DNA of 64,000 nt, taken from assembly GCA_027484575.1 (NCBI GenBank), contig JAIXSQ010000013.1:62001-126000 (forward strand), written 5' to 3'. Source of the DNA: Comamonadaceae bacterium (GTDB taxonomy: Bacteria; Pseudomonadota; Gammaproteobacteria; Burkholderiales; Burkholderiaceae_C). The translations under genes were made by a program, and so were the position numbers. Positions 1 to 64,000 of the stretch are shown one piece after another. Each line of letters starts with the position of its first letter. The stretch's first letter is position 1. The notes under the pieces were generated by a model, which did no database searches, had not been told where the DNA came from, and worked only from the letters and a program-made list of their open reading frames with translations.

Positions 1-125
1 CCGACCTGGAACACGGCCTTGTAGTGGCTGCCGGCGTTGGCCACGCGCCACTCGAGCACGACATGGGCCTGCGCGGCCGAGGCGGCCAGCAGCAGGAGGG
101 GGATGGCAAGGCGGATGCGGTTCAC
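1..125 (-). CDS. YcnI/DUF1775 family copper-binding protein, partial (N-terminus)
   Basis: Only the first 41 codons are in the window; the gene runs off the left edge. It begins with a GTG codon at 125-123 that overlaps the stop of the TonB receptor by four bases (GTGA), so it is the next gene of that operon. The translation shows a signal peptide ending in ASAAQA, and the predicted mature protein begins with histidine ([19 protein letters not shown]). That start matches YcnI/DUF1775 proteins, whose processed N-terminal His is known to help bind Cu(II). It is inferred to be a periplasmic copper handling protein serving the adjacent receptor. Confidence 0.75.
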
Positions 126-2467
126 AGGTCGGCCCTCAGTTCGGCGAAGTACGTGCGTTGCGGGTAGGGATGGAAATTCCAGGACGTGCGGTTGCCGGCG
201 TTGTCGATGCCGGCGGCCACGCTCCAGCGGCGGTCGATGCGCAGGCGCGCACGCAGGTCGACGATGAGGAACGGGCTGACGCCCATGTAGGTGCTGCCGT
301 TGGTGTCGCTGTTGTCGAGGGTGCGGAACTGCCGGCCGCTGTAGCGCGCGCCGGCGCTGGCGCTCCAGCGCTCGTCGATGCGCCAGTCGGCCAGCAGGCT
401 GGCGCGCAGCCGCGCGACGTTGGGCTGGCGCTTGCCGAGCGTGTCGCCGGGCACGCTGACGAAGCCGGCGTTCTCCCGGATGACCGAGTCGGCCCAGGTC
501 AGGCTGCCCGACAGGTCCAGGCCGCGGCGCAGCAGGTCCACCGCCTGCCAGGCCAGCTCCAGGCCCTGCGTGGCGACGCGGCCGACGTTCTGCACGCGGC
601 TGACGTTGCGGTTGGCGGCCGCGTCGAACACGGTCTGGTTGTAGATCGCGTCGCGCGTGTCCTCGGCGAACCAGGTCAGGCGCACGAGGCCGCTGCCCAG
701 GTCCTGCTGCAGCGACAGCTCGCCGCTCCAGGCGCGCTCGGGCCGCAGCAGCGGGTCGTTGACGAACTGCGCGTTGACCGTGCTCGTGGCGCCGTACAGC
801 TCGGCCACGGTCGGGAAGCGCACCGCGCGGCCCGCCGCGGCCTTGACCGCCAGGTCGGGCCGGGCCTGCCAGGACAGCGCCAGCTTGGGCGACCACGCGG
901 TCTCGCTGCGGCCGGCCCAGGCGGCGTCCACCGCCGGCGTCGCGCCCGGGATGCGCGTGCGGCCGTCCTGCGCGGTCCAGTGCTCCGCCCGCAGCCCGGC
1001 CACCGACTTCCAGCCCGGTGCGAAGCGCCAGGCGTCCTGCGCCCACAGGCTGCGCAGCTGCGTGCGCCCGCCCACCTCGCTGGCCAGCGCGCCCGCCGCG
1101 CCGCTGCGCCAGTCGGCCAGCGCCGAGGTGCGGAAGGACAGCACGAACCGGTCCTGCTGCACACCGGCATCCACCACGTGCGCCGCCCAGTCGCCGCCCG
1201 GCCGCCAGGTGCCGCGTGCCGACAACGCGTTCCAGCCGGTGCCGCCGCCATCGGCCAGCGTGCCGGGCCCGCCGTCGAGCGCGCCGGGCAGCGTGGCCGC
1301 GGCGCCGTTCTGGCGACGCTGGTCGCGGGCGTAGTCGTACACGCTGGCCGACAGCGACCAGTCGAACGCGCCCTGGGTGCGCCGTCGCAGGTGGACACCG
1401 TGCATCACGTGGGTCTGGCGCTCGTCGGCCAGCGGGAAGTCGGCGCCGGTCAGCGGCGCGTAGGCCAGGCCGTCGATGCGCACCGGCCCTGCGGCCACCG
1501 GCACGCCTGCGGCATCGCGCAGCCAACTGGCCGGCCGGCTGGCGGCGGTGTTGTCCCACCAGCCGAGCGTATAGGCGGCGCGCAGCGTGGGGCTGAAGTC
1601 GTAGGCGAGCCTGGCCTTGAGCTGGTCCTGCCGGGTGGCGTACTGGGTGCCTGTGCCCAGCGTCCACCAGGGCTGGCCGGCCGCGTTGGTGCCGCGCACC
1701 GCGCCGGTCACCGGCACCCCGGCCCCGACGGCGGTGCCCGCCGCCACCGTCCGGGTGGCGAAGGTCAGGGGCTGCCCCTCGCTGTCCAGCCGGTTCAGAT
1801 CCAGCCGCCAGGACCAGTCGCCGGCCCGGCTGCCCAGCGCGGTGCTGGCCTGCCAGCTGCGGTACGTGGCGTCGGTGCCGCCGTCCGTGAACGGTTGCAC
1901 CCAGGTGCCCACCTGGACATGGCCTTCCAGCCGCGTGGGCATGCGGGTGGTGTAGTCGACCACCGCCCCGAGCGAGTTGCCGGGGTAGGCCGCGGAGTAG
2001 GGCCCGTAGAGCACGTCGACGCGCTCGATTTCGGCCGGCGAGACCAGGCCCCAGCGCGGGGGGAACGACAGGCCGCCCACACCGTTGCCCAGCAGGTTGG
2101 ACAGCAGGATGCCGTCCGCATACACCAGCGAGCGGGCGCTGTTGCCCGTGCCCGAGGCCCGGCTCGACAGGATGGCGTGGTTGAAATCGCCGGCATAGCG
2201 CTTGCGCACCAGCAGGCTGGGCAGGTAACGCAGCGCGTCGCTGGCGTCGGTCGCATTGATGCTGCGCTCGATCTGCTCGCGGGTGACACCCTCCATCGTG
2301 GCGGGCACCTCGGTGGGCAGGGACGTGGGCTGGCCACCGCCGACGGTGACCATGCCGAGGGAGCGCTGCGGCGCGTCCTGCGCAGCGGCGGGTCCCGGGA
2401 CCGCGAAGAGAACGGCCAAGGGGATGGCCAGGGCACGACAGGCCCGGGCCAGGAACACACGGGGCAT
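122..2467 (-). CDS. TonB-dependent outer-membrane receptor, probably copper-related
   Basis: This 781-residue protein has a signal peptide (about residues 1-30), a short Ton-box-like stretch (SLGMVTVGG), a plug domain to about residue 160 containing [18 protein letters not shown], and a 22-strand-type barrel ending in YFAELRADL. Size and architecture are normal for TonB-dependent receptors, which import metal complexes or nutrients using TonB/ExbBD energy. A strong AGGAGGG ribosome site precedes the ATG. The substrate cannot be read from sequence, but its position between a DUF2946 gene and a YcnI gene, both linked to copper in other genomes, makes copper or a copper chelate the best guess. 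Confidence 0.85.
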
Positions 2468-2536
2468 GCAGCCCTCCTGGAGACGACGGACGGCCGGCCT
2501 GGCGCGCTCGGGCGCCCGGCCGGGACGAGACGTGGG

Positions 2537-2890
2537 TCAGGAGAGCGAGGGTGGCCCGCGGGCGGGCAGCGGCGGCGCGACCAGCACCGCATGGCGGGCG
2601 GCCGGAATGGGCTGCAGCACGTGCCCCAGGGGCTGGGACGGCGGCACGGCGACCACCGAGGGCGGCGTCGCAACGGCCACGCACAGGGGACAGTCGAGCT
2701 GGTGGCGGGCGGCGGGCGCGCCGCCGTCGGTGTCGTCGCCCGGCACCACCAGCTGCATGCCCGAGGCCGTGCACACCAGCTGCGCGGCCTGCGGCTGCAC
2801 CAGCGGCGAGGCGATCGCCACGCCCAGCGCGAGCGCGAACCACACCAGCACGAGGCGGGTGAGGGAACGGGCGGCGCGCAGCGGCTGCAT
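2537..2890 (-). CDS. DUF2946 family protein
   Basis: This 117-residue protein has an N-terminal hydrophobic segment (about residues 10-32), then a cysteine (C40), a C-x2-C motif (DCPLC, residues 66-70) and a Pro-rich tail ending PARGPPSLS. The layout fits DUF2946 proteins, small membrane-anchored or periplasmic proteins often found beside TonB receptors and copper genes. The ATG at 2890 is the first Met in frame after the non-coding part and lacks a Shine-Dalgarno sequence. The gene precedes the receptor by 69 bases in the same direction. The molecular function of the family is not established; metal binding through Cys and His is inferred. Confidence 0.75.
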
Positions 2891-2899
2891 GGGGTCGTG

Positions 2900-2928
2900 A
2901 TGATACGGGCCCGCCCCGGGGGCGGGCC
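2900..2928 (-). promoter_or_regulatory. -10-like TATCAT and GC-rich inverted repeat before the DUF2946 gene
   Basis: A TATCAT hexamer on the minus strand (2905-2900) lies nine bases upstream of the DUF2946 ATG. Just upstream is a near-perfect inverted repeat (2908-2928, arms GGCCCGCCCC / GGGGCGGGCC) that may end transcription from the crotonase gene. No -35 hexamer is apparent. Confidence 0.35.
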
Positions 2929-2937
2929 GGCGCAGGG

Positions 2938-3741
2938 TCAGAAGCGGGGCGGGCGCCGCTCGCGCAGCGAGGCCACGCCCTCGCGCACGTCCGGCCCGGC
3001 GAAGCCCATGAATTCCAGCGCCAGCGAGGTGTCGAAGGCCGGCCCGGCCTGGCGCAGCCAGTTGTTCAGCGCGTACTTGGTCCAGCGGATCGCCGTCTGG
3101 CTGCCTTCGGCCAGCCGGTCCGCGACCTCGAAGGCCTTGTCCAGCAGGCGGTCCTCGTCCACCGCCAGGGCCACCAGGCCCAGCCGCTCGGCCTCCTCGC
3201 CGCTGACCGGCTCGCACAGCAGCAGGTGGTACTTGGCCTTGGCCAGGCCGCACAGCAGCGGCCACACGATCGCCGCATGGTCGCCGGCGGCCACGCCCAG
3301 CCGCGTGTGCCCGTCGACGATCCGCGCGGTCCTGGCGGCGATCGGGATGTCGGCCAGCAGGCCCGCCACCAGCCCCGCGCCCACCGCGGGGCCGTGGATC
3401 GCGCTGACCACCGGCTTGTCGCAGTTGACCAGGTTGTAGACCAGGTCGCGCGCCTCCTTCCACACCCGGGTGCGCACCTCGAAGTCCTGCGCCATGTCCT
3501 GCACCAGCCCCAGGTCGCCGCCGCCGGAAAAGCCCTGCGCCTCCCCGCGCAGCACGGCGCAGCGCACGCTGTCGTCGTCGCCCACGTCGCGCCAGATCTC
3601 GGCCAGCTCGCGGTGGCCCGCATGGCCGGCGGTGGGCAGCTTGCCGTTGGCGGCCTTCATCACGATGTCGAGCACCGCGCCGCCGGGGCCGCGGCGGCCG
3701 ATGGCGAGGGTGGTGTAGCGGGCGTAGCGGCTGTCGTCCAT
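2938..3741 (-). CDS. Enoyl-CoA hydratase/isomerase family (crotonase) protein
   Basis: This 267-residue protein has the crotonase fold: the CoA/oxyanion segment around [14 protein letters not shown] and the helix [17 protein letters not shown] are recognisable. The two glutamates of classical enoyl-CoA hydratase are not at the expected places: the GGGCE-type site reads GAGLV, and the second region reads [16 protein letters not shown], where the Asp may be the acid. It is therefore a crotonase of unknown reaction rather than a proven hydratase. The ATG at 3741 follows CAGGAG; longer upstream frames are not credible. It is divergent from the trehalose operon. Confidence 0.8.
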
Positions 3742-3949
3742 GCGTCGTCTCCTGGGTCGGGTGCCTTGGTGCCGGCGATTGTGGCGGGCCCGCAGGGCTG
3801 GATCCGGGGCCGACGCCACCGTGGCCGGCGCGGCAGATCGGCGCGCGGGGTCGGGGCGCGGCGAGCGGACTGCGCGTCGGCGGGCTCCTACGCAGGCTGG
3901 CGCCGCGCCAACCTGCGGCTGAGCTGCGGGCGCTGCTACCGTGGCGCCC

Positions 3950-4711
3950 ATGACCTTGCCGGACCTGCTCAGCCCGTCCTGCGCGCTGTTCCTCGACTTC
4001 GACGGCACGCTCGTCGAGCTGGCGCCGCAGCCCGGGGCGATCGACGTGCCCTCGGGCCTCGTGCCCACGCTGGCCGCACTGCACGACTGGCTCGGCGGCG
4101 CGGTGGCCGTCGTCAGCGGCCGCACCATCGCCGACATCGACCGCTGGCTCGCGCCGCTGCAGCTGGCCACCGCCGGCGTGCACGGCGCCGAGCGCCGCAC
4201 CGCGATCCGCGAGCGCATCGACGTCCCGGCGCCCGACCTGTCGGCGGTCGAGGCCGCGGCGAACGCCCTGGCCGCGCGGCACCCTGGCCTGCTGGTGGAG
4301 CACAAGGACCGCTCGCTGGCGCTGCACTACCGGCTGGCGCCGCAGCTCGAGGCGGCCTGCGTGGACGCGCTCGCCAGCGCCGTCGCGGCGACGCCCGGGC
4401 TGGTGCTGCTGCGCGGCAAGATGGTGGTCGAGGCCAAGCCGGCCGCCGCCAGCAAGGGCGCGGCCATCGGCGACTTCCTGGCCGAGCCGCCGTTCGCGGG
4501 CCGCCGGCCGGTGTTCATCGGCGACGACGTCACCGACGAGGCCGGCTTCGAGGCGGTGCAGGCCGCCGGCGGCGTGGGCGTGAAGGTCGGGCCCGGGCCC
4601 AGCGCGGCGCAGCACCGGCTCGACGGGCCCGGCGCGCTGCACGCCGCCCTGGCGGCGGTCCTGGCCCGCGCCGGCGTGGCGCTGCCCCGCGCCGCGGAGG
4701 CCCGCGCATGA
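3950..4711 (+). CDS. otsB: Trehalose-6-phosphate phosphatase
   Basis: This 253-residue HAD-superfamily enzyme dephosphorylates trehalose 6-phosphate to trehalose in the cytoplasm. The nucleophile motif DFDGT is at residues 16-20, SGRT at 56-59, a conserved Lys near 169 and the Mg2+-binding motif GDDVTDE at 191-197, all in family order. The ATG at 3950 is preferred; an in-frame GTG at 3941 would add three residues, and neither has a clear ribosome site. It opens the operon otsB - GH15 - otsA, and its TGA overlaps the next ATG (ATGA). Confidence 0.95.
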
Positions 4712-6504
4712 AGGCCAACACCGCCGTCGCCAACCTCAATCTCGGCCTGGTGGGCAACTGCGCGCTCAGTGCGCTGGTGGACGAGCGCGGCACCATCGTC
4801 TGGTGCTGCCTGCCGCGCTACGACGGCGACCCGGTCTTCAACGCGTTGCTGGACCCCAGCGAGCTGGCCAGCCTGTGGGCCATCGAGCTGGAGGACTTCG
4901 CCCGCAGCGAGCATGCCTACGACCCGAACACGGCCATCCTGCGCACCCGGCTGTACGACCGCGAGGGCCAAGGCATCGAGATCACCGACTTCGCGCCGCG
5001 CTTCTTCGCCCGCGGCCGCATGTTCCGCCCGCTCACCCTGATCCGGCGCGTGAAGGTGCTGGGCGGCACGCCACGCATCCGGGTGGTGCTGCGCCCGCGC
5101 TTCGACTGGGGCCGCGAGGCGCCGCTGGTCACGCGCGGCAGCACCCACATCCGCTACGTCGGGCCGGGGCAGACGCTGCGGGTGAACACCGACGCGCCGA
5201 TCGACTACGTGCTGTCGGAGACCTGGTTCGTCGCCGACCGGCCGCTGAACTTCATCCTGGGCCCGGACGAGACGCTCACCGGCGGCATCGAGGACACCGC
5301 GCGCGCCTTCGAGCAGGACACCGCGGCCTGGTGGCGCCACTGGTCGCGCGCGCTGTCGGTGCCGCTGGAGTGGCAGGACGCGGTGATCCGCGCGGCCATC
5401 ACGCTCAAGCTGTCGCTGTTCGAGGACACCGGCGCGATCGTCGCGGCGATGACCACCAGCATCCCCGAGGCGGCGCACAGCGGCCGCAACTGGGATTACC
5501 GCTACTGCTGGCTGCGCGACGCGTTCTTCGTGGTGCGCGCGCTCAACAGCCTCAGCGAGGTGGGCACGATGGAGGACTACCTGCGCTGGCTGAACAACGT
5601 GGTGGTGCGCTCGCGCGGCGGCCACATCCAGCCGCTGTACGGCATCGGCCAGGAGGCCGCCCTGCCCGAGGCGACCCTGCCGCACCTGGCCGGCTACCGG
5701 GGCATGGGGCCGGTGCGGGTGGGCAACCAGGCGGCCGAGCACTTCCAGCACGACGTGTACGGCAACATCATCCTGGGCGCCGCGCAGTCGTTCCACGACC
5801 ACCGGCTGCTCAAGCGCGCCGGCCGCACCGAGTTCGCCTCGCTCGAGGCGGTGGGCGAGCAGGCCTGGCGGGTGTACCCCCAGCCCGATGCGGGCATGTG
5901 GGAGCTGCGCACCCGCGCCCGCATCCACACCTCCAGCGCGCTCATGAGCTGGGCCGCCTGCGACCGGCTGGCCAAGATCGCGCAGTCGCTGGCGCTCAAG
6001 GACCGCGCCGCCGTGTGGTCGGAGCGGGCGCACGTGATCCGCGAGCGCATCCTGGCCGAGGCCTGGAGCGAGGAGCGGCAGGCCTTCGCCGAGAGCTTCG
6101 GCGGCCGCGACCTGGACGCCAGCGTGCTGCTGATGGCCGAGGTGGGCTTCATCGCGCCGCGCGACCCGCGCTTCGTCGCCACCGTCGATGCGCTCGAGAA
6201 GTCGCTGTGCGACGGCCCGTTCACGCGGCGCTACGAGGCGCCCGACGACTTCGGCCGGCCCGAGACCGCGTTCAACATCTGCGCCTTCTGGCGCATCGAC
6301 GCGCTGGCGCGCATCGGGCGCACGCAGCAGGCGCGCGAGATCTTCGAGCGCATGCTGGCCGCGCGCAACCCGCTCGGGCTGCTGTCCGAGGACACGCACG
6401 CCACCACCGGCGAGCTGTGGGGCAACTTCCCGCAGACCTACTCGATGGTGGGCCTGATCAACGCCGCGGTGCGGCTGTCGGCGCCCTGGGACACGGTGAT
6501 CTGA
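4708..6504 (+). CDS. Glycoside hydrolase family 15 protein (glucoamylase/trehalase-like)
   Basis: This 598-residue protein has an N-terminal beta-sandwich region (about 1-230) and a C-terminal (alpha/alpha)6 barrel. The family signature RNWDYRYCWLRDA starts near residue 260; the probable general acid is E399 in the MWELR motif, and a candidate base is E569 in TGELWGNFPQ. The usual VYGE motif reads VYGN here. GH15 members hydrolyse alpha-glucosidic bonds, and some bacterial ones are trehalases. Sitting between otsB and otsA, with a four-base overlap upstream and one base downstream, it probably acts on trehalose or a related alpha-glucan. Substrate choice is inference. Confidence 0.88.
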   Translation: MKANTAVANLNLGLVGNCALSALVDERGTIVWCCLPRYDGDPVFNALLDPSELASLWAIELEDFARSEHAYDPNTAILRTRLYDREGQGIEITDFAPRFFARGRMFRPLTLIRRVKVLGGTPRIRVVLRPRFDWGREAPLVTRGSTHIRYVGPGQTLRVNTDAPIDYVLSETWFVADRPLNFILGPDETLTGGIEDTARAFEQDTAAWWRHWSRALSVPLEWQDAVIRAAITLKLSLFEDTGAIVAAMTTSIPEAAHSGRNWDYRYCWLRDAFFVVRALNSLSEVGTMEDYLRWLNNVVVRSRGGHIQPLYGIGQEAALPEATLPHLAGYRGMGPVRVGNQAAEHFQHDVYGNIILGAAQSFHDHRLLKRAGRTEFASLEAVGEQAWRVYPQPDAGMWELRTRARIHTSSALMSWAACDRLAKIAQSLALKDRAAVWSERAHVIRERILAEAWSEERQAFAESFGGRDLDASVLLMAEVGFIAPRDPRFVATVDALEKSLCDGPFTRRYEAPDDFGRPETAFNICAFWRIDALARIGRTQQAREIFERMLAARNPLGLLSEDTHATTGELWGNFPQTYSMVGLINAAVRLSAPWDTVI

Positions 6505-6505
6505 C

Positions 6506-7918
<1,413 letters not shown>

Positions 7919-7939
7919 CGGCCGCGCCCGCCCGGCCGC

Positions 7940-8212
7940 TCAGCGCGAGTCGACGAGGCTGCCCGGCGCGGTGAACGGCGCCCAGCTCGGTGGCAGCTGG
8001 TCGATCTCCAGGCGCACCTTGTGTTCGGCGGCCACCAGCGCCTGCAGCTCGTTGCCGTACAGGCTGCTGATCACGTCGGCCTGGCCCTTGGCGCGCCAGG
8101 CCGCGACCGGCCGGGTGACGCAGGCCTTGCCGTAGCCCACGAAACCGCCCTTGGCCTGGACGGTGTAGGCGGCGACGAAGTAGCCGCGGTAGGGGCCGGT
8201 GATGCGGTGCAT
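7940..8212 (-). CDS. Small conserved-looking hypothetical protein
   Basis: This is a 90-residue protein without signal peptide or membrane segment, containing GPYRGYFVAAYTVQAKGGFV, then KACVTRP and a C-terminal half with LYGNELQALVAAEHKVRLEI. I do not recognise a characterised family. It reads like a small soluble protein of the kind annotated as hypothetical in Burkholderiales. Codon use resembles its neighbours, which supports real coding. It is convergent with otsA and lies 51 bases downstream of the FAH-family gene on the same strand. Confidence 0.6.
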   Translation of the reverse strand: MHRITGPYRGYFVAAYTVQAKGGFVGYGKACVTRPVAAWRAKGQADVISSLYGNELQALVAAEHKVRLEIDQLPPSWAPFTAPGSLVDSR

Positions 8213-8263
8213 GGGGCGGGATCTTACGGACGGGCCGACCGGGTGGAAAGCCCGCGTCCGCAA

Positions 8264-9283
8264 TCAGGTGGCGGGCACGGGATGCAGGCCCGCCGGCGGC
8301 GCGATCGCGTGGTCGATGGCGCCGAACACGCTCTGGCCGTCGCGGCCCTTGAGCTCGATGCGCAGCGTGTCGCCCCAGCGCAGCCAGCCGGTGGCGGGCT
8401 GGCCGTCCTGGACCGTCTCCATCGCCCGCTTGCCGGCGATGCAGCCGAAGCCGCGCGGCCATTCGGTGCGGCCGTTGCGCTCGTCGCCGCGGTCGGCGAC
8501 CGGGCCGGTGCCCACCAGCGCGCCGGCGCGCACGGGGCGCGTGCGCGCCAGCTGCGCCAGCAGCTGGCCGAAGTGCACGGCCATGCCGGCGCCGGCATCG
8601 CACAGGCCCAGCTTGCGGCCGTTGCAGGCCACCTGCAGCACGCCGTGCACACGGCCGCCCTGCCAGCCCTCGCCCAGTTCGTCCGGCGTGACCGCCACCG
8701 GGCCGAAGGCGGTGGCCGGCCGCGCCTGCACCAGGCCATAGGCCGATGCCGCGCCGTCGTCGCCCAGCGCGTGCAGCCGCACGTCGCCGGCCAGCAGCAG
8801 CAGCCGCACGCCGTCCAGCGCTTCCTCGGGCGTGGCGCCGGCCGGCAGGTCGCCGGCCACCGCGGCCAGCCCGGCCTCGACGTCGACGGCCCAGCCCTCG
8901 CTGGCGACCACGATAGGGTCGCAGGGCCCCAGGAAGCCGTCACTGGCGCCCTGCACCAGCAGCGGGTCGGCGGCCGCTGCGGCACCCTGCGCCTGGCGCA
9001 GCAGCTCGCCATGGGACGGATAGGCCGCGCCCACCGCCCACTGGCCGGCCCGCGGCAGCGGCGCCATGCAGCGGCGCGCATCGAACGGGAAGGCATGGCG
9101 CGCCTTGCCGTGGTTCAGGGTCTCGGAGAGGTCCTGCAACTGCGGGGCGATGAAGCCCCAGTCGTCCAGCGCCTGCTGCATGCGGGCGGCGATGCCGGTC
9201 GCAAAATGGGCCGTCGCCAGGTCACGCGAGACCACCACCAGCTGGCCGTCGCGCGAACCGTCCTTGTAGGTCGCGAGCTTCAT
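8264..9283 (-). CDS. Fumarylacetoacetate hydrolase (FAH) family protein
   Basis: This 339-residue protein starts MKLATYKDGSRDGQLVVVS and contains the FAH-like C-terminal fold, with segments such as GPVAVTPDELGEGW and the conserved end GWLRWGDTLRIELKGRDGQS. Family members are Mg2+-dependent hydrolases or decarboxylases of beta-diketo acids in aromatic amino acid or aromatic compound catabolism. This long subtype is often annotated as fumarylacetoacetase-like, but no pathway partners are adjacent, so the substrate stays open. The ATG follows GAAGGAC. A TAGAAT -10 candidate lies 50 bases upstream. Confidence 0.85.
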   Translation of the reverse strand: MKLATYKDGSRDGQLVVVSRDLATAHFATGIAARMQQALDDWGFIAPQLQDLSETLNHGKARHAFPFDARRCMAPLPRAGQWAVGAAYPSHGELLRQAQGAAAAADPLLVQGASDGFLGPCDPIVVASEGWAVDVEAGLAAVAGDLPAGATPEEALDGVRLLLLAGDVRLHALGDDGAASAYGLVQARPATAFGPVAVTPDELGEGWQGGRVHGVLQVACNGRKLGLCDAGAGMAVHFGQLLAQLARTRPVRAGALVGTGPVADRGDERNGRTEWPRGFGCIAGKRAMETVQDGQPATGWLRWGDTLRIELKGRDGQSVFGAIDHAIAPPAGLHPVPAT

Positions 9284-9332
9284 CGTCGTCCTTCTCGTGC
9301 AGGCGGCCGCCGGCCGCCGCGGGAAACGCGGG

Positions 9333-9338
9333 ATTCTA
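9333..9338 (-). promoter_or_regulatory. -10-like element (TAGAAT) for the FAH-family gene
   Basis: TAGAAT on the minus strand matches five of six consensus bases in a GC-rich divergent intergenic region. A matching -35 was not found. It would give a leader of roughly 40 bases. Confidence 0.4.
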
Positions 9339-9351
9339 GGGGGAGGGGTCG

Positions 9352-10443
9352 ATGGGCCCTGCGCCGTCCATGCCACCGCAGCGGCCCCGCGCCGCCCGGG
9401 CCGCGCCCCGGCCGCCGGTGCTCGCGCTGCTGCTGCTCGGCGTCGTCGCGGCCCACGTCGCGGTGCTGCAGCCCGCGGCCCTGCGCGCGCGGCCGGTGCC
9501 CGCGCCGCCACCCTGGCAGGTGCGGCTGGTCGAGGCGCCGCCCGAACGGCGGCCCGTCCCCATCCCTCCCGTCTTGGCTGCGGCGGAGCGGACGACGCCG
9601 CAGGTGGCGCCCCTGGTGGCCCGGTCGCCGCCGACCGCGCACGGCCATCGCGACACGGCCAGGACGCCGCGCGCCGTGACCACGGGCGCCCGGGCCGGGG
9701 GCGTCGCGGACGCACCGGCGCCTGCGTCTGCCCCTGCCGCCGCGCCGCCCGCGGGCACGCCGGCCGACGCGCCCCAGCCCGCGCCCGCAGCCGACCTTCC
9801 CGCACCGCAGCTGCCACCCGCGGCCACGTGGCGCTACGTGGTGACGCAGCGCTGGCGCGGCCAGCAGCTGGCCGGCAGCGCCACGATGGACTGGCAGCCC
9901 GCGGGCACGGGCTATGGCCTCACGCTGGCCTGGTCGGTGCCGCCGCTGCCACCCCGCACGCTGACGAGCACCGGCACGCTCGGGCCCGAGGGCCTGCAGC
10001 CGCGGCGCTTCGGCCTGCGGGCCCGCGGCGAGTTCGCCACCCACCTGGATGCCGCCGGCGGCCGCGTGGTCTTCAGCAGCAACCGGCCCGACGCGGTCCT
10101 GCCACCCGGCCTGCAGGACCGCGCCAGCGTGCTGCTGCAGCTGGCGGGCTGGCTGGCCGCCGACCCGGCGCGCTGGACGCCGGGCGCCACGCTGCAGGTG
10201 GCGGTCGCCGGCAGCCACGAGGTGACCGCAGGCAGCTTCGTCGTGGAAGGGCTGGAGACGCTGGACCTGCCGGGCGGCCGCACGCAGGCCTTGCGGCTGG
10301 TGCGGCCGCCCGTGCACGCCTGGGACCTGCGCTGGGAGGCGTGGTTCGCTCCCGGCGCAGCCTACGGCCCCGTGCGGCTGCGGCTGACAAGCCCGGCGGG
10401 TGATGCCACCGACCTGCAGTGGTCGGGCACCGACAACCGCTGA
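9352..10443 (+). CDS. DUF3108 domain protein with membrane anchor and Pro/Ala-rich linker
   Basis: The 363-residue protein has a cytoplasmic stub, one membrane segment (about residues 23-40), a long Pro/Ala-rich linker to about residue 155 and a C-terminal DUF3108 domain starting near WRYVVTQRWRGQQLAG. The anchor-linker layout recalls TonB, but there is no TonB C-terminal domain. DUF3108 proteins are predicted periplasmic beta-rich proteins of unknown role, common in Burkholderiales. The start is supported by GGGAGGGG just upstream. The gene is divergent from the FAH-family gene. Confidence 0.8.
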   Translation: MGPAPSMPPQRPRAARAAPRPPVLALLLLGVVAAHVAVLQPAALRARPVPAPPPWQVRLVEAPPERRPVPIPPVLAAAERTTPQVAPLVARSPPTAHGHRDTARTPRAVTTGARAGGVADAPAPASAPAAAPPAGTPADAPQPAPAADLPAPQLPPAATWRYVVTQRWRGQQLAGSATMDWQPAGTGYGLTLAWSVPPLPPRTLTSTGTLGPEGLQPRRFGLRARGEFATHLDAAGGRVVFSSNRPDAVLPPGLQDRASVLLQLAGWLAADPARWTPGATLQVAVAGSHEVTAGSFVVEGLETLDLPGGRTQALRLVRPPVHAWDLRWEAWFAPGAAYGPVRLRLTSPAGDATDLQWSGTDNR

Positions 10444-10544
10444 GCCGACCCCCGTCTACGCTGGGATCCATGGGACCGGTGGCGGTGCGGCACTTGAAAA
10501 GCCGGGCCATCGCCGACATCTCCACCGGCAAAGGAACCCCGACC

Positions 10545-10817
10545 ATGCAGATGCTTTATGACTCCGACGCCTTCGTCGTGGTGCACGTGCAGGCGAACGA
10601 ACCGGCCGACGGCGAGCCCGCGCCCGCCATTCCGCGCCACGGGTTCGAGATCGTCGACAAGCGCTCGAACAAGGAGGTCTACCTCGACGGTTCGTGGGCC
10701 GAGCTGTTCCAGCGGCAGATCAACGCCTGGCAGGAAGACACGCCCACCCAGGAAGAGGTCGAGGACACGCTGGACCGCTATGCCGAACTGGCGCAGAACC
10801 CGCTCGTGATGCACTGA
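10545..10817 (+). CDS. DUF3567 family protein
   Basis: This 90-residue soluble acidic protein begins MQMLYDSDAFVVVHV and contains GFEIVDKRSNKEVYLDGSWA, the hallmark of DUF3567, a small family largely confined to Burkholderiales. Function is unknown. The ATG at 10545 follows AAAGGA; a longer in-frame start is less likely because it departs from the conserved N-terminus. A TACGCT hexamer about 85 bases upstream could be its -10. A strong intrinsic-type terminator follows. Confidence 0.85.
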   Translation: MQMLYDSDAFVVVHVQANEPADGEPAPAIPRHGFEIVDKRSNKEVYLDGSWAELFQRQINAWQEDTPTQEEVEDTLDRYAELAQNPLVMH

Positions 10818-10839
10818 GCGCACGCCGCGCCCGCTGCCG

Positions 10840-10869
10840 ACGGCCCGCCTCGCGCGGGCCGTTTGCTTT
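10840..10869 (+). terminator. Rho-independent-like terminator after the DUF3567 gene
   Basis: A perfect nine-base stem (ACGGCCCGC / GCGGGCCGT) with a five-base loop is followed by TTTGCTTT. It lies between convergent genes and may work in both directions. Confidence 0.75.
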
Positions 10870-10872
10870 GGC

Positions 10873-11928
10873 TCAGCGCAGCAGGCCACGCCGCCACAGC
10901 GGCTCGACCAGCACCAGCACCGCCACCAGCCGGCAGACCTGGAAGGCCGTGACCACCGGCACGCCCAGCTGCAGCACCTTGGCGGTGATCGCCATCTCGG
11001 CGATGCCGCCGGGCGAGGTGCCCAGCACCATGGTGGGCACCGGCAGGCCGCTGGCCTGCGCGAGCAGCCAGGCGAAGCCCGCGCACACCGCCAGCATGGC
11101 GACCGTGCCCGCGGCCACCGCCGCCAGCCAGCGCGGCGCCGTGTGCACGAACTCGGCCCGGAAGCGCACCCCCAGGCTCACGCCGATCGCCAGCTGCGCG
11201 GCGTTGCTCAGCGCGCCGGGGATGGCCGACAGCTCGATGCCCGCCATGGTCAGGCCCATGGCGACCAGCAAGGCGCCCAGGAACCAGGGATTGGCGCGGC
11301 CCGTGCGCGCCAGCACCCAGGCGCCGGCGCCGGTGGCCGTGGCCAGCAGCGCCAGGCCGGCCGCATCGACGCTGCGCGGGCCGGCGACCGCCAGGTCGGT
11401 GCCGTGCAGGTCGAGCACGGTCATGGCCACCGGCAGCGTGAGCGTGACGATCAGCAGCCGCAGGCTGTGCGCCGCGGCCACCAGGTCGGTGCGGGCGCCG
11501 GCGCGTTCGGCCAGCAGCGTCATCTCCGACGCCCCGCCGATCGCCCCGGCGAAGAAGCTGGTGGCGCGCCGCTGCGCGTCGGTGCCGGGCAGGCGGCCCT
11601 CCAGCTGCCGGTGCAGCCAGCGGCCGAACAGCCAGCCCAGTGCCAGGGCCCAGGCGATGCCCAGCGCGATCGCCCACCACAGGCGGCCGACCAGGGCCGT
11701 CACCTGCGGCGTGAAGTACAGGCCCAGGGCGGTGCCGATCACCCACTGGCCCAGGTTGCGCAGCCGGGTGTCGCTCTGGGTGGATGCACCGGCCATGGAG
11801 GCCACGGCGGTCGCCAGCAGGGGGCCCAGCATCCAGGGCAGCGGCACGTGCAGCGCGGTGCAGGCAACGGCGGCGGCCGTCGCCAGGGCCAGCGTGGCGA
11901 CGGTGCGGAGCGGGGTGGGCCAGGTCAT
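10873..11928 (-). CDS. AbrB-family integral membrane protein
   Basis: This 351-residue protein is almost entirely hydrophobic, with about ten predicted membrane segments arranged as two similar halves. The motifs PWMLGPLLATA and, near residue 130, SFFAGAIGGASEMTLLAERAG fit the AbrB membrane family (often mislabelled ammonia monooxygenase); the second half repeats GTSPGGIAEMAITAKVL. In E. coli the relative is a regulator of aidB; transport substrates are not established. The ATG at 11928 was chosen because upstream in-frame residues are not hydrophobic. It is divergent from the ChaN-like gene with 25 bases between starts. Confidence 0.85.
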   Translation of the reverse strand: MTWPTPLRTVATLALATAAAVACTALHVPLPWMLGPLLATAVASMAGASTQSDTRLRNLGQWVIGTALGLYFTPQVTALVGRLWWAIALGIAWALALGWLFGRWLHRQLEGRLPGTDAQRRATSFFAGAIGGASEMTLLAERAGARTDLVAAAHSLRLLIVTLTLPVAMTVLDLHGTDLAVAGPRSVDAAGLALLATATGAGAWVLARTGRANPWFLGALLVAMGLTMAGIELSAIPGALSNAAQLAIGVSLGVRFRAEFVHTAPRWLAAVAAGTVAMLAVCAGFAWLLAQASGLPVPTMVLGTSPGGIAEMAITAKVLQLGVPVVTAFQVCRLVAVLVLVEPLWRRGLLR

Positions 11929-11953
11929 CGGGAGGGCGCCGTAGTATCGGCCC

Positions 11954-12739
11954 ATGCGCGCACCCACCCGCCGCCGCTTCCTGACGCTGGCCTGCGGCGC
12001 CGGCACGGCCGCCCTGGGCGCGTGCGCGGCCGCGCCGTCGACACCCACCGGGAATGCCGACGTGGCTGCCGCCCTCGCGCCGGCCGACCTGCTGCTGCTG
12101 GGCGAGCAGCACGACGACCCGCAGCACCAGGAGCGCCACCGCGCGGTGGTGCAGGCGCTGGCCGCGCAGGGCCGGCTCGCGGCACTGGCGCTGGAGATGG
12201 CCGAGCAGGGCGCATCGACCGCCGGCCTGCCGCGCGCCGCCGATGCCGCCACCGTGCGCGCCGCCCTGCGCTGGGACGAGGCCGGCTGGCCGTGGGCGGC
12301 CTACGGGCCGGCGATCCTCGCCGCCGTGGCGCAGGGCGTGCCGGTGCTGGGGGCCAACCTGCCGCGCGGCGGCATGCGCGCCGCGATGGCCGACACCGCG
12401 CTCGACGCGACGCTCGATCCCGCCGCCCTGGCCGCCCAGCGCGACGCGATCCGCGCCGGGCATTGCGACCTGCTGCCGGCGGGCCAGCTCGCACCGATGG
12501 CCCGCATCCAGCTCGCGCGCGACCGGGCCATGGCCGCGACGCTGGTGCAGGCGGCGGTGCCCGGCCGCACCGTGGTGCTGCTGGCCGGGGCCGGCCATGT
12601 GGACACGCAACTCGGGGTGCCGCGCCACCTGCCGCCCGGCCTGCAGGTGCGGACGGTGCGCTGGCCGGCCTCGGGCCGCGCGCCCGCGGTGGACCACTGC
12701 GCAGGGCTGCGCGAGCGCTTCGGGCGGCCGGCGTCCTGA
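11954..12739 (+). CDS. ChaN-family lipoprotein (haem-binding, DUF399)
   Basis: This 261-residue protein has a twin-arginine-like N-terminus (RRRFL) and a lipobox ending LGAC, with Cys 24 as predicted lipidated residue. The mature domain contains the family motif LLLLGEQHDDPQHQ, LALEMAEQG and the C-terminal VVLLAGAGHVDTQLGVP. ChaN of Campylobacter is an iron-regulated outer-membrane lipoprotein that binds haem cofacially, so haem or iron handling is likely. No haem transport genes are nearby. A TAGTAT hexamer sits six bases before the ATG and no ribosome site is visible. Confidence 0.85.
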   Translation: MRAPTRRRFLTLACGAGTAALGACAAAPSTPTGNADVAAALAPADLLLLGEQHDDPQHQERHRAVVQALAAQGRLAALALEMAEQGASTAGLPRAADAATVRAALRWDEAGWPWAAYGPAILAAVAQGVPVLGANLPRGGMRAAMADTALDATLDPAALAAQRDAIRAGHCDLLPAGQLAPMARIQLARDRAMAATLVQAAVPGRTVVLLAGAGHVDTQLGVPRHLPPGLQVRTVRWPASGRAPAVDHCAGLRERFGRPAS

Positions 12740-12743
12740 GGGC

Positions 12744-13466
12744 TCAGCGGGCGGCCGGGCCGAGCACGCCGTCCAGCCAGCCCGCCGAGGTGCTCGAGCC
12801 CGGATGCGCGTGGTAGATGCAGGTGCGTCGCTCCAGCGAGACCAGGCAGCGGAAGCGCGGCATCGTGTGCCGCGCCAGCACCTCGTCGGCATGCAGCAGG
12901 TCGGCGCCCGGCAGCCCGAAGTCGGCCAGCAGCTGCTGGGCGAACGGACGCGTGAAGCACAGGCTGCCGCTCATGCCGCCCGGCGCATGCGAGGTGAAGT
13001 CGGTGACCGGCTCGTGGTGCCACTGGCCGGGCCGGGTGTAGAGCAGGCCGACGCGGCGCGCCACCGAGCAGTCGTGCCCGGCCAGTTCCGCGAGCCCGGC
13101 CTCCACGTGGCCGCGCAGGTACAGGTCGTCGTGGTCGACCCAGAAGAAGTGGCTGCAGCCCTGCGCGAGCAGCCAGCGCAGCGGCACCCCGTACCAGGCG
13201 TGCTCGGGCAGGCGCTCGGGCGTGTGCAGCCAGACCAGGCGGAACGGCAGCTGCAGGTCCGTCACCGCCCAGGCGTAGGGCTGCGGATGCCCGTTCTGGT
13301 GGACGCACACCAGGTCGGGCGGGCGCGACTGCGCGGCCAGCTGCAGCACGCAGGCGCGCGCCAGGTCGGGCCGGTTGTAGGTGGGCAGCAGCACGCCCAC
13401 CCGTGCGCCATCGGGCGCCGTGCCGCCGGGGGCGGCGGCGGGCGCGGACGGCTCGCCGGCGCGCAT
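12744..13466 (-). CDS. Family 2-like glycosyltransferase
   Basis: This 240-residue protein contains VGVLLPTYNRPDLA at the nucleotide-binding start and FFWVDHDDLYLRGHVEAGL, where DHDD is the likely DxD metal-binding motif, followed by a short acceptor region with HADEVLARHTMPRF. This matches GT-A fold family 2 enzymes, somewhat shorter than usual. The start overlaps the aminotransferase stop (TGATG), so the two are cotranscribed. Donor and acceptor are unknown, and no polysaccharide cluster surrounds it. Confidence 0.75.
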   Translation of the reverse strand: MRAGEPSAPAAAPGGTAPDGARVGVLLPTYNRPDLARACVLQLAAQSRPPDLVCVHQNGHPQPYAWAVTDLQLPFRLVWLHTPERLPEHAWYGVPLRWLLAQGCSHFFWVDHDDLYLRGHVEAGLAELAGHDCSVARRVGLLYTRPGQWHHEPVTDFTSHAPGGMSGSLCFTRPFAQQLLADFGLPGADLLHADEVLARHTMPRFRCLVSLERRTCIYHAHPGSSTSAGWLDGVLGPAAR

Positions 13467-14800
13467 CAGGCGTGGCGGCGGATGGCGTCGGCCAGCGTGT
13501 TGACCAGCTGGTCGATGTGCGCGCGCTCGACGATGTACGGCGGCGCGATCACCACCGTGTCGCCGGCCGGCCGCACCAGCGAGCCGTGCTGCCAGCAGTC
13601 CAGGAAGATGTCGTAGGCGCGCTTGCCCGGCTTGCCGGCGATGGGGGCGAGCTCGACCGCCGCCGCCAGGCCCAGGCTGCGGATGCCGATCACGTTGGGA
13701 AGTCCTTTGAAGGTGCCGTGGAAGGCATCGCCCAGCACCCGGCCCATGGTGCCGGCGCGCTCGAACAGGCCCTCGTCGCGGTACAGGTCCAGCGTGGCGA
13801 CCGCCGCGGCGCAGGCCACCGGGTGGCCCGAGTAGGTGTAGCCGTGGAAGAACTCGATCACGTGCTCGGGCGCATCGGTGGCCATGAGCTGCTCGTACAG
13901 CTTCTCGCGCACGATCACGCCGCCCAGCGGGATCACGCCGTTGGTGACGCACTTGGCGAAGTTCAGCATGTCGGGCACCACGCCGTAGAAGTCGGCGCCG
14001 AAGGGCACGCCCAGGCGGCCGAAGCCGGTGATGACCTCGTCGAAGATCAGCAGGATGCCGTGCCTGTCGCAGATCTCGCGCAGGCGCTGCAGGTAGCCCT
14101 TGGGCGGGATGTACCAGCCGGCCGAGCCCGCGATCGGCTCGACGATCACCGCGGCCACGTTGGACGGGTCGTGCAGCGGCAGGATGCGCTGCTCCAGCTC
14201 CAGCAGGGGGTCCTCGTCCCAGACCGGCTCCTGGTGGTGGATGTAGGCGTGGCGGACCGGGTCGTGGATGAAGCGCAGGTGGTCCACCCGCGGCAGCAGC
14301 GCGGTGCCGAACGCCTTGCGGTTGGCCGGGATGCCGCCGACGCTCATGCCGCCGAAGCCCACGCCGTGGTAGCCGCGCTCGCGGCCGATGAACACGGTGC
14401 GGTGGCCTTCGCCGCGCGCGCGGTGGTAGGCCAGCGCGAGCTTGAGCGATGTGTCGGCCGCCTCGGAGCCCGAGTTGCAGAACAGCACCTTGGACAGGTC
14501 GCCGGGCGCCAGCTGCGCGATGCGCTCGGCGGCCAGGAAGGCCTGGTCGTTGCTCGCCTGGAACGCGGTGGCGTAGTCCAGCGTGCCCAGCTGGCGGGTG
14601 ATGGCGTCGTTGATCGGCTTGCGGTTGTGGCCGGCGCCCACGCACCACAGGCTGGAGATGCCGTCGACGATGCGCTGGCCCTCGTGGGTGGTGAAGTGCA
14701 TGCCGTCGGCAGCGGTGAACACGCGCGGCTGCTTGCGGAAATGGCGGTTGGGGGTGAAGGGCAGCCACTGGCTGTCCATCCGCAGGTCGTTGGCTCCCAT
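13466..14800 (-). CDS. Class III aminotransferase, omega-amino acid:pyruvate type
   Basis: This 444-residue PLP enzyme shows all class III landmarks: FCNSGSEAADTSLKLA, GYHGVGFGGMSVGG, the PLP-nitrogen Asp in LIFDEVITGFGR (D254) and the Schiff-base lysine in FAKCVTNGVIPLGG (K283). The N-terminal WLPFTPNRHFRKQPR and substrate-side motifs resemble beta-alanine/omega-amino acid--pyruvate transaminases, which move an amino group from beta-alanine or other omega-amines to pyruvate. The exact amine donor is inferred. It is followed directly by the overlapping glycosyltransferase gene. Confidence 0.92.
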   Translation of the reverse strand: MGANDLRMDSQWLPFTPNRHFRKQPRVFTAADGMHFTTHEGQRIVDGISSLWCVGAGHNRKPINDAITRQLGTLDYATAFQASNDQAFLAAERIAQLAPGDLSKVLFCNSGSEAADTSLKLALAYHRARGEGHRTVFIGRERGYHGVGFGGMSVGGIPANRKAFGTALLPRVDHLRFIHDPVRHAYIHHQEPVWDEDPLLELEQRILPLHDPSNVAAVIVEPIAGSAGWYIPPKGYLQRLREICDRHGILLIFDEVITGFGRLGVPFGADFYGVVPDMLNFAKCVTNGVIPLGGVIVREKLYEQLMATDAPEHVIEFFHGYTYSGHPVACAAAVATLDLYRDEGLFERAGTMGRVLGDAFHGTFKGLPNVIGIRSLGLAAAVELAPIAGKPGKRAYDIFLDCWQHGSLVRPAGDTVVIAPPYIVERAHIDQLVNTLADAIRRHA

Positions 14801-14829
14801 GGCCGGACTCCTTGATGCCTGGAAAGGGG

Positions 14830-15576
14830 TTACTGCAGCGCGCCGAACACGCGGCGCAGGATGTCGCTGCCGGCCCCCACGGGGTCGCGGCGGATCTTCT
14901 TCTCCTCGTCGCCGATCACCAAGTACAGGCCATCGAGCGCCTTGCGGGTGACGTAGCGGTCGATGCCCGCATCCTCGCCCTTGAGCAGCCCCATCGAGGC
15001 CGCCTTGCCCGCGACCTGGTCGTAGCGCTGCGCCAGCCCCACCTGGGCCACCGCCTGCCTGACCTTGGGCAGGAAGGACTCGGCCAGCGGCGCGCGGGTC
15101 CTGCCGGCGAAGAAGTCGGTGACCGAGGTGTCGCCGCCGGCGAGGATGGTCTTCGCGTCCTGGACGCTCATGGTGCGCACGGCGTCCACCAGCAGGTTCC
15201 GGGCCAGCGGCACGGCGGACTCGGCGGCGCGGTTGATGGTGAGCTCCAGCTCGTCGAGCTGGCGGCCCTGGCCCAGCGCCTTCATCAGCTTGCCGGCCTC
15301 GCGAAGCGGGTCGGGCAGCGGGATGCGCACCCTCGGGTTGGCCCAGAAGCCGTCGGCCACGCCCAGCAGCCGGACCGCGTTGACGGCGCCGGTCTCGAGC
15401 GCGGCCTTCAGGCCCCGGGAAGCATCGGCCTCGCTGAGCGCGGCCAGGCCCGAGGCGCGGGCGGGCAGCACGGCGGCCAGGGGCCAGGCGGCGGCCAGCA
15501 GGAGCAACGGGCGGCGGGACGGGTGCAGGGCGGCGGGCGGGTGCCTGCGGGACGCAGCGCGGGAGTCGGGATGCAT
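14830..15576 (-). CDS. DUF4197 family exported protein
   Basis: This 248-residue protein has a positively charged N-terminus, a hydrophobic signal stretch (LLLLAAAWPLAAVLPARAS) and a helical DUF4197 domain: GLKAALETGAVNAVRLLG, FWANPRVRIPLPDPLR, then AAESAVPLARNLLVDAVRTM and GDTSVTDFFAGRTRAPL. Family members are secreted or periplasmic proteins of unknown function. The ATG at 15576 was taken because it starts the signal peptide; an earlier in-frame start would overlap the divergent purU promoter. It lies upstream of the aminotransferase in the same direction. Confidence 0.8.
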   Translation of the reverse strand: MHPDSRAASRRHPPAALHPSRRPLLLLAAAWPLAAVLPARASGLAALSEADASRGLKAALETGAVNAVRLLGVADGFWANPRVRIPLPDPLREAGKLMKALGQGRQLDELELTINRAAESAVPLARNLLVDAVRTMSVQDAKTILAGGDTSVTDFFAGRTRAPLAESFLPKVRQAVAQVGLAQRYDQVAGKAASMGLLKGEDAGIDRYVTRKALDGLYLVIGDEEKKIRRDPVGAGSDILRRVFGALQ

Positions 15577-15608
15577 GGCTGCCGATGATGCCCGCCCCGG
15601 TGCTTTGC

Positions 15609-15614
15609 GACAAT
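15609..15614 (+). promoter_or_regulatory. -10-like GACAAT close to the purU start
   Basis: GACAAT ends nine bases before the purU ATG, with no Shine-Dalgarno sequence between, as expected for a nearly leaderless transcript. No good -35 is present. Confidence 0.35.
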
Positions 15615-15623
15615 CGCGCACCC

Positions 15624-16472
15624 ATGACGACTGCCTACATCCTCACCCTCTCGTGCCCCGACAAGCCGGGCATCGTGCACGCGGTCAGCGGCTTCCTGTT
15701 CGAGCGCGGCGGCAACATCGAGGAAGCGGCCCAGTACAACGACCACGCCACCGGCCTGTTCTTCATGCGGGTGCAGTTCGGCTGCGACCGCGTGCCGGCC
15801 GACGAGCTGCGTGCCCAGCTGGCCGCCTTCGCCGAGCCGTTCGGCATGCGCTGGCAGCTGCATGCGGCCGGCCAGCCGATGCGCACGGTGATCTTCGTCA
15901 GCCGCGAGGGCCACTGCCTGAACGACCTGCTGTTCCGGTGGAAGAGCGGCCTGCTGCCGGTGGACATCGCGGCGATCGTGAGCAACCACCGCGACTTCTA
16001 CCAGCTGGCCGCCAGCTACAACGTGCCCTTCCACCACATCCCGGTGACCGCCGCCACCAAGGCGCAGGCCGAGGAGCGGCAGCTGGAGGTGATCGCCGCC
16101 GAGCGCGCCGACCTGGTGGTGCTGGCGCGCTACATGCAGATCCTGTCCGACCCGATGTGCCGCCAGCTGGCCGGGCGCGCGATCAACATCCACCACAGCT
16201 TCCTGCCCAGCTTCAAGGGCGCCAAGCCCTACTACCAGGCGCACGACCGCGGCGTGAAGCTGATCGGCGCCACCGCCCACTACGTGACGGCCGACCTGGA
16301 CGAGGGGCCGATCATCGAGCAGGACGTGGCCCGGGCGGATCATGCGCACACCGTCGAGGCCCTGACCGCCGTCGGCCGCGACACCGAGAGCCAGGTGCTG
16401 GCCCGCGCGGTGAAGTGGCACGGCGAGCACCGCGTGCTGCTCAACGGGCACAAGACGGTGATCTTCCGGTGA
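15624..16472 (+). CDS. purU: Formyltetrahydrofolate deformylase
   Basis: This 282-residue enzyme hydrolyses 10-formyl-THF to formate and THF, balancing one-carbon pools and feeding formate to purine synthesis. The N-terminal ACT domain (about residues 1-80) begins ILTLSCPDKPGIVHAVSGFL; the C-terminal formyltransferase-like domain has ILSDPMCRQLAGRAINIHHS and FLPSFKGAKPY with catalytic-site His and Asp residues. Length matches PurU. It is divergent from the DUF4197 gene. Confidence 0.95.
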   Translation: MTTAYILTLSCPDKPGIVHAVSGFLFERGGNIEEAAQYNDHATGLFFMRVQFGCDRVPADELRAQLAAFAEPFGMRWQLHAAGQPMRTVIFVSREGHCLNDLLFRWKSGLLPVDIAAIVSNHRDFYQLAASYNVPFHHIPVTAATKAQAEERQLEVIAAERADLVVLARYMQILSDPMCRQLAGRAINIHHSFLPSFKGAKPYYQAHDRGVKLIGATAHYVTADLDEGPIIEQDVARADHAHTVEALTAVGRDTESQVLARAVKWHGEHRVLLNGHKTVIFR

Positions 16473-16486
16473 CGCGCTCTCCCGCC

Positions 16487-16562
16487 GTCATGCCCGCGCA
16501 GGCGGGCGTCCACGCTGCGACACGGCGCTCGTTCGTGGGTCCCCGCCTGCGCGGGGACGACG
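16487..16562 (+). repeat. Extragenic palindromic (REP-like) element, copy 1
   Basis: A bipartite element begins GTCATGCCCGCGCAGGCGGG (left hairpin) and ends GTCCCCGCCTGCGCGGGGAC (right hairpin). Two related copies lie at 35061 and 40915, in the same orientation. This copy sits between purU and the LysR gene. Such elements are common between genes of Burkholderiales and may limit read-through or affect mRNA decay. Confidence 0.8.
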
Positions 16563-16580
16563 CAGCCGACTGATGCCCCC

Positions 16581-17447
16581 ATGGCCTCGCGCATCCCCCC
16601 CATCCAGTGCCTGCTGACCTTCGAGGCGCTGGCGCGGCTGCGCTCGGTCACGCAGGCGGCCGACGAGCTGTGCGTGACGCCCAGCGCGGTCAGCCACCGG
16701 GTGCGCCAGCTCGAGCAGATCATCGGCACCAAGCTGTTCGGCCGCGCCGACTTCTCGCTGACCACCGAGGGCAGCGAGTACCTGGCGCACGTGCGCGAAG
16801 GGCTGGCCAGCCTGGAGCGCTTCCCGGGCACCGGCAGCTCGCCGGGCAAGCGCAAGCTGCGGGTGGCGGTCACGCCCACCTTCTCGCGCTCGGTGCTGAT
16901 GCCGCGGCTGCGCGCCTTCATCGAGGCCTATCCCGAGATCGACCTGACGCTGCAGGTGTCGATCCCGCTGCTGGACGTGGTGGCCGAGGACGCCGACCTG
17001 ATGGTGCGCTTCGGCACCGGCCGCTACGCCGACGTCGAGCACCTGTGCCTGCTGACGGACGAGGTCACGCCCTTGGCGGCGCCGGACTTCGTGCGCCAGC
17101 ACGGGCCCTTCGACACCGTCGAGGAACTGGTCGCGGCCAAGCTGATCCGCAGTCCGCTGGAGCCCTGGCGGACCTGGTTTCTGGCCCACGGGGTGGACGC
17201 GAGCGAGCCCGAGGGCTCGAGCTTCAACGACATCGGCCTGATGTGCGACGCGGCGGCGCAGGGCCTGGGCATCGCACTGGTGCGGCTCAAGCTGGGCCAG
17301 CCCTGGCTGGACAACGGCACGCTGGTGCGGCTGTCGCCGCGCAACGTGCCCAGCCCGCACGCGCACTACCTGTGCTGGCGCACCGGCGCCATGGACCGCT
17401 GGGAGTGCGCCGCCTTCGCCGAGTGGCTCAAGACCAGCCTGGCCTGA
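16581..17447 (+). CDS. LysR-family transcriptional regulator (GcvA-like)
   Basis: This 288-residue protein has an N-terminal winged helix (about residues 7-65) with the recognition helix in ADELCVTPSAVSHRVRQLE and LFGR after it, then a periplasmic-binding-protein-like effector domain from about residue 90. The sequence style (QCLLTFEALARLRSVTQAA) is that of the GcvA/AmpR branch. No gene is divergently placed against it, so its target is not evident. It is preceded by a palindromic repeat and runs convergent with the thioesterase gene, four bases apart. Confidence 0.9.
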   Translation: MASRIPPIQCLLTFEALARLRSVTQAADELCVTPSAVSHRVRQLEQIIGTKLFGRADFSLTTEGSEYLAHVREGLASLERFPGTGSSPGKRKLRVAVTPTFSRSVLMPRLRAFIEAYPEIDLTLQVSIPLLDVVAEDADLMVRFGTGRYADVEHLCLLTDEVTPLAAPDFVRQHGPFDTVEELVAAKLIRSPLEPWRTWFLAHGVDASEPEGSSFNDIGLMCDAAAQGLGIALVRLKLGQPWLDNGTLVRLSPRNVPSPHAHYLCWRTGAMDRWECAAFAEWLKTSLA

Positions 17448-17451
17448 GCGC

Positions 17452-17910
17452 TCAGCCCGCCTGCACCGGATAGGGGCGGCAGGTGGTGGTGGCCACCGCC
17501 ACCAGGGTCGCGGTCCCGCCGGCCACGGCCCACACCTTCGCGGTCGAGACCGCGTGCGACTTGCCCACCTGCACGGCCTCGCCCACCGCCAGCAGCCGCT
17601 CGCCCACCGCCGGCGCCAGGTGGTGCACCTCGTAGCCCGTCGTCGCCGCCGCCCAGCCGGCCGGCAGCGTGCTGGCAGCGGCACTCACGCCCGCGTAGTC
17701 GGCCAGCAGGCCCACGTAGCCGCCCTGCACCAAGCGGCCGTCGACCGTCAGGGCGGGCACCACCGGCAGCTCGAGCGCGGAGCGGCCGCCGGGCGCGAAG
17801 CCCAGCACGCGCAGGCCCGCATGGCGCGAGGCGGGCATGGCCGCGATGCCGGCGGCGAGGTCGGGACGCAGGCCGGTGTCCAGGCCGGGCAGGGGATCGT
17901 TCGGGTTCAA
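17452..17910 (-). CDS. PaaI-type hotdog-fold thioesterase
   Basis: The 152-residue protein has the layout of PaaI/YdiI thioesterases: a first strand with LRVLGFAPGGRSALELPV, the helix region VQGGYVGLLADYAGVSAAAS, where the Asp is the likely catalytic acid, and a second half with TGYEVHHLAPAVGERL. Such enzymes hydrolyse acyl-CoA thioesters in the cytoplasm. Its ATG overlaps the ECF sigma gene stop by four bases (ATGA), so it is the last gene of a three-gene unit. Substrate and link to the sigma factor are unknown. Confidence 0.8.
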   Translation of the reverse strand: MNPNDPLPGLDTGLRPDLAAGIAAMPASRHAGLRVLGFAPGGRSALELPVVPALTVDGRLVQGGYVGLLADYAGVSAAASTLPAGWAAATTGYEVHHLAPAVGERLLAVGEAVQVGKSHAVSTAKVWAVAGGTATLVAVATTTCRPYPVQAG

Positions 17911-18770
17911 TGCGGTGCTCCTCGCAGGTGGGTGAGGCCGGGGCCGGCCAGGACGGCGCGGATCGCGCCCAGCAGCGCCTGGGGCGCCTGGTAGTCGGGA
18001 TGGGACCGCAGCACGCCGGCGATGCCGCTCAGGCGGCCGACCTCGTCCAGCGCGCGGGCGGCCGCCTCGCGCTCGGCCGGCGCCAGGGCCAGGGTGGCGG
18101 GCGGCCGCGGTCGGCCCAGGCGTTCCAGCTTGCGCAGGGCGTGCACCTGGGTGTCGCAGCGGCAGGCCGCGGCCTCGCTGGCCAGGCCGCAGTGGGCACC
18201 TGCGAACTCCTCCAGCGCCTGCCGCGCGCGCGACAGCCGCTTGCGGTAGGCCGCCGGCGTGATGCCCAGCACCTGCGCGGCCTCGTCGGAGGAGAGGCCG
18301 AAGGTGGCGTCCAGCACCCAGGCCAGGCGGTGGTCACGGTCCAGGCGCATCAGCATGCCCTGGGTGCAGGTGACGGCCAGCTCGCGCGCGGCGGCCTGGT
18401 CCTCGGGGGTGAGCGCCTGGCCCCGCGTCTGGCCGGCCAGCGCCACGCCCGCCGCCAGGTCGCCGGCCAGCGCCTCCAGCGAGACCTGCGGCCACTCGCG
18501 GGTCCGCGTGGAGGCGTCGAGCAGGTGGCGCCGCGCGATCTGCCACACCCAGGTGCCCAGGGCCGACTCCCCGCGGAAGCTGCCCAGGTGCGTCACCACC
18601 TTCAGCAGGATCTCCTGCGTGGCATCGCGGGCGTCCTCGCGGTGGCCGAGCATGCGCATGGCCAGGTTGAACACGCCGGGCTGCAAGGCCTCGAGCAGGG
18701 CGTCCACGGCGGCCAGCTCGCCGGCGCGGGCACGCGCCAGCAGCTCGGGGGCGATGGCGGGCAGGCTCAT
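17907..18770 (-). CDS. ECF-type sigma factor with C-terminal cysteine cluster
   Basis: This 287-residue protein has region sigma-2 (about residues 15-90: DARDATQEILLKVVTHLGSF, WVWQIARRHLLD) and sigma-4 (about 140-190: LSSDEAAQVLGITPAAYRKR). After sigma-4 comes a Cys motif, C194-GL and C203-x-C205, then about 80 further residues. ECF factors with such a C-terminal extension exist and usually lack a classical anti-sigma factor; none is seen here. Its ATG overlaps the preceding secreted-protein gene stop, and the thioesterase follows with overlap. It probably controls transcription of its own unit, but no target promoter was identified. Confidence 0.82.
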   Translation of the reverse strand: MSLPAIAPELLARARAGELAAVDALLEALQPGVFNLAMRMLGHREDARDATQEILLKVVTHLGSFRGESALGTWVWQIARRHLLDASTRTREWPQVSLEALAGDLAAGVALAGQTRGQALTPEDQAAARELAVTCTQGMLMRLDRDHRLAWVLDATFGLSSDEAAQVLGITPAAYRKRLSRARQALEEFAGAHCGLASEAAACRCDTQVHALRKLERLGRPRPPATLALAPAEREAAARALDEVGRLSGIAGVLRSHPDYQAPQALLGAIRAVLAGPGLTHLRGAPH

Positions 18771-19516
18771 GGCGCCGCCCGGACCTGGGCCCGGCCGGCC
18801 GCCAGCCGGGTGGGGGTGAGGATGGGCAGGTCGTAGGCCTCCACCAACACCGGCGCCCCATGCCGCCGGGCCGCCTGCGCACGGCCGGCCTCGCCGAGCA
18901 CGGCCTGGGCCGACGCCGCATCGGCCCAGACCGACAGCTCGCCCGCGCGGCCGTCCTCGGCCACCACCAGTTGCCGGCGCAGCAGCCCGGGCAGGCCACG
19001 GTCCTGCGCCAGTCCCTCGCGCAGCACGGCCAGGGCGGCGTCGCGGGGCTGCCCGGCGCCGGGCGCGGGCAGGACCAGGGTCGCGACGGCCCGGGCATGG
19101 TCGTCGTCGGGCAGGCCGCCGTCGCGCAGGTCCAGCGTGACGGGCGCCTCGAACAGCCGCACGGTGCCCTCGACGCCGCGCTCGCGCCGCACGCGTTCGA
19201 ACCAGGCCGGGCCGAACCAGGCCTGGGCCTCGGCACGGCTGCGCCAGCGGTAGATGCCGCCGAACTGGCCATCGGACTGGGCGAAGGAGTACATCTTGTC
19301 GAGCAGGCCCGGCAAGGCCGCGTACTGCGGGATCGTGTCGCGCATGCGCCGGGCGACCAGCGATTGGGGCGCATACCAGGGCTTGGGCACGGTCACGATG
19401 GCGACGGTCGCTGCGGACGGCGCGGCGGACGGCGCGGGCGACGGCATGGTCTGGGCCTGGGCCAGGACGGCCGACAGCGCGACGGCGGCCAGCGGCAGGC
19501 GGTGCAGGGTGGGCAT
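18767..19516 (-). CDS. Exported YdhR/antibiotic-biosynthesis-monooxygenase-like protein
   Basis: The 249-residue protein has a signal peptide (about residues 1-22, ending AQAQ), then a ferredoxin-like alpha/beta domain with LLDKMYSFAQSDGQFGGIYR and WRSRAEAQAWFGPAWFERVR. This strand-helix pattern is that of YdhR/ABM-fold proteins, normally cytoplasmic and about 100 residues, so an exported, doubled-length form is unusual. A second similar unit may occupy residues 130-249. The start is firm because GGAGG lies seven bases before ATG. It is first in the unit with the ECF sigma factor. Enzymatic activity is unproven. Confidence 0.65.
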   Translation of the reverse strand: MPTLHRLPLAAVALSAVLAQAQTMPSPAPSAAPSAATVAIVTVPKPWYAPQSLVARRMRDTIPQYAALPGLLDKMYSFAQSDGQFGGIYRWRSRAEAQAWFGPAWFERVRRERGVEGTVRLFEAPVTLDLRDGGLPDDDHARAVATLVLPAPGAGQPRDAALAVLREGLAQDRGLPGLLRRQLVVAEDGRAGELSVWADAASAQAVLGEAGRAQAARRHGAPVLVEAYDLPILTPTRLAAGRAQVRAAP

Positions 19517-19653
19517 GGGATCCTCCGGGAGGCGGCGCGACGGCACCGCTTCCTTCCTGAGACGGGACGCGGGGCGGTTTTGTGACCGCCCTGCGGCCGG
19601 GCCATGAGGATTTTTCAGCCGGGCGGGGCCGCCGCCCGGCTACCCTAGGCCCC

Positions 19654-21147
19654 ATGAACGCCCCGCTTCCGCCCGCAGCCGCCCAGCCCGCGGCCATCCT
19701 CGACCGGCTGCTGCCTGCGCTGCGCGCCGTGCTGCCGCCGCACGCGATGCTGTGGCACGACGAGGACACCCGGCCCTACGAATGCGACGGCCTGACCGCC
19801 TACCGCGAGCGGCCGCTGATGGTGGTGCTGCCCGAGACCGAGGCCCAGGTGCAGGGCGTGCTGCAGGCCTGCCATGCGCTGGGCGTGCCGGTGGTGGCGC
19901 GCGGCGCGGGCACCGGCCTGTCGGGCGGCGCGATGCCCAACCGGCTGGGCGTGACGCTGTCGCTGGCGAAGTTCAACCGGATCCTGGCCGTGGACCCGGC
20001 CAGCCGCACCGCTCGCGTGCAGTGCGGCGTGCGCAACCTGGCCATCAGCGAGGCCGCCGCGCCCTACGGGCTGTACTACGCGCCCGATCCGTCCAGCCAG
20101 ATCGCCTGCACCATCGGCGGCAACGTGGCCGAGAACTCGGGCGGCGTGCATTGCCTGAAGTACGGCCTGACGGTGCACAACGTGCTGCGGGTGCGCGGCT
20201 ACACGGCCGAGGGCGAGCCGGTGGAGTTCGGCAGCGAGGCGCTGGACGCCCCCGGCTACGACCTGCTGGCGGTGCTGGTGGGCAGCGAAGGCATGCTGGC
20301 CGTCACCACCGAGGTGACCGTCAAGCTGGTGCCCAAGCCCCAGCTGGCGCGCTGCATCATGGCCAGCTTCGACGACGTGCGCAAAGCCGGCGACGCGGTG
20401 GCCGCGGTGATCGCCGCCGGCATCATCCCGGCCGGGCTGGAGATGATGGACAAGCCCATGACCGCCGCGGTCGAGGACTTCGTGCATGCCGGCTACGACC
20501 TGACGGCCGAGGCCATCCTGCTGTGCGAGAGCGACGGCACGCCCGAGGAGGTCGAGGAGGAGATCGGGCGCATGAGCGAGGTGCTGCGCGCCGCCGGCGC
20601 CACCGCCATCGCGGTCAGCCGCGACGAAACCGAGCGGCTGAAGTTCTGGAGCGGCCGCAAGAACGCCTTTCCCGCCTCGGGCCGCATCAGCCCCGACTAC
20701 ATGTGCATGGACTCGACCATCCCGCGCAAGCGGCTGGCCGACATCCTGCTGGCGATCCAGGAGATGGAGCGCAAGTACGGGCTGCGCTGCGCCAACGTGT
20801 TCCACGCGGGCGACGGCAACCTGCACCCGCTGATCCTGTTCGATGCGAACGATCCCGACCAGCTGCACCGCTGCGAGCTGTTCGGCGCCGACATCCTGGA
20901 GACCAGCGTCGCCATGGGCGGCACCGTGACCGGCGAGCACGGCGTGGGCGTGGAGAAGCTCAACTCGATGTGCGTGCAGTTCTCGCCGGCCGAGCGCGAG
21001 CAGATGTTCGGCGTCAAGCGCGCCTTCGATGCGGCCGGCCTGCTCAACCCGGGCAAGGTGATCCCGACGCTGCAGCGCTGCGCCGAGTACGGGAAGATGC
21101 TGGTGCGCGGCAACCGCCTGCCGCACCCGGAGCTCGAGCGGTTCTGA
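19654..21147 (+). CDS. glcD: FAD-linked oxidase, glycolate/D-lactate dehydrogenase GlcD type
   Basis: This 497-residue flavoprotein has the PCMH FAD-binding domain (residues 40-220: VARGAGTGLSGGAMPN, SSQIACTIGGNVAENSGGVH, YDLLAVLVGSEGMLAVTTEV) and the C-terminal FAD-oxidase domain with VFHAGDGNLHPLILFD and GTVTGEHGVGVEK. GlcD oxidises glycolate (or D-lactate) together with GlcE and the iron-sulfur subunit GlcF. Those partners do not follow here: the next gene is on the opposite strand. It could pair with subunits elsewhere or act as a stand-alone D-2-hydroxyacid dehydrogenase. Confidence 0.88.
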   Translation: MNAPLPPAAAQPAAILDRLLPALRAVLPPHAMLWHDEDTRPYECDGLTAYRERPLMVVLPETEAQVQGVLQACHALGVPVVARGAGTGLSGGAMPNRLGVTLSLAKFNRILAVDPASRTARVQCGVRNLAISEAAAPYGLYYAPDPSSQIACTIGGNVAENSGGVHCLKYGLTVHNVLRVRGYTAEGEPVEFGSEALDAPGYDLLAVLVGSEGMLAVTTEVTVKLVPKPQLARCIMASFDDVRKAGDAVAAVIAAGIIPAGLEMMDKPMTAAVEDFVHAGYDLTAEAILLCESDGTPEEVEEEIGRMSEVLRAAGATAIAVSRDETERLKFWSGRKNAFPASGRISPDYMCMDSTIPRKRLADILLAIQEMERKYGLRCANVFHAGDGNLHPLILFDANDPDQLHRCELFGADILETSVAMGGTVTGEHGVGVEKLNSMCVQFSPAEREQMFGVKRAFDAAGLLNPGKVIPTLQRCAEYGKMLVRGNRLPHPELERF

Positions 21148-21176
21148 CCGGCGTCCCCGGATGCGCGGGGCGCCGG
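21148..21176. terminator. Stem-loop between convergent glcD and exoprotein genes
   Basis: Right after the glcD stop, arms CCGGCG-T-CCCC and GGGG-CGCCGG pair around an eight-base loop, with one bulged T. There is no T-run, so it may end transcription only with Rho or act as an mRNA 3' stabiliser for either gene. Confidence 0.45.
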
Positions 21177-21192
21177 TCCCCGCGACACCGGG

Positions 21193-24100
21193 TCAGGAGC
21201 CGGGCACGCAGGCCGTGCCGGTCTGCACGATCGCCGGTTCCTTCTTGCCGTCCGCGTCCTGCTTCTGCGACTCCTTGACCAGCAGCGACAGGAACTGCGT
21301 CACCACGCTGTCCTGCTCGGACAGCGCCTGCTGGATCAGGTTCACGGGCGCCCCGCCGTTGAGCAGCTCCACGATGCTGTCCACCAGCGGCGTGTCCGCC
21401 TGCGGCAGCGCGTTCGGATCGATCCAGGTGCCATAGGGCACCACGACCGGGCCGGTGGACGTGTTGATCACGATCTGCGAGAGCACGCCCGCCGAGGCGG
21501 TCACGCTGGCGAAGCTGCCGGTGGCGCCGCCCTGCGCGTCGATCAGCGCCAGCTGGGTGCTGGCCGGCGGAAGCGCGGCGAAGGACACCCGCGGCGGGAT
21601 GGTCGGCGCCGGGGTGGGGGCAGTCGTCTGCGCAGGGGCGGTCACCGCGACCTCGCGCACGACCAGCGAGCCGCCCAGCGTGACGGCACCCCCGACCAGC
21701 AGCTGGTCGTGGGTGACCCCGGGCTGCGGGGGCGAGCCCGGCGCGACCTTCATCTGCAGCTGGCTGGTGGAGGCCAGGTCGAGGTTGCCGTAGACCTCGA
21801 TGCGGCCGATGGTGGCGTCGGTCCCGGGCGCGACGGTGCCCTGGTTCAGCACGTCGCCGTCGATCCAGCCCGTGCCGCGCAGGGTGCCCGTCGGCGCGTT
21901 GGTGAAGGTGCCACGCACCCAGTTGCCGGTGCTGTCCTCGCGGCCGATCTCGAGGGCCCGGCCGTTGCCCAGGTCGACCGTGCCCGTGTTGTAGACCGAG
22001 GGGCTGGCCACGAGGAGGCTGACACCGTCGGCGATCGTCGCCGTCCCCGCGTTGGTCCAGTTGCCCGCGATGTAGACGGTGTAGCTGGTGCCCTCGCCCA
22101 CATACGGCACGAAGTTGACGGTGCCCGCGCCCGAGGTGCGCACGAAGCCGTCCCCCGCCTGGGCGCCGTACTGCGTGCCGTTGTAGCCGCCGAAGCCCCC
22201 CGAGGTGTCGATGGAGCCGGACACGTCGACGGCCCCGCTCGTGGCGATGATGTCGATGCTGCCGCCCGCGGTGCCGGCGCCGGCCGTCCCGAAGTAGGAC
22301 CGGGTGCCGCTCCAGCCCAGGCTGCCGCCATAGCCACCGCCGGCATACAGGCCGGTGATGGCGCTGGGGCCGGCGGCGCGCAGCACGATCGAGCCGCCCT
22401 GGCCGCCGGCACCGCCGGTGGCGCCGTCGCGCAACGTGCCGCCGCCGCCGCCGCCGCTGACGTCGATGCCGCCCCACATGCTCATGGCCAGGCCGCTGCC
22501 GTCGAGGTTGGCGATGTCCACGCTGCCGCCCAGGCCGCCCTGGCCGCCGCGGAAGGTGGTCGGCGCCACGGTGGGCGCCGGCGATGGCACGTAGCCGCCG
22601 TCGCCACCATTGCCGCCCAGCGCATCGATCCAGCCGAGCGACACCGAGGTGGCGCCAGCACCGCGGATGGTGACCGTGCCGCCCTGCCCGCCGGTGCCGC
22701 CGACACCCACGCCGGTGCCGCCCGTGCCGCCCGAGGCGTCCACGTACCCCAGGTAGATCGAACCGGACGTCGACCGACTGGTGAGGTTGATCGCTGCGCC
22801 GCGGCCGCCGGTGCCCGCCACCTGCACGCCCGACGGGCTGTGGCCGGTGCCGCCGTAGCCGTCGATCGTGTCGATCTCGATGGTGGTCGCGGCATCGACG
22901 GTGATGGTGCCGGCGTCGCCACCCTTGCCCGTGCCGGTGCCGGACCAGTTGCCCGTCCCCCAGCTGCGCAGTGAGCTCACCGCGATGCCGCCGGCACTGC
23001 TCGTGAGGTTGATGTTGCCGCCGTTCTCGCCGCCCGACCCCTCGCCCAGGTTGGCTGCGATCGTGCCGCCGCTGATGCCTTGGGTCGCCGTGATCGTGAC
23101 GTCGCCGCCCTCGCTGTTGATGGTGGAGAACAGCGCCTGGCCGCCGGCCGCCAGCGTGATCGGACCCGACGTGCTCCAGTGCGAGTAGACGGTCTTGCCC
23201 GTGGTGTCGATGTCGCCGCCGGCGGTGATCGTGAGCGCGCCGGCCGCCAGGTAGGCGTAGGGGTTGTTCGGGTCGTTCAGGAGCCGGACCGAGCCGCCGG
23301 GCGCCGCCAGGCTCACGGCCCCGGCCGTGATGATGGTCGCCGCACCGTCGATCACCAGGTCCCCGCTGGCCTGCGTGACGTCGAGTTCCGCGGACCCCTG
23401 CACCATGAAGCTGCCGGTCACCTCGAAGCTGTTGCGCACCTTCAACTTGGCCGCGTCGTAGGCGGAGATCGTGGGTGCGGGCGTGGGCAGGGGCGAGCCC
23501 GTCGGGTCGGGCGTGGCCGTCACCTGGCGCAGCGTGCCGACGTCCAGGGCGCCGCCGGCCAACTCCAGCCGTCCCTGGTTGTCGAAGGTGGTCGGCACGG
23601 TGAGCGAGGCGCCGGCCAGCAGCGTCAGCGAGCCGCCGTTGGTGAACCAGGACCCGCGCTGCATCTGCATGTCGACACGCCCGCCGCCACCGCCAGCCTG
23701 CACGGTCGCACCGCTGTCGACGAACACGCCGCCGCCTGTCCCGCCGCCGCCGGCCTTGAGCGACACGATCAGGTCGCCACCGTCGAGGGGCGAACCCTGG
23801 ATGGCCGTGGTTGCACCCGCCTGGAACCGGATGTCGCGCCAGGCGTCGAGGGTCAGGGTCGCCGTTCCCGGGAGCGAGCGCGCCAGCCGCACGCCGCCCT
23901 GCACGAGGATGTCCCCCGAGCCGGAGCCGTACGACACGGTGCTGACCGAGCCGGTCTTGACCACCACGTTGGTGCCCAGGCCACTGTCGAGCGCGGCGTT
24001 GAGCGTGCTGTCGTAGACGACCGATGGCAGGTAGCTGTCGACGGGCACGAAGGCGCCGTTGGCATCGGTGGTGGTGCTCTCGGGCGGTGCCGTGGGCGTG

Positions 24101-25422
24101 GGGCCCGCCGCGATGGTCAGGTCGTCGGGGTCGAGCAGCCAGGTGCCGGCGCGTCCTGCGACCGCACTGGCGTCGACCCGCACCCCATTCACGTCGAGGT
24201 GGCGCTTGCCCGAGGTCTCGACGAAGCCGCCGTCGCCGCCCTGGGCACCGCCACGGGCACTGATCGTGCCGTGCGCGCGCGTGGTGTCGTCGGACCACAC
24301 GATCACCCGGCCGCCGTCGCCCTGCTGCGTCGCGTCGGCCCGCAGGGTCGCGGCGCGGTCCATGAAGACGACCTGCGCATTGGGCAGCGCGGCGTTGGCG
24401 CCCTGGTAGTCGCCGCCCACGCGGATGCGGCCGCCGCCCTGCGTGTTGGAGGTGTCCACCTCGGCGCCGGCCAGCAGGCCGACCTTGGCGCCCAGCACGT
24501 CGACGCTGCCGCCGGCGCCGGCCGCGCCCTGCGCGCGCACCCGGCCGTCGACCAGCGCCGTGTCGGCGGCCCGGAGCACCACGCGGCCGCCTTCGGCGGT
24601 GACCGCCTGGGCCCGCACCAGGCCGCTGTGGCGCAGGGTGCCCGCGAACACGCCCACCGCGTCGCCGGCCAGCGTGCCCAGGTTGACGGCCCGGTCCTCG
24701 GGCGCCTGCAGCGTGAAGACGATGCCCTCGAGCCCGCGGCCGGTCACCTGGGCCTGCTGGCCCGCCGCGAGGATGGTGGCGCCTTCGGGGCTGCGCACCA
24801 CGGCCTGGGCGCCGACCTCGACCTGCCGGCCGATCAGCACCACGTCGCCTTCACGCGCCAGCACCTGGCCGTCGACCTTCAGCAGCGCACCCACCGGGCC
24901 ATCGCCGAAACGCAGCCGCCCGGCCAGGGCATCGGCGTCGCTCATGCGCAGCGTCGAGGCGGTGAAGCCGGCCGTGTCCACCACCGCGCCGGCGCCCACC
25001 GCGATGCCTGCGGGGTTCACGAGCACCAGGCGGCCGTTGCTGCCCAGCGTGCCGTAGATCAGGCTGGGGTCCGGGCCCACCACCCGGTTGATCGAGGTGC
25101 TCGCCGCGCTGGGCTGGGCGAACCAGGTGGTGGTGCCGCCGGGCACGCTGAAGCTCTGCCAGTTGATCGCCGAATGCTGCGTGCCGGCCCCGTTGGTGGT
25201 CGTCACCAGCAGGGTGTTGCCCTGCTGGGTGAGCGTCGCTCCCCCGTGGATCGCCTGCGCGCCGCTGGGCTGGGCGCCCGCGGGCGCCATCGCGAAGGCC
25301 GCGGCCAGCGCCAGCGCCAGGCCCAACGGCCGGTGCCCCGCCACCATCGGCGAAGGCGTGGACGCCGGCGTGCGGAACGGGGCCGGGCGCGAAGCGGAGC
25401 GGGCGTGGCGGTGAGTCGACAT
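21193..25422 (-). CDS. Filamentous-haemagglutinin-type exoprotein (TpsA, two-partner secretion)
   Basis: This 1409-residue protein has a long signal region (residues 1-50, ending APAGA), followed by a TPS domain (about 52-170) with HSAINWQSFSVPGGTTTWF, SINRVVGPDPSLIYGTL and NPAGIAVGAGAVVDTAGF. A beta-helical stalk rich in Gly, Ala and Thr fills the rest, with Ala-Pro-Thr patches near the middle and end. TPS proteins cross the outer membrane through a TpsB pore and act as adhesins or cell-surface proteins. No TpsB gene is in the window. It ends KEPAIVQTGTACVPGS, with no barrel or anchor. The start has GAGGGG upstream. Confidence 0.88.
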   Translation of the reverse strand: MSTHRHARSASRPAPFRTPASTPSPMVAGHRPLGLALALAAAFAMAPAGAQPSGAQAIHGGATLTQQGNTLLVTTTNGAGTQHSAINWQSFSVPGGTTTWFAQPSAASTSINRVVGPDPSLIYGTLGSNGRLVLVNPAGIAVGAGAVVDTAGFTASTLRMSDADALAGRLRFGDGPVGALLKVDGQVLAREGDVVLIGRQVEVGAQAVVRSPEGATILAAGQQAQVTGRGLEGIVFTLQAPEDRAVNLGTLAGDAVGVFAGTLRHSGLVRAQAVTAEGGRVVLRAADTALVDGRVRAQGAAGAGGSVDVLGAKVGLLAGAEVDTSNTQGGGRIRVGGDYQGANAALPNAQVVFMDRAATLRADATQQGDGGRVIVWSDDTTRAHGTISARGGAQGGDGGFVETSGKRHLDVNGVRVDASAVAGRAGTWLLDPDDLTIAAGPTPTAPPESTTTDANGAFVPVDSYLPSVVYDSTLNAALDSGLGTNVVVKTGSVSTVSYGSGSGDILVQGGVRLARSLPGTATLTLDAWRDIRFQAGATTAIQGSPLDGGDLIVSLKAGGGGTGGGVFVDSGATVQAGGGGGRVDMQMQRGSWFTNGGSLTLLAGASLTVPTTFDNQGRLELAGGALDVGTLRQVTATPDPTGSPLPTPAPTISAYDAAKLKVRNSFEVTGSFMVQGSAELDVTQASGDLVIDGAATIITAGAVSLAAPGGSVRLLNDPNNPYAYLAAGALTITAGGDIDTTGKTVYSHWSTSGPITLAAGGQALFSTINSEGGDVTITATQGISGGTIAANLGEGSGGENGGNINLTSSAGGIAVSSLRSWGTGNWSGTGTGKGGDAGTITVDAATTIEIDTIDGYGGTGHSPSGVQVAGTGGRGAAINLTSRSTSGSIYLGYVDASGGTGGTGVGVGGTGGQGGTVTIRGAGATSVSLGWIDALGGNGGDGGYVPSPAPTVAPTTFRGGQGGLGGSVDIANLDGSGLAMSMWGGIDVSGGGGGGTLRDGATGGAGGQGGSIVLRAAGPSAITGLYAGGGYGGSLGWSGTRSYFGTAGAGTAGGSIDIIATSGAVDVSGSIDTSGGFGGYNGTQYGAQAGDGFVRTSGAGTVNFVPYVGEGTSYTVYIAGNWTNAGTATIADGVSLLVASPSVYNTGTVDLGNGRALEIGREDSTGNWVRGTFTNAPTGTLRGTGWIDGDVLNQGTVAPGTDATIGRIEVYGNLDLASTSQLQMKVAPGSPPQPGVTHDQLLVGGAVTLGGSLVVREVAVTAPAQTTAPTPAPTIPPRVSFAALPPASTQLALIDAQGGATGSFASVTASAGVLSQIVINTSTGPVVVPYGTWIDPNALPQADTPLVDSIVELLNGGAPVNLIQQALSEQDSVVTQFLSLLVKESQKQDADGKKEPAIVQTGTACVPGS

Positions 25423-25712
25423 GGGGAACCCCTCGGCGGGTGGGAGCGCAGGACACCTGCTGTCCGCGCCACCATCCCGCTGCTGCGGGCGTCGCGGCGA
25501 AGCGTCGAAGTCACGCCGCGAAACGCCCAAATCCTTGCAAACGGCTGCTGTTTTTCTTCTTGCCAGGGGCAATGCCCCGTGCTATCCGGCGGCGACGGTA
25601 GCATAGCGTTACAACCCCGGCAATCGACCGTCAGGCCGCCGGGCGGACGCGTTGCAGCGCCCCGCAGGCGGTGCGACGAAGTTCACACTCCTGTGCAACT
25701 CGAACGCCTGCC
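25423..25712. other. Divergent intergenic region of exoprotein and glycosyltransferase genes
   Basis: This 290-base region has no credible gene. Its centre (about 25535-25620) is clearly AT-richer than the surroundings. It contains a GGGGC-AAT-GCCCC hairpin (25566-25578) and overlapping hexamers usable as -10 elements in both directions: TAGCAT at 25599-25604 on plus and TATGCT at 25605-25600 on minus. No convincing -35 hexamers or known riboswitch core were found. Confidence 0.5.
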
Positions 25713-26663
25713 GTGAGCCTCTTCGTCAGCATCGCCGCCTACTGCGACCCGGTCCTGGGCTTCACCCTGGCCCGGGCCCGCGCCGCCGCGAGCGACCCGG
25801 CCGGGCTGCATTTCGGGGTGGTGGACCAGAGCCCGGAGGCGCTGGCGCCCTCGGTGCTGGCCCTGGCCGAGCCGGCGCGCGTCACCTACCAGCGCGTCGA
25901 CCCGCTGTATGCCCGCGGGCCCTGCTGGGCGCGCGCGCTGGCCATGGGCCTGTACGACGGGGAGGACTGGTTCCTGCAGTTGGACTCGCACATGGAGTTC
26001 GAGCCGGGCTGGGACGAGCGCTTCATCGCGCAGGCCCGGGCCCTGCTGCCGGGCCGCACCGGCGTGGTGCTGTCGGCCTACCCCAACGCCTTCGCCTTCG
26101 AGCAGGGCCGCGCGGTGCTGCGCCCGGTCACGGGCAAGGTGCTGGCCCATGTGGTCAAGCCCGGCGCCGGCTTCGAGCCCGAGCACCCGGTGCTGTCGTT
26201 CGAGGCCCACCCGGTCGACAGCGACCGGCCGCTGCCGGGCTTCCACCTGGGGGCGGGCTGCCTGTTCGCGCCGGGGCGCTTCGCGCTGGAGTTTCCCTAC
26301 GACCCCGCCCTGTACTTCCACGGCGAGGAGCAGGCCGTGGCCCTGCGCCTGTACACCCACGGCTGGGACATCGTCCACATGCCCGGGCTGCCGGTCTACC
26401 ACCTGTACAACGACGGCAAGTCCGGCGCGCCGCCCCGTCCGCTGCACTGGGACCAGGCGCACGAGGCCGCGCGGGCGCGGCCCTGGTGGCAGCTGGAGCG
26501 GCGCTCGCGCCAGCGGCTGGCGGACCTGGTCGCCGGTGCGCCGCTGGGGGCCTACGGCCTGGGCCGGGTCCGCAGCGTGGCCGACTATGCGGCCTGGTGC
26601 GGCATCGACTACGCCACGCGCAGCCTGGGCCCGCAGGCCTACAAGCCGCTGCCGCCGCTCTGA
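25713..26663 (+). CDS. GT60-like GlcNAc-transferase family protein
   Basis: This 316-residue protein begins LFVSIAAYCDPVLGFTL, the signature of the GlcNAc family (GT60), and has DWFLQLDSHMEFEPGWDERF with D91-S-H93 as the DxH-type metal-binding motif, then LGAGCLFAPGRFALEFPY and YFHGEEQAVALRLYTHGWD. Eukaryotic relatives add GlcNAc to hydroxyproline of Skp1; bacterial ones are uncharacterised. The GTG at 25713 fits the family N-terminus; an in-frame GTG at 25671 would add 14 unrelated residues. It is divergent from the exoprotein gene, and its 3' end overlaps the convergent glycosylase gene by 25 bases. Confidence 0.78.
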   Translation: MSLFVSIAAYCDPVLGFTLARARAAASDPAGLHFGVVDQSPEALAPSVLALAEPARVTYQRVDPLYARGPCWARALAMGLYDGEDWFLQLDSHMEFEPGWDERFIAQARALLPGRTGVVLSAYPNAFAFEQGRAVLRPVTGKVLAHVVKPGAGFEPEHPVLSFEAHPVDSDRPLPGFHLGAGCLFAPGRFALEFPYDPALYFHGEEQAVALRLYTHGWDIVHMPGLPVYHLYNDGKSGAPPRPLHWDQAHEAARARPWWQLERRSRQRLADLVAGAPLGAYGLGRVRSVADYAAWCGIDYATRSLGPQAYKPLPPL

Positions 26664-27484
26664 GCCGCCCCGGGCACCCGGCCTTCCATCACCTCCAGCG
26701 CCAGGCACAGGTCGGCCCAGGCCTTGCCCTTGTCGGCCAGGTTGCGCAGCAGGTAGGCCGGGTGGTAGGTCACCACCACCGGCACGCCCTCGTAGGCATG
26801 CACCCGGCCCCGCAGGCGGCCGACCGGCTCGGTCGAGCGCAGCAGCGTCTGCAGGGCGAAGCGGCCCATGGCCAGAATCACCCGGGGCTGCACCAGCGCG
26901 ATCTGCCGCTGCAGGTAGGGCTCGCACTGCGCCATCTCCTGCGGCTCGGGATTGCGGTTGCCGGGAGGCCGGCACTTGAGCACGTTGGCGATGTGGACGT
27001 TGCGCGCACGGTCCAGGCCGATGGACCGCAGCATCGCGTCGAGCAGCTGGCCGGCGGGCCCGACGAAGGGCTCGCCGCGCAGGTCCTCCTGCTCGCCCGG
27101 GGCCTCCCCCACCACCATCCAGTCGGCCCGCTGCGGCCCGACCCCGGGGACGGTGTTGCGGCGCGAGGCACACAGGCTGCAGGCCTGGCAGCCGGCGATG
27201 CGCGCGTGCAGCGCGTCCCAGTCCAGCGTGGCGATGTCCTCGCTGCCAGCCACCGCCGGACGCAGCGGCGGCGGCGCGATGGCCGGGCGCGCGGGGGGCG
27301 CCGCGACCGGGGCGTCGACCCTGGGGGGCGCCGCCGCCGGCGGGGCCGGCATCGCCACGGCGACCCCGGCCCCGGCCACGGCGGAGGCCGGCGTGGCGGG
27401 CTCCGGCGGCGCCAGGGGCGGCAGCAGCCGCATGCCCATCTCCTGGAGCATCGCGGCCTGGCGCGGATCGAGCATCAGTCCCAT
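26639..27484 (-). CDS. Family 4 uracil-DNA glycosylase (iron-sulfur)
   Basis: This 281-residue enzyme removes uracil from DNA. After a Pro/Ala-rich N-terminal extension (to about residue 85), the catalytic domain has CQACSLC as first part of the Fe-S ligand set, MVVGEAPGEQEDLRGEPFVG, ANVLKCRPPGNRNPEP with a further Cys, and the C-terminal VVVTYHPAYLLRN. These are the family 4 motifs A and B. It follows rimI by four bases on the same strand, so tsaB - rimI - glycosylase form a unit. The variable N-terminal extension is common in Burkholderiales homologues. Confidence 0.92.
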   Translation of the reverse strand: MGLMLDPRQAAMLQEMGMRLLPPLAPPEPATPASAVAGAGVAVAMPAPPAAAPPRVDAPVAAPPARPAIAPPPLRPAVAGSEDIATLDWDALHARIAGCQACSLCASRRNTVPGVGPQRADWMVVGEAPGEQEDLRGEPFVGPAGQLLDAMLRSIGLDRARNVHIANVLKCRPPGNRNPEPQEMAQCEPYLQRQIALVQPRVILAMGRFALQTLLRSTEPVGRLRGRVHAYEGVPVVVTYHPAYLLRNLADKGKAWADLCLALEVMEGRVPGAAQSGGSGL

Positions 27485-27488
27485 GGCG

Positions 27489-27959
27489 TCACAGCTTCAG
27501 GCTCATGACCATCGCGTCCTCGCGGCAGCCGGCGCCGGCCGGGTAGTAGCCGCGGCGCTCGCCCACGCGCCGGAACCCGTGGTCGAGGTAGACCTTCTGC
27601 GCCCGGACATTGCTCACGCGCACCTCCAGCCACAGCCACTGCGCGCCCTGGCCGCGCGACCACAGGGCCAGGGCCTCGAGCATCAACCGGCCCCAGCCAC
27701 GGCCCTGCCGGGCGGGGGCGACCGTGATGTTCAGCAGGTGCACCTCGTCGACGCCGCGCATGGCCACGAAGTAGCCGAGCAGCTCGCCCACCGAGCCGCG
27801 CAGCAGCTGCATCTGGTAGCCGGCCCGCAGCGAATCGGCGAAGTTGCCCTCGCTCCAGGGATGCGCGTACGCCGCGCGCTCGATTGCCATCACCTCGGGC
27901 AGGTCCGCGGCCGTCATCGGCGCGAAGCCGGCTTCCTCGCTGTCGACCACGGCGTTCAT
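27489..27959 (-). CDS. rimI: Ribosomal-protein-S18-alanine N-acetyltransferase
   Basis: A 156-residue GNAT enzyme that acetylates the N-terminal alanine of ribosomal protein S18. The acetyl-CoA pyrophosphate loop appears as APARQGRGWGRLMLEAL, with VHLLNITV as the preceding strand and VRVSNVRAQKVYLDHGFRRV as the RimI-typical C-terminal part. Its ATG overlaps the tsaB stop by four bases, and the tsaB-rimI pairing is widespread in Proteobacteria. Confidence 0.94.
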   Translation of the reverse strand: MNAVVDSEEAGFAPMTAADLPEVMAIERAAYAHPWSEGNFADSLRAGYQMQLLRGSVGELLGYFVAMRGVDEVHLLNITVAPARQGRGWGRLMLEALALWSRGQGAQWLWLEVRVSNVRAQKVYLDHGFRRVGERRGYYPAGAGCREDAMVMSLKL

Positions 27960-28657
27960 CGCACGGCCCCCTCCGGCTGGGCCGCGGCACGCGCGGCCGC
28001 GCGCTCGGCCGTGGTCTGCGCGACCTTGTCGCGCACGTACAGCGGCAGCGCCTGGTCGGCCGGCACGGCGGCACCCGCCGCCAGCAACGCAGGCGCCAGC
28101 GCCAGCAGCGCCGCGGCGGTGGGCAGCGCCGGCACGCGGCGGCCGGCCGGCAGGCGCGCGTCGTAGGCGTCGAAGGCATTGCCCGCGAGCACCGCACCGG
28201 CCGGCAGCACCACGTCCTGCGGCGGCCCCAGCCGCACCGCGCCATCGCGCCGCCAGCCCTGCGCCGTGTGGCCGTAGGCGGCCCAGTAGACCTCGTCCAT
28301 GCGCGCATCGAGCAGGGCCAGCACCTGGTCGCCCGCGCCGTCCTGCCGGGCCTGTTCGGCCATGGCCAGCAGGGTCTCCACCGGCAGCACCGGCACGCCG
28401 GCCCCCAGGGCCAGGCCCTGTGCCACCGCACAGGCAGTGCGCAGGCCGGTGAAGGATCCGGGGCCGCTGCCGAACACGATGGCGTCGAGCTGCGCCAGCC
28501 GCAGTCCCGCATCGGCCAGCAGCCCGCGCAGGGCGGGGATCAGCGTGGCCGAGGACTGCGCACCGCCAGGCGCCTGCAGCAGCCGGGGCGCGGCCGTGCC
28601 GGCGCGCACCCCGAGGCTGAGCCGCTCGGTGCTGGTGTCGAAGGCGAGGAGGTTCAC
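27956..28657 (-). CDS. tsaB: tRNA threonylcarbamoyladenosine biosynthesis protein TsaB
   Basis: This 233-residue ASKHA-fold protein partners TsaD and TsaE in transferring threonylcarbamoyl to A37 of ANN-decoding tRNAs. Family motifs are NLLAFDTSTERLSLGV at the start and FGSGPGSFTGLRTACAVAQGL. Initiation is at a GTG (28657) because no Met precedes the conserved NLLAFDTS. A GATAAT -10 candidate lies about 33 bases upstream. The companion tsaC gene is 2.7 kb away in this window. Confidence 0.95.
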   Translation of the reverse strand: MNLLAFDTSTERLSLGVRAGTAAPRLLQAPGGAQSSATLIPALRGLLADAGLRLAQLDAIVFGSGPGSFTGLRTACAVAQGLALGAGVPVLPVETLLAMAEQARQDGAGDQVLALLDARMDEVYWAAYGHTAQGWRRDGAVRLGPPQDVVLPAGAVLAGNAFDAYDARLPAGRRVPALPTAAALLALAPALLAAGAAVPADQALPLYVRDKVAQTTAERAAARAAAQPEGAVR

Positions 28658-28689
28658 GCGGAATCGGGGTGGGCGGGGGCGAGCGCGCG

Positions 28690-28695
28690 ATTATC
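28690..28695 (-). promoter_or_regulatory. -10 element candidate (GATAAT) for tsaB-rimI-glycosylase
   Basis: GATAAT on the minus strand matches five of six consensus bases in an otherwise very GC-rich region and would start transcription near 28683. No clear -35 was seen. Confidence 0.45.
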
Positions 28696-28745
28696 GGTGC
28701 GCGGCCGCGGCACCGGGCCGGCAGGGGCTGCGCGTTGCCCGCCCG

Positions 28746-28751
28746 TATCAT
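28746..28751 (+). promoter_or_regulatory. -10-like TATCAT six bases before dacB
   Basis: TATCAT lies six bases upstream of the dacB ATG with no ribosome site, suggesting a leaderless mRNA. No -35 match was found. Confidence 0.35.
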
Positions 28752-28757
28752 CGGCCG

Positions 28758-30146
28758 ATGCGCTTTCCGCTCCTCGCCCTGCTGGCGGCCCTGGCCGGCG
28801 CGGCCACGGCACAGGCGCTGCCGCCCGAGGTCGATGCGGCGCTGGCCCGCGCCCGCCTGCCGCGCGAGGCCGTGACCTTCGTGGTGGCCGACGTCGATCC
28901 CGCGCGCCCGCCCCGGCTGATGCACCGGGCCCAGGTGCCGGTCAACCCGGCCTCGATCGCCAAGCTCACCACCACCCTGGCGGCCCTCGAGCTGCTCGGC
29001 CCCGCCTACACCTGGAACACGCCCGTGCTGGCCGACGGCCCGCTGGACGGCGGCACGCTGCAGGGCAACCTGTACCTGCGCGGCAGCGGGGACCCCAAGC
29101 TGGTGGCCGAGCGGCTGTGGCTGCTGCTGCGCAAGCTGCGCGGGCTGGGCATCGAGCGCATCGCGGGCGACATCGTGCTGGACCAGTCGGCCTTCGAGGC
29201 GGCCACCGCCGACCCGGCCGCCTTCGATGGCGAGCCGCTGCGCCCGTACAACGCCACGCCCGAGGCGCTGCTGGTCAACTACAAGACGGTGATGCTCTCG
29301 TTCGTGCCGCAGCCCGGCGGCAGCGCGCGGGTGGTGGCCGAGCCGGCCCTGGCCGGCGTGCAGTGGCCCGCCACGGTGCCGGTGGCCGCGGGGGAGTGCG
29401 GCGACTGGCGCGGCGCCCTGAAGGCCGACTTCACCGATCCTCTGCGCCCGCGCCTGGGCGGCGCCTACGCGGCGGCCTGCGGCGAGCGGGCCTGGCCGGT
29501 GGCATTCGCCGATCCCGCCAGCTACGCCCGCCGGGCGGTGGCCGGCCTGTGGCTGGAGCTGGGCGGCAAGCTCGGCGGCCAGGTGCGCGACGGCCGCGTG
29601 CCGCCGGGCGTGGGCCTGCCGGTGCTGGCCATGGCCGAGTCGCCGTCGCTGGCCGAGGTGGTGCGCGATGTCAACAAGTACAGCAACAACGTGATGGCGC
29701 AGCAGCTGTTCCTCACGCTGGGGCTGGTGCGGGGCACCGGCGGCAACCGCGACGCGTCGCGCGAGGTGCTGCGCGTCTGGTGGCGCGAGCGCTTCGGCGC
29801 GGAGTCGCTGCCGGTCTTCGACAACGGCTCGGGGCTGTCGCGCGACGAGCGCATCACCGGGGCGCAGCTGGCGCGGCTGCTGCAGTACGCCTGGGCCTCG
29901 CCCGTGATGCCGGAGCTGGCCGCGTCGTTGCCCGTGCTGGGCACCGACGGCACCATGCGGCGCACCCGGGCCAGTGCGGCGGCGCATCTCAAGAGCGGCA
30001 GCCTGCGCGACGTCTGGGGCGTGGCCGGCTACGTGCACGGGCCGCAGGGGCGGCGGCTGGTGGTCGTGGCCATCGCCAACCACGCCAACGCGGCCGGCGT
30101 GCGGCCGGCGGTCGAAGCCCTGCTGGCCTGGGCCGCACGCGAATGA
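28758..30146 (+). CDS. dacB: D-alanyl-D-alanine carboxypeptidase/endopeptidase (PBP4 family)
   Basis: This 462-residue peptidase family S13 enzyme trims or cleaves peptidoglycan cross-links in the periplasm. A signal peptide (residues 1-20, ending AQA) precedes the SxxK motif in NPASIAKLTTTLAALELLG; the SxN motif is in VNKYSNNVMAQQL, and KTG is represented by AHLKSGSLRDVWGVAGYV. Length is typical of the family. The stop overlaps the SemiSWEET ATG (ATGA). Confidence 0.95.
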   Translation: MRFPLLALLAALAGAATAQALPPEVDAALARARLPREAVTFVVADVDPARPPRLMHRAQVPVNPASIAKLTTTLAALELLGPAYTWNTPVLADGPLDGGTLQGNLYLRGSGDPKLVAERLWLLLRKLRGLGIERIAGDIVLDQSAFEAATADPAAFDGEPLRPYNATPEALLVNYKTVMLSFVPQPGGSARVVAEPALAGVQWPATVPVAAGECGDWRGALKADFTDPLRPRLGGAYAAACGERAWPVAFADPASYARRAVAGLWLELGGKLGGQVRDGRVPPGVGLPVLAMAESPSLAEVVRDVNKYSNNVMAQQLFLTLGLVRGTGGNRDASREVLRVWWRERFGAESLPVFDNGSGLSRDERITGAQLARLLQYAWASPVMPELAASLPVLGTDGTMRRTRASAAAHLKSGSLRDVWGVAGYVHGPQGRRLVVVAIANHANAAGVRPAVEALLAWAARE

Positions 30147-30454
30147 GCCCGGCCTGGCACGACTGGATCGGCTGGGCCGCCGCGGTGCTCACCACCTGCA
30201 GCTTCGTGCCGCAGGCCTGGCTGACCTTCCGCACCCGCGACGTGCGCGGGATCTCGCTGGGGATGTACGGCGTGTTCGCGCTGGGCGTGGCGTTGTGGCT
30301 GGCCTACGGGCTGGTGCTGGGCTCGTGGCCGATCGTGCTGGCCAACGCGGTCACGCTGTCGCTGGCCCTGGCGATCCTGGCGATGAAGCTGCGTTACGGC
30401 CGCGCCGGGGGCGCGGCCGCCGCCGATCACCAGCGCGAACGCACGCGGTCGTAG
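30143..30454 (+). CDS. SemiSWEET-type small transporter (PQ-loop)
   Basis: The 103-residue membrane protein has three predicted helices and the PQ-loop signature TCSFVPQAWLTFRTRDVRG in helix 1, the pattern of SemiSWEET proteins that dimerise to carry sugars by facilitated diffusion. It is coupled to dacB by a four-base overlap. Its last nine codons overlap the 3' end of the opposite-strand lipoprotein gene (30427-30454). Substrate is unknown. Confidence 0.85.
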   Translation: MSPAWHDWIGWAAAVLTTCSFVPQAWLTFRTRDVRGISLGMYGVFALGVALWLAYGLVLGSWPIVLANAVTLSLALAILAMKLRYGRAGGAAAADHQRERTRS

Positions 30455-31344
30455 GCGTAGTTGCCCAGCAGCGTGTTGCCGGCGGCCGTGAAGGTCAGGC
30501 GGTCGGCGAACAGCGTGCGCGCGGGGTCCAGGCCCGGGGCCAGCGTGGCCGTCGTGCACAGCGCCGCGTTGACCTGGCCGGTGCCGGTGCCGATGCCGGG
30601 TCCCGCGTCGACGGTGGTGCACAGCGCGCTGCTGGTGTCGGCGATCCCGTAGGCACCGGGCGCGCCGGTCACCAGGTTCATGAACAGCTCGGCGTCGATG
30701 TACAGCACGTTGCTGCCCAGGTCGGCGGTGCTGATCAGCAGCTGCTCGTTGAACGCGCGGCTGAGGTCCTGCAGCAGCGGCGCGCCGACGGTGGCGGCCC
30801 ACGGCGAGCGGCCGAGGTTCCAGGTGCCGGCCATGGCGACGCGCTTGGCGCCCGCGGCGACCAGGCGGCGCACCTGCCCCGCGTAGGCATTGGCGGCGCC
30901 GCGCACGTTGGTGGTGGCCTGCCCGACGGTCTGCGTGTTGGCCACGACGCGGTTGGCCTCGAACACGATGTCGCCCAAGCCGGCGGCGATCACCACCAGC
31001 GTGTTGTCGCCGCTCACGCCCGCCGCGAGCATCGCGTCGACCTGCGAGGCGACGGTCGGCGCGGTGGCATCGCCGGCGGCGTTGGGCGTGGCGGCGGCAC
31101 GCGCGCTGCCCAGGGCCAGCCCGCTGGCCGGGCCGGGCACGGTGACGCTGGCGGCCCCGTAGCGCAAGGCGAGCTGGCGGGCCATGCCGCCGGTCACGGC
31201 GTTGCCGACCTCCCCGGCACTGGAGACGACGCGGGCGGGCGTGAAGGCGGACACGACGGTGCTGGTGCCGCCACAGGCGGCCACGAACAGCGAGGTCACA
31301 CAGGCGGCCGCGAGCAGGACGCGGCGCGTGCGCAGGAAAGGCAT
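30427..31344 (-). CDS. SGNH/GDSL-like lipoprotein, probable pseudoenzyme
   Basis: The 305-residue protein has a lipobox (FVAAC, Cys 24) and the overall arrangement of GDSL-lipase-like exported proteins: LVVIAAGLGDIVFEAN at the block III position, a central YAGQVRRLVAAGAKRV helix-strand, and a C-terminal LFADRLTFTAAGNTLLGNYA block V. The catalytic blocks look lost: no N-terminal GDS serine, block III reads GLGD where GxND is expected, and block V has D-x-x-T where D-x-x-H is expected. It is inferred to be a cell-surface protein that kept the fold without esterase activity. Confidence 0.7.
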   Translation of the reverse strand: MPFLRTRRVLLAAACVTSLFVAACGGTSTVVSAFTPARVVSSAGEVGNAVTGGMARQLALRYGAASVTVPGPASGLALGSARAAATPNAAGDATAPTVASQVDAMLAAGVSGDNTLVVIAAGLGDIVFEANRVVANTQTVGQATTNVRGAANAYAGQVRRLVAAGAKRVAMAGTWNLGRSPWAATVGAPLLQDLSRAFNEQLLISTADLGSNVLYIDAELFMNLVTGAPGAYGIADTSSALCTTVDAGPGIGTGTGQVNAALCTTATLAPGLDPARTLFADRLTFTAAGNTLLGNYAYDRVRSRW

Positions 31345-31399
31345 GGGAGGGTCTCCGACGGGCGAGCCCGCTAGTGTAGCGAGGGGTGGTGCGGGGGCT

Positions 31400-32398
31400 T
31401 CAGCCCGCGGCCGCGGCGCGCTGCAGGCGGTCGCGCACGCCGTCCCAGTCGGGCCCGGGCGGCGGGGTCTCGACCCAGATCAGCGACACGCCCTGGTCGT
31501 CGAACTCGCGCAGCACGGCGAACAGCAGCCGCGCCGCCTCGCGGGCGTCGTCGGGCATGCGCCGGCGCAGCACCTGGCCGGCGGGCGTGCGCAGCACCGC
31601 GCGCGACCAGATCGCCAGGGGCGGCGCCTCGACCCCCAGCACGTCCAGGGCCGACTGCAGCTGGCCGACCGGCATCAGCCGCACCTTGGCCCGGGGCGCG
31701 TAGTGCGCCTCCAGCGTGCCCGAGGCCCGGGGCGCGGCCTGGCCCAGGTCCTGGGGGCCGGCCAGCGGCTCGCCGCAGGCGGCCTCGAGCTGCGCCGGGG
31801 TGAGCACGCCGGGGCGCAGCAGCACCGGGCGCTCGCGCGTGCAGTCGACGATGGCCGACTCGATGCCCACCGCGCAGGCACCGCCGTCGAGCACCAGCAG
31901 GCCGGGCCCGAACTCGCCCGCGACATGCGCGGCGCTGGTGGGCGAGACGCGGCCGAAGCGGTTGGCGCTGGGGCCGGCCAGGCCGTGCACCGGCGGGGTC
32001 GCCTGGGCACAGGCCCGCAACAGCGCCTGGGCGCCCGGGTGCGCGGGACAGCGCACCCCGATGGAGCCCTGGCCGCCGGCGGCGGCGGTGGCCACCCCGG
32101 GCAGGCGCGGCAGGATCAGCGTGAGCGGGCCCGGCCAGAACGCGTCCATCAGCCGGCGGGCCACGGGGGGCACGGCGGCCGCGAAGCGCTCCGCCCCGGC
32201 CGCATCGGCCACGTGCACGATCAGCGGGTGGTCGGCCGGCCGGCCCTTGGCGGCGAAGATGCCGGCCACCGCGGTGTCGCTGGCGGCATCGGCGCCCAGG
32301 CCGTAGACGGTCTCGGTCGGGAAGGCGACCAGGCCGCCGGCCTGCAGGGTGCGCACGGCCTCCTGCAGGGCCGCCGGGTCGGTGGCGTCACGGCGCAT
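31400..32398 (-). CDS. tsaC: L-threonylcarbamoyladenylate synthase (Sua5/TsaC type)
   Basis: The 332-residue enzyme makes threonylcarbamoyl-AMP from threonine, bicarbonate and ATP, the first step of tRNA t6A37 synthesis. The YrdC domain (about 1-200) shows GLVAFPTETVYGLGADA, KGRPADHPLIVHV and GLAGPSANRFGRVSPTSA. The longer Sua5 form has a linker with GTLEAHYAPRAKVRLM and a C-terminal Rossmann-like domain, as here. It lies seven bases downstream of purK on the same strand. Confidence 0.93.
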   Translation of the reverse strand: MRRDATDPAALQEAVRTLQAGGLVAFPTETVYGLGADAASDTAVAGIFAAKGRPADHPLIVHVADAAGAERFAAAVPPVARRLMDAFWPGPLTLILPRLPGVATAAAGGQGSIGVRCPAHPGAQALLRACAQATPPVHGLAGPSANRFGRVSPTSAAHVAGEFGPGLLVLDGGACAVGIESAIVDCTRERPVLLRPGVLTPAQLEAACGEPLAGPQDLGQAAPRASGTLEAHYAPRAKVRLMPVGQLQSALDVLGVEAPPLAIWSRAVLRTPAGQVLRRRMPDDAREAARLLFAVLREFDDQGVSLIWVETPPPGPDWDGVRDRLQRAAAAG

Positions 32399-32405
32399 GG
32401 CGGCC

Positions 32406-33563
32406 TCAGAACGGCGCGATGCCCAGCAGCCGGCAGGCCTCGAGCGCGGTGCTGCAGGCGCCCATGCGGTTGTCGGCCGTGATGGTCAGGTGGCCCATCT
32501 TGCGGCCGGGCCGTGCCTGCGGCTTGCCGTACAGGTGCAGGTGGGCGCCGGGCAGCGCCAGCACCTGGTCCCAGGGCGGCGTGCGCTCGGCGCCGTGGAC
32601 GAACCACAGGTCACCCAGCAGGTTCAGCATGATGGCGTGGCTGTGCTGGCGCGGCTGCACCAGCGGCAGGCCCGCCAGCGTGCGCACCTGCAGCTCGAAC
32701 TGCGACACGTCGGCGCCCTCGATGCTCCAGTGGCCGCTGTTGTGCGGCCGCGGGGCCATCTCGTTGACCACCAGGGCGCCGTCCTGCAGCACGAAGAATT
32801 CGACGCACAGCACGCCCACGTAGCCCAGCCCCTCGGCCACCGCGCGGGTGGCGGCGATGGCCTGCTGCGCGATCGCATCGGCCACCACGCCGTCGCCCAC
32901 CTCGGTGACGGCCAGGATGCCGCCGCGGTGCAGGTTGCGTTGCGGGGGCAGGTGGACCATCGCGCCGTCGGCGCCGCGCGCCACGACGACGGAGATCTCG
33001 TGGTCGAGCGCCAGCTGCTGCTCGAGCACGCAGGGCACGCCCTGCAGCGCGGCCCAGGCCTGCGCCAGCTCGGCGCGCGTGGCCACGCGCGCCTGGCCCT
33101 TGCCGTCGTAGCCCAGCCGCGCGGTCTTGAGGATGCCCGGCAGCAGCGCGGCATCGACCGCGTCGAGCTGCGCCTGCGTCTCGATCAGCGCGTGCGGTGC
33201 CACCGGCACGCCGCAGCGCTGGAAGTGGGCCTTCTCGCGGGCGCGGTCCTGCGCGATGGCGACGGCGGCGGCCGCGGGCGCCACGGGGCGCGCGGCGGCC
33301 AGCTGCTCGAGCGCCTGCGCGGGCACGTTCTCGAACTCGGTGGTGACCGCGGCGGCCGCCTGGGCCAGCTCGTGCAGTCCGCCGGCGTCGAGGTAGCCGG
33401 CCATCACGTGGTGCTCGCTGATGCGGCCGGCAGGGCTGTCGTGGTCGGGGTCGAGCACGGCGGTGCGGTAGCCCAGCCGCTGCGCGGCGTGCACGAACAT
33501 GCGGCCCAGCTGGCCGCCTCCCATCACGCCCAGCGTGGCGCCGGGCAGCAGCATCGAGGTCAT
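32406..33563 (-). CDS. purK: N5-carboxyaminoimidazole ribonucleotide synthase
   Basis: This 385-residue ATP-grasp enzyme converts AIR, ATP and bicarbonate to N5-CAIR in purine synthesis. Diagnostic stretches are LGVMGGGQLGRMFVHAAQRL at the start, ILKTARLGYDGKGQARV in the ATP-grasp domain and NEMAPRPHNSGHWSIEG. The ATG at 33563 is chosen over the GTG one codon upstream because GGAAG is well placed before it. purE precedes it by 24 bases and purK feeds purE directly. Confidence 0.96.
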   Translation of the reverse strand: MTSMLLPGATLGVMGGGQLGRMFVHAAQRLGYRTAVLDPDHDSPAGRISEHHVMAGYLDAGGLHELAQAAAAVTTEFENVPAQALEQLAAARPVAPAAAAVAIAQDRAREKAHFQRCGVPVAPHALIETQAQLDAVDAALLPGILKTARLGYDGKGQARVATRAELAQAWAALQGVPCVLEQQLALDHEISVVVARGADGAMVHLPPQRNLHRGGILAVTEVGDGVVADAIAQQAIAATRAVAEGLGYVGVLCVEFFVLQDGALVVNEMAPRPHNSGHWSIEGADVSQFELQVRTLAGLPLVQPRQHSHAIMLNLLGDLWFVHGAERTPPWDQVLALPGAHLHLYGKPQARPGRKMGHLTITADNRMGACSTALEACRLLGIAPF

Positions 33564-33587
33564 CACGGGTCTTCCGGGGGCCGCGGC

Positions 33588-34082
33588 TCAGGCGGCCGGC
33601 GGCAGGGTCATGGCGCGGGCCGCCTCGGTCTGGCGGGCGCGGAAGGCGGCCAGGCGCTCGCGCAGGCCGGCATCGTGCAGCGCGAGCATGGCCACGGCGA
33701 ACAGCGCCGCGTTGGCCGCGCCGGCAGCGCCGATCGCGAAGGTGGCCACGGGCACGCCCTTGGGCATCTGCACGATGCTGTGCAGCGAGTCGACGCCCTG
33801 TAGGTGGCGGCTGGCCACCGGCACGCCGAGCACCGGCACGGCGGTCTTGGCGGCCAGCATGCCCGGCAGGTGGGCCGCGCCGCCGGCGCCGGCGATGATG
33901 GCCTGCAGCCCGCGCGCCTGCGCCTGCTCGGCGTAGGCGAACATGTCGTCGGGCATGCGGTGGGCGGAGACGACCCGCGCTTCGTGGGCGATGCCGAATT
34001 CCTGGAGAATCTGCACTGCGTGCTGCAGGGTGTCCCAGTCGCTGCTGGACCCCATCACCACGCCAACCTGGACCGGGGGCAT
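33588..34082 (-). CDS. purE: N5-CAIR mutase (AIR carboxylase catalytic subunit)
   Basis: This 164-residue class I PurE rearranges N5-CAIR to CAIR. Motifs [31 protein letters not shown] and [18 protein letters not shown] are canonical. Its ATG has AGGAG upstream and a TAGAAT hexamer about 21 bases before it. It heads purE-purK-tsaC and is divergent from cnoX, with only 46 bases between starts. Confidence 0.97.
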
Positions 34083-34102
34083 GAGCTGCTCCTAAAGGCT
34101 GA

Positions 34103-34108
34103 ATTCTA
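34103..34108 (-). promoter_or_regulatory. -10 candidate (TAGAAT) for purE-purK-tsaC
   Basis: TAGAAT on the minus strand matches five of six consensus bases in an AT-rich patch between purE and cnoX. The leader would be about 14 bases and contain AGGAG. No recognisable -35 or PurR-type operator. Confidence 0.4.
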
Positions 34109-34128
34109 AAAGGACCGGATCCGCGCCC

Positions 34129-35040
34129 ATGATCGACGTCACCCTGGAGAACTTCGAGACCGAAGTCATCGCCGCTTCCATGTCCACGCCGGTGCTGGTG
34201 GACTTCTGGGCCCCGTGGTGCGGCCCCTGCAAGGTCATCGGCCCGCTGCTGAAGAAGCTCGAGGCCGACTACGGCGGCCGCTTCAAGCTGGTGAAGATCG
34301 ACTCCGACCAGGAGCAGCAGCTGGCCGCCGCCTTCGGCATCCGCAGCATCCCCACCTGCATCCTGCTGATGAACGGGCAGCCGGTCGACGGCTTCATGGG
34401 CGCGCTGCCCGAGGGCCAGATCCGCCAGTTCCTCGACAAGCACGTGCCGCCGGCCGGCGAGGCCGACGACGCGGACGTGATCGACGAGGAGGTGATCGAG
34501 GACACCCTGCCCGGCGATCCCGACGCCCAGCTGCACAAGCTGCACCAGGCCGTCGAGGCCAAGCCCGACGACGACGACGCGCGCTTCGAACTGGCGCGCG
34601 CGCTGCTGGTGGCCGGCCGCGCCGACGAGGCCCGCGCGGCCTTCGCGCCCGCGGCCGCCAAGGCACCGGCGGTGCGCCGGCTCGACTCGGTGCAGCGCGT
34701 GCTCGACGCGATGGACTTCGCGCGCGGCCAGGGCGACGCCGCCGGCGCGCTGGCCCGGGCCGACGCTGCGATCGCCGCCAACAAGCGCGACTTCGAGGCG
34801 CGCTGGGCCCGCGCCCGCGTGCTGGCCGGCCAGCGCCGCTGGACCGACGCGATGGACGAGCTGCTGGAGATCCTGATGCGCGACAAGGCCTGGAACGAGG
34901 AGGCGGCGCGCAAGACCTACATCGCGATCCTCGACGTGATCGAGCCGCCCAAGCCCAAGGTGGCCGAAGGCCAGATCCCGCCCGACGACCCGACGGTGGC
35001 GACCTACCGGCGCCGGCTGTCGAGCGTGGTGCTCAGCTGA
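34129..35040 (+). CDS. cnoX: Thioredoxin-domain chaperone CnoX (YbbN) with TPR-like repeats
   Basis: The 303-residue protein combines an N-terminal thioredoxin domain (residues 1-110) with an active-site WCGPC and a helical TPR-like C-terminal half (about 135-285) with ARFELARALLVAGRADEAR. E. coli CnoX is a holdase that hands substrates to GroEL and has lost the active CxxC; here CxxC is intact, so thiol reductase activity is also possible. A stem-loop and a palindromic repeat follow the stop. Confidence 0.88.
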   Translation: MIDVTLENFETEVIAASMSTPVLVDFWAPWCGPCKVIGPLLKKLEADYGGRFKLVKIDSDQEQQLAAAFGIRSIPTCILLMNGQPVDGFMGALPEGQIRQFLDKHVPPAGEADDADVIDEEVIEDTLPGDPDAQLHKLHQAVEAKPDDDDARFELARALLVAGRADEARAAFAPAAAKAPAVRRLDSVQRVLDAMDFARGQGDAAGALARADAAIAANKRDFEARWARARVLAGQRRWTDAMDELLEILMRDKAWNEEAARKTYIAILDVIEPPKPKVAEGQIPPDDPTVATYRRRLSSVVLS

Positions 35041-35061
35041 CCTGAGCGCGACGCGCTCAGG
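35041..35061 (+). terminator. Stem-loop directly after cnoX
   Basis: Perfect nine-base arms CCTGAGCGC / GCGCTCAGG flank a GAC loop immediately after the cnoX stop. No T-run follows, so termination efficiency is uncertain; it runs straight into the REP-like element. Confidence 0.45.
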
Positions 35062-35143
35062 TCATCCCGGCGAAGGCCGGGATCCAGCGACTTGCGCAGC
35101 GCTCGCACAAGTCACTGGGCCCCGGCCTGCGCCGGGGCGACGA
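35061..35143 (+). repeat. Extragenic palindromic (REP-like) element, copy 2
   Basis: Left hairpin CCCGGCGAAGGCCGGG, an internal inverted repeat GACTTG / CAAGTC and right hairpin CCCCGGCCTGCGCCGGGG. It lies between the convergent ends of cnoX and purC and shares layout and orientation with the copies at 16487 and 40915. Confidence 0.85.
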
Positions 35144-35152
35144 CGCGGGGCC

Positions 35153-36061
35153 TCAGCCCGTCAGCCGCTCCAGCGCCTCGCGGTACTTCGCCGCTGTCTT
35201 CTCGATCACGTCCTGTGGCAGGCGCGGCGCCGGGGGCGTCTTGTCCCAGGGCTTGCCGTTGACCCTGGCCTGCTCCAGCCAGTCGCGCAGGAACTGCTTG
35301 TCGTAGCTGGGCGGGTTCTGGCCGGCGGCCAGGGCGGCCTCGTAGCCTTCGACGGGCCAGTAGCGCGAGGAGTCGGGCGTGAGCACCTCGTCCATCAGGA
35401 CCAGCTGGCCCTGCGCGTCCAGGCCGAACTCGAACTTCGTGTCCGCGATGATCAGGCCCTTGGCCAGCGCGATGGCGGCAGCCTCCTGGTACAGGGCGAT
35501 GCTGATGTCGCGGATGCGGGCGGCCAGGTCGGGGCCGATCATCGCGGCCGTCTGCTCGAAGGTGATGTTCTCGTCGTGCTCGCCCACGGCGGCCTTGGCC
35601 GCCGGCGTGTAGATCGGCGCGGGCAGGCGCGCCGCGTTGGTCAGCCCCGGCGGCAGGGGCACGCCGCACACCGCCTGCGTGGCCTGGTACTCCTTCCAGC
35701 CGCTGCCCGCCAGGTAGCCGCGCACCACCGCCTCGACCGGCAGGGGCTTCAGGCGCTTGACCAGCATCGAGCGGCCCACCACCTGCGCCACCTCCGCCGA
35801 GGTGACCACGCTTTCGGGCAGCTCGCCGGTCAGGTGGTTGGGGCAGAGGTGGCCCAGCCGGCCGAACCAGAACAGCGCCATGTGCGTGAGCAACTCGCCC
35901 TTGCCGGGGATGGGCTCGCCCATGATCACGTCGAAGGCCGAGATGCGGTCACTGGCGACCATCAGGATGCGGTCGGTGCCGACGGCGTAGTTGTCGCGCA
36001 CCTTGCCGCGCGCCAGCAGCGGCAGCGAGGTGAGCGAGGAGGTGTGCAGGGCAGTCGTCAT
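35153..36061 (-). CDS. purC: Phosphoribosylaminoimidazole-succinocarboxamide synthase
   Basis: The 302-residue SAICAR synthetase ligates aspartate to CAIR in purine synthesis, downstream of the purEK-encoded steps. Motifs [51 protein letters not shown] and [11 protein letters not shown] are typical of the long, yeast-like form. The ATG at 36061 starts the conserved region. fba lies upstream on the same strand, separated by a terminator-like hairpin. Confidence 0.96.
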
Positions 36062-36079
36062 GGGCGCATCGGGTTCGGC

Positions 36080-36107
36080 AAAGACAATGGCCCGCCAGGG
36101 GCGGGCC
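36080..36107 (-). terminator. Terminator-like hairpin between fba and purC
   Basis: On the minus strand, eight-base arms GGCCCGCC / GGCGGGCC with a three-base loop are followed by ATTGTCTTT. It fits a weak intrinsic terminator of fba just before purC. Confidence 0.5.
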
Positions 36108-36135
36108 ACGGATGATCGCACAGGGGTGCGGGCGC

Positions 36136-37200
36136 TCAGTGCACGGTCTGGGCCAGCGCGCCCTGCGCGTACTTGGCCGCCACGGCCTGCAGCGACTCGC
36201 CACGGATCTTGCCGGCCTGGCCCTCGCAGCCGAACTCGAGGTAGCGCTGCTTGCAGATCTGCTTGGCGGCCTCGCGCGCCGGCTTCATCCACTCGCGCAT
36301 GTCGAACTTGTCGGGGTTCTCGGCCAGGAACTTGCGGGCCGCGCCGGTCATCGCCAGGCGGATGTCGGTGTCGATGTTGATCTTGCGCACGCCGTGCTTG
36401 ATGGCTTCCTGGATCTCCTCGACCGGCACGCCGTAGGTCTCCTTCATCGCGCCGCCGTACTGGCGGATGATGGCCAGCAGCTCCTGCGGCACCGACGAGG
36501 AGCCGTGCATCACCAGGTGGGTGTTGGGGATGCGGCGGTGGATCTCCTTGATGCGGTCGATCGCCAGGATGTCGCCCGTGGGCTTGCGGGTGAACTTGTA
36601 GGCGCCGTGGCTGGTGCCGATCGCGATGGCCAGCGCGTCCAGCTGGGTCTTCTTGACGAAGTCGGCGGCCTGCTCGGGGTCGGTCAGCAGCTGCTCGCGC
36701 GTCATGGTCGCGTCGGTGCCGTGGCCGTCCTCCTTGTCGCCCTTCATGGTCTCCAGCGAGCCCAGGCAGCCCAGTTCGCCCTCGACCGTGACGCCCAGCT
36801 TGTGGGCCATGTCGACCACCTTGCGGGTGACCTCGACGTTGTACTCGTAGCTGGCGATGGTCTTGCCGTCGGCCTCCAGCGAGCCGTCCATCATCACCGA
36901 CGAGAAGCCCAGGTCGATCGCGCCCCTGCACACGTCGGGGCTCTGGCCGTGGTCCTGGTGCATGACCAGCGGGATGGTGGGATAGGCCTCGAGCGCGGCC
37001 TGGATCAGGTGCTTGACGAAGGGCTCGCCGGCGTACTTGCGGGCACCTGCGCTGGCCTGCAGGATCACCGGGGCGCCGGTCTCCTTGGCGGCTTCCATCA
37101 CCGCCTGCACCTGCTCGAGGTTGTTGACGTTGAAGGCCGGGATGCCGTAGCCGTTCTCGGCGGCATGGTCCAGCAGTTCGCGCATGGAAACGAGGGGCAT
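36136..37200 (-). CDS. fba: Class II fructose-1,6-bisphosphate aldolase
   Basis: This 354-residue zinc aldolase splits fructose 1,6-bisphosphate into DHAP and glyceraldehyde 3-phosphate. It has the zinc-ligand and phosphate sites [71 protein letters not shown] and [12 protein letters not shown]. The length and sequence are those of the class IIB Calvin-cycle/gluconeogenic type found in Burkholderiales. A TAAAAT -10 candidate lies about 70 bases upstream. Confidence 0.97.
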
Positions 37201-37267
37201 GGTGCAGTCCTGTGGTCGTGGTGCGTGCGGCCGCGGCGCCGTGGCGGGCCGCGTCGGGGAAGCGCGA

Positions 37268-37273
37268 ATTTTA
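37268..37273 (-). promoter_or_regulatory. -10 candidate (TAAAAT) for fba
   Basis: TAAAAT on the minus strand is the only AT-rich hexamer in the 97-base gap and matches five of six consensus bases. No -35 match at usual spacing; the leader would be about 60 bases. Confidence 0.45.
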
Positions 37274-37297
37274 CCGGCTGGGGTGCCGGGCCCGGGC

Positions 37298-38185
37298 TCA
37301 GGTGGCGCCGCCGGGATGGCCCGTCCGGGCGAAGTCCAGCACGTCCTCGCGCAGCGGTGCCAGCCGGCGCAGCGGCGGCGCCAGTGCGCCGATGGCCGTC
37401 GCGTGGTTGAGCCCCTCGTACAGGCGCGTGCGCACCGGCGCACCGGCCTGGCGCAGCGCCTGCGCCAGCCCCAGCGTGTTGCGGCGCGGGTCCACCACGC
37501 CGTCGCTGGCGGCCGCCAGCAGCAGGGCGGGCGGTGCATCGGCGCGTGCATGCACGATGGGCTGGCTGTCGAGCGGCGTGGCGGGCCAGCCGAACGCCCG
37601 CTGCACGACGGGACTGCCGATGGGCAGGAAGTCGTACGGGCCGGCGATGCCGGTCCAGCCGGCCAGCTGCGCCGGCGCCATGTCCACGGAGGCCAGCCAG
37701 CGCGCATCCAGCGCCAGCATCGCGGCGTTGTAGGCGCCGGCGCTGTGGCCCATCAGGAACAGGCGATCGGCGCCCAGCCGGGCCGCCTGCGCGCGGGCCC
37801 AGGCGGTGGCCAGGGCACAGTCGGCCAGGATCTCGCGCCAGCCCACGGCCGGGCTCAGCCGGTAGTCGGCGACCAGGGTGGCCACGCCGGCCGAGGCCAG
37901 CGCCTCGCCCACGAAGCGGTAGTCGGCGCGGTCGCCGCTGGACCAGCTGCCGCCGTAGAAGAACAGCACCAGCGGGCGGGGGCCCGCGCCGGCCTGCAGC
38001 GGCAGGTAGGCATCGAGCCGGTGGCGCGGCTCGGGCCCGTAGGCCAGCCCGGGCTCGCCGCGGTAGCTGTCGCGCGGCACCAGCAGGTCCAGTGCGCGGG
38101 TGGCCGAGCAGCCGCTGGCCAGCGCCGCGAAGGCGCCGAGGGCCGCGAGGCAGCCGCGGCGGGGGAACGAGGTGGGAGGGTGCAC
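37298..38185 (-). CDS. Alpha/beta-hydrolase lipoprotein (esterase-like)
   Basis: The 295-residue protein has a lipoprotein signal with lipobox LASGC (Cys 26) and an alpha/beta-hydrolase domain: oxyanion loop [20 protein letters not shown], nucleophile elbow [14 protein letters not shown], a late Asp in [11 protein letters not shown] and a His in [11 protein letters not shown]. It belongs with BD-FAE/esterase-type hydrolases anchored in the envelope; substrate unknown. Initiation is at GTG 38185 with no ribosome site, and a long hairpin ends three bases upstream. Confidence 0.82.
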
Positions 38186-38188
38186 GGG

Positions 38189-38214
38189 CGGGGTACGCAG
38201 CGATGCGTGCCCCG
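38189..38214 (-). terminator. Eleven-pair stem-loop between pyk and the hydrolase gene
   Basis: Arms CGGGG-T-ACGCA and TGCGT-G-CCCCG pair around a four-base loop (a T/G wobble in the middle). It follows pyk by 27 bases with no T-run and ends three bases before the hydrolase GTG, so it could end pyk transcription or mask the downstream start. Confidence 0.45.
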
Positions 38215-38241
38215 GATGCTAGGCAAGGATCGCCGGCGCCG

Positions 38242-39675
38242 TCAGGCGGCGCGGCAGATCTTGAGCATGTTGGTGCCGCCGGGCGCGCCCATGGGCTCGC
38301 CGCAGGTGATGGCGTAGATGTCGCCGGTGGCCACGATGCCGCGGCGCTTGAGGTGCGCCTCCGCATCCTGCAGCGCGGTGTCGCGGTCGGCCGCATGGTC
38401 CATCAGCAGCGGCCGCACGTTGCGGTACAGCGCCATGCGGCGCTGGGTGTCCAGCCGCTGCGTGAGCGCGTAGATCGGGATGTGGATGCGGTGGCGGCTC
38501 ATCCACAGCGCGGTCGAGCCCGACTCGGTCAGCGCCACGATGGCCTTGCAGCCCAGGTGGTAGGCCGTGAACAGCGCGCCCATCGCGATCGACTGGTCGA
38601 TGCGCTGGAAGGTCTTGCCGGTGAAGTCGGCATCGAGCTGCACGTCCTCGGCCATCTCGGCCTCGGCGCAGATGTTGGCCATCTCGACCACCGTCTCCAG
38701 CGGGTACTTGCCCGCCGCGGTCTCGGCGCTGAGCATCACCGCGTCGGTGCCGTCCAGCACGGCGTTGGCCACGTCGCTGACCTCGGCGCGGGTGGGCACC
38801 GGGTTGGTGATCATGGACTCCATCATCTGCGTGGCCGTGATCACGACCCGGTCGTGCTGGCGTGCCAGCCGGATCATCTTCTTCTGCAGCGCCGGCACCG
38901 CGGCATTGCCGACCTCGACCGCCAGGTCGCCGCGGGCGACCATGATGCCGTCGCTGGCCAGCAGGATGGCCTCGAGGTTGGGGATGGCCTCGGCACGCTC
39001 GATCTTGGCGATCAGCGCCGGCTTGTGGCGCTGGTCGGAGGCCGCCACGTTGCACAGCTGGCGCGCCATTTCCATGTCGGTGGCGTTCTTGGGGAAGCTC
39101 ACCGCCACGTAGTCGGCACGGAAGCTCATCGCGGTGCGGATGTCCTCCATGTCCTTGGCCGTCAGCGCCGGGGCGGTCAGGCCGCCGCCCTGCTTGTTGA
39201 TGCCCTTGTTGTTGGACAGCTCGCCACCGAGCTTGACGGTGGTGCGCACCTGCTCGCCGTGCACCGCATCGACGGTCAGCACGATCAGGCCGTCGTTGAG
39301 CAGCAGCACGTCGCCGGGCTTCACGTCGCGCGGCAGCTCCTTGTAGTCCAGGCCGACGCCGTGGATGTCGCCCGGCTCGGCGCGCGAGGCGTCCAGCACG
39401 AACTTCGCCCCGGGCGCCAGCTGCACCTTGCCGTCGGCGAACTTGCCGACACGGATCTTGGGGCCCTGCAGGTCGGCCATGATGGCCACCTCGCGCCCGG
39501 CGCGCTGCGCGGCCTCGCGCACGAGGCGGGCGCGGTCGATGTGGTCCTGCGCCTTGCCGTGGCTGAAGTTCAGCCGCACGACGTTGACGCCGGCGCGGAT
39601 CATCTGCTCGAGCAGCTGGGGATCGGAGGAGGCGGGGCCGAGGGTGGCGACGATCTTGGTGGCGCGACGGGCCAT
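38242..39675 (-). CDS. pyk: Pyruvate kinase
   Basis: This 477-residue enzyme converts phosphoenolpyruvate and ADP to pyruvate and ATP. Motifs are ATLGPASSDPQLLEQMI, VVRLNFSHGKAQDH, IMADLQGPKIRVG, the catalytic region ALIAKIERAEAIPNLE, GIMVARGDLAVEVG and ITATQMMESMITNPVPTRAE. The C-terminal allosteric domain follows from about residue 340. The ATG at 39675 is preceded by AAGGACC and starts the conserved ARRATKIVATLG. It is divergent from the desaturase gene. Confidence 0.97.
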   Translation of the reverse strand: MARRATKIVATLGPASSDPQLLEQMIRAGVNVVRLNFSHGKAQDHIDRARLVREAAQRAGREVAIMADLQGPKIRVGKFADGKVQLAPGAKFVLDASRAEPGDIHGVGLDYKELPRDVKPGDVLLLNDGLIVLTVDAVHGEQVRTTVKLGGELSNNKGINKQGGGLTAPALTAKDMEDIRTAMSFRADYVAVSFPKNATDMEMARQLCNVAASDQRHKPALIAKIERAEAIPNLEAILLASDGIMVARGDLAVEVGNAAVPALQKKMIRLARQHDRVVITATQMMESMITNPVPTRAEVSDVANAVLDGTDAVMLSAETAAGKYPLETVVEMANICAEAEMAEDVQLDADFTGKTFQRIDQSIAMGALFTAYHLGCKAIVALTESGSTALWMSRHRIHIPIYALTQRLDTQRRMALYRNVRPLLMDHAADRDTALQDAEAHLKRRGIVATGDIYAITCGEPMGAPGGTNMLKICRAA

Positions 39676-39734
39676 GGTGGCTGGAGGTCCTTGCAACGAG
39701 ACAGCGGCCATTCTTGCACGGCGCACGGCCGCGC

Positions 39735-39776
39735 TTGATCTGGATCAGGCGGAGCGCCGGCCGCGCTGCCTAGCAT
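39735..39776 (+). promoter_or_regulatory. FNR/Anr box with class II spacing and -10 for the desaturase gene
   Basis: TTGATCTGGATCAG at 39735-39748 matches the FNR/Anr consensus TTGAT-N4-ATCAA at nine of ten positions. A TAGCAT hexamer at 39771-39776 is a plausible -10, putting the start near 39783 and the box centre at about -41.5, the classic activating position. This predicts activation of the desaturase at low oxygen. Confidence 0.65.
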
Positions 39777-39814
39777 CGGCCGGTTTCGCCCGACCCGCTG
39801 TCCCTCCCCCGCGC

Positions 39815-40900
39815 ATGACGACTCCCGACGCTCCCCGCCCCCTGCCCGCCGGCGCACCGCTGCCCCACCGCAAGACCATCCGCGCCTGGCTGGTCCCGCT
39901 CTCGGCCAAGACCACCGCCCGCGCCCTCGCGCTGCTGGCGCTGGACTGGGCGCTGCTGCTGGCGGCGCTCGCCGGCACGGTGCTGCTGGCCGCCTGGTGG
40001 GCCAAGCTGGCCTGCGGCATGGCCGCGGGGTTCGTGACGGGGCGGCTGTTCATCATCGGCCACGACGCCTGCCACCAGAGCCTGACGCCCCACCGCACGC
40101 TGAACAAGTGGATCGGCCGCATCGCCTTCCTGCCTTCGATCACGCCTTACTCGCTGTGGGACGTCGGGCACAACGTGGTGCACCACGGCTACACCAACCT
40201 CAAGGGCTTCGACTTCGTCTGGGCCCCCTGCACGCGCGAGGAGTACGCCGCGCTGACACCGCTGCAGCGCGCGCTGGACCGCGTGTACCGCAGCGGCTGG
40301 GCGCCGGGGCTGTACTACATGGTCGAGATCTGGTGGAAGCGCATGTTTTTCCCCAGCCGCGCGCAGATGCCGACGCGGCGCGCCGTGTTCCTGTGGGACA
40401 ACCTGCTGGTCAGCGCCTTCTGGGTGCTGTGGATCGGCGCGATGGCCTGGGCCGCGGTGGCCACCGGGCAGCCGGTGGCGCTGCTGCTGGCCATGGGCGT
40501 GGCCGTGCCCTTCCTGTTCTGGTGCGCCATGATCGGCTTCGTGGTCTACGTGCACCACACGCACACGGCGGTGTCGTGGCACGACGAGCGCGGCGCCTGG
40601 TCGCAGGCCCAGCCCTTCGTGTCCACGACCGTGCACCTGACGTTCCCGCTGGGCATCGGCGGCCTGCTGCACCACATCATGGAGCACACGGCGCACCACG
40701 TGGACATGGGCATCCCGCTGTACCGGCTGCAGCAGGCGCAGGCCAGGCTCGAGGAGCTGCTGCCCGGCCGCATCATCGTGCAGCGCTTCTCGTGGCGCTG
40801 GTACTTCGACACGGCGCGGCGCTGCAAGCTCTACGACTTCACGCGCCGCTGCTGGACCGACTACGCGGGCCGGGCGACCAGCACGCCGCAGGCGGCCTGA
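39815..40900 (+). CDS. Membrane fatty acid desaturase
   Basis: This 361-residue di-iron membrane protein has the three histidine boxes of acyl desaturases: HDACH (83-87), HNVVHH (119-124) and HTAHH (291-295), between four or so hydrophobic helices (residues 38-80, 195-250). It introduces a double bond into membrane acyl chains using O2 and electrons from a ferredoxin or cytochrome. The box spacing fits the delta-12/DesA-type family; regioselectivity cannot be read. No ribosome site is visible. The promoter carries an FNR-type box. Confidence 0.9.
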   Translation: MTTPDAPRPLPAGAPLPHRKTIRAWLVPLSAKTTARALALLALDWALLLAALAGTVLLAAWWAKLACGMAAGFVTGRLFIIGHDACHQSLTPHRTLNKWIGRIAFLPSITPYSLWDVGHNVVHHGYTNLKGFDFVWAPCTREEYAALTPLQRALDRVYRSGWAPGLYYMVEIWWKRMFFPSRAQMPTRRAVFLWDNLLVSAFWVLWIGAMAWAAVATGQPVALLLAMGVAVPFLFWCAMIGFVVYVHHTHTAVSWHDERGAWSQAQPFVSTTVHLTFPLGIGGLLHHIMEHTAHHVDMGIPLYRLQQAQARLEELLPGRIIVQRFSWRWYFDTARRCKLYDFTRRCWTDYAGRATSTPQAA

Positions 40901-40914
40901 GGCCGGCACGCACC

Positions 40915-40989
40915 GTCATCCCGGCGGAAGCCGGGATCCAGCGCCTTCAGGCGCAAGTCACTGGGCCCCCGGCCCGCGCCGGGGCGACG
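40915..40989 (+). repeat. Extragenic palindromic (REP-like) element, copy 3
   Basis: Left hairpin CCCGGCGGAAGCCGGG, central hairpin GCGCC-TTCA-GGCGC and right arm pair around CCCGGCCCGCGCCGGGG. It fills the gap between the convergent desaturase and pgk genes and resembles the copy at 35061 most closely (shared GTCATCCCGGCG and CAAGTCACTGGGCCCC). Confidence 0.85.
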
Positions 40990-41000
40990 CGTGGCCCGCT

Positions 41001-42194
41001 TCAGCCCGCCGCGCGCTGGCTCAGGATCTCGAACGCGGGCAGCGTCTTGCCCTCGAGCACCTCGAGGAAGGCGCCGCCGCCGGTGGAGATGTAGCCCACG
41101 TCCTGCTCGATGCCGTACTTGGCGATCGCCGCCAGGGTGTCGCCGCCGCCGGCGATGCTGAAGGCGTCGCTGTCGGCGATGGCCCGCGCGATGGTCTCGG
41201 TGCCGTGCGCGAAGGCGTCGAACTCGAACACGCCCACGGGGCCGTTCCACACGATGGTGCCGGCCTGCTTGAGCTGCGCGGCCAGGCGCTGCGCGGTCTG
41301 CGGGCCGATGTCCAGGATCAGGTCGTCGTCGGCCACGTCGGTGGCCGCCTTGACGGTGGCCGGTGCGTCGGCGGCGAAGGTCTTGGCCACGACCACGTCG
41401 GTGGGGATCGGCACCTCGGCGCCGCGCGCCTTCATCGCCTCGATCACCGCCCTGGCCTCGCCCACCAGGTCGGCCTCGGCCAGCGACTTGCCGATCTTCA
41501 GGCCGGCGGCCAGCATGAAGGTGTTGGCGATGCCGCCGCCCACCACAAGCTGGTCGACGTTGCGGGCCAGCGACTGCAGGATGGTGAGCTTGGTCGAGAC
41601 CTTGGAGCCGGCCACGATGGCGGCCAGCGGCCGCTTGGGATTGGCCAGGGCGCGGGTGATGGCGTCGATCTCGGCCGCCAGCAGCGGGCCGGCGCAGGCC
41701 ACCTTGGCGTACTGCGCGATGCCGTAGGTGGAGGCCTCGGCGCGGTGCGCGGTGCCGAAGGCGTCATGCACGAACACGTCGCACAGGGCCGCCAGCTTCC
41801 GGGCCAGCTCCGGGGCGTTCTTCTTCTCGCCCTTGTTCAGCCGGCAGTTCTCCAGCAGCACGACCTGGCCGGGCTGCACGTCGACGCCGTCGACCCAGCC
41901 CGCCTTCAGCGGGACCTCGCAGCCCAGCAGCTCGGACAGGCGCTGCGCGACCGGCGCCAGCGAGTCCTCGGGCTTGAACTCGCCTTCGGTGGGGCGGCCC
42001 AGGTGCGAGGTGACCATCACCGCCGCGCCGGCATCCAGCGCCATGCGGATGCAGGGCACCGAGGCGCGGATGCGGGTGTCCTCGGTGATGCGGCCGGCAT
42101 CGTCCTGCGGCACGTTCAGGTCGGCACGGATGAACACGCGCTGGCCGGCCACCTGGCCTTGGGCGCACAGATCGGAAAAGCGCAGGACATTCAT
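41001..42194 (-). CDS. pgk: Phosphoglycerate kinase
   Basis: This 397-residue enzyme makes ATP from 1,3-bisphosphoglycerate in glycolysis. Motifs are [77 protein letters not shown] and the nucleotide loop [17 protein letters not shown]. The ATG at 42194 begins the family N-terminus [16 protein letters not shown] -10 candidate is 39 bases upstream. Confidence 0.97.
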
Positions 42195-42232
42195 GGGAGC
42201 GGTGCGGTCTCGGTCGTTGCAGGGAACCGGCG

Positions 42233-42238
42233 ATTGTA
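42233..42238 (-). promoter_or_regulatory. -10 candidate (TACAAT) for pgk
   Basis: TACAAT on the minus strand matches five of six consensus bases and would give a leader of about 32 bases. The same hexamer occurs before yajC and the 43-codon micro-ORF. No -35 at normal spacing. Confidence 0.45.
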
Positions 42239-42285
42239 GGCAGCGGGTCCCGGGCAACCCGCCCCGCCGGCAGGGCCCGGCCGGG

Positions 42286-42633
42286 CTACAGGCCCAGGGC
42301 CAGGTGCAGCGGCAGGTAGACCGCCATGCCGGCCAGCATGGTGCCCAGCACGCTGCGCCGCCACGCGTACACGGCGACACCGGCCAACGTCGCCCACACC
42401 CGCGCATCCAGCCAGGGCACGACCAGTTGGCCCTGCGTGAGCACCACCTCGGGCAGCACCACGCCGGCCAGTGCCGCCACCGGCGCGTACTGCAGCGCGC
42501 GCTCGGCCCAGGTGGGCAGGCTCCACGGCCGGTCGAGGATGAAGAAGAAGCAGCGGCTGAGCACCGTCACGCAGGCCAGCCCCGCGATGACGCCCAGCGT
42601 CCACCAGTCGGTCGCCGCCACGGCACCCGTCAT
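42286..42633 (-). CDS. azlD: AzlD-family branched-chain amino acid exporter subunit
   Basis: The 115-residue, four-helix membrane protein contains the AzlD pattern [21 protein letters not shown] and [20 protein letters not shown]. AzlC and AzlD together export branched-chain amino acids or analogues. Its ATG overlaps the azlC stop by four bases. It is the last gene of the def - lipoprotein - fmt - azlC - azlD run. Confidence 0.9.
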
Positions 42634-43367
42634 GCCGCCTGCCCCCGCGGCCCGCGCGGCCGGGTGCCTTCGAGCCAGAAGCAGGCCAGCACGGCCACGC
42701 CGATGGCCACCACGATGTTGAGCTTCAGGGGCAGCGCGTATGCGGCCACCGCCACCACGCCGGCCACCACGGCCGCCAGCGCGCGCAGGGGCGTGCTGGC
42801 CAGCGAGCACAGCACGCCGACCAGGCACAGCACGCCGGCGAAGCCCAGGCCCCAGGCGCTGGGAATGGCATGGCCCACGCCCACGCCCACGAGGCTGGCG
42901 CCGCACCAGGCACACCAGGTCATGCAGTAGTTGCCGGCCAGGAACGACTCCTGCGCCGCGCGGCCTTCGGCATCCTCGGCAGGGTGCGGGTAGCGTCCGG
43001 TGAACAGCGCGTAGCTCAGGTCGGCCGTGAGGAAGCCGTTCAGCAGCCGCCGCCAGCGCGGCATGTGCATCAGGTACTGCCGCAGGTGCAGGCTGAAGAC
43101 CACGAAGCGCAGGTTGACGCAGAACCCCGTGGCCCAGATCACCCAGGCCGGGGCGCCGGCCACCAGCAGCGGGATCGCGGCCAGTTGCGAGCTGCCGGCG
43201 TAGACCAGCAGCGTCATGGCCACGGCCTCGACCACGCTCATGCCCGACTTGACCATGGCCACGCCGGTCATCAGGCCCCAGGCCGCGATGCCGGGTGCCA
43301 CGGGCGCGCTGGCGCGCAGCCCTTGCGCGAACTCCGGCCGGCGCCGCACCGAGGAGGAGAGGAACAC
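42630..43367 (-). CDS. azlC: AzlC-family branched-chain amino acid exporter subunit
   Basis: This 245-residue membrane protein has about seven hydrophobic segments and AzlC signatures: GIAAWGLMTGVAMVKSGMS, LLVYAGSSQLAAIPLL and CVNLRFVVFSLHLRQYL. It is the large subunit of the AzlCD exporter. A GTG start at 43367, three bases after the fmt stop, is preceded by GGGAGCTGAG. Substrate within the branched-chain class is not determined by sequence. Confidence 0.9.
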   Translation of the reverse strand: MFLSSSVRRRPEFAQGLRASAPVAPGIAAWGLMTGVAMVKSGMSVVEAVAMTLLVYAGSSQLAAIPLLVAGAPAWVIWATGFCVNLRFVVFSLHLRQYLMHMPRWRRLLNGFLTADLSYALFTGRYPHPAEDAEGRAAQESFLAGNYCMTWCAWCGASLVGVGVGHAIPSAWGLGFAGVLCLVGVLCSLASTPLRALAAVVAGVVAVAAYALPLKLNIVVAIGVAVLACFWLEGTRPRGPRGQAA

Positions 43368-43370
43368 GCC

Positions 43371-44330
43371 TCAGCTCCCTAGCCGCTGGCCGGGCGCCAG
43401 CGCCTGGCCGCGCAGGAAGTCGGCCGCGGGCAGCCGCTTGCCGCCGGGGCGCTGCAGCTCGCGCAGCCGCAGCACGCCCTGGCCGCAGGCGATGTCGATG
43501 CCCTCGCTGCCGGCCGCCAGCACCGTCCCGGGCACGGCAGGGCCCGCGTCGCGGGCGAGCGCCTCGGCGCGCCAGACCTTCAGGGGCGCGCCGTCCAGCG
43601 TGGTGGCGCCGCCGGGGAAGGGATCGAAGGCGCGCAACCGGCGCGCCAGCACCTCGGCCGGCTGCGACCAGCCGAGCGTGGCCTCGGCCTTGTCGATCTT
43701 GGAGGCGTAGGTCACGCCCTCGGCGGGTTGCGCCACCGGCCGCAGGCCGCCGCAGGCCGCCAGCTCCAGCGCCTCGACGACGAGCCGGCCGCCCAGCGCG
43801 GCCAGGGTGTCGTGCAACTGGCCCGTGGTGGTGTCGGCGCCGATGGGCACGGTCTCGGCCAGCAGCATGTCTCCGGTGTCCAGGCCCGCGTCCATCTGCA
43901 TGATGGTCACGCCCGTGCTGGCGTCGCCGGCCTCGATGGCGCGGTGGATGGGCGCGGCGCCGCGCCAGCGCGGCAGCAGCGAGGCATGGATGTTCAGGCA
44001 GCCCAGGCGCGGCAGGGCCAGCACCCAGGCGGGCAGGATCAATCCGTAGGCCGCGACGACGAGCACGTCGGGCGCGGCGGCCTGCAGCGCGTCGCGGGCG
44101 GCCGCCGCGTCGTCGGCCCACTTGCCATCGAGCCTGAGGCCGCGCGGCTGCGCCACCGGCAGGCCGTGCGCGAGCGCGAACTGCTTGACCGGCGAGGCCT
44201 GCAGCTGCATGCCGCGGCCGGCCGGCCGGTCGGGCTGGGTGAGCACCAGCGGGATCGTGAACCCGGCGGCATGCAGCCGCTCGAGCGCGACCCGCGCGAA
44301 CTCGGGGGTTCCGGCGAAGGCGACGCGCAT
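43371..44330 (-). CDS. fmt: Methionyl-tRNA formyltransferase
   Basis: The 319-residue enzyme formylates initiator Met-tRNA with 10-formyl-THF. The N-terminal domain has [17 protein letters not shown], the catalytic-site stretch [19 protein letters not shown] with Asn and His, and DTGDMLLAE; a C-terminal OB-like tRNA-binding domain follows with [12 protein letters not shown]. Its start overlaps the preceding lipoprotein gene stop (TGATG). It works with def two genes upstream. Confidence 0.97.
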
Positions 44331-44815
44331 CAGGGCGACGGCTCCACGCGCAGCACCTCGCCCGGGTGCGAGCGGCGCACCACGCCGTCGCGGTCGAGGT
44401 AGACCCACCAATAACGGTCGCGGCCGTCGTTCCAGAAGTACTCGAGGATCGGGCCGTCCCAGCGCGCCACGCTGCCGATGCGTGCCGGCGGGCCCAGCTC
44501 GCGCTCGACGTCGGCGCGCCGCCACTGGCCGGGCACGATGCGCTCGAACTCGGGCTGGGTCAGCACCTGCCGCAGCGACAGCAGCCGCCCTTGCGCGTCG
44601 AGGTCGGCCATCCAGGTGGCCTGGCCGAACGGCTGCTTGGAGTACTGCAGGCGCTCTCCGCCGCCGGGCAGCGGCACGGTGGCCGTGGGCGTGCCGAGGC
44701 TGGCCAGCACGGCCGCGCGCGGCGCCCCGGGCTGCAGGCCGGCACCGACCGCGCAGCCGGCGAGCAACGCCGCGGCCAGGGCGGCGGCGCCCAGGCCCGC
44801 CGGCGCCCGCCTCAT
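44330..44815 (-). CDS. BamE/SmpA-like small lipoprotein
   Basis: The 161-residue protein has a lipobox (LLAGC, Cys 21) and two similar short alpha-beta units: [20 protein letters not shown] and [20 protein letters not shown], each followed by a tyrosine-rich strand. This resembles tandem BamE/SmpA-like repeats. BamE belongs to the outer-membrane protein assembly complex; this protein is probably a paralogue rather than BamE itself. It sits between def and fmt with overlaps at both ends. Confidence 0.7.
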
Positions 44816-45324
44816 GCGCGCTCCGCCTCGCGGCGCGCCTTGAGCATCTTGGTCTTGATCCGGTTGCGCTTGAGCGGCGAGAGGTATTCGACGAAGACCT
44901 TGCCCAGCAGGTGGTCCATCTCGTGCTGGATGCACACGGCCAGCAGGCCCTCGGCCTCGACGGTGCGCTCCTGGCCCTGCGCGTCCTGCGCCCGCACCTT
45001 GACGGCCAGCGAGCGCTCGACGCCGTCGTAGATGCCGGGCACCGAGAGGCAGCCCTCGTCGCCCACGCGCTTGTCGTCGCTGGCCCAGGTGATCTCGGGG
45101 TTGACCAGCACGATGGGCTGGTCGCGCTCCTCGGACACGTCGATCACGATCAGCCGCTCGTGGACGTCGACCTGGGTCGCCGCCAGGCCGATGCCGTTGG
45201 CGTCGTACATGGTCTCGAGCATGTCGGCCACCAGCTGGCGCAGGCGGTCGTCGACCTGCGCCACCGGCTTGGCGACGGTGTGCAGGCGCGGGTCGGGATA
45301 ACAGAGGATGGGCAGCAGGGCCAT
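44812..45324 (-). CDS. def: Peptide deformylase
   Basis: This 170-residue metalloenzyme removes the formyl group from new proteins. The three signatures are [17 protein letters not shown] and [12 protein letters not shown]; the Cys of motif 2 and two His of motif 3 bind the metal. Length and type are class I. It heads the operon with the lipoprotein gene, fmt, azlC and azlD, and is divergent from the LysM gene. Confidence 0.97.
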
Positions 45325-45418
45325 GGGAACGGGGAGGTGGGGGCGGCACGGCGCCGCACAAGCTGTCGCTATTTTCGCTACTTTTGCCGCTCAGGCGGCA
45401 GCTCTGCGGCTGAAAACG

Positions 45419-45447
45419 TTGCCCAATCAAGGGCTTGCCCCGACAAT
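45419..45447 (+). promoter_or_regulatory. Sigma-70-type promoter for LysM-dprA
   Basis: TTGCCC (45419-45424) and GACAAT (45442-45447) are separated by exactly 17 bases, giving a start near 45454 and a leader of about 36 bases that ends in GAGGAGGAAG. Each hexamer matches four of six consensus bases. Confidence 0.55.
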
Positions 45448-45489
45448 TGCCAGCAGTTTGTCAAGACTTGTGACCCGAGGAGGAAGCCG

Positions 45490-46689
45490 ATGAAGCCGTG
45501 GAAGACAGCGACCCTTGCGGCCGCGGCACTGGCTGCCGCCTCGGCACTGGCCCAGGGCACCCTGCCCATCAGCCCGCAGCAGCGCAGCACCGCCGAGCAG
45601 GTGGCGCGCGCCGGCGTGCCGCTGTCGGAACTGGCCCCCGACGCCCCCGACAGCCACACGGTCAAGCCCGGCGACACGCTGTGGGACATCTCGGCGCTGT
45701 TCCTGCGCTCGCCCTGGCGCTGGCCCGAACTGTGGGGCATGAACCTGCAGGACATCCGCAACCCGCACCTGATCTACCCCGGCCAGCGGCTGGTGCTGGA
45801 CAAGCGCGACGGCCGCGCCACGCTGCGCGTCGGGCAGGGCGGTGACGAGGTGCCGTCCGAGACCGTGCGGGTGTCGCCCCGCGTGCGCATCAGCGCCCAG
45901 GTGGGCCAGCCGCTGCCCACGCTGCGGCCCAACCTGATCGAGCCCTTCCTGACCGAGCCGCTGATCGTCGAGGCCGGCGTGCTCGAGCGCGCCCCGCGCA
46001 TCGTGCCCACGGGCACCGAGCGCGTGCTGCTGGCCCGCGGCGACCGCGTGTACGCGCGCAGCAGCGACGGCGGGCTGATCGCCGAGCCGGCCACCGGCCC
46101 GATGCCCATGTTCCGCGTGTTTCGCAACGCGACGGCGCTGCGGCACCCGACCACGCGCGCCGTGCTCGGCTACGAAGCGTTCTACCTGGGCCAGGTGTCC
46201 CTGGTGCGCGGCGAGGCGCGCGAGACGGTGCAGGTGCCCGGCGAACAGCCGCAGCTGACCCCGGTGGCCGCGAGCTTCGACGTGACCGTGGCCCGCCACG
46301 AGATCCGCGCCGGCGACCGCCTGCTGCCCGAGCCGCCGCGCCAGTTGGTCAACTACGTGCCGCGCGCGCCCGAGCGCGACATCGATGCCGTCGTGGTCTC
46401 GATGTACGGCGAGGCCGTGCGGGTGGCCGGCCCCAACCAGGTGGTGGTGATCGACAAGGGCACGGCCGATGGCCTGGCGTCGGGCCACGTGCTCGCGCTG
46501 GACCGCACCGGCCCGCGCGTGCTCGACCGCGGCCAGCCGGGCGCCCGGCCCGAGATGGTCAAGCTGCCCGACGAGCGCAACGGCCTGCTGATGGTGTTCC
46601 GCCCGTTCGAGCGGCTCTCGTACGCCCTGATCCTGAACGCCGGACCCGACGGCGTGAAGATCGGCGACAGGGCGCAGAACCCCCGCTGA
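45490..46689 (+). CDS. Exported LysM peptidoglycan-binding protein
   Basis: The 399-residue protein has a signal peptide (1-22, ending ALAQ) and one LysM domain (about 55-105: SHTVKPGDTLWDISALFLRS through HLIYPGQRLVL), then a large domain of predicted beta structure. LysM binds GlcNAc-containing glycan, so the protein is periplasmic and wall-attached. No catalytic domain is recognised. GAGGAGG lies well before the ATG, and dprA follows by 16 bases; the LysM-dprA order is usual in this order of bacteria. Confidence 0.9.
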   Translation: MKPWKTATLAAAALAAASALAQGTLPISPQQRSTAEQVARAGVPLSELAPDAPDSHTVKPGDTLWDISALFLRSPWRWPELWGMNLQDIRNPHLIYPGQRLVLDKRDGRATLRVGQGGDEVPSETVRVSPRVRISAQVGQPLPTLRPNLIEPFLTEPLIVEAGVLERAPRIVPTGTERVLLARGDRVYARSSDGGLIAEPATGPMPMFRVFRNATALRHPTTRAVLGYEAFYLGQVSLVRGEARETVQVPGEQPQLTPVAASFDVTVARHEIRAGDRLLPEPPRQLVNYVPRAPERDIDAVVVSMYGEAVRVAGPNQVVVIDKGTADGLASGHVLALDRTGPRVLDRGQPGARPEMVKLPDERNGLLMVFRPFERLSYALILNAGPDGVKIGDRAQNPR

Positions 46690-46705
46690 CCAGCGCCCCG
46701 CGCCC

Positions 46706-47830
46706 ATGCAGCGCGACGAACTCGGTGCCTGGCTGCGGCTGGTGATGGCGCCGGGCATCGGTCCGGTGGCGGTGCGGCGCCTGCTGGCCGCGTTCGGCCT
46801 GCCCCCGCAGGTCCTCGCCCAGCCCGTCGACGCGCTGGGCCAGCATCTCTCGGCGGCCCAGGTGCGGGCCCTGCGCACACCTCCCGCCGACTGGCAGGAC
46901 CAACTCGAACGCAGCTGGGCCTGGCTGCAGGAGGCCGGCGCCGAACGACCCCGCGCCATCCTGGCCCTGGGCGACGCCCGCTACCCGGCCGCCTTGCTGC
47001 AGGCGCCCGATCCGCCCGTCCTGCTCTGGGCCGCCGGCCGCCTGCCCGCGAGCTGGCCCGCCGCGGTGGCGGTGGTGGGCAGCCGCAATCCCACGCCCCA
47101 GGGCCTGGCCCTGGCCCGCGGCTTCGGCGAGGCCTTCGGGCAGGCCGGGGTGACCGTGGTCTCCGGACTGGCGCGGGGCGTCGACGGGGCCGCGCACGAG
47201 GGCGCGCTCGATGCGGCCGCACGCGGCAGCCTGGCCACCGTGGCCGTGGTGGGCACCGGGCTGGACCGCGTCTACCCTGCCGCGCACCGCGCCCTGGCGC
47301 ACCGGATCGCGCAGGACGGGCTGCTGCTGTCGGAATACCCGCTGGGCACGGGGCCGCTGGCCGGCAATTTCCCCAAACGCAACCGGCTGATCGCCGCCCT
47401 GGGGCAGGGCACCCTCGTCGTCGAGGCCGCGCTGCGCTCCGGGTCGCTGATCACCGCGCGGTTGGCCGCCGAGCTGGGCCGCGAGGTCTATGCGGTGCCG
47501 GGGTCGGTCCACGCGCCGCAGTCGCGCGGCTGCCATGCGTTGCTGCGCGAAGGCGCCAAGCTGGTGGAGACGGCGCAAGACGTGCTCGAGGACCTCGCCC
47601 TGCCCGCGCCGGTCCCGGTCGACCGCCCGGTGGCGGCAGCGCGGCCGGCACCCGATGCCGACACCCCCTTGCTGCGGGCCCTGGGCTGGGCGCCCACCCA
47701 GCTCGATGCGCTGGTGGCCCGCACGGGCCTGGAGGTCGGGCGGTTGCAGGCGCAGCTGCTGGAGCTCGAGCTGGCCGGCGAGGTCGCGCGGCTGCCGGGC
47801 GGCCTGTACCAGCGGCAGGCCCGGGGCTGA
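46706..47830 (+). CDS. dprA: DNA-processing protein DprA
   Basis: This 374-residue protein loads RecA on incoming single-stranded DNA during transformation. The Rossmann-like core has VAVVGSRNPTPQGLALARGF, VVSGLARGVDGAAHEGAL, GTGLDRVYPAAH and FPKRNRLIAALGQGTLVVEA. A C-terminal winged-helix domain (about 315-370) follows, as in most Proteobacterial DprA. It is cotranscribed with the LysM gene, and a strong hairpin follows. Confidence 0.96.
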   Translation: MQRDELGAWLRLVMAPGIGPVAVRRLLAAFGLPPQVLAQPVDALGQHLSAAQVRALRTPPADWQDQLERSWAWLQEAGAERPRAILALGDARYPAALLQAPDPPVLLWAAGRLPASWPAAVAVVGSRNPTPQGLALARGFGEAFGQAGVTVVSGLARGVDGAAHEGALDAAARGSLATVAVVGTGLDRVYPAAHRALAHRIAQDGLLLSEYPLGTGPLAGNFPKRNRLIAALGQGTLVVEAALRSGSLITARLAAELGREVYAVPGSVHAPQSRGCHALLREGAKLVETAQDVLEDLALPAPVPVDRPVAAARPAPDADTPLLRALGWAPTQLDALVARTGLEVGRLQAQLLELELAGEVARLPGGLYQRQARG

Positions 47831-47833
47831 GCG

Positions 47834-47857
47834 GCCGGCGCGTCGATGCGCGCCGGC
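47834..47857 (+). terminator. Stem-loop after dprA
   Basis: Nine-base arms GCCGGCGCG / CGCGCCGGC with a six-base loop begin three bases after the dprA stop. There is no T-run, but together with the -10-like hexamer before smg it suggests separate transcription of smg. Confidence 0.45.
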
Positions 47858-47898
47858 AACAGGCACCTGGTCGCCGTGGTGGCACCGGGCCTTGCGGC

Positions 47899-47904
47899 TA
47901 TAGT
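47899..47904 (+). promoter_or_regulatory. -10-like TATAGT seven bases before smg
   Basis: TATAGT matches five of six consensus bases and ends seven bases before the smg ATG, with no ribosome site, consistent with a leaderless mRNA. The -35 region is poor. Confidence 0.4.
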
Positions 47905-47911
47905 GGCCCAC

Positions 47912-48379
47912 ATGTTCGAGGTGCTGGTGTACGTCTACGAGAACTACTGGCGCGGCGATGCCTGCCCCGAGCTCCAGCAACTCGGTCGCAAGCTCAGCGC
48001 CCAGGGCTTCGAGCCCGAGGAGATCCAGCAGGCGCTCGCCTGGCTCGACGGACTGAACCTCGCGGCCCGGCACACCGATGCGGTCGACGATGCCGGCCTG
48101 CAGGGACGCGACAGCCTGCGGGTGTACTCGCCCGCCGAGCAGGACCACCTGGGCGCCTCGTGCCTGGGCTTCATCCGCTTCCTCGAGTCGGCCGAGGTGC
48201 TGCCGCCGGCCCTGCGCGAGATCGTGGTCGACCGGGCCATGGCCGTGCCGGGCGACCCGGTGGACCTCGACGACCTGAAGATCATCGTGCTGATGGTCTA
48301 CTGGAGCATGGGGCGCGAGCCCGATGCGCTGGTGCTCGACGAGCTGTGCGACGACGGCGACCAGCGCGTCGCCCACTGA
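47912..48379 (+). CDS. smg: Smg family protein (DUF494)
   Basis: The 155-residue acidic protein begins MFEVLVYVYENYWRGDACPE and contains EEIQQALAWLDGLN and LDDLKIIVLMVYWSMGREPD, matching Smg/DUF494, a conserved helical protein usually found after dprA. Function is unknown; a link to topoisomerase I rests on neighbourhood. Here topA does not follow: the next gene is on the other strand. Confidence 0.92.
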   Translation: MFEVLVYVYENYWRGDACPELQQLGRKLSAQGFEPEEIQQALAWLDGLNLAARHTDAVDDAGLQGRDSLRVYSPAEQDHLGASCLGFIRFLESAEVLPPALREIVVDRAMAVPGDPVDLDDLKIIVLMVYWSMGREPDALVLDELCDDGDQRVAH

Positions 48380-48409
48380 CCCCGCCGCGCGCACGGGGCG
48401 CGCAGGCGG

Positions 48410-50896
48410 TCAGCCCAGCAGCCGCTCGGGATTGGCGTCGAGCTTGGCCAGCGCCTCGCGCGTGGCCCGCACGGTGAGCGCTTCTTCCTCGGCCGGCAGC
48501 AGCAGGCCGGCCTGCAGGTAGGCCGCGAGCCGGCGCACCTGCACCAGGAAACTCTGTCCCTGCATCGAAGCGAACAGGTGCAGCTGGCGCCGCTCGCTGC
48601 GCCACACGTACTGCACCTGGTGCAGCGTGCCGTTGTGGTCCAGGGTGAACCAGGTGCCCTGCTGCAGCTCCATCGCCCAAGCCAGCATGGCGTCGCTGGG
48701 CTTGGAGCCGCCGTCGGTCACGACCTCGAGCCGCGAGGTGTCGATGCCCAGCATCATCTCGATGCTCTCGGCATCCAGTGGCAGGTCGGCGGTCGGGTCG
48801 TCGGCGATGAAATCCTCGAGGTTGGCCAGCCGCTTGGTGATCGCGTCGATCTGCGCCTGCGGGATCGCCTCGGTCTTGGACATGAAGGCGTCGGCCAGGG
48901 TGTCGCCCAGCACCTTGATGTGTTTCTCCTGCTCGGCCTGGTCCAGGCCCAGCAGGCTCATGCCGGCACGCAGGCGCTGCAGCAGCTGGGGCAGGTCGGC
49001 GATGACCTTGGCGCGCTCGGCCCGGTTGGGCTTGGCGCTGGCCGACCACACGAGGTCGGCGGCGCACTTCTTCAGCGCGATGGTCTCCGCGTGCTGCGGC
49101 CCCCGGCGCACGGCGGCCAGCGCCAGCACCTCGGCCCAGACCTTGAACAGGAACTGGCGCACCTCGTCGCGCACCGGCAGTCCGTCGAGCATCTTGCGCA
49201 GCTCGATCGTGTACTGGATGGCCATCGCCTCCTTCTGCTCGACCTGCTGCGCGACGCTCACCAGCTTCTGCGTGTCGGCCTTCTCGGTCAGGAAGCGGGA
49301 GAGGAATTTCTGGAACTCCTCGTAGACCAGCTGGAACACGCGCCGCCCCGTCTCGGGGTACTGCTCGATCATCTGCACCACGCGCTTGATCTCGATCTCC
49401 AGCGCGCTGCCGTTGATGGCGGTGGCGTCGAAGCCGAGCACGCAGGAGCCCATGCGGTCGATCAGCTGGCGGGCCGGGTGCTGCAGCGAGCCGAAGAACT
49501 CGGGCTCGGACAGCGCCACGCGCAGCACCGGCATCTGCAGCCGGGCGAACCACACCCGCACCGCGGGCGGGATGCGCTCCTCGGCCAGGATGCTCTGGAA
49601 CATCAGCGCCACGATCTCGATGGTCGCCTTCTCGCTGGTGGTGGCCGCCTTCTTCTTGAGCTCCCCGGTGCGTTCGCGCAGGTCGACCGCCGCACGCTCG
49701 ACGGCCGCATCGTCGTAGACCACCACCTCGGCGACCGTGTGGCCGTCCATGGCGGTCTGCACCTGGGTCTGCACCTGCGCCTGGTGGCGGCCGATGGCCT
49801 CCTGCAGCGCCGGGGACGCGGAGGCCGCGGCACCGCCGTCGAAGCTCAGTCCGGCGCGGTCCACCAGCAGCCGCTTGAGTTGGCCGATCACGCCGCTGGC
49901 CCGCATGCGCGCACGGGCCAGGGGCGTGCTGGCGGTCATCATGCGGGTTTCGTCGTGGACGCCGCCCGACCAGCCGGTCGAGCCCCCGCCTGCAGCGCCA
50001 CCGCGTGCCGAACCGGCGCCGCCCGGGCCACCGGCACCACCGCCGCCGCCACCACCGCCACCGCCGCCGCCGGATGCGCCGCCGCCGGATGCGCCACCGC
50101 CAGCACCGCCACCACCGCCACCACCGCCAGCACCGCTTGCGCCGCCTCCGGAGCCACCTCCGCCGCCGCCGCCGTACCCACCACCACCGCCACCACCTCC
50201 GCTACCGGCGCCCCCAGCGCCGGGGGCGGCGCCGGGCGCGCGGGGAGACGACGCGCTGCGCTTGACGCGCCGCGCCTGGTCGATGTCGGGCAGCACGCCC
50301 TGCGCGACCAGCAGCTCGTTGCAGGCGCGGTAGGCCGCCACCATGCGGGCGGCCATCTGGGCGTGCAGCACGTCCTGCGCCATCAGCCACATGGCCCGGT
50401 TCATGCCTGCGGCACACCACTGTTCGACCGTGAGCAGGCAGATCGTCTCGGGCCGCAGCAGGTCGTGGTCAGGGAGCTCGCCGCCCTCGAGATGCGACAG
50501 GCGGGTGCGCAGGTCGGCCAGCTCCCACTGCGACTTCTCGGTGACCGCCAGCGCCATGCGCGAGGACAGGATCTTGTTCTCGACGACGTCGTCGCCGATC
50601 AGCTGCAGGTCGACCATCTCCAGCCGCGCCCGGAAGGTGGCGGTGGGCGGCTGCAGCGCCTTGCGCCAGGCGGCCAGGGTGCCGTCCATCCAGGGCTTGC
50701 GCAGGCGCTCGAAGGCCATGAGGGCGTCGCGCCGCTCCTGCTGCTCGCGGGCACTGGCCGACTCGTCGCTCAGCTCCAGCAGGCGCCCCCGGACGGACTC
50801 CAGCAGCGGAACCAGCGCGTCGTGCATGTGCGCGAGGAACTGCTCGCGCACGCGCCGCGCCAGCGCGGGGGAGGAGGACGGGGGCAGGGAGCTCAC
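48410..50896 (-). CDS. DUF1631 family protein with polyglycine linker
   Basis: The 828-residue cytoplasmic protein is helical throughout: an N-terminal domain (1-210), a Gly-rich linker (about residues 222-312) and a large C-terminal domain ending in a beta-rich module (WFTLDHNGTLHQVQYVWRSE) as DUF1631 proteins do. The family is common in Beta- and Gammaproteobacteria; its biochemical role is unknown. The linker is about 65% glycine with Ala, Ser and a single Tyr. It lies nine bases downstream of secF on the same strand. Confidence 0.85.
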   Translation of the reverse strand: MSSLPPSSSPALARRVREQFLAHMHDALVPLLESVRGRLLELSDESASAREQQERRDALMAFERLRKPWMDGTLAAWRKALQPPTATFRARLEMVDLQLIGDDVVENKILSSRMALAVTEKSQWELADLRTRLSHLEGGELPDHDLLRPETICLLTVEQWCAAGMNRAMWLMAQDVLHAQMAARMVAAYRACNELLVAQGVLPDIDQARRVKRSASSPRAPGAAPGAGGAGSGGGGGGGGYGGGGGGGSGGGASGAGGGGGGGGAGGGASGGGASGGGGGGGGGGGGAGGPGGAGSARGGAAGGGSTGWSGGVHDETRMMTASTPLARARMRASGVIGQLKRLLVDRAGLSFDGGAAASASPALQEAIGRHQAQVQTQVQTAMDGHTVAEVVVYDDAAVERAAVDLRERTGELKKKAATTSEKATIEIVALMFQSILAEERIPPAVRVWFARLQMPVLRVALSEPEFFGSLQHPARQLIDRMGSCVLGFDATAINGSALEIEIKRVVQMIEQYPETGRRVFQLVYEEFQKFLSRFLTEKADTQKLVSVAQQVEQKEAMAIQYTIELRKMLDGLPVRDEVRQFLFKVWAEVLALAAVRRGPQHAETIALKKCAADLVWSASAKPNRAERAKVIADLPQLLQRLRAGMSLLGLDQAEQEKHIKVLGDTLADAFMSKTEAIPQAQIDAITKRLANLEDFIADDPTADLPLDAESIEMMLGIDTSRLEVVTDGGSKPSDAMLAWAMELQQGTWFTLDHNGTLHQVQYVWRSERRQLHLFASMQGQSFLVQVRRLAAYLQAGLLLPAEEEALTVRATREALAKLDANPERLLG
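49961..50233 (-). repeat. Low-complexity GGN codon tract inside the DUF1631 gene
   Basis: About 90 codons are almost all glycine with scattered Ala and Ser; on the plus strand it appears as runs of CCGCCACC-type triplets. Such a tract can expand or contract by slippage, always in frame if whole codons change. Confidence 0.8.
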
Positions 50897-50905
50897 TGGG
50901 CCGGA

Positions 50906-51856
50906 TCAGACCACGGCGCCGGCGTTGGGGTCGTTGGGGTCTTCCTTGCGCGCGCCGGCCTTGACAAGGTCCTCGCGCTTGACCCCCAGCCACATGGCGA
51001 TCGCCGCCGCCACGAACACCGACGAATAGATGCCGAACAGGATGCCGATGGTCAGGGCCATGGCGAAGTAGTGCAGGGTGGCACCGCCGAACAGCAGCAT
51101 CGACAGCACCATGATCTGCGTGGAGCCGTGGGTGATGATGGTGCGGCTGATGGTCGAGGTGATCGCGTTGTCGATCACCTCGACGGTGTTCATCTTGCGG
51201 TAGCGGCGGAAGTTCTCGCGCACGCGGTCGAAGATCACCACCGACTCGTTGACCGAGTAGCCCAGCACCGCCAGCACCGCGGCCAGCACCGCCAGCGAGA
51301 ACTCCCACTGGAAGAAGGCGAAGAAGCCCAGGATGATCACCACGTCGTGCAGGTTCGCGATGATGGCCGCCACCGCGAACTTCCACTCGAAGCGCAGCGC
51401 CAGGTAGACCACGATGCCCAGCACCACCATGCCCAGGGCCTTCAGGCCGTCGGTCACCAGCTCCTCGCCCACCTGCGGGCCGACGAACTCGGTGCGCTTG
51501 AGCGCCACGTCGGGGCTCTGGGCCTTGAGCGCGCCCATGACCTTGTCGCTCTGCTGCGCCGAGCTCACGCCCTTTTGCGCCGGCAGCCGGATCATCACGT
51601 CGCGGGCGGTGCCGAAGTTCTGCACCTGCACGTCGGCGAAGCCCAGGCCCAGCACCGTCTGGCGCACCTTCTCGACGTCGGGCGCCTGCTGGTAGGCCAC
51701 CTGCATCACCGTGCCGCCGGTGAATTCCACCGACAGGTGCAGCCCGCGGCTGAACAGGAAGAACACGGCGAGCGCGAACGTCAGGAACGAGATGGCGTTG
51801 AACACCAGCGCGTTCCGCATGAACGGGATGTCGCGCCGGATCTTGAAGAATTCCAT
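50906..51856 (-). CDS. secF: Protein translocase subunit SecF
   Basis: This 316-residue membrane protein drives late protein translocation with SecD, using the proton-motive force. An N-terminal helix (about 17-40) is followed by a periplasmic domain starting LSVEFTGGTVMQVAYQ, then five helices with VLGYSVNESVVIFDRVRENF and TISRTIITHGSTQIMV. It lies 13 bases after secD in the same operon. Confidence 0.97.
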   Translation of the reverse strand: MEFFKIRRDIPFMRNALVFNAISFLTFALAVFFLFSRGLHLSVEFTGGTVMQVAYQQAPDVEKVRQTVLGLGFADVQVQNFGTARDVMIRLPAQKGVSSAQQSDKVMGALKAQSPDVALKRTEFVGPQVGEELVTDGLKALGMVVLGIVVYLALRFEWKFAVAAIIANLHDVVIILGFFAFFQWEFSLAVLAAVLAVLGYSVNESVVIFDRVRENFRRYRKMNTVEVIDNAITSTISRTIITHGSTQIMVLSMLLFGGATLHYFAMALTIGILFGIYSSVFVAAAIAMWLGVKREDLVKAGARKEDPNDPNAGAVV

Positions 51857-51869
51857 GGCCTGTCTCCCT

Positions 51870-53744
51870 TCAGTCCGGCCGGGCCACGGCGCCGTCGGGG
51901 CGCCACACCGTGCCGATCGACACCGTCTTGAGCTTCTTCTGCCGCCCGTACCAGAGGTTCACCAGCCCGCGCGAGAAGAACACGGCCGAGAACATCGAGG
52001 TCAGGATGCCGATGCAGTGCACCACCGCGAAGCCGCGCACCGGGCCGGAGCCGAAGGCGAGCAGGGCGACGCCGGCGATCAGCGTGGTGACGTTCGAGTC
52101 CAGGATGGTCGCCCAGGCGCGGTCGTAGCCGGCATGGATGGCCGCCTGCGGCGCCACGCCGTTGCGCAATTCTTCACGCACGCGTTCGTTGATCAGCACG
52201 TTCGAGTCGATCGCCATGCCCAGTGCCAGCGCCATGGCCGCCATGCCCGGCAGCGTCAGGGTGGCCTGCAGCATCGACAGGATGGCCACCAGCAGCAGCA
52301 GGTTGACCGCCAGTGCCAGGCCCGAGATCAGGCCGAACAGCATGTAGTAGATGGCCATGAAGGCCACGATCGCGGCGAAGCCCCAGGCCACCGAATGGAA
52401 GCCCTTGGCGATGTTCTCGGCGCCCAGCGTGGGGCCGATGGTCAGCTCCTCGATGATCTCCATCGGCGCCGCCAGCGAGCCGGCGCGCAGCAGCAGCGCC
52501 AGGTCGCTGGCCTCGTTGACGCTCATGGAGCCGGAGATCTGGAAGCGGTTGCCCAGTTCGCCCTGGATCACCGGGGCCGTGAGCACCTCGCCCTTGCCCT
52601 TCTCGAACAGCAGGATCGCCATCCGCTTCTTCAGGTTCTCGCGGCTGACGTCGCGCATGATCCGGCCGCCCTTGGCGTCCACCGTCAGGTCGACCTTGGG
52701 CTGCTGGGTCTGCTGCTCGAAGCCGGGCTGGGCGTCGGTGAGGCTGTCGCCGGTGAGGATCACCTGCTTCTTGACGATGACGGCACGGCCGCCGCGCTCG
52801 ATGTAGCGCTCGGAGCCGAAGGGCACCGGGCCGGCACCCACCTCGGCCGCGCGCGCCTCGGCGCTCTCGTCGACCAGCCGCATCTCCAGCGTGGCGGTGC
52901 GGCCCAGGATGTCCTTGGCCTTGGCCGTGTCCTGCACGCCGGGCAGCTGCACCACGATGCGGTCCAGGCCCTGCTGCTGGATCACCGGCTCGGCCACGCC
53001 CAGCTCGTTGATGCGGTTGTGCAGGGTGACGATGTTCTGCTTGAGGGCCTGCTCCTGCACCCGGCGCGCGGCCTCGGGCTTGAGCGTGGCGACCAGCCGG
53101 ATGTCGGAGCCGTCGGGCTGCTCGGCGACCGTCAGGTCGGAGAACTGGTCCTGCAGCACGCGGCGCGTGGCGGTCACGGCCGGCGCATCGCGCAGCCGCA
53201 CCTCGACCGACTGGCCGCTGCGCTGGATGCCGCCGTGCCGCACCCCGGCTTCGCGCAGCGCCAGCCGCAGGTCGCCGGCCAGCGAGTCGGCGCGCTTGGT
53301 CAGCGCCGCCTGCATGTCCACCTGCAGCATGAAGTGCACGCCCCCGCGCAGGTCCAGGCCCAGGTACATGGGCATGGCGCGGATGGCGGTGAGCCACTGC
53401 GGCGAGGCCGACAGCAGGTTCAGGGCCACCACGTACGAGGGGTCGGCCGGATCGGGCACCAGGGCCTTCTGGATCGCGTCCTTGGCGCGCAGCTGGGTGT
53501 CGGTGCCGTCCAGGCGCACCTTGACCGAGCTGGCGTCGAGCGTGATCGCGCCCGGGGTGATGCCGGCGGCCTGCAGCGCCTGCTCGATGCGCGTCTGCAC
53601 CGCGGCATCGACCTTGACGGTCGCCTTGCCGGGCGAGACCTGCACGGCCGGCACCTCGCCGAAGAAATTGGGCAGGGTGTAGAGCACCCCGACGACGAGC
53701 GCGACCAGGATGATCGCGTACTTCCAGACCGGGTAACGATTCAT
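51870..53744 (-). CDS. secD: Protein translocase subunit SecD
   Basis: The 624-residue partner of SecF has one N-terminal helix, a periplasmic region with the D1 motif YLGLDLRGGVHFMLQVDM, and the RND-like membrane domain near the C-terminus with MAALALGMAIDSNVLINERV and VALLAFGSGPVRGFAVVHCI. Length is standard for Proteobacterial SecD. It follows yajC by 22 bases. The usual tgt gene is not upstream of yajC. Confidence 0.97.
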   Translation of the reverse strand: MNRYPVWKYAIILVALVVGVLYTLPNFFGEVPAVQVSPGKATVKVDAAVQTRIEQALQAAGITPGAITLDASSVKVRLDGTDTQLRAKDAIQKALVPDPADPSYVVALNLLSASPQWLTAIRAMPMYLGLDLRGGVHFMLQVDMQAALTKRADSLAGDLRLALREAGVRHGGIQRSGQSVEVRLRDAPAVTATRRVLQDQFSDLTVAEQPDGSDIRLVATLKPEAARRVQEQALKQNIVTLHNRINELGVAEPVIQQQGLDRIVVQLPGVQDTAKAKDILGRTATLEMRLVDESAEARAAEVGAGPVPFGSERYIERGGRAVIVKKQVILTGDSLTDAQPGFEQQTQQPKVDLTVDAKGGRIMRDVSRENLKKRMAILLFEKGKGEVLTAPVIQGELGNRFQISGSMSVNEASDLALLLRAGSLAAPMEIIEELTIGPTLGAENIAKGFHSVAWGFAAIVAFMAIYYMLFGLISGLALAVNLLLLVAILSMLQATLTLPGMAAMALALGMAIDSNVLINERVREELRNGVAPQAAIHAGYDRAWATILDSNVTTLIAGVALLAFGSGPVRGFAVVHCIGILTSMFSAVFFSRGLVNLWYGRQKKLKTVSIGTVWRPDGAVARPD

Positions 53745-53766
53745 GGGCGGAGGTCTGCGGACCTCG

Positions 53767-54093
53767 TTACTTGATGGTGCCCTTGGGCAGGACCTGCACG
53801 ACGGCGCTGCGCTGCAGCTGGACCTCGACGCCGCTGGCGATCTCGACGGCGACGAAGCTGTCGCCCAGCTTCGTGACCTTGCCGAGCAGGCCGCCGGCGG
53901 TGGCGACCTCGTCGCCCTTGGCCAAGGCGTCGATCATGGCCCGGTGCTCCTTCTGGCGCTTCATCTGCGGGCGGATCATGACGAAATACAGCACCACGAA
54001 CATCAGCACCAGCGGCAGCATGCTCATGAGCGACGACGACATGTCGCCGCCGGCGGCGGGTGCGGTCTGGGCGAAGGCGGAGGAAATGAACAC
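53767..54093 (-). CDS. yajC: Preprotein translocase subunit YajC
   Basis: This 108-residue single-pass membrane protein associates with SecDF. It starts at a GTG (54093) with the characteristic FISSAFAQ, has one helix (LPLVLMFVVLYFVMI), then RPQMKRQKEHRAMIDALAKG and a small soluble domain (GDEVATAGGLLGKVTKLGD). GGAG precedes the GTG. Longer in-frame starts lack similarity to the family. Confidence 0.95.
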   Translation of the reverse strand: MFISSAFAQTAPAAGGDMSSSLMSMLPLVLMFVVLYFVMIRPQMKRQKEHRAMIDALAKGDEVATAGGLLGKVTKLGDSFVAVEIASGVEVQLQRSAVVQVLPKGTIK

Positions 54094-54168
54094 GGAGGCT
54101 CCAGGCTTGGGAAACGCTGACGGGGCGCCCTGGGCCGCTCCAACCGGACCCGGGCACACGAGCCCAGG

Positions 54169-54174
54169 ATTGTA
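54169..54174 (-). promoter_or_regulatory. -10 candidate (TACAAT) for yajC-secD-secF
   Basis: TACAAT on the minus strand in the gap between the oxidoreductase end and yajC would start transcription near 54162, with a leader of about 70 bases. No -35 at the expected spacing. Confidence 0.45.
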
Positions 54175-54257
54175 AGGCGGGGCCTCCAAGCCCCTTCGCC
54201 GCGCCGGCAGGGCCCGCCCGCGGGGCGGCCCATGCCGGGCGGGCGTCCCGCGCCGCC

Positions 54258-57200
54258 TCAGGCGGCCTGGCGCACCGGTGCGGCCGCCGGCTGGCGCCAG
54301 CGGCCCATGAGCGCGGCCCAGCGCTCGCGCGCCGCGGCGAGGTTGCGCTCCTTCACGTGGCCGTAGCCCCGGATCTGGTCGGGGATGGCCGCGATCTCCA
54401 GGGCCAGGGCATGGTTGCCGGCCGACAGGCCGGCCAGCAGCTCCTGCACGCAGGCGCTGTACTCGGCGATCAGCGCCCGCTCGGTGCGCCGCTCCTCGGT
54501 GTGGCCGAACACGTCCAGCGCCGTGCCGCGCAGGCCGCGCAGGCGGGCCAACAGCCGGAACCCCAGCTGCATTCCGGGGCCGTACTTGCGCTTGACCAGC
54601 TCGCCCCGGGCATTGCGCTTGGCCAGCAGCGGCGGCGCCAGGTGGTAGTGGACCTTGTAGTCACCCTCGAACTGCTGCGCGATGCGTTCCAGGAAGCCGG
54701 TCTGGGTGTGCAGGCGCGCCACCTCGTACTCGTCCTTGTAGGCCATCAGCTTGAACAGGTTGCGCGCCACCGCCTCGGCCAGGCTGGTCTTGCCCAGCGG
54801 CGCCTCGGCCGCGCGCGCCCGCTCGACCAGGTCCGCGTAGCGGCGCGCGTAGGCCGCATCCTGGTAGGCCGTGAGGAACTCGACCCGGCGCGCCACCAGG
54901 GTCTCCAGCGTCTCGCGCTTGTGCAGCGTCACCACCTGCGCCGGCGCCAGCAGCGCCTCGACGCGCGACGTGTCGTGCGCCGCATGGCGGCCCCATTCGA
55001 AGGCCGCCTTGTTCGCCTCGACGGCCACCGCATTGAGCTCGATGGCGCGCAGGAGCGAGGCGCGCTCCAGCGGGATCCAGCCCTTCTGCCAGGCAAAGCC
55101 CAGCAGCATGGGGTTGGTGTAGATGGTGTCACCCATCAGCTTGGCGGCCACCGCGTCGGCATTGAAGCTGGCCAGCCCCTGCGGCCCCACGGCTTCGGCG
55201 ATCGCCGCCGCGCAGGCATCGGCCGGGTTGGCCCAGTTGCCGTTCTTGACGAAGGCGGCCGTCGGCGTGCTGTGCCCGTTCAGCGCCACGTGGGTGCGCC
55301 CGGCGCGCATGCGCAGCACGGTGTCCTTGCCGGCGGCCACGATGGGATCGCAGCCGATCACCAGGTCGGCCGCGGCCATGCTCACGCGGGTGGTGTGGAT
55401 GTCGGCCGGCGAACGGCCGATCAGCACGTGGCTCCAGGTGGCGCCGCCCTTCTGCGCCAGGCCGGCGGCGTCCTGGGTGACGATGCCCTTGCCCTCGATG
55501 TGCGCGGCCATGCCCAGCAGCTGGCCGATCGTGATCACGCCGGTGCCGCCCACGCCCGCCACCACGATGCCCCAGGCACCCTGCAGCACCGGCAGCGCCG
55601 GCTCGGGCAGCGCGCCCAGCGTCGCGGGCGAGGTGGCCTGCTGGCTGGCCTTGGCCCTGGCCTTGAGCTTGCCGCCCTCGACGGTCACGAAGCTGGGGCA
55701 GAAGCCCTTGAGGCAGCTGGTGTCCTTGTTGCAGGTGCTCTGGTTGATGGTGCGCTTGCGGCCGAACTCGGTCTCCAGCGGCTCGACCGACAGGCAGTTG
55801 CTCTTGGCGCTGCAGTCGCCGCAGCCCTCGCACACCAAGTCGTTGATCACCACGCGCACCGCCGGATCGACCATGGTGCCGCGCTTGCGGCGCCGCCGCT
55901 TCTCGGTGGCGCAGGTCTGGTCGTAGATGATCGCGGTGCAGCCCTCGATCTCGCGGAACTCGCGCTGGATGCGGTCCAGTTCGTCGCGGTGCTCGACGCC
56001 CACCCCGGGCGGCAGCTTGGCCACCGTGTACTTCTCGGGCTCGTCGGTCACCACCACCAGCTTGCGCACGCCCTCGGCCACCAGGCTGTGCGCGATCTGC
56101 AGCACCGAGTGGCCCTCGGGGCGCTCGCCCACCTGCTGGCCACCGGTCATGGCGACCGCGTCGTTGTACAGCAGCTTGTAGGTGATGTTCACGCCGGCGG
56201 CGATCGACTGCCGGATCGCCAGCAGGCCGCTGTGGAAGTAGGTCCCGTCGCCCAGGTTGGCGAACACGTGCTTCTCGCCCGTGAACGGCGCCTGGCCGAC
56301 CCAGGGCACGCCCTCGCCGCCCATCTGGGTGAAGCCCAGCGTCTGGCGGTCCATCCAGGTGGCCATGAAGTGGCAGCCGATGCCGGCCATGGCGCGCGAG
56401 CCGTCCGGCACCACGGTCGACGTGTTGTGCGGGCAGCCCGAGCAGAACCAGGGCTGGCGGTCGCCCTTGACCTCCAGCACCTGCATCGCACGTTCCTTGG
56501 ACTCGAGCACCGCCAGCTGCGCGTCGAGGCGCGCCGCGGTGTCGCTGTCCACGCCCAGCTTCTTGAGCCGCCGCGCGATCGCGCGGGCGATCAGGGCCGG
56601 GGTCAGGTCGGCGTTGGCGCGCAGCAGGGTGTGGGCGCTGGGGTTGGGCACCGACCACTCGCCGCCCGTGAAGTCGCCGTCGCCCTCGTCGAACTTGCCC
56701 AGCACGTTGGGGCGCACGTCGGAGCGCCAGTTGTACAGCTCCTCCTTGACCTGGTACTCGATGACCTGGCGCTTTTCCTCGACGACCAGGATCTCGCGCA
56801 GGCCGGTGGCGAACTCGCGCGTGGTCTGCGCCTCCAGCGGCCACACCACGGCCACCTTGTGCAGGCGGATGCCCAGGCGGCGGCAGTCGGCCTCGTCCAG
56901 CCCCAGGTCGGCCAGCGCCTGGCGGGTGTCGTTGTAGGCCTTGCCGCTGGCGATCAGGCCGAAGCGGTCGTTCGGACCGGAGATCACGTCGTGGTTCAGG
57001 CGGTTGGCGCGGATGTAGGCCAGCGCGGCGTACCACTTGTAGTCGAACAGCCGCGCTTCCTGCTCCAGCGCGGCGTCGGGCCAGCGGATGTGCACGCCGC
57101 CGGGCGGCATCGCGAAGTCCTGCGGCAGCGCGATCTCGACCCGCTGCGGATCGATCATGGCGGTGGCGCTCGACTCGACGATCTCCTGGATCGTCTTCAT

Positions 57201-57830
57201 GCCGGACCACACGCCGGCGTAGCGGCTCAGGGCGAAGGCGTGCACGCCCAGGTCCAGGATCTCCTGCACGCTGGCCGGGAAGAACACCGGCAGCCCGCAG
57301 GCCTTGAAGATGTGGTCGCTCTGGTGCGCGGCCGTGGAGCTCTTGGCCACATGGTCGTCGCCGGCCACCGCGATCACGCCGCCCCAAGGGGTCGTTCCGG
57401 CCATGTTGGCGTGCTTGAAGACGTCGGAACACCGGTCCACGCCCGGGCCCTTGCCGTACCAGATGCCGAACACGCCGTCGAAGTTCTGCTGCGCCTTCGG
57501 CGCGAAGCCCAGCTGCTGCGTGCCCCACAGCGCGGTGGCCGCGAGCTCCTCGTTGACCCCCGGCTGGAACACGATGTTCTGCGCCTTCAGGTACGGGGCC
57601 GCCTTCCACAGCGCCTGGTCGTAGCCGCCCAGCGGCGAGCCGCGGTAGCCGCTGATGAAGCCGGCGGTGTTCTTGCCGACCAGGGCATCGCGCTGGCGCT
57701 GCAGCATGGGCAGCTTGACCAGCGCCTGCACCCCGCTCATGAACGCGCGCCCGTGGTCGAGCGAGTACTTGTCGTCCAGCGTGACGGTTTCCAGGGCCTT
57801 GCGGATGTGCTCGGGCAGGGGCGCATTCAT
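54258..57830 (-). CDS. Indolepyruvate ferredoxin oxidoreductase, fused subunits
   Basis: This 1190-residue enzyme oxidatively decarboxylates aryl-pyruvates (from aromatic amino acids) to acyl-CoA with reduction of ferredoxin. In order: the pyrimidine-domain TPP region (SGYRGSPLGGYDQALW, GKGPGVDRCSD), the TPP-binding core (GDGTYFHSG near the middle), a cysteine-rich Fe-S part (CEGCGDCSAKSNCLSVEP and CNKDTSCLKGFCPSF) and the gamma-type domain (VAGVGGTGVITIGQLLGMAA). Alpha, beta and gamma functions are fused, as in Proteobacterial homologues. The ATG follows AAGGAG. A Lrp/AsnC gene is divergent. Confidence 0.93.
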   Translation of the reverse strand: MNAPLPEHIRKALETVTLDDKYSLDHGRAFMSGVQALVKLPMLQRQRDALVGKNTAGFISGYRGSPLGGYDQALWKAAPYLKAQNIVFQPGVNEELAATALWGTQQLGFAPKAQQNFDGVFGIWYGKGPGVDRCSDVFKHANMAGTTPWGGVIAVAGDDHVAKSSTAAHQSDHIFKACGLPVFFPASVQEILDLGVHAFALSRYAGVWSGMKTIQEIVESSATAMIDPQRVEIALPQDFAMPPGGVHIRWPDAALEQEARLFDYKWYAALAYIRANRLNHDVISGPNDRFGLIASGKAYNDTRQALADLGLDEADCRRLGIRLHKVAVVWPLEAQTTREFATGLREILVVEEKRQVIEYQVKEELYNWRSDVRPNVLGKFDEGDGDFTGGEWSVPNPSAHTLLRANADLTPALIARAIARRLKKLGVDSDTAARLDAQLAVLESKERAMQVLEVKGDRQPWFCSGCPHNTSTVVPDGSRAMAGIGCHFMATWMDRQTLGFTQMGGEGVPWVGQAPFTGEKHVFANLGDGTYFHSGLLAIRQSIAAGVNITYKLLYNDAVAMTGGQQVGERPEGHSVLQIAHSLVAEGVRKLVVVTDEPEKYTVAKLPPGVGVEHRDELDRIQREFREIEGCTAIIYDQTCATEKRRRRKRGTMVDPAVRVVINDLVCEGCGDCSAKSNCLSVEPLETEFGRKRTINQSTCNKDTSCLKGFCPSFVTVEGGKLKARAKASQQATSPATLGALPEPALPVLQGAWGIVVAGVGGTGVITIGQLLGMAAHIEGKGIVTQDAAGLAQKGGATWSHVLIGRSPADIHTTRVSMAAADLVIGCDPIVAAGKDTVLRMRAGRTHVALNGHSTPTAAFVKNGNWANPADACAAAIAEAVGPQGLASFNADAVAAKLMGDTIYTNPMLLGFAWQKGWIPLERASLLRAIELNAVAVEANKAAFEWGRHAAHDTSRVEALLAPAQVVTLHKRETLETLVARRVEFLTAYQDAAYARRYADLVERARAAEAPLGKTSLAEAVARNLFKLMAYKDEYEVARLHTQTGFLERIAQQFEGDYKVHYHLAPPLLAKRNARGELVKRKYGPGMQLGFRLLARLRGLRGTALDVFGHTEERRTERALIAEYSACVQELLAGLSAGNHALALEIAAIPDQIRGYGHVKERNLAAARERWAALMGRWRQPAAAPVRQAA

Positions 57831-57887
57831 CGCGGCTTGTCTCCTTGTGCGAAGCGGCCAGTGTATGGGTTCATGCGCGATCATTCT

Positions 57888-57917
57888 TTGCTTTTGATGC
57901 CCAGAAGACAGCACAAT
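57888..57917 (+). promoter_or_regulatory. Promoter candidate for the Lrp/AsnC gene
   Basis: TTGCTT (57888-57893) and CACAAT (57912-57917) are 18 bases apart and would start transcription near 57924. A perfect palindrome follows the -10 directly. Confidence 0.45.
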
Positions 57918-57934
57918 GAGAAAGATCCTTTCTC
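57918..57934. promoter_or_regulatory. Perfect palindrome, probable operator of the Lrp/AsnC regulator
   Basis: GAGAAAG-ATC-CTTTCTC, seven-base arms with a three-base centre, covers the expected start site of the regulator gene in the region it shares with the oxidoreductase gene. Size and AT-rich half-sites fit Lrp-family binding sites; the base sequence is not the E. coli Lrp consensus. Confidence 0.5.
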
Positions 57935-57947
57935 CAATGGCCGCCAA

Positions 57948-58457
57948 ATGGAAACACTCGACAAGTTCGACCTGCGCATCCTGGCCGAGCTGCAGGCCGA
58001 TGCGCGGCTGACCAACGCCGAGCTGGCCCAGCGGGTGGGCCTGTCGGCGGCGCCCTGCTGGCGCCGGGTGCGGGCGCTGGAGGAGGCCGGCTTCATCAAG
58101 GGCTACCACGCCGAGATCGACCGCCACCGCATCGGCCTGGGCGTGCTGGCCTTCGTGCGGCTGGACGCCGAGCGCAACACCGGCGAGCTGACGCGGCAGA
58201 TGGAGGAGGCCATCCGCCGCATCCCCGAGATCGTGTCCTGCCACTACATCAGCGGCGCCGGCACCTTCGAGCTGCAGGTGGTGGCGCGGGACCTGGACGG
58301 CTTCGCCCAGTTCGCGCGCACGGTGCTGATCAACCTGCCCAACGTGAAGGACCTCCACACCAGCTTCTCGCTGGGGGAGGTCAAGGCCAGCAGCGCTTGG
58401 CCGCTGGCGCACCTGCAGGCCGGCACCCCGCCGGCCGGCGGCAGCGGCCTCAGCTGA
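57948..58457 (+). CDS. Lrp/AsnC-family transcriptional regulator
   Basis: This 169-residue protein has an N-terminal helix-turn-helix (METLDKFDLRILAELQADAR, then RLTNAELAQRVGLSAAPCWR) and a C-terminal RAM ligand/oligomer domain (about 65-150: HYISGAGTFELQVVARDLDG). It is divergent from the indolepyruvate oxidoreductase gene and most likely regulates it in response to an amino acid; that link is inference. No ribosome site is seen before ATG. Its last eight bases overlap the phoX 3' end. Confidence 0.93.
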   Translation: METLDKFDLRILAELQADARLTNAELAQRVGLSAAPCWRRVRALEEAGFIKGYHAEIDRHRIGLGVLAFVRLDAERNTGELTRQMEEAIRRIPEIVSCHYISGAGTFELQVVARDLDGFAQFARTVLINLPNVKDLHTSFSLGEVKASSAWPLAHLQAGTPPAGGSGLS

Positions 58458-60759
58458 GGAACGCGCTGCCGTCCACGCCGATGACGCCGCCGTCGTCCCG
58501 GGTGATCACGACGGTGGCCGATCGCGGCCGGGCGGCGGCGCCGCCGGCACCGTAGCCGGCGTTGCCCGGCCAGTGGCTCAGGTAGGCCGCCGGGTTGCCG
58601 ATGTTCGCGCGGGTGATGGTCTCGCCCGGATGCTGGATGTTGACGAACAGCGCGCGGCCGTCCGGCGTCTCGGCGATGCCCGTGATCTCGCAGTCGACCG
58701 CGCCGACCAGAAAGCGCCGCAGCGTCGCCGGCGTCGGCGTCGCCCCCACCCGCGTCGTGACCGCCACCTGCGAGCTGTCGGCCCGGGTGTAGTTCAGCTG
58801 GCGCGTGCCGCCGTCGCCCACGCGGCCCGGGATGCCGGCCAGCATCATGCAGTTGGTGCGGTCGGTGTAGGCGCCGTCGTCGGTCTGGATCCAGCACAGG
58901 CCGCTCTTGCGGCTGAAGGCCAGGCCGTCGGGGCTGGAGAAGTCCTGGTCGTTCGTCAGCGACGACAGGTTGACCATCTGCAGGTGCTGCTGGTCGTTCA
59001 GCGGGCTGTTGGCGTCCCGCGCCGCCTGGGCGCCGAACAGGTACACGTCCCAGGTGAAGGCGGTGGCGGCGCCGTCGTCGCCGTTCTCGCGCACGCGGAT
59101 GATGTGGCCGTTGATGTTGCCGGGGGCGCCCTGCGCGCCCCCGTTGGCGCCGTCGGTGTAGGCGCGGGGATTGGCCGCATCCAGCCCTTGCTGCGTGCCG
59201 GTGGGCTCGAGCTTGCGGTTGCTGTTGTTGGTCAGCGTGTAGTAGATCTCGCCCGTCACCGGGTGGACGGCGCACCACTCGGGCCGGTCCATCTTGGTCG
59301 CGCCCACCGCGTCGGCCGCCAGGCGGGCGTTGACCAGCACGTCGGCCTGGTCGGCGAAGGCGTAGGTGGCGTAACCGGCGATCTGCGCGTTGGCGATGGT
59401 CAGCTCGATCCACTGCCCCGTGCCGTCGTTGTTGAACTTGGCGACGTACAGCTTGCCCACGTCCAGGTATTTGTCGCCGGTGGTGATGCGGTTGGCCGGG
59501 TTGGCATCGGCCGCAGCCCAGTTCTCGTTCGAGACGAACTTGTAGATGTACTCGCCGCGCGAGTCGTCCCCCATGTACACCGCCAGCGGCCGGCCGGCGC
59601 GCGGGATGCCGAAGGCGGCGCTCTCGTGGGCGAAGCGGCCCAGGGCGGTGCGCTTGCGCACGGCCTGGTTGCGGTCGTAGGGATCGACCTCGACGATCCA
59701 GCCGAAGGTGTTGAGCTCGTTGCGGTAGTCGGCCGTCGCCGAGGCGCCGGTCAGGCTGATGTTCCAGCGGGCGTAGGCGTCGGCGGCGCCGGCCGTCTCC
59801 CAGCCATGGCGGCTGGCCGCGCCCTGCGTGCGGCCGTAGCGGTTCAGCGAGACCACGCTCCTGGCATCCCCGGCGTTGGTGCGGGCGGTGTTGTCGGTGC
59901 CCGAGCGGAAGAAGTAGCCCGCCCAGTTCTCCTCGCCGGACAGGTAGGTGCCCCAGGGCGTGAGGCCGGAGCCGCAGTTGTTGATGGTGCCGCGGCACTG
60001 CGTGCCGTCGTTGGAGAAGAGGGTGCGCACCAGGGCGTTGCCACGCACCGGGCCGTTCAGCTGCATCGGCGTCAGCGGGGTGATCCGGCGGTTGAACGCC
60101 GAGTTGCGCACGTACCCGAACACGCCGGCGTTGCGGCGCACCTCGACGACCGAGATGCCGTGGGCCGCGATCTCCTTGTCCGCCTCGCCGCTCGGGCGGG
60201 GGTTCGCGGTGGTGCCCGCCGCGTGCAGGAACTGGTCGGTGATCGCTTCGTGGTTCATGGCCAGCAGGCCGCGGTCCGAACCGCTGCGGTCCGGCGCGGT
60301 GCCGGCGGCGTTCAGGCCGAAGTACTCCATGCCGTCGTGGTGGTCGCCGGCGCGGTTGTCGAAGTCGGTGTCGGTGCCGTCGTTCGCATAGGCCGGGGTG
60401 GCGTCGCGCAGCGGGTCGCCCAGGGCGTACACCACGCGGGCGGTGTAGCCGGTGGGCACGGTCACGGCGTCGTTGACGTTCTTGGCCACGGCCGGGAAGT
60501 TCAGCGACAGCGCCACGCCCTGCGGCACCACGCTGGCACCCGGGACCGCCGCGGCGCCGCCGCCACCGCCGCCGCAGGCCGGCAGGCCCACGGCGCCGAG
60601 CACCGCCGCGCCGGCCGTGCCGACGCTCAGGCGCAGTGCCTGGCGGCGCGACAGGCGCTGGTCGAGGATCTCGTTGAAGGAGGGATTGCCGCTGGTGTTG
60701 CTGTCCTCGTCGTGGGCGTGGGCCAGCGCAGCGCGCTCGGGATCGGTGTGTGCGTTCAT
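58450..60759 (-). CDS. phoX: PhoX-type alkaline phosphatase, Tat lipoprotein
   Basis: The 769-residue exported enzyme releases phosphate from organic monoesters using Ca2+ and Fe3+ cofactors. The N-terminus has a twin-arginine motif (SRRQALR, residues 37-43), a hydrophobic stretch and a lipobox-like LPAC (Cys 62) before a glycine run, suggesting Tat export and lipid anchoring. PhoX landmarks include GLLAMNHEAITDQFL, TPWGTYLSGEENWAGYFF, MDRPEWCAVHPVTGEIYYT and FSSPDGLAFSRKSGLCWIQT. Tandem PhoB half-sites lie upstream. AAGGGA precedes the ATG. Confidence 0.93.
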   Translation of the reverse strand: MNAHTDPERAALAHAHDEDSNTSGNPSFNEILDQRLSRRQALRLSVGTAGAAVLGAVGLPACGGGGGGAAAVPGASVVPQGVALSLNFPAVAKNVNDAVTVPTGYTARVVYALGDPLRDATPAYANDGTDTDFDNRAGDHHDGMEYFGLNAAGTAPDRSGSDRGLLAMNHEAITDQFLHAAGTTANPRPSGEADKEIAAHGISVVEVRRNAGVFGYVRNSAFNRRITPLTPMQLNGPVRGNALVRTLFSNDGTQCRGTINNCGSGLTPWGTYLSGEENWAGYFFRSGTDNTARTNAGDARSVVSLNRYGRTQGAASRHGWETAGAADAYARWNISLTGASATADYRNELNTFGWIVEVDPYDRNQAVRKRTALGRFAHESAAFGIPRAGRPLAVYMGDDSRGEYIYKFVSNENWAAADANPANRITTGDKYLDVGKLYVAKFNNDGTGQWIELTIANAQIAGYATYAFADQADVLVNARLAADAVGATKMDRPEWCAVHPVTGEIYYTLTNNSNRKLEPTGTQQGLDAANPRAYTDGANGGAQGAPGNINGHIIRVRENGDDGAATAFTWDVYLFGAQAARDANSPLNDQQHLQMVNLSSLTNDQDFSSPDGLAFSRKSGLCWIQTDDGAYTDRTNCMMLAGIPGRVGDGGTRQLNYTRADSSQVAVTTRVGATPTPATLRRFLVGAVDCEITGIAETPDGRALFVNIQHPGETITRANIGNPAAYLSHWPGNAGYGAGGAAARPRSATVVITRDDGGVIGVDGSAFLS

Positions 60760-60777
60760 GGGGTCCCTTGCAGTTCG

Positions 60778-60800
60778 TTCGGGTTAACGGAAAACCCGAA
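60778..60800 (-). promoter_or_regulatory. Inverted repeat in the phoX leader
   Basis: Eight-base arms TTCGGGTT / AACCCGAA flank a seven-base loop. The element begins about at the predicted transcription start and ends 18 bases before the ATG. It could be a leader hairpin that stabilises the mRNA or an operator; no T-run follows. Confidence 0.4.
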
Positions 60801-60801
60801 G

Positions 60802-60857
60802 AGCGTAGGAACGCCGCATGACGGCGCCTTGTCGGCCCCGTGACGATTCGGTGTCAG
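60802..60857 (-). promoter_or_regulatory. Tandem PhoB (Pho) boxes and -10 of phoX
   Basis: On the minus strand four seven-base half-sites occur at exact 11-base spacing: CTGACAC (60857-60851), TCGTCAC (60846-60840), CCGACAA (60835-60829) and CCGTCAT (60824-60818). Each keeps the G-W-C-A core of the PhoB half-site CTGTCAT. A TACGCT -10 (60807-60802) starts ten bases after the last one, the canonical Pho-promoter geometry. Confidence 0.65.
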
Positions 60858-60882
60858 CCCGCGGGGCGGGCGCGGGTGGCGC

Positions 60883-62028
60883 TCAGCGCGGCCACAGCGC
60901 CCACAGGCGCAGCGGCTGCTTCAGCCGCCCGGCGAAGTCGCCGGCCTCGGGGCCCCAGCCCGCGAAGTAGTCGGCACGCACCGCACCGACGATGGCGCTG
61001 CCCGTGTCCTGCGCCAGCACCAGCCGCTGCAGCGGGGCGAGCGGGCCGGGCGAGGCCAGCCACACCGGCGTGCCATAGGGAATGCTGTCCCGGTCGACCG
61101 CGATCGAGCGGCCCGGGGTGAGCGGCACCCCCTGCGCGCCGCGCGGCCCGAAGGCGGCGTCGAGCTCGGACAGCGGCTCCTCGCGGAAGAACACCACCCG
61201 CGGGTTGCTCCACAGCAGTTCCTGCTGGCGCTGCGGGTTGTCGCGCAGCCAGGCGCGGATGCCGGGCCACGAGGCGTCGCGCACCAGGCCTTGCTGCAGC
61301 AGCCAGCCGCCCACGCTGCGGTACGGCTGGTCGTTGCTGCCCGCGAAGGCCAGCCGCACCAGCCGGCTGCTCCCGTCGGCCTCGGTGATGCGCACCCGGC
61401 CCGAGCCCTGGATCTGCAGCACCAGCGCCTCGACGGGGTCGGCCATCCACGCGATCTCGCGGCCGCGCAGCTGCGCCTGCGCCTCGGGCAGGGAGTCGAT
61501 CTCCTGCCGCGAATACCAGGGCTTGCGCGCCCCCAGGGTCGCGGGCAGGCGGTACAGCGGCACGGTGTGGCGCGCGGTGCGCACGCGCGAGGCCTCCATC
61601 AGCGGCTCGTAGTACGCGGTGAGCAGGCCGTCGGTCGTACCCTGCAGCGGCTCGACGCGGTACGGCTGCAGCCGCTCGCGCATCCAGCGGCGCTGCGCGT
61701 CGGCCGAGGCGATGGACAGCTGGCGCACCTGCGGGCACAGCGGCCCGAAGGCCGGATGCGGCCGCTCGCAGCTGCGCACCCAGGCGTTCCAGGCCTCGTG
61801 CAGCGCATCGTCGTCGAAGCCGGGCAGCTCGCTCCAGCGCACCGGCACCCAGCGGCTGCGGGCCTGCAGCAGCGGCGCGCCGACCGGCGCGTCGTCGGGC
61901 GGGGCGGCCGGCGCCGCAGCCGGCGCCGCGGGCAAGCCCGCACGCGGCGCCGGGTCGGACGGCGGCACCGAGGCGCAGCCGGCCAGCAGGGTTCCTACAA
62001 TCGCCGCCACTCCGAAGATCCGTCGCAT
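60883..62028 (-). CDS. mltA: Membrane-bound lytic murein transglycosylase A
   Basis: This 381-residue lipoprotein (lipobox LLAGC, Cys 18) cleaves peptidoglycan glycan strands with 1,6-anhydro products. The MltA domain shows DGLLTAYYEPLMEASRVR, VEALVLQIQGSGRVRI and the C-terminal 3D domain with IAVDRDSIPYGTPVWLA and LAQDTGSAIVGAVRADYFAG, containing the catalytic aspartate. The ATG at 62028 is preferred over one nine bases upstream because a GACAAT hexamer would overlap the latter. Confidence 0.94.
   Translation of the reverse strand: MRRIFGVAAIVGTLLAGCASVPPSDPAPRAGLPAAPAAAPAAPPDDAPVGAPLLQARSRWVPVRWSELPGFDDDALHEAWNAWVRSCERPHPAFGPLCPQVRQLSIASADAQRRWMRERLQPYRVEPLQGTTDGLLTAYYEPLMEASRVRTARHTVPLYRLPATLGARKPWYSRQEIDSLPEAQAQLRGREIAWMADPVEALVLQIQGSGRVRITEADGSSRLVRLAFAGSNDQPYRSVGGWLLQQGLVRDASWPGIRAWLRDNPQRQQELLWSNPRVVFFREEPLSELDAAFGPRGAQGVPLTPGRSIAVDRDSIPYGTPVWLASPGPLAPLQRLVLAQDTGSAIVGAVRADYFAGWGPEAGDFAGRLKQPLRLWALWPR
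61996..62001 (+). promoter_or_regulatory. -10 candidate (TACAAT) for the micro-ORF at 62027
   Basis: TACAAT on the plus strand, inside the 5' end of mltA, would start transcription near 62008, about 19 bases before the micro-ORF. A -35 is not evident. Confidence 0.35.
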
Positions 62029-62158
62029 GCTGCTCATTGTCCTGGAAGCGCTCGCCGCGCTCGCCCTGCTGGTGTTGATCGTGTGGTGGACCATGTTCTC
62101 GGGCCGCCCCAAGGGCGAGCCGCCGCGCGACGACGGCGACGGTCCCGCACCGCGCTGA
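62027..62158 (+). CDS. 43-residue single-pass membrane protein (micro-ORF)
   Basis: The reading frame starts MLLIVLEALAALALLVLIVW, one clean membrane helix, followed by WTMFSGRPKGEPP and a short charged tail ending DGDGPAPR. Its ATG shares two bases with the mltA ATG on the opposite strand. Codon use matches genuine genes here (G/C third positions), the helix-then-polar layout is that of small membrane proteins, and a TACAAT hexamer lies upstream. I recognise no named family. If real it is a small inner-membrane protein divergent from mltA. Confidence 0.6.
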   Translation: MLLIVLEALAALALLVLIVWWTMFSGRPKGEPPRDDGDGPAPR

Positions 62159-62176
62159 CCTGCGCCGCCGCGCACC

Positions 62177-62806
62177 TCAGACGAGGTCGCGCAGCACGTT
62201 GGCCAGTTCGACGGCCGACTTGACTTCCATCTTGTCGAACACGCGCGCGCGGTGCACTTCCACCGTGCGCACGCTGATGGCCAGCTCGTCGGCGATCAGC
62301 TTGTTCGGCAGCCCGCGGGCCACCAGCCGCATCACGTCGCGCTCGCGCTCGGTCAGCTCGGCCAGCCGGGCCGCCAGCCGGTCGCGCTCGCGCCGCGCGG
62401 CCTGCACCTCGCGCGCGCGCTGCAGGGCCTGCTCGATGCGGTCGACCAGCGCGTTGTCGGAGAACGGCTTCTCGCAGAAGTCGAAGGCACCGCGCTTGAC
62501 CATGTCGACGGCGGTGGGCACGTCGGCGTGGCCCGTCAGGAAGATGACCGGCATGGCCTCGACCAGGCCGCGCTGCGCCAGCCGCTCGAACAGCGCCAGG
62601 CCGCTCATGCCGGGCATGCGCACGTCCAGCAGCAGGCAGCAGGGCTGGGTGGGCGCGAAGCCGCGCTCGAGCATGGCTTCGAAGGATTCGGCATCGGCGT
62701 AGCGCTCGCTGGGCAGGTGGCGCGAGCGCAGCAGCCAGGCGAGGGCCTCGCGCACGCTCTCGTCGTCGTCGACGATGAAGACGGTGGCGTCGGGGGCGGG
62801 TTGCAT
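62177..62806 (-). CDS. FixJ/NarL-type response regulator
   Basis: This 209-residue regulator has a receiver domain (about 5-125) with acidic pocket D13-D15, phosphorylation site D61 in LLLDVRMPGMSG, T in IFLTGHADV and K in FCEKPF, and a LuxR-type DNA-binding domain (about 145-205) with LTERERDVMRLVARGLPNK. The FixJ-like receiver with QRLAQRG linker region is common downstream of PAS kinases. Its start overlaps the kinase gene stop (TGATG), so the two form a pair. Confidence 0.93.
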   Translation of the reverse strand: MQPAPDATVFIVDDDESVREALAWLLRSRHLPSERYADAESFEAMLERGFAPTQPCCLLLDVRMPGMSGLALFERLAQRGLVEAMPVIFLTGHADVPTAVDMVKRGAFDFCEKPFSDNALVDRIEQALQRAREVQAARRERDRLAARLAELTERERDVMRLVARGLPNKLIADELAISVRTVEVHRARVFDKMEVKSAVELANVLRDLV

Positions 62807-64000
62807 CAGGCGGTGGTGGCCTCGGCCGGCAGGGCCGGCGCGTGGGCGGCGGCGCCCTCGGCGGGCAGGGTGAAGCGGAAGATCGTACCTTGGGGCCGGT
62901 TCGCCTCGAAGGCCAGGAAGCCGCCGTGCTGCTCGACCACCGTGCGGCACAGCGACAGGCCCAGGCCCATGCCCTCGGCCTTGGTGGTGAAGAAGGGCGT
63001 GAACAGCTGCTCGCGAACCTCGTCGGGGATGCCCGGCCCGCGGTCGGCGACCGAGAACTCCAGCCAGCCGGCCTCGGTGCCGGTGGCATTGCCGCTGGTG
63101 CTGCCACCGCCGGCCTGGCGCACCGCGATCACCAGCGCCGGCTGCGCCACGCCGGCCGCGTCCATGGCCTGCATCGCGTTGCGGGCCAGGTTGAGCAGCA
63201 CCTGCTCGACCATCGTGCGGTCCACCAGCACCGCCGGCAGCTGCGGCGCGATCCGGGTGACCACCTGCACCCCCAGCTTGCGCGCCTGCAGTCCCACCAG
63301 CGGCATCACCGCGTCGATCAGGGCCTGGGGCGCGACCGGCTCGCGGGCCTTGTCGCGGCGCCGCACGAAGTCGTGCACGCTCTTGATCACGCGGCCGGCG
63401 CGCTCGGCCTGCTCGGCGATGCGGCGCAGGGCCAGCTGCAGGTCGGCCGGGTCCACGCCGCCGGCGCGCGGCTCCAGCAGATTGAGCGAGCCGGTCGCAT
63501 AGCTGGAGATCGCCGCCAGCGGCTGGTTCAGCTCGTGCGACAGCAGCGAGGCCATCTCGCCGACCGTGGCCAGGCGGGCCGTGGCCTGCAGCCGCTCCTG
63601 GCTGGCGCGCGACAGCTCCTCGATGCGGCGCTGCTCGCTGATGTCCAGGAATGCCGACATCCAGCCGGTCTGCACGCCGCGCGCGTCGATCAGCGGCGCC
63701 TCGATGATCAGCACCGGGAAGCGCGTGCCATCCTTGCGCATGAACACCGACTCGAAGCCCTCGCGCGGCGGCGCGTTGTGGCCGGCCAGGCGGATCTCCT
63801 GCCGCTTCTGGTACTCGCCCGCCAGCTCGGGCGGCCAGTACGGCATGGGCGCGTCGCGGCCGATCAGCTCCTCGGGCGCGAAGCCCACCATGGCGCAGAA
63901 GGCGGGGTTGATGTAGGTGGTGCGGCCACGCAGGTCACGCGCGCGCAGGCCGGTGACCAGCGAGTCCTCCATGGCCTTGCGGAAGGCCAGCGCCTCGGCC
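62806..64000 (-). CDS. PAS-domain sensor histidine kinase, partial (C-terminal part)
   Basis: The window edge cuts the 5' end; the open frame continues to base 64000 without a stop, and the residues just before the first Met (EALAFRKAMEDSLVTGLRA) are typical PAS-domain entry sequence, so the real start lies outside. Visible are a PAS domain with PAC (about the first 130 residues, GFAPEELIGRD), the H-box MASLLSHELNQPLAAISSY, an N-box with LLNLARNAMQAMD and DRGPGIP plus GMGLGLSLCRTVVEQHGG. It is cytoplasmic as far as seen and phosphorylates the adjacent FixJ-type regulator. Signal unknown. Confidence 0.9.
   Translation of the reverse strand, partial: AEALAFRKAMEDSLVTGLRARDLRGRTTYINPAFCAMVGFAPEELIGRDAPMPYWPPELAGEYQKRQEIRLAGHNAPPREGFESVFMRKDGTRFPVLIIEAPLIDARGVQTGWMSAFLDISEQRRIEELSRASQERLQATARLATVGEMASLLSHELNQPLAAISSYATGSLNLLEPRAGGVDPADLQLALRRIAEQAERAGRVIKSVHDFVRRRDKAREPVAPQALIDAVMPLVGLQARKLGVQVVTRIAPQLPAVLVDRTMVEQVLLNLARNAMQAMDAAGVAQPALVIAVRQAGGGSTSGNATGTEAGWLEFSVADRGPGIPDEVREQLFTPFFTTKAEGMGLGLSLCRTVVEQHGGFLAFEANRPQGTIFRFTLPAEGAAAHAPALPAEATTA

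Follow-up and report, generated by a model that had tools for sequence, protein, structure and literature searches.

The window analyzed here, a stretch of 64,000 nucleotides, carries a gene for a membrane fatty-acid desaturase of 361 amino acids (39815..40900, forward strand), which begins with an ATG at 39815 and whose product matches the PF00487 profile (E 3.3e-28). Its divergent neighbour is the pyruvate kinase gene pyk (38242..39675, reverse strand, start codon at 39675; PF00224/PF02887). Between both genes there is an FNR/Anr-type box, TTGATCTGGATCAG, at 39735..39748 of the forward strand (centre 39741.5). A −10 element, TAGCAT, is located on the same strand at 39771..39776, 22 nt downstream of the end of the box, and the transcription start inferred from it lies at 39783. 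Downstream of the desaturase, a pgk-like gene, recognized by eye from its translation, is encoded on the reverse strand. In addition, the palindromic sequence GTCATCCCGGCGGAAGCCGGGATCC is found at about 40915–40945, right behind the desaturase, and resembles either a repeat of the dispersed kind or a hairpin like that of a terminator; it has no T run.

The Desaturase and the Supply of Unsaturated Fatty Acids

The protein has three histidine clusters, HxxxH (residues 83 and 87), HxxxHH (119, 123, and 124) and HxxHH (291, 294, and 295), and these eight histidines were identical in all 87 aligned orthologues. The PF00487 profile and the three histidine boxes together define the membrane fatty-acid desaturases, and the designation of the gene as a fatty acid desaturase in the preliminary description therefore stands. 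The only NCBIfam model matched was that of the Delta(5) desaturase DesA (NF052548), and the score, 72.4 bits, is far below the 500 required for this family. No PDB sequence matched the desaturase at E ≤ 1.

A PF00487 family search of the source genome did not reveal a second fatty-acid desaturase, and its other hits corresponded to one CrtW-like protein, with 204 bits to CrtW, below the cut-off of 350. This CrtW-like carotenoid ketolase (L199, G000:C17:103242-103853) is adjoined by a CrtZ-like hydroxylase, as judged by eye, and is located about 4 kb away from a gene for a CRP-like regulator.

Orthologues of the desaturase were sought in 99 genomes, 59 of which, the source genome included, belong to the same genus, apparently of Ramlibacter type and so labelled here. 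An orthologue with 72–100% identity was present in 19 of the 59, and the orthologue search detected none in the other 40. The FabA family is represented in the source genome by a single protein, a FabZ, and a FabA over the cut-off was absent in 58 of the 59 genomes of the genus, several of which are incomplete; G007 alone had one (304 bits). The proposal that the genus depends on this desaturase alone for its unsaturated fatty acids was not upheld, given that the orthologue occurs in just 19 genomes. With 58 genomes showing no FabA over the cut-off and only those 19 provided with an orthologue, another route must exist and, since 40 genomes do without it, the desaturase is regarded as an accessory enzyme.

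The Predicted Promoter Upstream of the Desaturase

The box TTGATCTGGATCAG has a single mismatch with respect to the palindromic consensus TTGATNNNNATCAA, 9 of the 10 half-site positions being in agreement, which confirms what had been claimed for it, and it was the only match with up to one mismatch in the window. In shuffled versions of the window, matches of this quality appeared 0.09 times on average, and 9 of 100 shuffles contained at least one. At the same stringency the whole genome contained 42 sites, whereas the reversed pattern used as a control gave 8. Of ten other boxes inspected in this genome, several sit within long reading frames. Therefore, the box taken alone is weak evidence, suggestive at most. 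In contrast, the pattern TTGAYNNNNRTCA-N23-TANNAT, which joins the box to the −10 element, had one match in the 4,403,135 bases of the source genome, at the desaturase site, and the control had none. The combination of box, spacing and −10 is not a matter of chance.

The transcription start was placed 7 nt past the last base of the −10 element, at 39783, and consequently the centre of the box falls at −41.5. A consensus scan of positions 39600–39900 found neither a TTGACA-like −35 box nor a sigma-70 consensus pair, as expected for an activator-dependent class II promoter. As far as the sequence allows, the locus thus presents the hallmarks of an FNR class II promoter, namely a TTGAT-N4-ATCAA-type box centred near −41.5 and a −10 element without a −35 box, and the start and the class II position deduced from TAGCAT in the preliminary description stand. 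Class II sites overlap the −35 region in part, and the site of fnr1 is given at −42 in the accessible text on Herbaspirillum seropedicae (PMC5934665). The predicted leader of the desaturase mRNA has 32 nt in the window, with no evident Shine-Dalgarno sequence.

Conservation Within the Genus and Assignment of the Box

The TTGAYNNNNRTCA box was present upstream of 17 of the 19 orthologues of the genus, being absent at L006 and L008. A full TANNAT followed 22 nt past the box in 15 of these 17, and the exceptions were L012 (TACGAT at 21 nt) and L018 (GACAAT at 22 nt). While the distance from the box to the −10 element hardly varies, that from the end of the box to a conserved codon ranged from 78 to 127 nt. 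Position 14 of the palindrome was not A in 15 of the 17 boxes.

Given that the box shares its intergenic region with pyk, and that its centre is only about 66 bp off the pyk start codon, it could belong to this gene, the proximity of the desaturase being incidental. A match to pyk was obtained in 57 of the 59 genomes of the genus, and 350 bp upstream of it were inspected on both strands at 30 loci. The box was found in six of the seven pyk loci with the desaturase and in none of the 23 without a desaturase within the fetched stretch. Moreover, it is kept at loci in which no pyk was detected, namely L003, L018 and 11 named loci carrying both the box and the −10 element. The neighbours at such loci include genes that, by eye, we take to be glmS-, dcd- and argD-like. 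Since the 23 pyk promoters that have no desaturase beside them are all devoid of the box, pyk was rejected as its target, and an assignment to this gene is extremely unlikely. In its distribution among genomes, the box accompanies the desaturase.

Conservation Beyond the Genus

The comparison was extended to 100 orthologue loci, 80 of them named and 20 from the genus (L001–L020). Removal of 11 loci whose upstream ends duplicated those of others, and of 2 with too little upstream DNA, left 87. A strict box was defined as TTGAY-N4-RTCA, and the module as the box plus the −10 element at a spacing of 21–23 with no more than one mismatch. The strict box appeared in 48 of the 87 upstream regions (dinucleotide shuffles: mean 0.4, largest 2, in 100 rounds) and the module in 42 (mean 0.07, largest 1, also in 100 rounds). 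These counts, together with the 17 of 19 boxes of the genus, answer affirmatively the question raised in the preliminary description of whether the box is conserved in relatives.

When TANNAT was counted at offsets 0–60 from the 48 boxes, it was found 3 times at 20, 6 times at 21 and 28 times at 22, and at none of the other 58 offsets. In the 33 promoters with a spacing of 22, the free middle letters of the −10 element were mostly G (76%) and C (79%), compared with a pairwise identity of only 29–33% in the spacer and flanks; the identities of the box and the −10 element in this alignment result wholly or partly from the selection of the promoters and were not counted. A nearly fixed spacing, recurrent −10 letters and a variable distance to the codon are the traces expected of selection on a class II promoter. 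A box present by chance was ruled out by the uniqueness of the module in the genome and by its nearly fixed spacing across relatives.

The module is spread over many clades, including Hydrogenophaga, Polaromonas, Macromonas and the Ramlibacter-type genus. On a FastTree phylogeny of the 87 proteins, at least 14 changes (gain or loss) were needed to explain its distribution, 12 of them forced by well-supported branches, and it was clustered on the tree, since none of 500 shuffles gave a number as low. These data support that an FNR class II promoter, as predicted from its sequence, has been kept on an oxygen-using desaturase across several genera of Burkholderiales.

The module was missing in 45 of the 87 orthologues, among them L006, L008, many Limnohabitans-like freshwater genomes and both Burkholderia, and a relaxed box was found within 600 bp in 11 of these 45. 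That so many orthologues manage without the module would be compatible with a site at which FNR represses, or with a relic devoid of effect. It must be considered, however, that a centre at −41.5, the absence of a −35 box and conservation against random flanks are marks of activation, and that repression does not require such a spacing. Repression or a relic is, in consequence, very improbable, and activation is the reading followed below.

With respect to translation, the most upstream in-frame start was located within −1 to 4 nt of the predicted transcription start in 19 of the 42 promoters with the module (16 ATG and 3 TTG), and therefore many of the desaturase mRNAs may be leaderless. In the remaining 23 the first in-frame start lay at 11–134 nt, so that the predicted leader lengths are bimodal across the 42 promoters.

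The Module at Other Genes of the Genus

As a positive control, the module pattern was searched in 60 genomes of the genus, yielding 49 matches, 15 of them at the desaturase by coordinates, compared with none for the reversed pattern. Of 29 further module loci, 28 were read, and L159, taken at a fixed offset, was assigned only by its similar −10 region. The 28 loci comprised 10 of this desaturase, 6 NorB-type nitric oxide reductases, 6 oxalyl-CoA decarboxylases and 6 others. The NorB-type loci come from six genomes of the genus (L139, L153, L155, L156, L157, and L165); one of these genes was tested and matched PF22085 (1.9e-67), and the rest were assigned by the start of the gene. NorB is a usual target of FNR or Dnr. 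The presence of the module ahead of NorB-type genes thus indicates that the pattern picks low-oxygen promoters in the genus.

The Regulator

A search for CRP-type helices in the source genome gave 11 matches, of which the eight over the cut-off were read by eye and the three weaker ones were left out. One of the eight was Lrp-like by eye and seven were of the CRP/FNR type. Only one of these seven joins Fe-S cysteines to the helix: it contains CSTCHLKDLC close to the N terminus, an EIC in its interior and KLETVSR. Its cysteines follow the pattern C-x2-C-x5-C plus one internal Cys, and its recognition helix is ETVSR. This protein aligns with the solved FNR over residues 32–253, cysteines included, and narrowly exceeds the threshold of the NCBIfam Fnr model, with 229.8 bits where 228 are required. 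The four cluster cysteines and the E-x-x-S-R helix that distinguish an FNR are therefore encoded in the genome, as judged from the protein sequence. In G035 (L018, 637–1500), an fnr homologue 55.6% identical to this FNR lies immediately upstream of the desaturase on the same strand, with the box in between.

The TTGAT-type half-site is common to FNR, Dnr and FixK, and another regulator of the family, such as a CRP-like paralogue or, in relatives, the NO-sensing Dnr, could bind the box in response to a different signal. In this sense, two paralogues of the CRP type in the source genome (L132 and L135) have a SREMVSR (ExxSR) helix and lack the N-terminal cysteines, and the NorB-type genes preceded by the same module in relatives belong to a class that can be Dnr targets. 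On the other side, a single one of the seven proteins unites the cysteines with LETVSR and has the similarity to FNR described above, and none of the seven was Dnr-like by eye. A regulator other than FNR is, accordingly, unlikely, though less so than the alternatives concerning pyk or repression, and FNR is preferred. In gonococcus, the accessible text reports two genes with an upstream box to which no FNR binding was seen by ChIP (PMC1802743), a case that advises caution against inference from boxes alone.

The survey of FNR covered 69 of the 87 loci, that is, all except 17 named loci without the module and L020. A match at E ≤ 1e-60 was obtained in all 17 genomes of the genus with the module and in both without it. 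In the named genomes, many of which are metagenome bins, it was obtained in 18 of 25 with the module vs. 19 of 25 without it. The remaining ones had three partial, one weak and three no matches among those with the module, and one partial, one weak and four no matches among those without. The idea that orthologues without the module come from FNR-free genomes was, consequently, not upheld; with such similar rates, the presence of FNR does not explain the retention of the module.

Proposed Regulation and Comparison With Known Systems

FNR is the textbook switch for anaerobic respiration. Starting from the observed box, −10 element, spacing and joint conservation, from the family of the desaturase and from the presence of one canonical FNR gene, we infer the chemistry of the cluster, the binding of FNR, the direction of the regulation and its physiological reason. 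The stretch 39735–39776 is very probably an FNR/Anr class II activator-dependent promoter of the desaturase, activated as oxygen falls, and the interpretation of the box as a class II target in the preliminary description is hence supported at the sequence level. When oxygen falls, the FNR of this bacterium would retain its [4Fe-4S] cluster and dimerise, bind the box at −41.5 and bring RNA polymerase to the promoter, which has no −35 box. More desaturase would then be made while some oxygen is left, and the extra enzyme would offset the slowing of an oxygen-dependent reaction. Compensation, understood as more enzyme when the co-substrate oxygen becomes scarce, is the best-supported reading, although a role in membrane fluidity, the other reason offered in the preliminary description, would fit the same results.

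If this is true, FNR would raise an oxygen-consuming enzyme, beyond its role in anaerobic respiration, and cultivable bacteria would be available for asking why an enzyme that uses oxygen increases as its substrate vanishes. The possible reasons include the upkeep of flux at low oxygen, a change of lipids for microoxic respiration and the removal of oxygen.

No FNR- or Anr-controlled fatty-acid desaturase was found in the literature searched, most subscription papers and supplements falling outside that search, and the comparisons that follow refer to the accessible parts of the papers cited. Desaturases induced at low oxygen are already known, those of the cyanobacterial DesF/ChlR and the yeast OLE1/Mga2 systems. 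In Synechococcus sp. PCC 7002, desF is turned on at low oxygen through ChlR, thought to be an Fe-S oxygen sensor, and mutation of desF is conditionally lethal in a microoxic environment (PMC4500134). Both cases share a desaturase gene and, by prediction in ours, its low-oxygen induction through a putative Fe-S regulator. Unlike FNR, ChlR is of the MarR type, and desF is located among genes for tetrapyrroles, with DesC as the aerobic isoform (PMC4500134). Within PF00487, the arrangement typical of DesF, a second copy beside an aerobic desaturase, does not occur here; the desaturase may work like DesF all the same. OLE1 of yeast and FAD2 of Kluyveromyces are also oxygen-dependent desaturases induced by hypoxia, under Mga2 (PMC8317464). 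Mga2 differs in being a eukaryotic membrane-bound activator freed by proteolysis, with no FNR involved (PMC8317464). The same logic is thus found in cyanobacteria and yeast through unrelated regulators, and their comparison with the bacteria studied here would be a test of convergence.

In this regard, a broader proposal is made only tentatively, and with more doubt than confidence. A single, possibly high-affinity desaturase driven by FNR, its mRNA often near-leaderless, would be the microoxic source of (poly)unsaturated lipids in a mostly FabA-less lineage, and an independently evolved proteobacterial counterpart of DesF/ChlR and OLE1/Mga2.

Among FNR systems, that of Herbaspirillum seropedicae resembles ours in being betaproteobacterial, in the box of fnr1 at about −42 and in an Fnr3 motif without a well-conserved A14, as in 15 of the 17 boxes of the genus; it differs in having three FNR paralogues, compared with the one canonical FNR found here (PMC5934665). 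The main text of that study, whose target tables are in supplements, did not contain the terms desaturase, desA, fatty acid or lipid (PMC5934665). Anr of Pseudomonas aeruginosa is an FNR homologue with influence on the unsaturated fatty acid genes fabAB, its effect on fabA being minor and probably indirect, and the accessible text does not report desA as a target (PMC3462791). Finally, FnrL of Dinoroseobacter shibae has a phytoene desaturase gene among those it activates, whose product is a carotenoid enzyme and not a fatty-acid desaturase as in our case (PMC5398030).

Other Putative Targets

Two further boxes of the source genome lie next to genes that were named by eye: L031, flanked by genes for a MoxR-like ATPase and for cytochrome c, and L043, which precedes a DUF2244/CoxB-like pair. 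Among the module loci of the genus, the six others comprise one ApbE and one iron-transport family protein, both by Pfam, and four that were named by eye or had no assignment. The oxalyl-CoA decarboxylase-like loci were L141, L145, L151, L160, L161, and L166 (and L159, by its −10 region only), and the one gene tested scored over the cut-off of TIGR03254. Judging from these promoter sequences, the oxalyl-CoA decarboxylase-like gene is a candidate for a second low-oxygen target. In several Ramlibacter-type genomes the module ahead of these genes has the −10 region TTCCTATGAT.
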